Source: Cyclobacteriaceae bacterium HetDA_MAG_MS6 (GTDB taxonomy: Bacteria; Bacteroidota; Bacteroidia; Cytophagales; Cyclobacteriaceae). From it: DNA of 36,597 nt. Made by a program: the position numbers and the translations under genes. Shown here in pieces: positions 1 to 36,597 of the stretch. A model generated the notes under the pieces. That model was not told the DNA's origin, did no database searches, and saw only the letters and a program-made list of their open reading frames with translations. The DNA lies in NCBI GenBank assembly GCA_019192485.1, contig JAHCMJ010000009.1, forward strand, positions 1 through 36,597. Direction: 5' to 3'. The first letter of the stretch is position 1; each line of letters opens with the position of its first letter.

Positions 1-2
1 CA

Positions 3-209
3 CAAGATTTGACAGTAGCCAACGTTTCAATGGAAGGTTTGGTGAATTGGAGTGTGACTCTGTTTGCTGGTCGTAAGCCTGTATACTCGACATACAGCCC
101 TACTATTAAGCAAACTACCATGTTCCTTTATCCTCAAGAGGCCTTCCCGCTACCTGGAAATGAATTAGGCTATATAGTAATTGACAGAAATGGCAATACG
201 CAACAGTAG
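3..209 (+). CDS. 3' end of a hypothetical protein truncated by the window edge
   Basis: Frame is open from the window start (QDLTVANVSMEGLVNWSV...RNGNTQQ*). The track start at 9 is a TTG inside the frame, so the true start is probably upstream of the window. Confidence 0.5.
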   Translation, partial: QDLTVANVSMEGLVNWSVTLFAGRKPVYSTYSPTIKQTTMFLYPQEAFPLPGNELGYIVIDRNGNTQQ

Positions 210-636
210 CTTCGTTGCACTTTTATGTATACTGACTTACTGCTCTTCCGATGAGTTTCCGTCAGGTTTATACCATTATCAGATAGAGCGTCTACTCTCA
301 GCTGGAGATAGCAGTACTTGGAGATTATCTCGCTTGTCCATTGACGGCATAGGTCAGTCTTTAGAGGGGTGTTCGGATACTACCAGTTTGTTGATTGTGT
401 TAGTGACAGATTCGGTGGATATTTCCAGCCTCACTCCACTTTGTAATGGAACAGCTAACTATGATACCTTGTATATAGGACGGGCAAATGCTTCTACTGA
501 TGGCTTGCTATTTACTGACTCATTGAACTTTGCAAATGGTACAGTTTGGTTCCCTACAGATATTACTTCTCTACAATTTAGTCTCAGGTATACCACGAAC
601 GATCAGGAAATCGAGGCTTTATATCAAAAACCGTAG
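190..636 (+). CDS. hypothetical secreted protein or lipoprotein
   Basis: ATG at 190 (MAIRNSSFVALLCILTYCSSDEF...), N-terminal hydrophobic stretch followed by Cys. Overlaps the end of the preceding ORF by ~20 nt. Confidence 0.6.
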   Translation: MAIRNSSFVALLCILTYCSSDEFPSGLYHYQIERLLSAGDSSTWRLSRLSIDGIGQSLEGCSDTTSLLIVLVTDSVDISSLTPLCNGTANYDTLYIGRANASTDGLLFTDSLNFANGTVWFPTDITSLQFSLRYTTNDQEIEALYQKP

Positions 637-855
637 AATTCACGGATAACCAAGTCTTAATACATAATAATTCCACTTCATCGGCTTAAATAGGCCTTTC
701 AACGAAAAAATTTCCTGGTAATTGTCTTTTGTGAGAGTTTTGTCCGCAAACCAGTAGTGGAGTTTGGATACAAACATAAATTAGATTAAAGCAAGATTTT
801 ATTGCATTCTAGTTATTGAGATTTTTATTCTAGCGTACTAAGCAACACGGCGAAC

Positions 856-3800
856 ATGAACATGCAAAGGGCTTCAATGCTCTTGGTCCTCCTCTTTTCA
901 TTTTTTCTAGCGAAATCTGAAGGTTCCAAGAATTTATCACCAGATAGTACCGGGACTACTACAGGTACTAACGATATTGTAGGTTTCCTATGTCATACCC
1001 AAGGCAATGGAAACGGTGGCATTACGGGCCCTTTTATGTCCCCAAGTGCCACGGCAGATGAGCGCCTGAAAGTATACATAGAAACCGATGAAACACTTTA
1101 TATGGGGTTTCGTCGGATGGCGTCTACATTTAGTGGTACGATCACCTTTGGCGACCTCAATGTTATCCTTCGGGAGAGCGATGGTACATTCGTTACCTCA
1201 TTTCTGATTTTGGCAGATCAGTCTTCTGTCAGTGGAGGTCTGCAAGATTATGCTTTTCAGTCACCGCAAAACGGGGTAATTGATACTTATGCGGAAGCCT
1301 TGGCAGGGCCTAGTACGGTAGTCGGTTCGTCAGGCTATAGTCCGATATCATGGACCAATAACTCGGGCCTTGGTAGCCAGGAATTTTATATACAGGTAGT
1401 TCAGTCAACTTCAGGAAGTGGGACTGTGACCTCAGAGGCCGATGGTAATGCTATCTTCGTAGAGAGTAGGTATGATCTTTGGGATATATCTGTTTACGAC
1501 GGCACAACTGAGAAGCCTGGAAGGCTTTTTTGCAAGTCCTGGGGATTTACTACTACCAGTTTTGCTAACCAGTTTTCGGATGATTTTCAGCTCTTCATTA
1601 ATATACCTTCTACTGTAGGAGGGTCTTCAGCGGGATTTTATGTCAAGGAACTTGATTTGGCTGGCCTGCAACCTTTCACCACCTCAGTATTTGCCAATAG
1701 TGTGGGCGCAGAGATCGCGCAAACAACAGACTTAAACGGTGACGGTAGTATTGACTTTCAAGATGCGAGGAGGTCCCAAGGCAGTAACATTGCTGATTTG
1801 GAGTATGATATTTTTATCAACAATCCAGATATTGATATTTACCCTACTACCACACTTCCAAGCGTAAATATTACAGATGCAGTTTTCTATTGCAATTCCG
1901 GAGGGACTGCAGGAGAGGGAGTGATCACCATAGAGACTAACCAATCAGGTGTGGTAGGACTGGTGCTTGATCTCGATGGCGCGGCAGGTTATGATGCAGG
2001 AGGTACGGATGTCATTATTGAAGCTACGGTAGATGCTTCCTCAGGCAGTGGCACGGCAACTATTCGATGGGATGGACTAGATGGTACTGGATCTGCCGTA
2101 GCAAGTGGCGCTACAATCAATATTACCGGTAGATTCACAGCTGGACCTCTACACGTTCCACTTTGGGACCCTGAGCAGAACGTGGTAGGCATCAACATGT
2201 TAGATGTCAGACCACAGACCAGCTTTGATCTTATCTATTGGGACGATCGCAGTACGACTTTAGACTCCTCTCCAAACGTGGAACTTACCGGTACCAATAC
2301 CGGGCAACATACCTGGACAGATCCGTCAGGAACGGGAGCTGGAGGTGGAAATGCCGTATTGGTGAATACCTGGTCCTTTGGATACTTCCAGAGCAATACC
2401 CAGAATGTTGCCTTTACTTACGCTTGTGATACAGATGGCGACGGCATAAATGATGGCTCCGACTCTGACAGCGATAATGATGGTATTGCAGATGCAGTGG
2501 AGGGCAACTTTAAGAATGATACAGATGCAGATGGTATTCCTGATTATCTGGATGCGGATTTTGCAGGTTATGCAGATACCAACGCAGATGGCGTGAATGA
2601 TAACTTTGACACTGACCTTGATGGTATACCTGATGCACTGGACGTCGACAGTGATAACGATGGTATTCCTGATATGGTGGAAAATGGTTTGGCCGATACC
2701 GATCTCGATGGTACTGTCGATAATGGTTCAGGGATTACTGATACCAATGATAATGGCCTGGATGATAACTACGATCCGGCCTGTGACGGAGCCACTGTTT
2801 CAGGGAATGCTACAGCCCAAACCAATACCGGGGCGACCAATCCCGCCAACGCCTTGGGAAATACCCCTGGGACATTTGCTGAGATAGCCTCAGGGGATAT
2901 CTTGACATTAGACATAGGACAAATAGTGCCCTCCGGTGTTACGATAGTACTTTCGTTAAATGATGGTGCTGCTGGAATAAATGCTACTGCTAATGTATCA
3001 CAGTCCGAAGATGGAACGAATTTTACAAACGTTCAAGGATATACCGCCACCACGGGTGTCGATACAGCTCCATTTGGCCCTGAAGATTTTAACTATGTGC
3101 TAACAGCTGATGCTCGGTACATTAGGTTAGTCGAGGCTAGTGGCGCTAATCGTCCGGTTGATGTGCATATGCTGTCTTTCAGCTATACAAATTGCAGTGG
3201 GGGTTCGGCAGTTGCTATCGTAGATACTGACTCGGACGCCATTTCTAACTATCTAGACCTCGATTCTGATAATGATGGAATCGTAGATGTTTTGGAAGTG
3301 GGAGGAACAGTTGCAGCTACTTCAGGACAAATCAATGGATTTACGGATTCAAATGGCAACGGTCTGAATGATGCTCAAGAAAGTGTAGCCCTAAGCTTGA
3401 CGAATACAGATGGTGATGGCTCACTTGCCGACTACCTCGATATCGATAGCGACAATGATGGCATTCTGGACAACATTGAGGCCCAAGCCAGTAATGCTGT
3501 CATTACTATTGCCGCAGGGGATACCGATTCAGATGGACTCTTGGATGTATATGACCCCAATAATGGAGGGATTCTTTTGATACCCGTAGATACAGATACA
3601 GACGGCGCAGATGACTACCTCGATACAGATGCAGATGGGGATGGTGTGGCTGATCTTATTGAAGGTTGGGATAGTGATTTCAATGGGTTTAATGACCTGG
3701 AATCTACCACTAATGACAATGACTTATCAGACGAAACAGGCTATAATGTTGATGCTGATACAGACGGACTTTGGGACATCTATGAGTCCTCGACAGCACC

Positions 3801-6800
3801 AGTTCAAAACACTGATGGCGCAGGCTTGTCCGATTGGCAGGATACCGATGACGATGATGACGGTAGTCTGACCTCGGGTGAGGATGTAAATAGCAACAAT
3901 AATTGGACTGATGACAAAACACAAGGTCAAGGTGCCGGTTCTCCGCTACCAGATTATTTATATCGTGGAGACTATGATGGGGATGCTATTGCTGATGGCA
4001 ATGATGCAGACTCAGACAATGATGGGCTTACTGATGCTACCGAGGACAATGGCGAATCGATCGACCCAAGTGGCGATGAAGACAACGATGGTATTGCGAA
4101 CTATCGGGATACGGATGATACCGGGGTAACAGACAACATTGTAGAGGTCGATTCCAATAGTGATGGTGTTTGGGATAACTACGATAGCGACTTAGATGGA
4201 ATTCCAGATTTTCTGGATTTAGATTCGGATGGCGATGGTATTTGGGATGCAGTGGAAGCAAATGGAGGAGCTGTGCCCTTTGGTTTGAATGAGACAACAG
4301 GCCAGTTTGAGTTACAAGACCCTGACAATGATGGTTTGATGAATTATGTAGATACTGATGATGTTTCAAGTAGCAACCCTACTTCCGACCTAAGTAATCC
4401 TGATTCCGATGGCGATGGCTTAAGCGATTATCAAGATATCGACAGCGATGGTGATGGTATACCTGATAACATTGAGGCACAGCTTACAACTACCTACGTA
4501 GCCCCGGCGAACAATGATGCAGATGGAGATGGTATAGATGATAGCTACGATCCCGGCAGCGGGGGTACTAAACTTGACCCTGTTAACTCAGATACACAAG
4601 ATTTTCAAGACTACCGCGATACGGACAGCGACAATGACAATGTTGAAGACATCGTCGAGGGCTGGGATCAGGATGCCAATGGTCGTGGAGACTGGGATGA
4701 CGATCTTGATGGCAACCAAGACGAGGCTGACCTCGCTACTGATAGCGATGGTGATGGACTTGCAGACGCATTTGATAATGTCGCACTAGGAACTACCGGC
4801 AACGAAGCAGGCTCAGCTGCTACTAGGCAGAATACTGATGGTATCGATTTTCCAGATTGGAGAGATGATAATGATGACAATGATGCTGCTAATACGATCG
4901 ATGAGGACAATAATAGTGACGGTATCTACTGGAATGACCAAACCGGCGGACAATCGGGGTCTATCCCGGACTACTTATACAATGGTGATTTTGACAGAGA
5001 TCTAATAGCCGACACACCTGATACGGATTCAGACAACGATGGTATCCCAGATATTGATGAGGACAATGGTGAAAGTGTGGATCCTAGCGGAGACATAGAT
5101 GGAGATGGCATCCCCAATTTTAGGGATGATGACGATCCCGGTGTCTTGAATAACATTGTGGAGGTAGACTCCAATGGCGATGGCGTATGGGATAACTACG
5201 ACTCTGACCTGGATGGTCTTCCTGACTTCCGGGACCGTGACTCAGACAATGATGGTATCGCCGATCTGGTGGAAGCAGGAGGTGTTGAGTCAGATGGTGA
5301 TGGTGTTGTCGATGGACTAACTGATACCGATAGCGATGGAATTCCCGATAATGTGGATGTTGACCAGACTGGAGGTAACGACTCTGATAGCGATGGCATA
5401 GATGATTTGTTTGATTTTAGCGTAGCTGGTGGGACAGATACTGATGGTGATGATATCATTGATTCGGCAGATCTCGATCGAGATGGAGATGGGCTGGTCA
5501 ATACTTATGATGCCGATCCTGATGACAATGGCGTGGTTACCACTACATTGTCATTACCAGATTCGGATGGAGACGGACTAGCCAATATGGTTGATTTGGA
5601 TTCAGACAATGATGGTATTCCTGATATCATTGAAGCAGGAGGTGTAGATTCCAATGGAGATGGCCAGGTAGATATTGCCACTGACACCGATCTTGACGGT
5701 ATGTCAGATGTAGTGGATACCGATAATGGAGGGACCGCTTTGGCCATACCTGACACAGATGTGGATGGTATTGCAGACTACCTCGATGTGGATAGTGACA
5801 ATGATGGGATAACCGATACCGTCGAAAATGGAGGAGAAGATACCAACAATGACGGATTGATTGATGGAAACAGCTCGGATACAGATGGTGATGGATTGGC
5901 AAATGTTGTCGATCCAGACAACGGAGGTACACCGATTGCTAATGTGGATACAGACAATGATGGCATTGCCGATTTCAGAGATTTGGATGTAGATAACGAC
6001 GGATACCCTGATATTCTGGAAGCTGGCGGTTCTGACAGTGATAATGACGGAATAGTAAATACTACCCTCAATTCAGATCCTTTGGATGATGCCATTCCTG
6101 ATAATGTCGATGTAGACTACTCTGGCACAAATGGTGGAAGCGGCATTGATTCTGACGGAGATGAAATTGATAATTCCTTCGATGTAGATCAGACTGGCGG
6201 TATTGATACTGATGGCGATGGTATTGATGATACGTATGATACCGATGTAGATGGTAACGGTTATGACGATGCAGTGGAAGCAACTCCATATGGACAGGAA
6301 GATAAAGAAGGAGACGGCAACAAGGATTTTAGAGACATAGATTCCGATGGCGATGGCATTGCAGACGTTGTGGAATTTGGCGAGACCGTCAATGCCGCAA
6401 ATGCTCAAATTGACGGATTTACAGATAGTAATAGAAACGGGTGGAATGATGCCCAGGAATCTACACCCATAACACCACCAAACACTGATGGTGACGCATT
6501 GGCAAACTATAGGGATATAGACTCCGATAATGATGGTATCCCTGACAATATTGAAAGTCAGACCGCTACAACCTACGCAGCAATATCTAACAATGATACG
6601 GATGCGGATGGATTGGACGATGTTTACGATCCTGATAATGGCGGGAGTATCATAACACCTCGCGATACCGATGGTACTGGAAATGATGATTATCTGGATA
6701 CGGATGCAGATGATGATACGGTACCTGACAATATTGAGGGAGACAATGACGATCTAAATCAATACGCAGATTGGGATACCGATAATGATAACGTGATCAC

Positions 6801-8121
6801 CGATGAAGTAGGCTATAATATCGATACCGACGCCGATGGGTTATGGGATGTCTTTGATAACAACAGTAGTACGACAAGTGTCAACGTTACTGGTTCCAAT
6901 TCTGACGGACAAGACACTGATTCAGATGGTTCATGGGACTTTCAAGATAATGATGACGATGGAGATGGTTTGCTGACAAGCTCTCAGGGTGGTGGCAATG
7001 AAGATTCTGACTCAGATGGGGATCCTACAAATGATTTTGATGACGATGATACCAACACCATACCGAATTACCTATATGGTACTGATGATGGAGATGGAGA
7101 TAGTGTGGCAGATGACGTTGATTTGGATTCGGATAACGATGGGTTAGTTGATACCAGCGAGGATGGTGGTACCGGGATAGACCCAAGTGGAGATATTGAC
7201 GGTGACCAGATACCAAATGGTCGTGATGCTGATATGGACGGCGACGGAATAGCCAACATTAGCGATTCTGATGCAAATGGAGATAGTACACCTGACTCAT
7301 TCACATTGACTGATTCTAATAATGATGGTATTGCGGATCAATTTGATAAAGACTTGGATGGCGTCCCTGACTACCAAGATTTGGATAGTGATAATGACGG
7401 TATTACAGACCTGTTGGAATTTGGTCTAACTGACAGCAACCAAGACGGAACCTTAGATGAAGGTGCAGGATTGACGGATTCGAATGGTAATGGTCTTGCT
7501 GATTCTGCAGACCCGGCATGCGACGGCGCAAGTGGTTCCGGGAATGCGACTGCCCAAACTAACACAGGTGCAACGAACCCTGCTAATGCCATAGGGAATA
7601 CTCCAGGAACCTTTGCCGAGATTGCCAACAGTGCCGTATTGACGCTGGATATGGGTGAGGTTGTTCCGTCGGGCAATACTATTGTTTTATCACTAAATGA
7701 TGGAGCAGCTGGGATCAATGCCATAGCCGATGTTTCTCAGTCTGAGGATGGGACCAGCTTTACAAATGTGCAACGATATACGGCTACGACCGGAGTCGAT
7801 ACCGCGCCAATTGGACCTGAAAATTTCAATTACGTTTTGACTTCAGATGCTCGTTATATAAGGCTTACTGAAGCCAGCGGGGCTAACAGACCAGTAGATG
7901 TGCACTTGCTATCGTTTAGTTATACCAACTGTAGCGGAGGGACAGCAGTTACTATTTCAGATACTGATGCCGATGGTATTGCCAATCATCTGGACCTGGA
8001 TTCTGATAATGATGGTATCACAGACAATCGTGAAGCACAGACCACTGCAAGCTATATTGCGCCGGCTGCCGGCGACACCGATGGAGATGGTATTCTCGAT
8101 GTGTACGATGCTAACAATTGA
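856..8121 (+). CDS. giant TSP3-like calcium-binding repeat surface protein, N-terminal part (ends at in-frame TGA)
   Basis: Signal peptide MNMQRASMLLVLLFSFFLAKSEG; beta-rich N-terminal region with one dockerin/EF-hand-like motif (DLNGDGSIDFQD); from ~2430 dozens of DSDNDGIPD / DTDGDG repeats. Frame continues after the TGA at 8119-8121 without a shift (856 and 8179 are in the same frame). Confidence 0.9.
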   Translation: MNMQRASMLLVLLFSFFLAKSEGSKNLSPDSTGTTTGTNDIVGFLCHTQGNGNGGITGPFMSPSATADERLKVYIETDETLYMGFRRMASTFSGTITFGDLNVILRESDGTFVTSFLILADQSSVSGGLQDYAFQSPQNGVIDTYAEALAGPSTVVGSSGYSPISWTNNSGLGSQEFYIQVVQSTSGSGTVTSEADGNAIFVESRYDLWDISVYDGTTEKPGRLFCKSWGFTTTSFANQFSDDFQLFINIPSTVGGSSAGFYVKELDLAGLQPFTTSVFANSVGAEIAQTTDLNGDGSIDFQDARRSQGSNIADLEYDIFINNPDIDIYPTTTLPSVNITDAVFYCNSGGTAGEGVITIETNQSGVVGLVLDLDGAAGYDAGGTDVIIEATVDASSGSGTATIRWDGLDGTGSAVASGATINITGRFTAGPLHVPLWDPEQNVVGINMLDVRPQTSFDLIYWDDRSTTLDSSPNVELTGTNTGQHTWTDPSGTGAGGGNAVLVNTWSFGYFQSNTQNVAFTYACDTDGDGINDGSDSDSDNDGIADAVEGNFKNDTDADGIPDYLDADFAGYADTNADGVNDNFDTDLDGIPDALDVDSDNDGIPDMVENGLADTDLDGTVDNGSGITDTNDNGLDDNYDPACDGATVSGNATAQTNTGATNPANALGNTPGTFAEIASGDILTLDIGQIVPSGVTIVLSLNDGAAGINATANVSQSEDGTNFTNVQGYTATTGVDTAPFGPEDFNYVLTADARYIRLVEASGANRPVDVHMLSFSYTNCSGGSAVAIVDTDSDAISNYLDLDSDNDGIVDVLEVGGTVAATSGQINGFTDSNGNGLNDAQESVALSLTNTDGDGSLADYLDIDSDNDGILDNIEAQASNAVITIAAGDTDSDGLLDVYDPNNGGILLIPVDTDTDGADDYLDTDADGDGVADLIEGWDSDFNGFNDLESTTNDNDLSDETGYNVDADTDGLWDIYESSTAPVQNTDGAGLSDWQDTDDDDDGSLTSGEDVNSNNNWTDDKTQGQGAGSPLPDYLYRGDYDGDAIADGNDADSDNDGLTDATEDNGESIDPSGDEDNDGIANYRDTDDTGVTDNIVEVDSNSDGVWDNYDSDLDGIPDFLDLDSDGDGIWDAVEANGGAVPFGLNETTGQFELQDPDNDGLMNYVDTDDVSSSNPTSDLSNPDSDGDGLSDYQDIDSDGDGIPDNIEAQLTTTYVAPANNDADGDGIDDSYDPGSGGTKLDPVNSDTQDFQDYRDTDSDNDNVEDIVEGWDQDANGRGDWDDDLDGNQDEADLATDSDGDGLADAFDNVALGTTGNEAGSAATRQNTDGIDFPDWRDDNDDNDAANTIDEDNNSDGIYWNDQTGGQSGSIPDYLYNGDFDRDLIADTPDTDSDNDGIPDIDEDNGESVDPSGDIDGDGIPNFRDDDDPGVLNNIVEVDSNGDGVWDNYDSDLDGLPDFRDRDSDNDGIADLVEAGGVESDGDGVVDGLTDTDSDGIPDNVDVDQTGGNDSDSDGIDDLFDFSVAGGTDTDGDDIIDSADLDRDGDGLVNTYDADPDDNGVVTTTLSLPDSDGDGLANMVDLDSDNDGIPDIIEAGGVDSNGDGQVDIATDTDLDGMSDVVDTDNGGTALAIPDTDVDGIADYLDVDSDNDGITDTVENGGEDTNNDGLIDGNSSDTDGDGLANVVDPDNGGTPIANVDTDNDGIADFRDLDVDNDGYPDILEAGGSDSDNDGIVNTTLNSDPLDDAIPDNVDVDYSGTNGGSGIDSDGDEIDNSFDVDQTGGIDTDGDGIDDTYDTDVDGNGYDDAVEATPYGQEDKEGDGNKDFRDIDSDGDGIADVVEFGETVNAANAQIDGFTDSNRNGWNDAQESTPITPPNTDGDALANYRDIDSDNDGIPDNIESQTATTYAAISNNDTDADGLDDVYDPDNGGSIITPRDTDGTGNDDYLDTDADDDTVPDNIEGDNDDLNQYADWDTDNDNVITDEVGYNIDTDADGLWDVFDNNSSTTSVNVTGSNSDGQDTDSDGSWDFQDNDDDGDGLLTSSQGGGNEDSDSDGDPTNDFDDDDTNTIPNYLYGTDDGDGDSVADDVDLDSDNDGLVDTSEDGGTGIDPSGDIDGDQIPNGRDADMDGDGIANISDSDANGDSTPDSFTLTDSNNDGIADQFDKDLDGVPDYQDLDSDNDGITDLLEFGLTDSNQDGTLDEGAGLTDSNGNGLADSADPACDGASGSGNATAQTNTGATNPANAIGNTPGTFAEIANSAVLTLDMGEVVPSGNTIVLSLNDGAAGINAIADVSQSEDGTSFTNVQRYTATTGVDTAPIGPENFNYVLTSDARYIRLTEASGANRPVDVHLLSFSYTNCSGGTAVTISDTDADGIANHLDLDSDNDGITDNREAQTTASYIAPAAGDTDGDGILDVYDANN
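2782..3210 (+). repeat. copy 1 of a duplicated non-TSP3 domain (discoidin-like by appearance)
   Basis: CDGATVSGNATAQTNTGATNPANALGNTPGTFAEIA...DARYIRLVEASGANRPVDVHMLSFSYTNCSGG, nearly identical at protein level to 7519-7950. Confidence 0.85.
7519..7950 (+). repeat. copy 2 of the duplicated discoidin-like domain
   Basis: CDGASGSGNATAQTNTGATNPANAIGNTPGTFAEIA...DARYIRLTEASGANRPVDVHLLSFSYTNCSGG; many third-position differences from copy 1. Confidence 0.85.
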
Positions 8122-11100
8122 GGTACCGCTATAACACCGATCAACTCAGGTGGGCTAGCAGCTCTAGACTACCTCGATATGGATAGTGACGGTGATGGTG
8201 TAGACGATAACATTGAGGCCTTTGATAGTGATCAAGATGGTTTTGCTTCGTGGGATACGGACGGAGACAACCTCATTACTGACGAAATAGGTTACAATGT
8301 CGATAGCGACAATGATGGTATTTGGCTAATCTATGACAATTCCAATGGACTGGGGACAATAGCCAATATCAATGGGGCCAACAATACTAGACAAGATACG
8401 GACGCAGATAGTGCTGAAGACTGGAGAGATAATGATGATGACGGAGATGGCCTTCTGACCAGCTCACAGGGATCAGGCAATGAAGATGCCGACTCCAATG
8501 GAGATCCAGGCAACGATTTTACGCAGGGAGGTGGATCTACGCCTAACTACCTTTTCAACCCTGATGTCGACGGTGATGGTGTAGCAGATCAAACAGATGG
8601 AGACTCAGATAATGATGGTATTCTAAACACGGATGAATACGCTGGTGCTACCTATGCCTCTGGCGGCAGCCCTTTCGATGACAATGATGGTGACGGCATT
8701 TACAACTACCTGGATACAAATGATGCTGGCAATACTTCATTCTCCGATAGCAATGGTGATGGAGTAGATGATCAGGTAGATCAGGATCGAGATGGAGTTC
8801 CCAACTTTTTCGATTTGGATTCCGATAACGATGGTATCCTGGATGCTATCGAAGCCAATGACGGGCTTGTACCATCAATCGGATCATTCAACACTACCTC
8901 AGGTAGATTTGAAGGCACGGATACCACACCTAATGATGGAGTTGTCGATGCAGTAGCTGCTGCTCCTTTGGCAAAAGGAAATCAGGATGGTGGTAGTCTT
9001 GACGACTATCTGGATCTTGACTCGGATAATGATGGTATTACTGACTACATAGAAGCTCAGGTGACGTCGCCGTTTATCGCTGTTTCTGGTAACGATACAG
9101 ACGGTGATGGGCTGGATGATGTCTATGATGCCAACAATGGAGGAACAGGAATAACACCTCAAAATACGGATGGCACAGATGAGCCTGACTACAGAGATAT
9201 CGACAGCGATAATGATACCAATAATCCTGGAGTAGATATTGTGGGCGACATCATTGAAGGATGGGATGCCAATAGAAATGGGTTTAGTGATCTTGATAGT
9301 GATCTTGATACCCTACTCACTGACGAATCAGGGTATAATACTGATACTGATGGAGACGGACTTTGGGATCTTTTCGATAATTTCTCAGGTTTCGGAGCTA
9401 ATAATATCATGGGTTCCGCAGCTGACTTACAGGACACAGATGGAGATGGTACATTGGACTATAGAGATGTGGATGATGATGCCGATAACATATCAACTGC
9501 TACTGAAGACGTAAATGGTGACGGTAAGTGGACCAATGATAAAGTGCAGGGTGGCGGAGCTACACCGGATTACCTTTTCTTTAATGACTCAGATAATGAT
9601 AGGATCGCTGACGGACAAGATAATGATGGCGATAATGATGGTATTCCTGACGATGACGAATATGACAATACCAGTTTTCGTGATCCATTTGGAGATCAGG
9701 ATGGTGACGGAGTCTTTAACTACAATGATGCAGATGATCCCACTGATTTAGTTGGAGGAGCATTGACAGATAGTAATAACGATGGTATTTGGGACGCCTA
9801 CGACTGGGATTTGGATGGAGTGCCTAACTTCTTCGACTTAGATACCGACAATGATGGTATTCCTGATATTATAGAAGCAGGTGGGGTCGACGCAAATGAC
9901 GATGCGATCATAGACGGTATTACTGACAGTGACAATGACGGATTGTTTGACAATGTAGATGTGAATGTCACAGGAGGGGCAGATGTCGATGGAGATGGCA
10001 TTGATGATAGTTTTGACTTCAGCGTTTCTGGCGGTATCGACTCTGACGGAGATGATATCATCGATGGAGCCGATTTAGATAGAGATGGTGATGGCGTGAT
10101 CAATACTTATGACAGCGATCCTAATAATAATGCCATTACTACTACCACTTTGGCTAACCCTAATACTGACGGAGATGGCCTGAGAGATGTTTTTGACTAT
10201 GACTCAGACAATGATGGTATTGTCGACTTGGTAGAAGCAGGAGGGTCTGATGCCGACGGAGATGGTATCCTCGATTCATTTGGCGATACAGATGGAGATG
10301 GCTGGGGCAATGCTGTTGATTCGGACAATGGAGGAACAGCTCATGCACTACCTAATACCGATGGTACCGGATCGAGCAACTACCTGGATACGGATTCCGA
10401 AGACGATGGTACACCTGATTGGAACGAAGGATTTGATGATAACGAAAACCTTAATCATATCGATGACTATACTGCTAGAGCGGATGCCTATGAATCGGCA
10501 AACAGTAGCATTGGACATTACCCATCAGGTACGGATACCAATACCAATAGCATACCTGACTTTCTTGATGATGTAGACTCTGATGGGTTGCCAAATTTCC
10601 TAGACCCTGTTAACAATGACTCTTACTATAGAGATACAGATGGTGATGGTATTGTAGATCTGTTTGACGTTGACCAGAATGGTAACTTCTATGGGAATGT
10701 TAGCGGTATCCCGGATAATGATTCAGATGGAAATGCAAATGTCATTGATGGTACAGATATTCCTTTGCCGCTAGACTTCCTTTCTTTCGATGCCACCTTT
10801 GAAGATGGTCAGGTATCGTTGGACTGGACAACAACGAATGAAGTTGATGTAAGTCATTTCGAAGTTGAAAGAAGTGTAGATGGCCAAAGGTTTGATGTAC
10901 TGGGACGAGTTGAGGCATTTAATATCAAAGATGGAGTCAACCGCTATGGCTTTTCAGATGGCAGTCCTGTAAATGGCTTTAACTATTACCGTTTATTGCA
11001 GGTAGATTTTGATGGTGCTAGTGAGTATTCAGAGATTAAAATAGCAGTAGCATCTTACGACAAGCTCGAGATCAACATATATCCGAACCCAACACAGCGG

Positions 11101-11304
11101 ATGTTTGTAGTAGAGGGTAACTTCCCATTTGACTCTTCGAGATATGACTTGATCAATATGGGAGGCAAAATTGTCCGGGCAGCTACTATTGAGGGTACGA
11201 GCAGAACACTGGAAATAGATATGGGAGGCCTTCCTGGAGGTGTTTATCAATTGATTATCACCTCACCCGCGGGAAGTCAGATGTTCAAGATCATCAAAAG
11301 GTAG
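8122..11304 (+). pseudogene. C-terminal part of the same giant repeat protein, downstream of the in-frame stop; carries the T9SS type A sorting domain
   Basis: Same frame as 856-8121 (the track's ATG at 8179 is internal to a repeat: ...LDYLDMDSDGDG...). Ends with VEVDVSHFEVERSVDGQRFD... then INIYPNPTQRMFVVEGNFP...GLPGGVYQLIITSPAGSQMFKIIKR, typical of T9SS C-terminal domains. No signal peptide of its own. Confidence 0.8.
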
Positions 11305-11306
11305 CC

Positions 11307-12020
11307 TTAAAACTTATTGATAATGTTAACGAAATGGCAGGCCATAAGGCCTGCCGTTTCTGTTCTAAGCGTTTGATTCCCCAAGCTAATCGGGGTCATT
11401 CCTGACATTCTGGATGTTTCGATTTCCTCTTTGGTGAAATCACCTTCTGGTCCGACGAGTATTACTACTCGCCCTTTAGGCTTCAAGCTTGACATCAAAT
11501 AGGTCGTATCTTCCTCCAGATGTGCGACGTACCCTTGGTCAAATGACAGGTTGCTCAGGAAATCTTTGAGAGTAGTTAGTGGATTTAATATCACTTTTTT
11601 ACTTCCCTTGGACTGCTTGAGGGCGCTAATGGCCTTTTTCTCTAATCTTTCCATTCTGAGGTGACTTCTGTCCGAATTGGCGGTTTTTATGAAGCTGACC
11701 TGATCGCAACCTATCTCGCCAAGTTTCTCTACCATCCATTCCATCCGATCCAGATTCTTGGTAGGAGCAATAGCCAAGTGCAGGTGAAAGGACTTTTCTG
11801 GAGAAGGCAGTTTTTCGATTACACTAAAGTGACAATCGCGCTTATTGACCTCAGTAATTTTAGCAAGTACCTTTAGCCCTTTGCCATCTGTTACCTGGAT
11901 TAAGTCCTCTGGCCCCAGTCGCAGGACAAGCATACAGTGCCGGGCTTCGTCATGATCCAACTTGAAGGTATTTTCAGCTAGAAGGGGCTGATAAAATAAG
12001 TGTTTCGATGTTTCTTTGAT
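11307..12020 (-). CDS. rsmE: 16S rRNA (uracil-1498-N3)-methyltransferase RsmE; start uncertain
   Basis: Motifs HLHLAIAPTKNLDRMEWMVEKLGEIG, VILVGPEGDFTKEE, SLGNQTLRTETAGLMA. Track start at 11960 is TTG, but the conserved N-terminus HLFYQPLLAENTFKL lies upstream in frame (from 12002). The upper limit given is an in-frame ATC; in-frame stop TAA at 12038-12036. Confidence 0.9.
   Translation of the reverse strand: MKETSKHLFYQPLLAENTFKLDHDEARHCMLVLRLGPEDLIQVTDGKGLKVLAKITEVNKRDCHFSVIEKLPSPEKSFHLHLAIAPTKNLDRMEWMVEKLGEIGCDQVSFIKTANSDRSHLRMERLEKKAISALKQSKGSKKVILNPLTTLKDFLSNLSFDQGYVAHLEEDTTYLMSSLKPKGRVVILVGPEGDFTKEEIETSRMSGMTPISLGNQTLRTETAGLMACHFVNIINKF
11336..11355. terminator. candidate bidirectional terminator hairpin inside the 3' end of rsmE
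   Basis: Perfect inverted repeat GGCAGGCC-ATAA-GGCCTGCC, extendable by flanking AAAT...GTTT (one wobble); lies 32 nt after the stop of the giant gene. Confidence 0.45.
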
Positions 12021-12059
12021 ACTTGAAAAGTTTAGTTATCATTTTTTAGCTGAATCCAT

Positions 12060-14222
12060 ATGGCTCATCTTAGATTCAATGCGCTCAATTTAGTTCAAAC
12101 CAGGAAAAAAGTAGAGGTTGTTTCACCTTCCGATAAAATTTCAGATTATTTCGGTGAGCTTGCTTTTGGGTTGGAGCAGATGGAAAAAACGCTTTCGCCG
12201 GAAGTATTTGAAAAGGTTAAGCACGCGATCAGGAAGCGAAAGAGGATCGATCCCGATACCGCAGATGCAGTTGCAGCTGCAGTCCGCAACTGGGCTATGT
12301 CCAAGCAGGTCTCTCACTATACACATTGGTTTCAGCCACTCACAGGAGCAACTGCCGAGAAGCATGATGCTTTCTTCGATCCAAGTAAAGGGATTGAGAG
12401 ATTAAAAGGAGGTGAATTGGTTCAGCAAGAACCCGACGCATCATCCTTTCCTAGCGGCGGCATCAGAAGTACATTTGAAGCTCGCGGCTATACGGCATGG
12501 GATCCATCTTCACCGATGTTCGTATACGGTAGTACGCTTTGTATCCCGACTATTTTTGTTTCATTTACTAGTGAGGCATTGGACTATAAAGCCCCTTTGC
12601 TAAAGGCCCTTGATGCTATCGACAAGGCAGCTACTCGGGTCTGCAAGGTATTTGATCGCAATATTACCAAGGTAAATGCGACACTAGGTTGGGAACAAGA
12701 ATACTTCGTCATCGACAAGGCATTGCATGACGCAAGGCCAGATCTGGTCTTAGCAGGTAGGACGGTTTTTGGTCACAACCCGGCAAGAGGCCAGCAATTG
12801 GATGATCATTACTTTGGGTCTATTCCACCTAGAGTCTATGACTTTATGAAGGACTTTGAGATCCACGCACATCGGCTGGGCATTCCCCTGAGAACCAGGC
12901 ACAATGAAGTAGCACCTTCGCAGTTTGAGGTAGCACCTATGTTTGATCTCGTGAATGTTGCTACTGATCAAAATCAATTGGTTAAGGACATCATGGAACG
13001 TGTTTCCCAGAAACATGATCTCAAAGTGCTTTTTCATGAAAAGCCCTTTGCTGGCCTGAATGGAAACGGTAAACACAACAACTGGTCGCTATCAACCGAA
13101 ACAGGTATCAATCTGCTGCAACCTACAAGTAGTGCCAGAGACAACCTTATGTTCCTCACCTTTTTCGTGGTGACGATCAAAGCAGTCTATGAATATGCTG
13201 ATCTACTTCGGGCCGGTATTGCATCTGACGGCAATGATTTTCGTTTAGGAGCTAATGAGGCTCCTCCTGCTATTATCTCGGTGTTTATCGGTTCTACGTT
13301 GACAAAGGTTCTTGATGAGTTAGAATCCAATGGCAACCTCGCTATTGAGAAGGGAGACAATATCTATATGAAGCTGGGTATCGATCAGATACCTGAAATT
13401 ATCTTGGATAATACAGACCGGAACAGGACATCCCCTTTTGCATTTACCGGCAATAAGTTCGAACTACGTGCCGTAGGTAGTGATACCAATGTGTCAAATC
13501 CCATGATGGTACTGAATCTCATTGTCGCCAATCAACTGGATGATTTTCATAAAAAAGTTGACAAGCAAATTGAAAAAGGAGAGGACAGACGCTTGGCTAC
13601 TGTAGATGTGCTGCGCAACTATATCAAAACCTCCAAAAGTATCCGATTTGAGGGGGATGGTTATTCAGAGGAATGGCTCAAAGAGGCAAAAAAAAGAGGA
13701 CTTTCCAATGTGACGGATACGCCACGGGCCCTTGACTTTTTCAAATCTGACAAGGCCATAAAACTCTTTGAAAAATATAAAGTACTAAATAGGAAGGAAA
13801 TAGAGGCCAGACATGAGATCATGCTGGAAAACTACATCATGAAAGTACAGATAGAAAGCAGGGTGATTGGAGATCTGGCCATCAATCATATCATCCCTAC
13901 TTCCATCTCTTACCAAAACAAACTGATCCAAAATGCAAATGGGCTGAACAACCTTGGTATTGATGCCAAAGAGATATTGAAAAATATCAAGTTGATATCA
14001 GGCTATATCAATGATATTGGGCGTTTTGTCAACCAAATGACCGAGGAACGCAAACGAATCAACAAAATACAGGATACCCGAGAACGAGCGATTGCGTACT
14101 GCGATGATGTGCGAAACAAGTACTTTGAAAAGATTCGATACGCAGTAGATAAACTGGAACTATTGGTTGATGATGAGGATTGGCCGCTTGTCAAGTATCG
14201 TGAAATGCTATTTTTAAGATAA
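12060..14222 (+). CDS. glnN: glutamine synthetase type III
   Basis: 720 aa; GSIII-like features FGELAFGLEQM, HYTHWFQPLTGATAEKHDAFFD, GWEQEYFVID, RHNEVAPSQFEVAPMF, FAGLNGNGKHNNWSLST, NRTSPFAFTGNKFELRAVGS. Confidence 0.95.
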   Translation: MAHLRFNALNLVQTRKKVEVVSPSDKISDYFGELAFGLEQMEKTLSPEVFEKVKHAIRKRKRIDPDTADAVAAAVRNWAMSKQVSHYTHWFQPLTGATAEKHDAFFDPSKGIERLKGGELVQQEPDASSFPSGGIRSTFEARGYTAWDPSSPMFVYGSTLCIPTIFVSFTSEALDYKAPLLKALDAIDKAATRVCKVFDRNITKVNATLGWEQEYFVIDKALHDARPDLVLAGRTVFGHNPARGQQLDDHYFGSIPPRVYDFMKDFEIHAHRLGIPLRTRHNEVAPSQFEVAPMFDLVNVATDQNQLVKDIMERVSQKHDLKVLFHEKPFAGLNGNGKHNNWSLSTETGINLLQPTSSARDNLMFLTFFVVTIKAVYEYADLLRAGIASDGNDFRLGANEAPPAIISVFIGSTLTKVLDELESNGNLAIEKGDNIYMKLGIDQIPEIILDNTDRNRTSPFAFTGNKFELRAVGSDTNVSNPMMVLNLIVANQLDDFHKKVDKQIEKGEDRRLATVDVLRNYIKTSKSIRFEGDGYSEEWLKEAKKRGLSNVTDTPRALDFFKSDKAIKLFEKYKVLNRKEIEARHEIMLENYIMKVQIESRVIGDLAINHIIPTSISYQNKLIQNANGLNNLGIDAKEILKNIKLISGYINDIGRFVNQMTEERKRINKIQDTRERAIAYCDDVRNKYFEKIRYAVDKLELLVDDEDWPLVKYREMLFLR

Positions 14223-14239
14223 AGGACAGTTCCTCGGCG

Positions 14240-14677
14240 TTATTGCTGAGAGTCTCCTCCAGAGGTCGAGCCATTTCCTCCAGCCACATTTTCCAAATTT
14301 CGTTCCATTAGCCGGCGAAAGCGTTTCCGATCCGACTCAGATAAGTTGAAATACTGGGTTTGAGATTCAGATAGATTATTGAGCTGAGCTGCTAGTTGGT
14401 TAAAGGTTTCGTCGCCTAATTCACTTTTGATCTCTTCTACATTGCGTAAAGCATCATTTTGGCTGGATCTAGCTTGTAAGATTTTATTGGTGGTCTGATG
14501 AGACAATCCAAGGATCAACGATAACTCACCAGCTTCTACTGATTGGATAAAAGCGGGGATGCAGTCATCATAGCACTCCGTTTTCAATGGGAACTTGCAA
14601 GGAAGGCACTGACCATAGGCCTGATTTGAGATGATCAGGACTAGCAGTATGCCCGGAATTGAGATTATATTTTTCAT
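14240..14677 (-). CDS. small secreted Cys-containing hypothetical protein
   Basis: Signal peptide MKNIISIPGILLVLIISNQAYGQ, then CLPCKFPLKTECYDDC; overlaps the upstream gene by 4 nt (14674-14677). Confidence 0.7.
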   Translation of the reverse strand: MKNIISIPGILLVLIISNQAYGQCLPCKFPLKTECYDDCIPAFIQSVEAGELSLILGLSHQTTNKILQARSSQNDALRNVEEIKSELGDETFNQLAAQLNNLSESQTQYFNLSESDRKRFRRLMERNLENVAGGNGSTSGGDSQQ

Positions 14678-15093
14678 TGTTCTTCGGTGATAAATTTTTT
14701 AGCTGTAATCCAAAATGTAAGATAAATGCCAAGCCAGGCACCAAAAAAAATGAAGCCTGTTAAAAGTTTTTCCGATTGACTTGCATAAAGCGTATTTAAT
14801 TGAAGTACAGTAGCTTTCAAATTTTCGTAGCTAGGTTGGAGCTTGGCACCAATACCGAAACCACTCAATTCTTGAAAAACAAAAAGTGATTGCCCGAGAT
14901 AGATCCATCCTGGTATGAATAGTAGATAAATCAATCGACCATAGAGGTTGAGCGGGCGATTGTAAGAGTTGGAAATGATCGTAAGAATAGATCCACCAAT
15001 AACTGCCAGAGACCAGGAAACCATCACCTCTGATGAACGGATAATCTCATCAATGGCGGCTGAGAGTTGTTCAATTCTATCTAAATCTTCCAA
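14674..15093 (-). CDS. small membrane protein, hypothetical
   Basis: 139 aa with about three hydrophobic segments (VSWSLAVIGGSILTIIS, LIYLLFIPGWIYLGQSLFVF, LLTGFIFFGAWLGIYLTFWI). Confidence 0.7.
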   Translation of the reverse strand: MEDLDRIEQLSAAIDEIIRSSEVMVSWSLAVIGGSILTIISNSYNRPLNLYGRLIYLLFIPGWIYLGQSLFVFQELSGFGIGAKLQPSYENLKATVLQLNTLYASQSEKLLTGFIFFGAWLGIYLTFWITAKKFITEEQ

Positions 15094-15253
15094 AGCTTTC
15101 TTAATATCATACCAATATAGGCAATAAAGTAAGCAATTCCTTAACTTGAGAAGTTTCTGAGCAGTTTGTAACTATTTGGAGCCACTCAAGTATTTCTTAA
15201 AACCTACTTCAAATAGTGGACGTCATGTATTCATTAGATCACAGACTCAACCT

Positions 15254-17728
15254 ATGTTAAGAAATTACCTATCAATCGCCTGGAGAAATTTGTTAAGAAA
15301 TCAGGTTTTTTCCCTTCTTAACATTTCAGGATTATCCATTGGTATCGCTGCTTTTTGGATGATCCTTCACTACGTGTTTTTTGAACGGAGTTATGAGCGC
15401 TTCATGGACCATGGTGAAAATATCTATCGGGTGCAGCTGGATGTACATCGGAATCAACAGCTAGTATACCAAAGCTCGGAAAATTATGCAGGGGTAGGTG
15501 AAGCTTTGAAAAAGGAGCTTCCTGAGGTGATTGAATTCGGTAGATTCTACAACATGGGATCCAAAAATCAAGTCAATATTACCTGGTATGATGCGCCTGT
15601 CGATCCAGTGACCTTGAAGCAAAAGAGGTTCCTGTATGCAGATGAAACGGTCTTGGATTTATTTTCTTATCAGGTGAATAGAGGTGAGTCATCAACGGCA
15701 TTGAAGGAGCCGTTTACCATAGCAATATCAGAGCGAATGGCCCAAAAATATTTCAAGGGAGCCGATCCGATTGGGAAGTTTTTGAGACTGGAAGATGATG
15801 ATTTTAATAACGAACTGTGCAAGGTAACCGCAGTTTTTCAGGATTCGCCACCTAATACACATTTGAAGTTCGATGTCTTGATCTCATTTAGCACACTCTA
15901 CAGTCGTGACGATGGAGAAGGTTGGGCTATTCCAAGGTATAAAACTGGCTGGGGTCGAAAAGATTATTATACCTATGTTCTCTTAAGAGCAGGCACCGAT
16001 CCAAAGGAGGTAGAGCGAAAACTTCCGGCCATTGTAGAGAAGTACAAACCGGAATTAGCCGAGCGTGGAGATGAGGACGTATTGAGGTTACAACCTGTCA
16101 AAGATATTCACCTGACCTCCAGGCTTACCGATGAAGCAGAGGTAAATGGTGATGGTGAGGCGGTTTTGTATCTGTCTATAATAGCAATCTTCATCATTGT
16201 CATAGCCTGGATCAACTATATCAATCTGGGGACAGCCAAGGCTATAGATCGGGCAAAAGAAGTGGGTTTGAGGAAGGTGCTAGGCTCCAGAAGAGGGCAG
16301 CTGATGGTTCAGTTTCTGTTAGAGTCTTTAATGATCAAGGCCATGGCCATATTGGTGGCGGCTGTTTTGGTTCTGCTATTTATGCCACTTTTTAATCAAA
16401 TAGGAGGGACACCCAGTTCTCATTTGATCTGGACACAACCATGGTTTTGGATTTCGATGGTCCTACTGCTGGTGGTTGGCGGATTGGTCTCAGGGATTTA
16501 TCCTTCCCTGGTACTCTCATCTTACAAACCCATCACAGTCCTTAGAGGTAAACTCAAAACGTCATTAGAAGGTATCAGTCTTCGTCGTGCTTTGGTTACG
16601 TTACAATTTGCCGTATCTGTTGGGTTGATCATTGGTACTGGGATCGTCTATCAGCAGATGGCCTACATGCAGGAAAGAGACCTGGGTTTTGATCCTGAGC
16701 AGATAGTGGTTGTAACCAGGCCCGCAGTACGGGATACCTCCAATGAAGTGGCGGGTAGAAATTTTGATTCATTCAAAAATGGTCTGAAAAACCAATCTGA
16801 TATTGTGGAGGTGGGGACTTCGCTCGCTTTGCCAGGAAAGAAACTCCGTTTCAAAACTCCGGTAAGATCCAAGGGTATGGCTCCATCAGAGGCACTTTCT
16901 TTTGCGATTTCAATGATGGATTATGAGTTCATGGACCTTATGGCAATGGAACTGGTGGCAGGGCGTAACTTTTCACGAGATTTCACAAACGATGAAGACA
17001 CCTCGGTGCTGGTTAATGAAACCGCAGCAATCGCCCTGGGTTTTGAGCAAGCTGAAGATGCCATTGGTGAAAACATCACGTTTGACCAGTGGGAGTGGCA
17101 GCCTAAAATCATCGGAGTAGTTAAGGACTTTCATCAGGAGTCCTTACAGGAACCCATTGTACCTATTTCCTTCGCTTTAGGTAGTTGGTGGCTTGAGTAC
17201 TATATGATCAAGATCAAAACGAATGATGTTGATTACACCATGGATAAGATCGAAAAACAATGGCATGCCTCTTTCGCCGGAAATCCTTTTGATTACTTGT
17301 TTTTAGATGAATATTTCAATAGCTACTATCAGGCCGAGCAACGATTTCAGCACTTGTTTACGGTGTTTTCAGTATTAGCGATTTTCATTGGAGTTTTGGG
17401 ACTGTTTGGATTGTCACTATTCAGCACAGTACAGCGAGCTAAAGAGATTGGTATTAGAAAGGTTCTTGGTGCTAGCATAGCCAATGTAGTAGGACTCTTA
17501 CTTAGTGATATCGTCAAACTATTGCTTTTTGCCAATCTGGTGGCGTGGCCTCTTGCATACTATTTCATGAAAGGTTGGCTAGAGAATTATCCGTATGCTA
17601 CAGAGATCAGTTGGTTTCTATTTGTCGGGGCTGGTTTGACTGTTATACTTGTGGCCTTTGCGACAGTTGCCTTTCAAACTATAAGATCCGCTCGGGCAAA
17701 TCCTGTTGAATCTCTAAAATACGAATGA
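15254..17728 (+). CDS. ABC transporter permease, MacB/FtsX-like family
   Basis: MLRNYLSIAWRNLLRNQVFSLLNISGLSIGIA N-terminus, large periplasmic domain, two copies of the RAKEVGLRKVLGS / RAKEIGIRKVLGAS motif. Track start 15176 is likely too far upstream. Confidence 0.88.
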   Translation: MLRNYLSIAWRNLLRNQVFSLLNISGLSIGIAAFWMILHYVFFERSYERFMDHGENIYRVQLDVHRNQQLVYQSSENYAGVGEALKKELPEVIEFGRFYNMGSKNQVNITWYDAPVDPVTLKQKRFLYADETVLDLFSYQVNRGESSTALKEPFTIAISERMAQKYFKGADPIGKFLRLEDDDFNNELCKVTAVFQDSPPNTHLKFDVLISFSTLYSRDDGEGWAIPRYKTGWGRKDYYTYVLLRAGTDPKEVERKLPAIVEKYKPELAERGDEDVLRLQPVKDIHLTSRLTDEAEVNGDGEAVLYLSIIAIFIIVIAWINYINLGTAKAIDRAKEVGLRKVLGSRRGQLMVQFLLESLMIKAMAILVAAVLVLLFMPLFNQIGGTPSSHLIWTQPWFWISMVLLLVVGGLVSGIYPSLVLSSYKPITVLRGKLKTSLEGISLRRALVTLQFAVSVGLIIGTGIVYQQMAYMQERDLGFDPEQIVVVTRPAVRDTSNEVAGRNFDSFKNGLKNQSDIVEVGTSLALPGKKLRFKTPVRSKGMAPSEALSFAISMMDYEFMDLMAMELVAGRNFSRDFTNDEDTSVLVNETAAIALGFEQAEDAIGENITFDQWEWQPKIIGVVKDFHQESLQEPIVPISFALGSWWLEYYMIKIKTNDVDYTMDKIEKQWHASFAGNPFDYLFLDEYFNSYYQAEQRFQHLFTVFSVLAIFIGVLGLFGLSLFSTVQRAKEIGIRKVLGASIANVVGLLLSDIVKLLLFANLVAWPLAYYFMKGWLENYPYATEISWFLFVGAGLTVILVAFATVAFQTIRSARANPVESLKYE

Positions 17729-17729
17729 G

Positions 17730-18386
17730 CTAATTGATACAGTGCTTGACCTGATATCGCTGAGTAAGCTGACTGCCAAAATTGACGGCCTTTTCAAAGT
17801 CCATGCAGCCTTCCTCGGTGCGACCTATTCTAACGCGAGCCAGCCCGCGATTGTGATGGGCCATGTAGTTGCCAATATCAGTTTGTAGTACCTGAGAGTA
17901 GTCCTGTTCTGCCTGTTGGTATTTGCGTAATCCCATATAGCAATTGGCTCGATTATAGAGACATTTCAGCTCATCAATTGGAATCTCGGTGCTATCTCGA
18001 TAATCCAAGGCTGCAGTATAATACTCGATTCCACTCGCATAATCTTTTATTTGGTAGGCAATGTTGCCCGCTAATACAAAATAATCGGATTGGAAGGGTT
18101 CCAATTGCAATGATCTCTTGATCTTTTCCAGAGCTGGTTGATATTGCTTGAGCTTATAGTGAGCAAATGCCGATGCATAACTGAAATCACTATTTCCTTT
18201 ATTCATAGCCATAGCCTGGTCGAGGAAACCAATAGCTTTTTCATAGTTACCTTCGTCAATAAGCAAAGTGCACTCGTTGTATAAAGACATGCTTTTGTTG
18301 TACAGCTCTTCACTTATGACCGATTCCTGACCAAATACAAATGGGATGTTGACCAGAATTAATGAGAAAAAAAGTAAGGCTTTCAT
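17730..18386 (-). CDS. secreted TPR protein
   Basis: Start chosen at ATG 18386 (MKALLFFSLILVNIPFVFGQ signal peptide) rather than 18548; TPR-like repeats (YEKAIGFLDQAMAMN, YQPALEKIKRSLQLEP, YASGIEYYTAALDY, YQQAEQDYSQVLQ). Confidence 0.8.
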   Translation of the reverse strand: MKALLFFSLILVNIPFVFGQESVISEELYNKSMSLYNECTLLIDEGNYEKAIGFLDQAMAMNKGNSDFSYASAFAHYKLKQYQPALEKIKRSLQLEPFQSDYFVLAGNIAYQIKDYASGIEYYTAALDYRDSTEIPIDELKCLYNRANCYMGLRKYQQAEQDYSQVLQTDIGNYMAHHNRGLARVRIGRTEEGCMDFEKAVNFGSQLTQRYQVKHCIN

Positions 18387-18851
18387 GGGTATCCTTTGTT
18401 TGTGGTTGAAAAGGTCTTGCAACAGTGAGTGATTCCAAAGCCAATTCAAAGCTGCTATTTCTTCAGGATAAAAAAAACTTGAGAGTAGTGATAAGGAAAT
18501 AGAGGTGTTGATCTGGAAAAATCTGTGATAGAAAGGAATGCTCATCACCCTGGTTCACAGAGACTTGCCAGGCAATTGCCCGAAATCTTTTTGGACTGTA
18601 TTCCTAATGCAACTCAGGACTATTTGGTGGAGAACCAATCACCTCATCTTCTGGGATGCTCTTTCCTGGGGGTAAGTAGATAGTGCGCCTAAGAGGACTC
18701 CTCCATCACCATGATGTCACATCTAAATGGAAAAAAGTACGTTAGTGCGATCGAAAGGTTTCCAGGACCGGATATCAGTTGAATGACCGTCGAAGCAATA
18801 CTTTGCGCAACGTCATAACTATTTTGATCTGTTCATCGTTTGGGAGGTGTA

Positions 18852-19697
18852 ATGCGAAATATAGCGCTTATTTCTTTTTTCTTGATTGCACTTTCTTCTT
18901 GTATGAGTTTCACCATATCTGAGGAGAAGGTGAAGAAAGAATTTGAAGGATTAAACTGGATGCCAGAGCTGCGTTACGACACCATCGGCGAGCGTATTAT
19001 ACACTACGCAGAGGTTGTTCAGGGAAAAGATTGTCTGGTTGTTTTTGTTCACGGGTCTCCAGGTTCATGGAGTGCCTTCATGGAGTACATGAAGAGCGAC
19101 TCATTACTCGCTAATGTAGATATGATATCCATAGATCGACCGGGTTTTGGGCTATCCGATAGGGGATGGCCAGAACCATCCATGAAAAAACAGGCCTATT
19201 TGCTACAGGAGGTCATCAATTCTTATCCTCATCAAGACAAGATTTTAGTAGGGCACTCTCTTGGCGGTCCGGTAATTGCGAGGATGGCTATGGACTATCC
19301 GGATCTGGTAAGTGGGCTGATACTTTTGGCGCCATCTATAGATCCCGAAATGGAAAAAGGCGAATGGTACCGCTCTTGGATGCAGACCAAAGTGATTGGA
19401 GCTTTAACACCCGAAGACTTCTGGGTCTCTAATGAGGAGATTGTACCTCTCAAAGCGGAGCTGGAAGAAATGCTACCATTGTGGAAGCAGATCATAGCTC
19501 CGGCTATCGTCGTACAGGGGACAAAGGACATGCTGGTGCCTAAGGAGAACGCAGATTTTGCACAAGAAGTGATAGCTGATTCATTAATAGAGGTGCGACT
19601 ATTGGAAGGAGCCAATCATTTCATACCTTGGTCGCATGACTATGAGGTAGCAAAGGCTATTCAGGATATGTATACTGCTATGGAGGAGAATGATTAG
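18852..19697 (+). CDS. alpha/beta hydrolase lipoprotein
   Basis: ATG at 18852; lipobox-like LIALSSC; VFVHGSPGSWSAF, nucleophile GHSLGG, GTKDMLVP acid, GANHFIPW histidine. Confidence 0.85.
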   Translation: MRNIALISFFLIALSSCMSFTISEEKVKKEFEGLNWMPELRYDTIGERIIHYAEVVQGKDCLVVFVHGSPGSWSAFMEYMKSDSLLANVDMISIDRPGFGLSDRGWPEPSMKKQAYLLQEVINSYPHQDKILVGHSLGGPVIARMAMDYPDLVSGLILLAPSIDPEMEKGEWYRSWMQTKVIGALTPEDFWVSNEEIVPLKAELEEMLPLWKQIIAPAIVVQGTKDMLVPKENADFAQEVIADSLIEVRLLEGANHFIPWSHDYEVAKAIQDMYTAMEEND

Positions 19698-19706
19698 TTT
19701 TGACTC

Positions 19707-21095
19707 ATGCGAAATGTATTGATATTATTGATGCTTGCGGCAGGATCTCATGGGCTTTCGCAGGGACACAAAATTGATTTCAAGCTTAATGGTTTGCAGG
19801 ATTCGGTTGTGTATATCGGGTACCATCTTGGCGAGAATCAATTTGTTCATGACACGCTGGAAGTAATAGATCAGCAATTTAGCCTGGAAGGGGAGGAGCC
19901 GATAGTTCCCGGATTGTATTTTATATACACACCAAAAGCATATGTGGAGTTCATTGTGAATGAGCAGCACTTTCAGCTAGAAGCAACACTGGGCAAAAGC
20001 TATGAGGAGTTTCAGGTTGCTAACTCAAGAGAAAACGAGCTTTTCAAAACATTTCAGGTGAAGATGGTAACATTACAACGTGAACAGCTGACTCTTCAGG
20101 AGAAACTAAAGGACGCTACTAAGGTAGATTCTATTGAGGTGCAAGCAAAACTGGTCGGTTTGGCGGCCGAGTCCAAGACATTTCGAGATGATCTAATTGC
20201 GCAAAATGAAGGAACTTTTCTAGCTTCATTTCTGAAAATGATGGATAATGTCAAAGTTCCACTATTTGCAGATATTCCAGATGGACCTGATCGAGAGCTT
20301 GCTCGATATCAGTATTATAGAGCTCATTATTTTGATATCATCGACCTGGAACAGGACGGTCTGCACCGTACACCACTGATGCAGCGGAAAATTATGACAT
20401 ATTTGGATCAGGTGATACCGCAGCATCCGGACACCATTGCTTTAGAGATTGATAAGTTCATTTCTAGTTTACGTAGCAACCCGGCATCTTTTAGGTTTTG
20501 GGTGGTAAGTCTTTTTCAAAAATATCAGGAGACTAAGATCATGGGAATGGATGCTGTTGTGGTGCATCTGGCAGAGCAGTACTACCTGAGCGGCGAGGCC
20601 AGCTGGATGACAGATGAAGATCTCGAAAAGATGCGCAAAGAGGTAAATCTGCTGAAACCTAACCTGATAGGTCGTCCTGCGCCAGAACTTGTTTTACTTG
20701 ACACTTTATTGCAAGTCAGCAATCCCCTTAGTCTGGAGGATCGGTTTGTGGTACTTTACTTCTATGATCCTGATTGTGGGCATTGCAAGAAGAAAACGCC
20801 CGTTTTGAGGGACAGTTATTATGATCTCAAGGACCTCGGTGCAGAGGTCGTGGCAGTGTGCACGGTAACAGATGTAGAAAGGTGGCGCAACTACATTGAT
20901 GAAAATGAATTGGATTGGATCAACCTGGCGGACCCATATGTCCAAAGTGATTTTCGCAGTACATACAATATTCGCAGTACGCCTCAAGTTTATGTTCTCG
21001 ATGAGAATCGAAAGATCATAGCCAAACGACTGGATGTCGAACAACTAGAGAGCTTTATCAAAGACTACTCGGCTTTAGAGAATTTGCGCAATTGA
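19707..21095 (+). CDS. TlpA-like thioredoxin-fold protein (DUF4369/DUF5106-like N-terminus)
   Basis: Signal peptide; C-terminal YFYDPDCGHCKKKTPVLRDSY (CxxC) and STPQVYVLDENRKIIAKR. Confidence 0.85.
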   Translation: MRNVLILLMLAAGSHGLSQGHKIDFKLNGLQDSVVYIGYHLGENQFVHDTLEVIDQQFSLEGEEPIVPGLYFIYTPKAYVEFIVNEQHFQLEATLGKSYEEFQVANSRENELFKTFQVKMVTLQREQLTLQEKLKDATKVDSIEVQAKLVGLAAESKTFRDDLIAQNEGTFLASFLKMMDNVKVPLFADIPDGPDRELARYQYYRAHYFDIIDLEQDGLHRTPLMQRKIMTYLDQVIPQHPDTIALEIDKFISSLRSNPASFRFWVVSLFQKYQETKIMGMDAVVVHLAEQYYLSGEASWMTDEDLEKMRKEVNLLKPNLIGRPAPELVLLDTLLQVSNPLSLEDRFVVLYFYDPDCGHCKKKTPVLRDSYYDLKDLGAEVVAVCTVTDVERWRNYIDENELDWINLADPYVQSDFRSTYNIRSTPQVYVLDENRKIIAKRLDVEQLESFIKDYSALENLRN

Positions 21096-21098
21096 CGG

Positions 21099-21260
21099 TC
21101 AAAGCGCCTCTATTCTCTTCAAAACTTCATCAGCTTCAAACATTTTCTGATCACTGGCCTTGCGATCAGAATGTGATAATTTGTGAGCTTTAGATAATAG
21201 ATCCTTGTATTTCTTCTCGAGCTTTTCCTTCTCTGATTTTGGTTTGAATAAATTCAGCAT
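21099..21260 (-). CDS. Lacal_2735-like small protein (53 aa), not in the ORF track
   Basis: Reverse-strand ATG at 21260: MLNLFKPKSEKEKLEKKYKDLLSKAHKLSHSDRKASDQKMFEADEVLKRIEAL*; resembles a short conserved Bacteroidota family. Confidence 0.75.
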   Translation of the reverse strand: MLNLFKPKSEKEKLEKKYKDLLSKAHKLSHSDRKASDQKMFEADEVLKRIEAL

Positions 21261-21309
21261 TGATATCTCTTTAAGGCAAAACCTGAATACAGCCCGGAAT
21301 GTTTTTAGA

Positions 21310-22635
21310 TCAATCGTGATTGACTCGCTTTATGAGTCTACCACGAGGATTGTAGTACTTCCAAACGCCTGTTTTAGTACCCCCTGACTGGTAGTTTCCT
21401 TCTGATTCTGTCTTGCCATTTTTAAATGAGTAGTACCAATAACCAAAAGGTTCATTATCTTTCATGAGTCCAAATGATGCGACGGTGCCCGACTTGTAGT
21501 AGGTCCTATAATTTCCACTGAAGTAACCATCGTTCATTTCTGCATCCACTTTCGGCTCTCCCTCGTCATAATATTCAATGTAGGTACCATCGCCATTTTT
21601 CAGGTCACCAGCATGGAGGGGCTCACCTTTGATGGTGTAAAACTCAGAAACCTCCAACAGCTTGCCTTTCTGCCATTTTTGCTCTTGTTGCAACTGTTCG
21701 TTTGGATAGAATAGACCCCAAAGTCCATCCTTTTCGTCTAACTGATAACTGCCTATCATTTCCAGAACGCCATTGGTGTGATAGTATATCCACTGTCCTT
21801 CACGCATATCATTGACATATGCCCCTTCAGTGTCTATAGCACCATTTTCTTTAAAGTACTTCCACAGCGCGGTTTTTTGTCCTTTCTCAAAAGAACCTAT
21901 GGCATATAGCGTGCCTTTTTGAAGAAAACTAAGCCACTTTCCAGTTTTTAAACCTAGCTTGTACTCACCATCAACACTCTTTTTGCCACTCTGATAAAAC
22001 TCCCTGTACTTCCCTTCCAGCAAACCATTTTTGTAGTGAAACTCGGATTTGAGTTTTTGGTTGGGATGGTAGGTTTGCCATTTTCCGCTCTTCACACCAT
22101 AGTGATATCGCTCAATAGATTTGATGATCTCTACCCCCCAGTCTCCGTAGCTAAAGTAAAATTCCCATTTACCATGAGGAAGATCATTCCTGTAGCGCTT
22201 GGTATAGTTTTTAGATCCATCAGGCGCAAATTCGATCCATATGCTATCTTTTTTGCCACTATCATACTGTCCTGTTAATGCAATCTCGCCTAGATCATAG
22301 TATTCTTCATAGGGGCCGTCAAGAACGCCATCTTTAAAGTGGGAAGTGGTAATGATCCCTCCAAACTTGTCATATGTTGTGGTAAGGCCGTGTTTTTTGC
22401 CATTACGATAGGCTACTCGCTCGCGAACAGTCAACCCTGGATAGAAATACCTCCATATGCCCTCCTTTTGATTGTCTTGTATTCTTCCCTTAGCCATCAA
22501 TCGTCCATGTTGGTCATAGCCCTCGAACACGCTATTTTTGATTGTATCTCTACTGAAAATAAGTTCTTTGCTAGCTTGGGCTACGGTTGTTGCTCTACAA
22601 CTCAGAATACAAAGGCTAAGGATAAAATATTTCAT
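21310..22635 (-). CDS. MORN-like / YwqK-type repeat protein
   Basis: Signal peptide, then many repeats such as NGKKHGLTTTYDKFGGIITTSHFKDGVLDGPYEEYYDLGEIALTGQYDSGKKDSIWIEF. Confidence 0.85.
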   Translation of the reverse strand: MKYFILSLCILSCRATTVAQASKELIFSRDTIKNSVFEGYDQHGRLMAKGRIQDNQKEGIWRYFYPGLTVRERVAYRNGKKHGLTTTYDKFGGIITTSHFKDGVLDGPYEEYYDLGEIALTGQYDSGKKDSIWIEFAPDGSKNYTKRYRNDLPHGKWEFYFSYGDWGVEIIKSIERYHYGVKSGKWQTYHPNQKLKSEFHYKNGLLEGKYREFYQSGKKSVDGEYKLGLKTGKWLSFLQKGTLYAIGSFEKGQKTALWKYFKENGAIDTEGAYVNDMREGQWIYYHTNGVLEMIGSYQLDEKDGLWGLFYPNEQLQQEQKWQKGKLLEVSEFYTIKGEPLHAGDLKNGDGTYIEYYDEGEPKVDAEMNDGYFSGNYRTYYKSGTVASFGLMKDNEPFGYWYYSFKNGKTESEGNYQSGGTKTGVWKYYNPRGRLIKRVNHD

Positions 22636-22688
22636 GATCTACCTACAAAACAAAAATCGGGCAAAACTTATTTTATTTTCATTTTTGA

Positions 22689-23297
22689 TCAGACTTCCTT
22701 ACCGGAAATAACCAGAATCATGTGTGATAACACTGAACAAGCTTGACTGGAAACTTTGGGCAGTTGAGAGATTGGCTTTCGTTGTGCAACTTTTAAAAAG
22801 GGGTGGTTACTTACAATTTGTTGGTAATGTTTTTCTTCGACTTCATCAATGTGCCAGTAATTATCTTTCTCGAAGTGATAGTCCCAAGGTGTTGGTCCTG
22901 TTGAGATGTAGTAGTCACGTAGCCTGGTGTAGCTGGAGGTCAGTTTTGGTCGATATAGCTCTAATGCTTCTCCTTCCATGTGCAGTGTAAAACTGATTTC
23001 GTTACCCCACCATATCATGATCCTAAAGGCAAATACTGAGGTCTTTGTGAATAACCTTGGGTAGTCCAATACGAAATAAGGTAAGTTACGATATCGCTCG
23101 CCTTTGGAGATTTTGCCGGATTTGGTAAATGTACCTTCCGGGAAATCAAACTTTTGATTAGCTAGAAGTACTTTTAACTGAGCCTCTGCATCACTTAGCA
23201 ATGCAACAACTTTTTTTGAGATCGAAACCTTGGCAAGTAGGAAGGACTTGTCGGAAAGTAAATCTATCTCAGCGTCAGTTAATGCCGGAATCGCCAT
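22689..23297 (-). CDS. conserved hypothetical protein (unknown function)
   Basis: 202 aa ORF directly abutting the fabH-like stop; no motif I recognise (NLPYFVLDYPRLFTKTSVFAFRIMIWWGNEISFTLHM). Confidence 0.7.
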   Translation of the reverse strand: MAIPALTDAEIDLLSDKSFLLAKVSISKKVVALLSDAEAQLKVLLANQKFDFPEGTFTKSGKISKGERYRNLPYFVLDYPRLFTKTSVFAFRIMIWWGNEISFTLHMEGEALELYRPKLTSSYTRLRDYYISTGPTPWDYHFEKDNYWHIDEVEEKHYQQIVSNHPFLKVAQRKPISQLPKVSSQACSVLSHMILVISGKEV

Positions 23298-24299
23298 TTA
23301 CCAGCGGATCAATGCCGAGGCCCAGGTGAACCCACTACCGAAAGCAGCCAGACATATGAGGTCGTTTTCTTTGATCTTGCCCTCTTGCCAAGCTTCACTC
23401 ATGGCTATTGGTATAGAAGCGGCGGTTGTGTTGCCATACCTCATGATATTGTTGTAGACCTGGTCCTGCCCCAATCCCATTTTTTGTTGAATAAATTGAC
23501 TGATTCTCAGATTAGCCTGGTGAGGGATCATCAGGTTGATGTCAGAAGGCGCATAGCCGTTGGCCTCTAGTGCTTCCATGATGACTTGTTGAAACCTGGT
23601 AACAGCATGCTTGAATACAAAATTGCCATTCATGTAGGGGTAGTAGCTGGTGTCGTCAGGATCGTTTTCAGCTATGATTTCAGGTACCCAATGTTTTGTA
23701 TTGGGGCCCAGCAGTGCCAATTCCTTAGCGTGTTTGCCTTCAGCATGTAGGTGGGTAGAAAGTACTCCCTTCTGATCCGTCTTTTGCAGAACTATGGCCC
23801 CGGCTCCATCTCCGAAAATGACAGTAACATTTCGGCCTCGTGTAGTTTTTTCCAATCCACCCGAGTGTAGTTCCGAACCAATCACCAATACGTTATTATA
23901 CATGCCGGTTTTAATAAATTGGTCTGCAACTGACAATGCATATATAAATCCTGAGCATTGATTTCGTACATCTAATGCACCGATCTCACTGATGCCTAGC
24001 TGCTCCTGGACCATGACGCCCGGGCCTGGGAAATAATAATCGGGACTCAGCGTGGCAAATACAATAAAATCAATATCCTCAGGCGTCAGCCCAGCATTTT
24101 CAATGGCCATCCTCGCGGCTTTGGTGCCCATTGTCGATGGTGTATCGTCACCATCGGGAAGTGCCCATCTTCTTTCCTTGATGCCTGTTCGCTCAACGAT
24201 CCAGTCATCATTTGTTTCCATCATCTTCTCAAGATCATGATTGGTCACAACATTTTCGGGCACATAATGGCCTATGCCTGCAATTTTTGAGTTGTACAT
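23298..24299 (-). CDS. fabH: 3-oxoacyl-ACP synthase III family protein (KAS III)
   Basis: KIAGIGHYVPENVVTNHDLEKMMETNDDWIVERTGIKERRW; catalytic Cys (NQCSGF), His (PHQANLRI) and Asn (YGNTTAASIP). Confidence 0.92.
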   Translation of the reverse strand: MYNSKIAGIGHYVPENVVTNHDLEKMMETNDDWIVERTGIKERRWALPDGDDTPSTMGTKAARMAIENAGLTPEDIDFIVFATLSPDYYFPGPGVMVQEQLGISEIGALDVRNQCSGFIYALSVADQFIKTGMYNNVLVIGSELHSGGLEKTTRGRNVTVIFGDGAGAIVLQKTDQKGVLSTHLHAEGKHAKELALLGPNTKHWVPEIIAENDPDDTSYYPYMNGNFVFKHAVTRFQQVIMEALEANGYAPSDINLMIPHQANLRISQFIQQKMGLGQDQVYNNIMRYGNTTAASIPIAMSEAWQEGKIKENDLICLAAFGSGFTWASALIRW

Positions 24300-24349
24300 G
24301 TTGTTTTGTGTTTATCGCAGGCTAAATATACTATGAAGGAAGTGAAAAC

Positions 24350-26314
24350 TTATTCGATCACCTTGACTTCGATACGTCGGTTGAGCTCGCGGCCCTCATC
24401 TTCATCATCGTTGGAGGCCAAAGGCTCTGTTTCACCATAACCCACTGTCTTGATCCTATCTGGTTTGATGGTGTTCCTGACCAGGAATTCTTTGACACTT
24501 TGAGCTCTTTTTAGTGAAACCTCCATATTAGTTTCATGAGAGCCGATATTACAGGTGTGTCCTCCAATCTCGATATTAAGATTTGGGTTTTCCTTCATCA
24601 ATCGATAAAGTTCATCCAAAGCTTCCTTTGATTGAGGTTGGATATGAAAAGAGTGCAAATCGAAATAGATATTTCGAGTGACGGCTTTTCGGCCTACGCG
24701 AAACTTGCTACCTAGCAACGTCAGGTCATCATCTTCTTCGGCCGCGCCTTCATACAAGGTATTGAAATTGGTATGATGTGTGGGCCCACCTTTGGGCAGC
24801 GTGACATAGAAGTTCTTATTGAAGACTTTTTCTCGTGAACCTCCAGGAGTAATGACCTGTTGCACCAGAACGATCTCATCACCGTAGGCTATTTCCACCA
24901 CAAATTCTTCTTCGGCTATAATTTCGGTCTTGTATTGGCCTCCCGCATCTGATCTCGCGCGGAAAGTTTCATCCGCATATTTGATAGGATGAAATTTAAG
25001 TGTAATGCCTTCTATCGATTGGCCTGTCTCCTTGTCATATACCTGACCGGCGGCGATGATCTTTCCAACTTTGTGGAAATAAAAAATGTCATAATCCCCT
25101 TGGCTATGCAGTCTATTAGAACTCAGGTATCCGGAGATGTCATCGTTGTTGAGTTGGAAGTTGATTTCGTCATCGATAGTGTTAATGGGGAAGCCCAGGT
25201 TTTCAGGAGTGGTCCAGCTATTAGTCGAAGCATTATATTCTGATTTGAATACATCGAACCCACCCATAGACTCTCGCCTATCGGAGCTGAAATACATCGT
25301 TTTGCCATCCTTTGATAAGTAAGGACTATCTTCATCAAATTGCGTATTGATACCATTGACAGCACGAGGGGAGGACCAGCTGCCAGTGCTCAGATCTAAT
25401 CGCGACTCGTATATATCTAGTCCAGTTCCTGATCTTTTTGATGCAAAGAGGATATGATCCTCCTGATTATTGATAAAAAAGTGTGACTCCAATTGGCTAG
25501 CCTTTACTTTGGTGTCAAATTCCACCGGTCGAGTCCAGCCTGTAGACGTTGGTTCACTAAAGTACAGATCACCTCCACCATTTTCCCGGAAGATGAAAAG
25601 CTTACCATTTTCATTTACTACTTCGATTTTTGCAGTATTTTTCGTGAACGTTCCCAATTCCTTCAATGCCAAAGGATCTTGCCATTGATCGTTATTGTTC
25701 TTGACTGTATGGAATATGAGGTAGTTGCCTAAACTTGATCCATTACCAACCGGACGCGAAGAAGCAAATAGCAGTTCATTGCTGCCTCCGAAAAAAGCTG
25801 GTGAGATATCGGCAAATGTGGAGTTAATAGGAGCCTGCAGCGGTTCTACCTCATATTCATTAGGGTTCAGATAGAACTTGGAAGCGTTTTCTATTTCATC
25901 GAGGAGATGAGAGGTTTCGGCTACAATCTCGCGACTTTTGTATGCTTTCAGATCTAGAAATGCCTGCAAGTGCTCCCGAGCCAAATCCAGTTCATATCTC
26001 ATAAAATGTACCCTACCCATCCAATAATTGTAGAATTTGTCGGAATGACCTTTGCTGGACTCAAAAGCTAGTAGATCCGTAAGATCTTGACCTCGCTTAT
26101 TGGTCAAATGTTCCGCGATCAACTTATGGTACTTGGCATCTTTATTTTTCGGATCCTTCTTGAGGATTTGGTCATATTGCTTAATAGCCTGAGGAAATTG
26201 CTCCTTGTAAAGCGTGTAGTCTGCTTTGATTAAAAGTTTTTTGACACTTTGGGGATAACCGTAATGAAAGGCCGCACCTAGTGCTGCCAGAATCAATAGA
26301 ATTCTGAGGTTCAT
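24350..26314 (-). CDS. TPR-PD40-OmpA family protein (paralog 1)
   Basis: Signal peptide; TPR-like N-terminus; PD40-like repeats (DEDSPYLSKDGKTMYFSSDRRESMGGFDVFKSEY); OmpA C-terminus IEIGGHTCNIGSHETNMEVSLKRAQSV...GYGETEPLASNDDEDEGRELNRRIEVKVIE. Confidence 0.9.
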   Translation of the reverse strand: MNLRILLILAALGAAFHYGYPQSVKKLLIKADYTLYKEQFPQAIKQYDQILKKDPKNKDAKYHKLIAEHLTNKRGQDLTDLLAFESSKGHSDKFYNYWMGRVHFMRYELDLAREHLQAFLDLKAYKSREIVAETSHLLDEIENASKFYLNPNEYEVEPLQAPINSTFADISPAFFGGSNELLFASSRPVGNGSSLGNYLIFHTVKNNNDQWQDPLALKELGTFTKNTAKIEVVNENGKLFIFRENGGGDLYFSEPTSTGWTRPVEFDTKVKASQLESHFFINNQEDHILFASKRSGTGLDIYESRLDLSTGSWSSPRAVNGINTQFDEDSPYLSKDGKTMYFSSDRRESMGGFDVFKSEYNASTNSWTTPENLGFPINTIDDEINFQLNNDDISGYLSSNRLHSQGDYDIFYFHKVGKIIAAGQVYDKETGQSIEGITLKFHPIKYADETFRARSDAGGQYKTEIIAEEEFVVEIAYGDEIVLVQQVITPGGSREKVFNKNFYVTLPKGGPTHHTNFNTLYEGAAEEDDDLTLLGSKFRVGRKAVTRNIYFDLHSFHIQPQSKEALDELYRLMKENPNLNIEIGGHTCNIGSHETNMEVSLKRAQSVKEFLVRNTIKPDRIKTVGYGETEPLASNDDEDEGRELNRRIEVKVIE

Positions 26315-26394
26315 AGCTCAATTGGGTTGAAAATAGCTTTTGGTTCTTAATCCTAATATAACAATATTAAGGTAGAATTGTGTTCGAAAGTTCC

Positions 26395-28464
26395 TTATTC
26401 GATCACTATCACCTCTATTCTTCTATTAAGCTCTCTTCCATTTTCCTCGTCATCGTTTGATGCGAGTGGCTTGGATTCGCCGTATCCTTTTGCTCTCATG
26501 CGCACAGGATCAATTCCTTTTCTTGCCAGCCATTTGACAACTGCTTCCGCTCGATTTCTAGACATCCATTGATTGGCTTCCTCAGGTCCCCAGGCATCTG
26601 TGTGGCCTCCGATTTCCACGTTGATATCAGTATTGCTCAAGACATCATATAGTTCTTTTAGCACAGGTGTTGACTCTCTTCTGAGCTTGCTGGTACCAAA
26701 GTCAAAATAGATATTGTGTATTATGGCCTTCTTCACAACGGAATCTATGCCTTCCAAATCGGAAATGCTGGTGGAGGTTTCTCGCTGTTCTTTTGATATT
26801 CTTTTGGTGGTAGTTCTTTTAGAGGTACCCTCTTGTGCGATGTAATCTACCGGGCTAGGGATTTTAACATCAAGTTGAGTATCCATTGGCGTATTCATGG
26901 CTACTATTGGGGAGGTTTCCGACTTTGGTTTTGCCAAGGTGAAATCCTTGGTGACAATACTACTGGTCTGGGCATCAGCGTGTAGTTCAAAGGTTTGTTC
27001 AAAAACAATATCCCCATTCTGTACGATCTCAACGAGAAAAGTCTCATCAGAGATGATATCCGTTCTATAACGACCTTCTGCATCTATTGCAGACTTGAAG
27101 TATTCGTCGGTGTACATCGATGGCCTAAACCTAATTTCAGCACCATCGAATTGATCAGCAGCGAGTATATCCATGATCTGACCCTGGATTTTGACTTTTT
27201 CGATCTCCCAAAAGAAGTAAATATCGTAGTCTCCTTTGCTGTGCAACCTATTGGAGCTGAAGTATCCGGAGGTATTGTCGGCATTCATTTTGAAGTGCAT
27301 CTCGTCATCCGGTGAGTTGATAGGGAAACCCATATTGACAGGTTCGGACCAGGTCAATGTGACACTGTCAAATTCCGTTTTATAGACATCATATCCACCG
27401 ATGCTGCCATGACCTTGTGAACTGAAGTACAATGTTTTTTCGTCATGGCTTAAGTATGGGCTGTCCTCATCGAGTTCGCTATTGATGATGTCGGCAAAAG
27501 GTGCTGGTTTGCTCCACTTGCCTGTTTTGTGGTCCCTAAATGATTGAAAGAGGTCTAGCCCATGGGTACGGGCGTGTTTGTCTGAAGAGAAAATAATTCT
27601 GTCTTCGTGTTCATTGATAAAAAAATGAGATTGCAAGTGTGTACTTGTGATTTTGCTATCGAATTCGACAGGAGCTACCCATTTACCATTTCTGGTCTCG
27701 CTAAAAAAGAGATCTCCTCCCTTTTCCGGGTTGAAAACAAAAAGCTTACCGTCCTCATCGACCACTTCGAGATTGGCATGCTGCCTGCTGAAGTCCCCTA
27801 GAACCGGAATCTCACTTATTTTCCCCCAGGAATCTCCTTGTTTGGTAGCGTGATAGATCTTGAATATGCCCTCCTGCTCCCTGTCAGATGCAAAAAGAAG
27901 TTCTTCTTTTTCTTTGAAGTATGCAGGTGTCAACTCGGTCGAAGCAGTGTTGATAGCACCATCTAGTTGATGAATCTCATATTGGTCCGTGTTCTCAAAA
28001 AAGGCAATCATGTCCTTGGCCTGTTGAATGAAGTCTTTGGTCTCAGATACAATTTCCTTGCTTTTGTAGCCTTTTTGCTTCAAGAAGGTTTTCCACGACC
28101 CAATAGCCCTGTCAAAGTCGTATCTGTGAACATAAATTCGCCCGAGCCAATAATGAAAGAACCTATCTTTTCTACCTAGTGTCTTTCTGAGAGACATAAG
28201 GTTTTCCAGGCTTTTCTCCCGTTGAGAAGTCAGTAGTATGCAGAGTTCGGCCTTGTATTGGGCATCTGCATATTTTGGATTGATGCTCAGTACATCTTGG
28301 TATGCAGGAAGAGCCTCGGCCGGAAGTTCTTCGTAGAATAATTGCTCAGCTACTTTGTAGATTTTCTCTACTTTCTGAGCGAAAGAATTTGTGCCTGTTG
28401 TTAGAAACAGGGCAGTAGCTATTGCAGTTGCTATAATCGGACGTATCATTTCTTGGCGGAACAA
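26395..28464 (-). CDS. TPR-PD40-OmpA family protein (paralog 2)
   Basis: Same architecture as 24350-26314; OmpA C-terminus GGHTDAWGPEEANQWMSRNRAEAVVKWLARKGIDPVRMRAKGYGESKPLASNDDEENGRELNRRIEVIVIE. Confidence 0.9.
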   Translation of the reverse strand: MFRQEMIRPIIATAIATALFLTTGTNSFAQKVEKIYKVAEQLFYEELPAEALPAYQDVLSINPKYADAQYKAELCILLTSQREKSLENLMSLRKTLGRKDRFFHYWLGRIYVHRYDFDRAIGSWKTFLKQKGYKSKEIVSETKDFIQQAKDMIAFFENTDQYEIHQLDGAINTASTELTPAYFKEKEELLFASDREQEGIFKIYHATKQGDSWGKISEIPVLGDFSRQHANLEVVDEDGKLFVFNPEKGGDLFFSETRNGKWVAPVEFDSKITSTHLQSHFFINEHEDRIIFSSDKHARTHGLDLFQSFRDHKTGKWSKPAPFADIINSELDEDSPYLSHDEKTLYFSSQGHGSIGGYDVYKTEFDSVTLTWSEPVNMGFPINSPDDEMHFKMNADNTSGYFSSNRLHSKGDYDIYFFWEIEKVKIQGQIMDILAADQFDGAEIRFRPSMYTDEYFKSAIDAEGRYRTDIISDETFLVEIVQNGDIVFEQTFELHADAQTSSIVTKDFTLAKPKSETSPIVAMNTPMDTQLDVKIPSPVDYIAQEGTSKRTTTKRISKEQRETSTSISDLEGIDSVVKKAIIHNIYFDFGTSKLRRESTPVLKELYDVLSNTDINVEIGGHTDAWGPEEANQWMSRNRAEAVVKWLARKGIDPVRMRAKGYGESKPLASNDDEENGRELNRRIEVIVIE

Positions 28465-28555
28465 TTTTCCTTGTTACAACATTAGGAAAGGGATAGGTTA
28501 ATCAATAAAAGAAAGTAGTCAATGGGAATTCCCAGTGAATCAGTGAGATAAAACT

Positions 28556-29254
28556 TTAACTGAAGAGGGTATAGTTGCCATGTTGGTCAGATGGCGTAGC
28601 CGGTAAGATAAGCTCTGCATGGTTCAATTGTAGGTTGTTGATCAGTGGACTTACCGGATGTACATTTAGCGCCATCTGGTAGGGTTGTCGTAAAAGGCTT
28701 TCCATGATTTGATCATCTATTTCGGAGCCTGTCCATGATTCGAGTACATCCTGCTGTAAAATGATGGGGGCATCTTCCTGGTAATTGGCCAACAGACCTT
28801 GGGCCTGTTGTGTTAATACTCTGAAAGACTTTAGGCCGAGCTCATCAAACTCGTCAGTTTCTTCCCAAGTACCCGCGACTGCAAAGGGTGATTTGTCCTC
28901 CTGATAGAAGTAATATGGAGTCTTTTTTTTCTTAGTAATCTGCTTCCATAGGTAAAAGCCGTCTACAATCAGAATGCATCTTCTGGATTTTACCGCTTGG
29001 CGATTGGCTGCTCTGTCAAGCGCTTGATCAGCTGGTAGGTTGAACAGCTTAGGGCTTAAATTTCTGTTATTAGATAGATTGGCCATCAGGCCCCATATAG
29101 CAGGAGAAACCGTGGCAGATTTACCATTAACAATGATCATAGCCGTTTGTGTCGGACCCAAATTGTAGCTGGGCTTGTATTGATCGGGAATATCGACTTT
29201 GAACTTTTTGGCGATATCCGATGATGAGCTGGTGATGGTAAACCTATCGATCAT
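28556..29254 (-). CDS. SRAP (SOS response-associated peptidase, YedK/HMCES) family protein, apparently without catalytic residues
   Basis: MIDRFTITSS...KPSYNLGPTQ...IWGLMANL...RRCILIVDGFYLWKQ...TPYYFY...FAVAGTWEE...RVLTQQA...APIIL. Start placed at ATG 29254 (track uses TTG 29263). Confidence 0.8.
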   Translation of the reverse strand: MIDRFTITSSSSDIAKKFKVDIPDQYKPSYNLGPTQTAMIIVNGKSATVSPAIWGLMANLSNNRNLSPKLFNLPADQALDRAANRQAVKSRRCILIVDGFYLWKQITKKKKTPYYFYQEDKSPFAVAGTWEETDEFDELGLKSFRVLTQQAQGLLANYQEDAPIILQQDVLESWTGSEIDDQIMESLLRQPYQMALNVHPVSPLINNLQLNHAELILPATPSDQHGNYTLFS

Positions 29255-29273
29255 ACCCGACAAAGCTACAAAG

Positions 29274-30263
29274 TCATTCTTTAACGGATTGACTTAATAT
29301 GAAACTCACTACAAGTTCCTCAGACCAGTACGAGCCGATATCATCGATGATACCAGGAAATCCACAATGACCCCCGAATCTGGGAGTCATAAAAGTGAGG
29401 TTTGCGTTACCATCAAAAAGAGAGTGATCAAGGCATTCAGGTGGCAGCAAGGGGTCATTTATAGCGTTGACTACCATCGTAGGGATGTTAATTTGTCCTA
29501 GGAAAAATTTGGCACTATTCTGCTGATAGTAATCTATTGCACTATCAAATCCATGAATAGGAGCGGTATAGTGCTCATCAAAGTCCATTAACGTCTTGAT
29601 TCTTGCGAACTTGTCCAGACCAAATTTTGGCAATTCAGGAAATTGAGCGTGTTTTGCTTTGATTTTGTTTCGGAGTGACTTCAGAAATCGCTTTTCATAC
29701 AGGATATTTTTGGGGTTAGAGATGTTTTTTGCCCCAGCATGCAGGTCAATAGGCACCGAAAAAGCTACGGCACTTTTGAGTGAATGGGGAAAATCATTTT
29801 CCCCTACAAACTTTAGGGTGAGATTTCCACCAAGGCTGAATCCAACCAAATGTATTTCTTGGTAAAGGGCAGAGGCAAATTGCACAACCTCCCAAAGATC
29901 ATCGGTGGCTCCGCTGTGATACAACCTTGGTTTCAGGTTTACCTCCTCACTGCATCCGCGACAGTTCCAGGCTATTACATCTATACCTTTTGCAAAACAT
30001 GCTCTTGCCACTCCAAGTACATATGGTCTTGTCGAATTGCCTTCAAGACCGTGCGAGATAATTACCACCCTGGAGCTGTTTTTAGTAAGTAGGTCAAGGT
30101 CCAGGAAATCACCGTCTCTTGTTTTTATCCTTTTCCTGATATAGGGTTTCGTTGTATTTACTCGTCTAAATAGTGCGGGGTAGATTGTGGACAGATGGCC
30201 ATTACGGAGACCCCAAGGAGGCGAGTAAGGTGTGAAAGTTGTGGTTGTCCTATTGGGAATCAT
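29274..30263 (-). CDS. YheT-like alpha/beta hydrolase
   Basis: SPPWGLRNGHLSTIYPALFRR, ISHGLEGNSTRPYVLGVARAC, AWNCRGCSEEVN, HSGATDDLWEVV, GFSLGGNLTLKF, NAINDPLLPPE, FGGHCGF. Confidence 0.9.
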   Translation of the reverse strand: MIPNRTTTTFTPYSPPWGLRNGHLSTIYPALFRRVNTTKPYIRKRIKTRDGDFLDLDLLTKNSSRVVIISHGLEGNSTRPYVLGVARACFAKGIDVIAWNCRGCSEEVNLKPRLYHSGATDDLWEVVQFASALYQEIHLVGFSLGGNLTLKFVGENDFPHSLKSAVAFSVPIDLHAGAKNISNPKNILYEKRFLKSLRNKIKAKHAQFPELPKFGLDKFARIKTLMDFDEHYTAPIHGFDSAIDYYQQNSAKFFLGQINIPTMVVNAINDPLLPPECLDHSLFDGNANLTFMTPRFGGHCGFPGIIDDIGSYWSEELVVSFILSQSVKE

Positions 30264-30346
30264 AATTGTGAAAAAGCTGTTCTAACGTATTCAAACCGAG
30301 ACTTGAAATTATACAATCGAATGGTGGGTAAAAAACTCACTTCGCT

Positions 30347-30354
30347 TAACTTTG
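30347..30354 (+). promoter_or_regulatory. candidate Bacteroidota -7 element upstream of pdhC
   Basis: TAACTTTG matches the TAnnTTTG consensus, 30 nt before the ATG at 30385; no clean -33 TTTG seen. Confidence 0.35.
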
Positions 30355-30384
30355 ACTCGATTTTAAAAATCTTAAACATATAAA

Positions 30385-32019
30385 ATGGCTGAAGTTATCA
30401 GAATGCCAAAGATGAGTGACACCATGGAAGAAGGTGTGATAGCATCATGGCTGAAAAAGGAAGGTGATGAAGTAAACTCCGGAGATGTTCTTGCTGAAGT
30501 GGAAACGGACAAGGCGACAATGGAGCTTGAGTCCTACCAGGATGGCACTCTTCTCCACATAGGTGTCAAAGAGCAAGATTCTGTAGCTGTAGACGGAGTG
30601 ATCGCCATAATTGGAGAAAAAGGCGAAGATATCAAGGACTTATTGGCCGAAATAGCAAGTGGTGGTGTTGGAAATGGTGCACCAGCAACTGATGAAGCAC
30701 CTGCCGCAACATCCGAAAGCGCTTCAGTCGAGTCCATAGATGTTTCAGGTATTAATGCCTCTGTTATCACTATGCCTAAAATGAGTGATACGATGGAGGA
30801 GGGAGTCATATCTTCTTGGTTGAAAAATGTAGGAGATAGTGTGGAGTCTGGCGATATTCTAGCGGAAGTAGACACTGACAAGGCCACAATGGAGTTAGAA
30901 TCTTACGAAGATGGTACGCTACTATATACGGCAGTTGCGGCTGGTGAATCAGTCAAAGTAGATGGTGTTATTGCTATCATTGGTGAAAAAGGTGCTGACT
31001 ACGAAAAGCTGTTAAAGGCTCAGTCACAACCTCAGGTAGCCAAGCCGGCTGAAGCTTCTAAACCTGTTTCAACAGAAACTGCTACACCCGAAGCACCAAG
31101 TACTAGCCAACCGATAGCGACTAGTTCGTCCACAAATGGAAGAGTATTGGCTTCACCTCTCGCAAAGAAAATGGCGGCCGATAAAGGAATTGATATAGCA
31201 CTCGTACCGGGCTCAGGAGATGGTGGAAGGATCATCAAAAGAGATATTGAAAACTTCAAGGCACCGGCAGCTACGCCAGCGGGCTCAGAGACTCCCGCCT
31301 CGGCACCAGCGATTACATTACCTGCTATTGTGGGTGAGGAGAGCTTTGATGAGACTCCCCTAAGTCAGATGAGAAAGACCATCAGCAAACGTCTTTCTGC
31401 CTCTAAGTTTACGGCTCCTCATTTCTACGTCACCATGGAGATTAACATGGATAAAGCAATAGAGGCTAGAAAGAGTATGAACGAAGTGTCTCCAGTGAAG
31501 ATCTCTTTCAATGACATGGTGGTGAAAGCAGTTGCAGCCGCACTAAGACAACACCCTCAAGTAAACTCTAGTTGGTTAGAGGATCGAATCAGACACAATC
31601 ATCACGTGCACGTTGGTGTTGCCGTGGCTGTGGATGAAGGGTTGCTGGTGCCAGTAATCAAGTTTGCTGACAACAAGCCTCTTTCTCACATTGCTACGGA
31701 GGTGAAAGAACTTGCAGGCAAGGCTAAAAACAAGAAGCTACAACCAGATGAGATGACGGGGAACACGTTTACCATTTCCAATCTGGGGATGTTCGGTGTC
31801 GAAGAATTTACAGCAATTATCAACCCACCAGATGCTTGTATTCTGGCAGTTGGAGGCATTAAACAGACCGCGGTTGTGAAAGATGGACAACTAGTACCTG
31901 GAAATATTATGAAAGTTACTTTATCCAGTGATCACCGGGTGGTCGATGGAGCAATGGCTGCTGCTTTTCTTCAGACCCTAAAAGGACTACTCGAAGACCC
32001 TGTACGTATTCTGATCTAG
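30385..32019 (+). CDS. pdhC: pyruvate dehydrogenase E2, dihydrolipoamide acetyltransferase with two lipoyl domains
   Basis: Two lipoyl domains (ETDKATMELESYQDG, DTDKATMELESYEDG), peripheral subunit-binding domain (ASPLAKKMAADKGIDIALVPGSGDGGRIIKRDIENF), catalytic SSDHRVVDGAMAAAFL. Confidence 0.95.
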   Translation: MAEVIRMPKMSDTMEEGVIASWLKKEGDEVNSGDVLAEVETDKATMELESYQDGTLLHIGVKEQDSVAVDGVIAIIGEKGEDIKDLLAEIASGGVGNGAPATDEAPAATSESASVESIDVSGINASVITMPKMSDTMEEGVISSWLKNVGDSVESGDILAEVDTDKATMELESYEDGTLLYTAVAAGESVKVDGVIAIIGEKGADYEKLLKAQSQPQVAKPAEASKPVSTETATPEAPSTSQPIATSSSTNGRVLASPLAKKMAADKGIDIALVPGSGDGGRIIKRDIENFKAPAATPAGSETPASAPAITLPAIVGEESFDETPLSQMRKTISKRLSASKFTAPHFYVTMEINMDKAIEARKSMNEVSPVKISFNDMVVKAVAAALRQHPQVNSSWLEDRIRHNHHVHVGVAVAVDEGLLVPVIKFADNKPLSHIATEVKELAGKAKNKKLQPDEMTGNTFTISNLGMFGVEEFTAIINPPDACILAVGGIKQTAVVKDGQLVPGNIMKVTLSSDHRVVDGAMAAAFLQTLKGLLEDPVRILI

Positions 32020-32054
32020 CTATAAGTCAAAGCATCCATAAACTTATTTTACAC

Positions 32055-32083
32055 AAGTCCTGTTTTTAAGCAGGACTTTTTTA
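32055..32083 (+). terminator. Rho-independent terminator after pdhC
   Basis: AAGTCCTG-TTTTTAAG-CAGGACTT stem-loop followed by TTTTTATT. Confidence 0.8.
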
Positions 32084-32093
32084 TTCTTGTCAT

Positions 32094-32630
32094 ATGGAAA
32101 AAATACATGCTACCACCGTCCTCGCAGTCAAACACAATGGCCAGATCGCAATAGGGGCAGATGGTCAGGCAACTATGGGGAATACGGTAGCCAAAAGCCA
32201 CGTTAAGAAGATCAGAAAGCTACTAGACGGGAAAGTTGTATCCGGTTTTGCCGGGTCTACTGCAGATGCTTTTACATTGCTGGATCGCTTCGATGAGAAA
32301 TTGAGCAACTATTCTGGCAACCTCAAACGTGCAGCGGTAGAACTCGCAAAAGATTGGCGGATGGATAAATATTTGCGACAATTAGAGGCTATGATGATTG
32401 TAGCTGACAAGCAAGAAGTGCTTGTAATTTCCGGCACAGGTGATGTATTAGAACCAGACGAGGACGTGGCTTCTATTGGTAGTGGGAGTATGTATGCAAA
32501 ATCGGCCGCCTTGGCTTTGAAAAAACATGCAACGGATTTGACAGCCGAGGAAATGGTCAAAGAGTCACTTACTATCGCAGCGGACATTTGCATTTACACA
32601 AATCATAACCTCGTTATCGAGGTTGTATGA
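32094..32630 (+). CDS. hslV: HslV, ATP-dependent protease proteolytic subunit
   Basis: [37 protein letters not shown] with short propeptide [41 protein letters not shown]. Confidence 0.95.
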
Positions 32631-32728
32631 GCACCATATCATCTTTTTAGGTAGCTTTTTCTTTTTTCTTGACTTGCATGAGGTCTTCGGTTATCTTCGT
32701 GGCCAAGTCACATAACCGCATGTTCCTT

Positions 32729-35299
32729 ATGAAAACAATCACCAATCCCAGCTATGGAATATGTCTTTTCTTTTTTCTTGTAAGTTTCATTACCGAGGCA
32801 TCATCTATTAATGTAGAAAGTCTTTGTGGGCTCAACCCGAGGCGTCATCGTTGGGAAGTGAGTAACACAAGCGATGAGCGAATAAAAGTCAATTATCAGA
32901 TTCTTCCAGGCGGAAGTCTTCGAAAAATTTGGATAAATCCAGGTGAATCCAAAACAATCTCAAGACCCGTGGCAGAGGGCACCACCCTTCAAACGACAAT
33001 TGGAGATGAAACTCAAACCTTTGAAGCGGATACTTCTATTTGTTATATCGACGGAATAGAGTTTACCAGTGTATGTGCTGATAATCCATTTAGGAGGAGG
33101 TGGAGGGTACGCAACCCTAATAATTTCTCAGTCTATGTCGAGTTCGAAGTTTATGGTAAGACCGAAAAAAAAGGCCTTTGGTTACCTAAGGCAGGCAAAG
33201 GCGTTGAGAAGTGGGATGGAGATGGCGTGCTGGAGTATAAGTTTTTTACCACCAAAGCCTTTGAGGGATCGAATACCACGAAAATCTATTATGGAGATAA
33301 CCAACAAAAGACAAAGGCCTCCTGCAATTGTATTTGCCCACTGCCTGAGGGCTCAGTGACCGTTTCATCAAAATGCTCTGATAGACGAAATCGCTACCTA
33401 TGGCAAGTGAATAATCTCAACGACAAGAAAATATGGGTTCAGTTGAGTACTAACGGCAAATGGACCTCTGTTCCAGCTGCAGTTCCGGATCCTGCATCTG
33501 ATGAGGGTCCCATGTTTATCCCTGGCACGAAAAATATCTATACTAACACTGATTCAAGGTCTTTCTCAGTGACCTATGGTGACGATATGGAATCTAATGA
33601 AGCCACGACTAACGGACCTTGTATTGATATTGACCCGGGGATAGTTTTTGACCCCCACGGTATTTATTATATCGACAACACAACTGATATGGTCTACAGT
33701 GTTGATCTGACGGATGGTTCAGGACCACTAGCAAACCTGACCGCCCTGTTTCAGTCGCCATACGGAGGTACTCATATGAGCCTTAATACCAATGGAGATC
33801 GGCTATACCTGGTTCAAGGTGGAGGTAAGAATCGATATGGTTATTTGGACCTGAATACTAAAGAATACTTTGAAGTGGGCGCACTTCACCTGGGAGCGAT
33901 CTACCAGGTGACTTTTAGCCCTCACGGCGAAATGTACTTCGCTGCAAACAGGCTCAATGAAGTGATGGTGATGGCCGATCCCGAATCAGGGGAGTTCGAA
34001 AGCTTTGGCAAGGTCAAAATTGATAATAGTGATGAATTCATCAAAATCAATGGAGCTGACATGGCCTTTGATGAAGACGGTACTTTTTACGTGGCAACAC
34101 ACCAGGGCAAAAAGATTTATACCGTTTCGGGAGTGAAGGATCACCTCCTAGCCGTAGAGCTCTCGACTACTGACGGTAAGTTGGCAACTGGCTTAGCCGT
34201 TTTGCAGTCTGGTACCGGAGATTTGATTTTTTCGGCAAAAGGTCAGACGGCGATGACGGTAGTCAATGTCAATACCCAAGCAGTAACGGAATATGCACTT
34301 AGTGGCGATCTGAGTGTAATGGGTTGGGGAGATATGACCACCGGTCAACTAGACTTTAGGGAGAGGTGCAATGGTTACGCTTCAAATGTTCTCTTTTACG
34401 GCCCTGGATCCTTGGCAAGTCTGGAAGAAGGATCAATGCCTCCGGCCGAGAGAAGAGATATTAATAATGCGCTTGGAGCACCACAAGAAAGTGATCATTT
34501 GAACTTTGTATCCCTTGGCTTTGGTGGTAGCATCGAGCTCGAGTTGTCTTCACCGGTGTACAATACCAACAAAAATGGTATTTATGTGGATAATCCTAAT
34601 TCTATCAATTTTGGGGAGAAGTCCTATGCGGATTTGGTAATTGTAGAAACGAGCTACGGTAGAATGAACCAAAACTGTGGCCCGGATCAGGATGAAAACT
34701 ACCCGGAAAAAATTCGTGTATTTGGCAAGCAGTCTTTGCTGGATGAAGTTTGGGTGGAATTAGCTTCAAGCGAATGTCGAACCTCTTTTATAGATGTGGC
34801 TCCCGCTATAGACGAAGGACTGGATTTTGTGCAATACATCAGGATAGTGGATATCACTGATCCAGCTAGACATAACCAGTTTGCAGATGGCTATGATGTT
34901 GACGGTGTCATCATATGTCCGGATGAGGTAGTAGCGGCCATCACCGGTGAAGGAAGATCAGGGTCGAACACTAATTCTTTGGTCAATGCAAGAACTGAAG
35001 AAAGTCAATTTGAGCTCAATCATGAATTCATTAACAAGGCCCCAAATGAGGTCCTGCCGATGGAAATTCAAATGAGTATTTACCCTAATCCGGTTGTAGA
35101 TCGCCTCAATTTTATGATAGGCGAATCATGGAATGAGGCTGCGGTGAATGTGCTAAATGTATCAGGGCAACTGGTCTTAAATGGTAATATTTCGACCTAT
35201 GACCCAGGATTGAATATTGAAACACTCAAGACAGGAACGTATATTGTGCAATTACATCTTAATGGCAGAATGGATTCTCGGACTTTTGTAGTTCGATAA
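32729..35299 (+). CDS. T9SS-secreted multidomain protein
   Basis: Signal peptide MKTITNPSYGICLFFFLVSFITEASS (ATG 32729; 32720 also possible); three tandem Cys/RRxRW domains; propeller-like central region; C-terminal MSIYPNPVVDRLNFMIG...LKTGTYIVQLHLNGRMDSRTFVVR. Confidence 0.88.
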   Translation: MKTITNPSYGICLFFFLVSFITEASSINVESLCGLNPRRHRWEVSNTSDERIKVNYQILPGGSLRKIWINPGESKTISRPVAEGTTLQTTIGDETQTFEADTSICYIDGIEFTSVCADNPFRRRWRVRNPNNFSVYVEFEVYGKTEKKGLWLPKAGKGVEKWDGDGVLEYKFFTTKAFEGSNTTKIYYGDNQQKTKASCNCICPLPEGSVTVSSKCSDRRNRYLWQVNNLNDKKIWVQLSTNGKWTSVPAAVPDPASDEGPMFIPGTKNIYTNTDSRSFSVTYGDDMESNEATTNGPCIDIDPGIVFDPHGIYYIDNTTDMVYSVDLTDGSGPLANLTALFQSPYGGTHMSLNTNGDRLYLVQGGGKNRYGYLDLNTKEYFEVGALHLGAIYQVTFSPHGEMYFAANRLNEVMVMADPESGEFESFGKVKIDNSDEFIKINGADMAFDEDGTFYVATHQGKKIYTVSGVKDHLLAVELSTTDGKLATGLAVLQSGTGDLIFSAKGQTAMTVVNVNTQAVTEYALSGDLSVMGWGDMTTGQLDFRERCNGYASNVLFYGPGSLASLEEGSMPPAERRDINNALGAPQESDHLNFVSLGFGGSIELELSSPVYNTNKNGIYVDNPNSINFGEKSYADLVIVETSYGRMNQNCGPDQDENYPEKIRVFGKQSLLDEVWVELASSECRTSFIDVAPAIDEGLDFVQYIRIVDITDPARHNQFADGYDVDGVIICPDEVVAAITGEGRSGSNTNSLVNARTEESQFELNHEFINKAPNEVLPMEIQMSIYPNPVVDRLNFMIGESWNEAAVNVLNVSGQLVLNGNISTYDPGLNIETLKTGTYIVQLHLNGRMDSRTFVVR
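32822..33620 (+). repeat. three tandem copies of a ~75-95 aa domain in the T9SS cargo
   Basis: LCGLNPRRHRWEVSNTSDERIKV / VCADNPFRRRWRVRNPNNFSVYV / KCSDRRNRYLWQVNNLNDKKIWV, each ending in a ...GD..xx.A..xC-like segment. Confidence 0.8.
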
Positions 35300-35324
35300 A
35301 CTTACGATTTGCCTACGAGACTAG

Positions 35325-35352
35325 AGGGCGGCTTTATAGCTGCCCTTTTTTT
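35325..35352 (+). terminator. Rho-independent terminator after the T9SS cargo gene
   Basis: AGGGCGGC-TTTATA-GCTGCCCT followed by a T-run. Confidence 0.75.
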
Positions 35353-35433
35353 GTTTTTGTAGAGGATGAATATTTCCAGATTTTAATGAGAGGTAAGTCT
35401 GTCAAATATATAAGACCTAATTAATTTTAGGAT

Positions 35434-35775
35434 ATGACCGAGATATATCACAACCCCAGATGCGGCAAAAGCCGTCAGACCCTCAAACTCCTTCATGAGC
35501 GAGGTGAGCAAGTAACTGTTGTCGAATACATTAAATTTTGTCCTAGCAGAGAAAAGTTGAAAGAGATTCTGAAAAAACTGAATATGCAGGCGGAGGATAT
35601 TATTAGAAAAGGAGAGCCCATCTATCAGGAAAAGTACAAGGGGAAAGCATTAGGTGAGGAAGAATGGATAGATGCCATGGTGGAGGACCCTATTCTTATT
35701 GAAAGACCAATTGTGGTAAAAGCAGGAAAGGCAGCTATTGGCAGACCCCCTGAAGAGGTGATTTCCATACTCTAG
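35434..35775 (+). CDS. arsC: ArsC-family (glutaredoxin-fold) arsenate reductase-like protein
   Basis: MTEIYHNPRCGKSRQTLKLLHERG..., LIERPIVVKAGKAAIGRPPEEV. Confidence 0.85.
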   Translation: MTEIYHNPRCGKSRQTLKLLHERGEQVTVVEYIKFCPSREKLKEILKKLNMQAEDIIRKGEPIYQEKYKGKALGEEEWIDAMVEDPILIERPIVVKAGKAAIGRPPEEVISIL

Positions 35776-35781
35776 CTGACT

Positions 35782-36597
35782 GTGAGAGCTGTACAAGTAG
35801 CTGCTTTTGATCCTCAGTACAATTTGTCTTTGAAAGAAGTAGCTGACCCTACACCAGTAGAGGGTGAAGTTTTGATCAAGGTTCACTATGCCGGGGTGAA
35901 TTTCCCTGATCTGCTCATATCAAAAGGACTATATCAATTTAAACCTGATCTACCATTTTCACCAGGAGGAGAAGTTGCTGGAATAGTGGAAGCCATTGGG
36001 GAGGGGGTTTCAGGCCTGGAAATTGGGGATCGCGTATTAGCCGCCATGGGATGGGGAGGGTTCGCAGAAAAAGCCATAGCACAAGCCAGCAATACTTTCA
36101 AAGTTCCCGAAGGTATTGACTTGAAAAGCGCATCTGTCTTACTCGAAACCTATGCAACCGCTTACCACGCTTTGAAGGACCGAGCGGAAATAAAAGATGG
36201 TGACAAGATATTGGTACTTGGAGCTTCGGGAGGAACAGGAATAGCTGCTGTGCAGTTAGCTAAGGTATTGGGGAATCAAGTTATCGCAGCTGCTTCTACT
36301 CAAGACAAACTCGAACTAGCACGTGAGAGTGGAGCAGACTACCTGGTAGATTACCACCAATCAGATTTGAAAGAATCTGTGAAAAAACTTGGAGGGGTAG
36401 ATATCATTTTCGATCCCGTTGGTGGAAGTCTTTCGGAAGCCGCTTTTCGTACCCTCCGGCCCGGTGGGAGGCACTTAGTAGTTGGTTTTGCTTCTGGCCA
36501 TATCCCGGCTATTCCTTGGAACCTGCCGCTTTTAAAAAGCGCCTCAATCGTTGGGGTTTTCTGGGGTGGTTTCTGGAGAAATTTTCCACAAAAGAAC
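35782..36597 (+). CDS. NADPH:quinone oxidoreductase family (zinc-type MDR), truncated by window end; not in the ORF track
   Basis: GTG start at 35782: MRAVQVAAFDPQYNLSLKEVADPTPVEGEVLIKVHYAGVNFPDLLISKG...ILVLGASGGTGIAAVQLAKVLG...VDIIFDPVGGSLSEAAFRTLRPGGRHLVVGF. Open to the end of the window. Confidence 0.88.
   Translation, partial: MRAVQVAAFDPQYNLSLKEVADPTPVEGEVLIKVHYAGVNFPDLLISKGLYQFKPDLPFSPGGEVAGIVEAIGEGVSGLEIGDRVLAAMGWGGFAEKAIAQASNTFKVPEGIDLKSASVLLETYATAYHALKDRAEIKDGDKILVLGASGGTGIAAVQLAKVLGNQVIAAASTQDKLELARESGADYLVDYHQSDLKESVKKLGGVDIIFDPVGGSLSEAAFRTLRPGGRHLVVGFASGHIPAIPWNLPLLKSASIVGVFWGGFWRNFPQKN

Follow-up and report, generated by a model that had tools for sequence, protein, structure and literature searches.

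A candidate SRAP pseudoenzyme of Cyclobacteriaceae with a putative beta-clamp-binding tail

Here the window (a 36,597-nucleotide stretch of DNA from Cyclobacteriaceae bacterium HetDA_MAG_MS6) is found to encode a SRAP-family protein in which Cys2, Glu105 and His160 (numbered as in E. coli YedK) are all replaced, and which, judging from its sequence, is in all likelihood a pseudoenzyme. That it is both a pseudoenzyme and tethered to the beta sliding clamp (DnaN) by its C-terminal tail is the explanation preferred here, and it is held with a reasonable but limited degree of confidence. A more general proposal has about an even chance of being correct: that Bacteroidota SRAPs are sliding-clamp clients by virtue of a C-terminal motif and that a whole clade of them has turned into clamp-tethered pseudo-SRAP adaptors without crosslinking activity, the pocket having been newly fixed in the window protein's own subclade.

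Results

Gene, frame and fold

The SRAP gene (Table 1) is open throughout and its product starts MIDRFT; no in-frame Cys start lies upstream, where the residues just before read FVALSG, and with the TTG at 29263 as an alternative start the product would be longer by MSG. The Pfam SRAP profile (PF02586), alignment to which had been proposed as a check, matches residues 1-207 over profile positions 1-213 of 214 with 144.3 bits (cut-off 27.1), that is, above the curated cut-off across the full domain, which places the protein within the SRAP superfamily. An AF2 model (pLDDT 87.8, pTM 0.85) adopts the SRAP fold, and a Foldseek search with this model returns YedK at the top and HMCES as a close second (E 2e-16, TM about 0.77, probability 1.00). 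The first-pass annotation had assigned the protein to the SRAP family with an intact frame and a retained fold; family and frame are borne out, and the predicted model agrees with it on the fold. The window gene is its genome's only detectable SRAP: a second, canonical copy was looked for and no other SRAP was found in this 94% complete genome.

Table 1. Coordinates of the SRAP gene, its neighbours and individual sites within the window
Feature	Position	Strand	Basis or remark
SRAP-family pseudoenzyme gene (candidate)	28556..29254	(-)	232 aa; translation, Pfam, alignment, fold match
YheT-type alpha/beta hydrolase, directly upstream of SRAP	29274..30263	(-)	PF00561; GFSLGG nucleophile motif present
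2-oxoacid (pyruvate) dehydrogenase E2 component, divergent neighbour	30385..32019	(+)	flanking synteny marker
OmpA/PD40 protein, downstream	26395..28464	(-)	synteny marker in most of the YQED subclade
Ile2 for nucleophile Cys2	29249..29251	(-)	alignment
Asn72 = YedK Asn75, kept ('FNLP')	29039..29041	(-)	alignment; 25/25 of the YQED subclade
Pro74 for Arg77	29033..29035	(-)	alignment
Leu102 for catalytic Glu105	28949..28951	(-)	alignment; always V/L/I/A in the YQED subclade
Gln159 for catalytic His160	28778..28780	(-)	alignment; Q in 20/25 of the YQED subclade
Asp161 for Arg162	28772..28774	(-)	alignment
C-terminal tail D223-F231 (DQHGNYTLF), predicted to be disordered; NYTLF at 28562-28576 is the putative beta-clamp-binding motif	28562..28588	(-)	invariance, AF2 disorder, motif likeness

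Active-site residues

Alignment of the window protein with YedK and 107 relatives confirms each of the substitutions that had been proposed by eye, namely Cys2 to Ile, Arg77 to Pro, Glu105 to Leu, His160 to Gln and Arg162 to Asp; it also aligns Asp3 with Gly3 of YedK. The claim that all canonical catalytic residues had been lost holds for Cys2, Glu105 and His160, but not for Asn75, a recognised active-site residue that is kept, as is Arg4; N31 and P34 (N37 and P40 of YedK) are likewise retained. With Ile at residue 2 the start Met should, by an established rule, stay, and for this reason the window protein would have no free N-terminal Cys.

The Cys2 of SRAP proteins has been described as absolutely conserved (PMC3765255). 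For crosslinking by YedK, Glu105 is the most important residue after Cys2: Glu105 mutants have a slow phase at least 1000-fold slower, the H160Q mutation brings a 10-fold loss and the effect of N75A is only modest (PMC9436759), so that the retained Asn would not be expected to rescue the chemistry. An alternative Cys/Glu/His set, the presence of which would speak against a pseudoenzyme, was searched for and none is conserved in the pocket, where only a D/E at position 3 was found. The suggestion of a pseudoenzyme with a kept fold is thus supported both by the loss of Cys2, Glu105 and His160 and by the selection acting on the gene: dN/dS of the variants within genera is 0.02-0.35, and the variant gene is under purifying selection rather than decaying.

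The variant clade

In a tree of 104 SRAPs the window protein falls within a 54-row clade with moderate support (80/88). No row of this clade has a full catalytic set, and nearly all rows come from different genera of a single family, which, going by member names, is Cyclobacteriaceae; two further families of the order are represented as well. Catalytically dead SRAPs occur in Fulvivirga, Chryseolinea, Ohtaekwangia, Dawidia and other genera, and canonical SRAPs in Algoriphagus, Belliella, Aquiflexum and Nafulsella; the orthologue in Ohtaekwangia koreensis DSM 25262 has I2, A105 and Y160. Cys2, the acid at 105 and His160 are missing together from 34 of the 54 rows; Cys2 is kept in 10, His160 in 4, Arg77 in 8 and Arg162 in 18. 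Because some members keep Cys2 or His160, other parts of the clade may have residual chemistry. For 18 of the 54 rows the genome has no other SRAP match, and 12 of these genomes are at least 90% complete (by hand count).

Seven changes between the canonical and variant states are required by the tree, at least six of which are forced by well-supported branches. Positions 2, 105 and 160 have an entropy of 0 in 26 canonical orthologues and variability ranks of 154, 210 and 181 (out of 232) in the 54-row clade; that is, positions that are invariant in close canonical relatives are among the most variable ones here. The survey of Bacteroidota for the same variant that had been advised finds such losses in tens of genera. 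Chance or assembly error was considered as an explanation and ruled out, since identical losses recur across those genera.

Other altered SRAPs were encountered along the way. Those of L076:569-1264 (+) and L192:3001-3696 (+) (Echinicola shivajiensis) keep Cys2 and have lost Glu105 and His160 (CNAAA, CNPAG), and L076 is placed inside the canonical clade, as an independent recent loss. A second, separate set without catalytic residues (L299, L302 and L304, family f42 of the phylum sample) starts MSDRFV or MSDRYV, has Glu at 75, Lys at 105 and Gly or Asp at 160, and has no LF tail; at least one genome with this set (G672) has another SRAP, at L256, with Cys2, Glu105 and His160. In L031:1429-2127 (-) and L121:442-1134 (-), which belong to different families, Pro stands for Cys2, with Glu105 and His160 kept; after Met removal these proteins would have an N-terminal Pro, the nucleophile type of Fpg/Nei glycosylases, and might be AP lyases. 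The other SRAP type of Bacteroidota, the canonical form of which starts MCYxxS and which is the second SRAP type in two genomes (L114 of G059 and L115 of G035), appears altered there too, with an MSYDI start and changes at 105 or 160.

Genomic neighbourhood

The SRAP ATG lies 19 bp from yheT in the window. In most loci with enough flanking sequence, a SRAP gene, whether canonical or dead, stands behind a same-strand yheT, either overlapping it or within about 300 bases; among 80 named loci, which overlap in part with the first locus set, 22 canonical and 46 dead SRAPs are linked to yheT in this way. Because dead and canonical SRAPs share this slot, the dead protein is taken to be a positional orthologue in which catalysis was lost in place. 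Replacement by a paralogue was also considered and is ruled out by the occurrence of canonical and dead copies in the same slot. Elsewhere in the window, a conserved neighbour not assigned to a family (MAIPALTDAEIDLL..., 22689-23297 (-)) adjoins FabH in 8 compared loci; its product has one sub-threshold Pfam match only.

Pocket residues of the subclade

The window protein's subclade (termed YQED) comprises 25 sequences, several of which come from a small number of shared genera; the following counts are therefore not independent events. In YedK numbering, these sequences have D3 (24/25), R4 (25/25), N75 (25/25), a hydrophobic residue at 105 (25/25), Q160 (20/25), an acid at 161 (24/25), D/N at 162 (23/25) and P/D at the Arg77 position (20/25). 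Pocket positions drift in the rest of the 54-row clade, within which an acid occurs at position 3 in 42 rows. This fixed new set (D3, R4, N72, V/L102, Q159, acid160 and D/N161 in window numbering) suggests another ligand or partner.

The first-pass annotation had envisaged DNA binding without AP-site chemistry. That reading is weakened, because Arg77 and Arg162 of YedK, which presumably hold the DNA backbone, are lost as well (to Pro and Asp), Gly3 has become Asp, and the net charge is -3, the median for canonical orthologues being +1, with acids at window-protein positions 3, 160 and 161. The role given here to the two arginines leans also on a general remark in the literature (PMC3765255).

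The C-terminal tail

The tail has the consensus DQxGN[Y/L][T/S]LF, and Q224, G226, N227, L230 and F231 show no variation among 80 compared sequences, 54 variants and 26 canonical orthologues, rows that were found independently of the tail motif. The motif is present in all 80 named loci too, a count that holds partly by construction, the motif being one of two search patterns. The tail blocks have AF2 pLDDT values of 46-51 (window protein) and 33-47 (one canonical orthologue), and a segment that is invariant and yet predicted to be disordered points to a bound partner, as in linear motifs that engage another protein.

The segment N[Y/L][T/S]LF is similar to the beta-clamp-binding motif QLxLF, with Leu-Phe at motif positions 4-5, within a tail predicted to be disordered, and an invariant Asn227 in place of Gln at position 1. 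Clamp binding is affected only modestly when this Gln is replaced by Asn, and C-terminal tails are the site of several known clamp motifs (PMC11139829). Among phylum-wide SRAPs, 24/69 end in LF as compared with 11/543 other ORFs from the SRAP-comparison loci (Fisher p 5e-17), and 19/69 end in [STD]LF as compared with 0/543, the SRAP rows being related to each other and p-values hence descriptive. A perfect C-terminal QxxLF occurs in five SRAPs (L247, L258, L291, L305 and L014), and inspection by eye of the window protein's own genome finds the clamp motifs QASLF in DnaE, QINLF in a UmuC-like polymerase and QLTIEF in DinB. Two features count against a clamp motif: Asn rather than Gln at position 1 departs from the consensus, and the conserved D223, Q224 and G226 fall outside the pentapeptide, which hints at a binding site that is longer or of another kind. 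On balance, the tail is probably a clamp-binding one.

Discussion

On the preferred explanation, the window protein would be the vertical descendant of a canonical SRAP, one that stood behind yheT and crosslinked AP sites, and would have lost its nucleophile and its acid-base residues in place, so that the thiazolidine crosslink would no longer form. The SRAP fold would have been kept, the disordered tail DQHGNYTLF would most likely dock in the beta-clamp cleft, as would the tails of canonical SRAPs of the same operon, and the pocket of the subclade may have adapted to another ligand or partner. The result would be a factor that is tethered to the clamp at replication forks and does not crosslink, acting as an adaptor or occupant instead of as a suicide crosslinker; the variant SRAP very probably has another job at the replication fork.

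Several other explanations bear on the same evidence. The earlier reading, that the fold is kept for binding at AP sites, on single-stranded or junction DNA, with no chemistry involved, is helped by the retention of Arg4, N31, P34 and Asn72 along with the fold itself and by those clade members that keep Arg77 (8/54) or Arg162 (18/54); it is nonetheless unlikely, given that both arginines and Gly3 have given way in the subclade (to P/D, D/N and D, respectively), that the window protein is acidic, and that DNA-contact positions drift across the clade just as catalytic ones do. It is rather improbable that the protein serves the YheT hydrolase as a subunit or regulator, with the invariant tail binding YheT or some other partner and not the clamp: the two genes stand in tandem in most loci, canonical as well as dead, and are closely spaced in the window, but LF tails, including perfect QxxLF, also occur in SRAPs elsewhere in the phylum (which were compared for the tail only), and some tail-bearing SRAPs, on short flanks, have no adjoining yheT.

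An AP-site reaction by another route, in which the Met1 alpha-amine with Asp3 as base would form a Schiff base (lyase), might account for the prevalence of an acid at position 3, and YedK C2A remains able to form Schiff bases and to act as a lyase (PMC9436759). This is a very doubtful prospect, however, inasmuch as the C2A lyase strongly needs Glu105 (a 25-fold loss in C2A/E105Q; PMC9436759), which is absent here, and inasmuch as residue 2 is unconserved and an extra residue would shift the amine. Finally, decay of the gene after loss of need would fit catalytic positions that look free to vary across the clade, but can be given almost no credence in view of the dN/dS values, the lack of internal stops in the close relatives listed, the invariance of tail and scaffold, and the fixation of an alternative pocket in the subclade.

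That gene, operon slot, fold and invariant tail were all kept when the nucleophile was lost implies that SRAPs have a second function, a non-covalent one, which may be common to canonical members and which the variant clade makes separable and testable. The clade also points to sliding-clamp recruitment of bacterial SRAPs; a search of the open-licence literature found no published SRAP pseudoenzymes or bacterial SRAP clamp binding.

Comparison with known systems

Human HMCES shares the SRAP fold but, unlike the window protein, is a catalytic crosslinker. Its C-terminal PIP box, which binds PCNA, would be the counterpart of the tail proposed for the window protein, though the two tail sequences are unrelated; a SRAP-clamp link in Bacteroidota, if true, would be the bacterial counterpart of the HMCES-PCNA link. 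HMCES is a replication-fork protein (PMC10250235). A precedent in kind is ImuB, an inactive Y-family polymerase and repair pseudoenzyme that is predicted to act via the clamp (PMC11791113); its fold and pathway are unrelated and the likeness is one of analogy only. E. coli YedK has in common with the window protein the fold (TM 0.77), Asn75, Arg4 and scaffold motifs, and differs from it in having Cys2, Glu105, His160, Arg77 and Arg162 and in lacking the LF tail, the window protein being the reverse on each count. Also compared are the yheT-linked canonical SRAPs of Algoriphagus, Belliella (B. alkalica), Aquiflexum and Nafulsella (N. turpanensis), positional orthologues that occupy the same slot and end in the same tail, DQ[F/H]GNYTLF, but that have kept the Cys2/Asn75/Glu105/His160 set.
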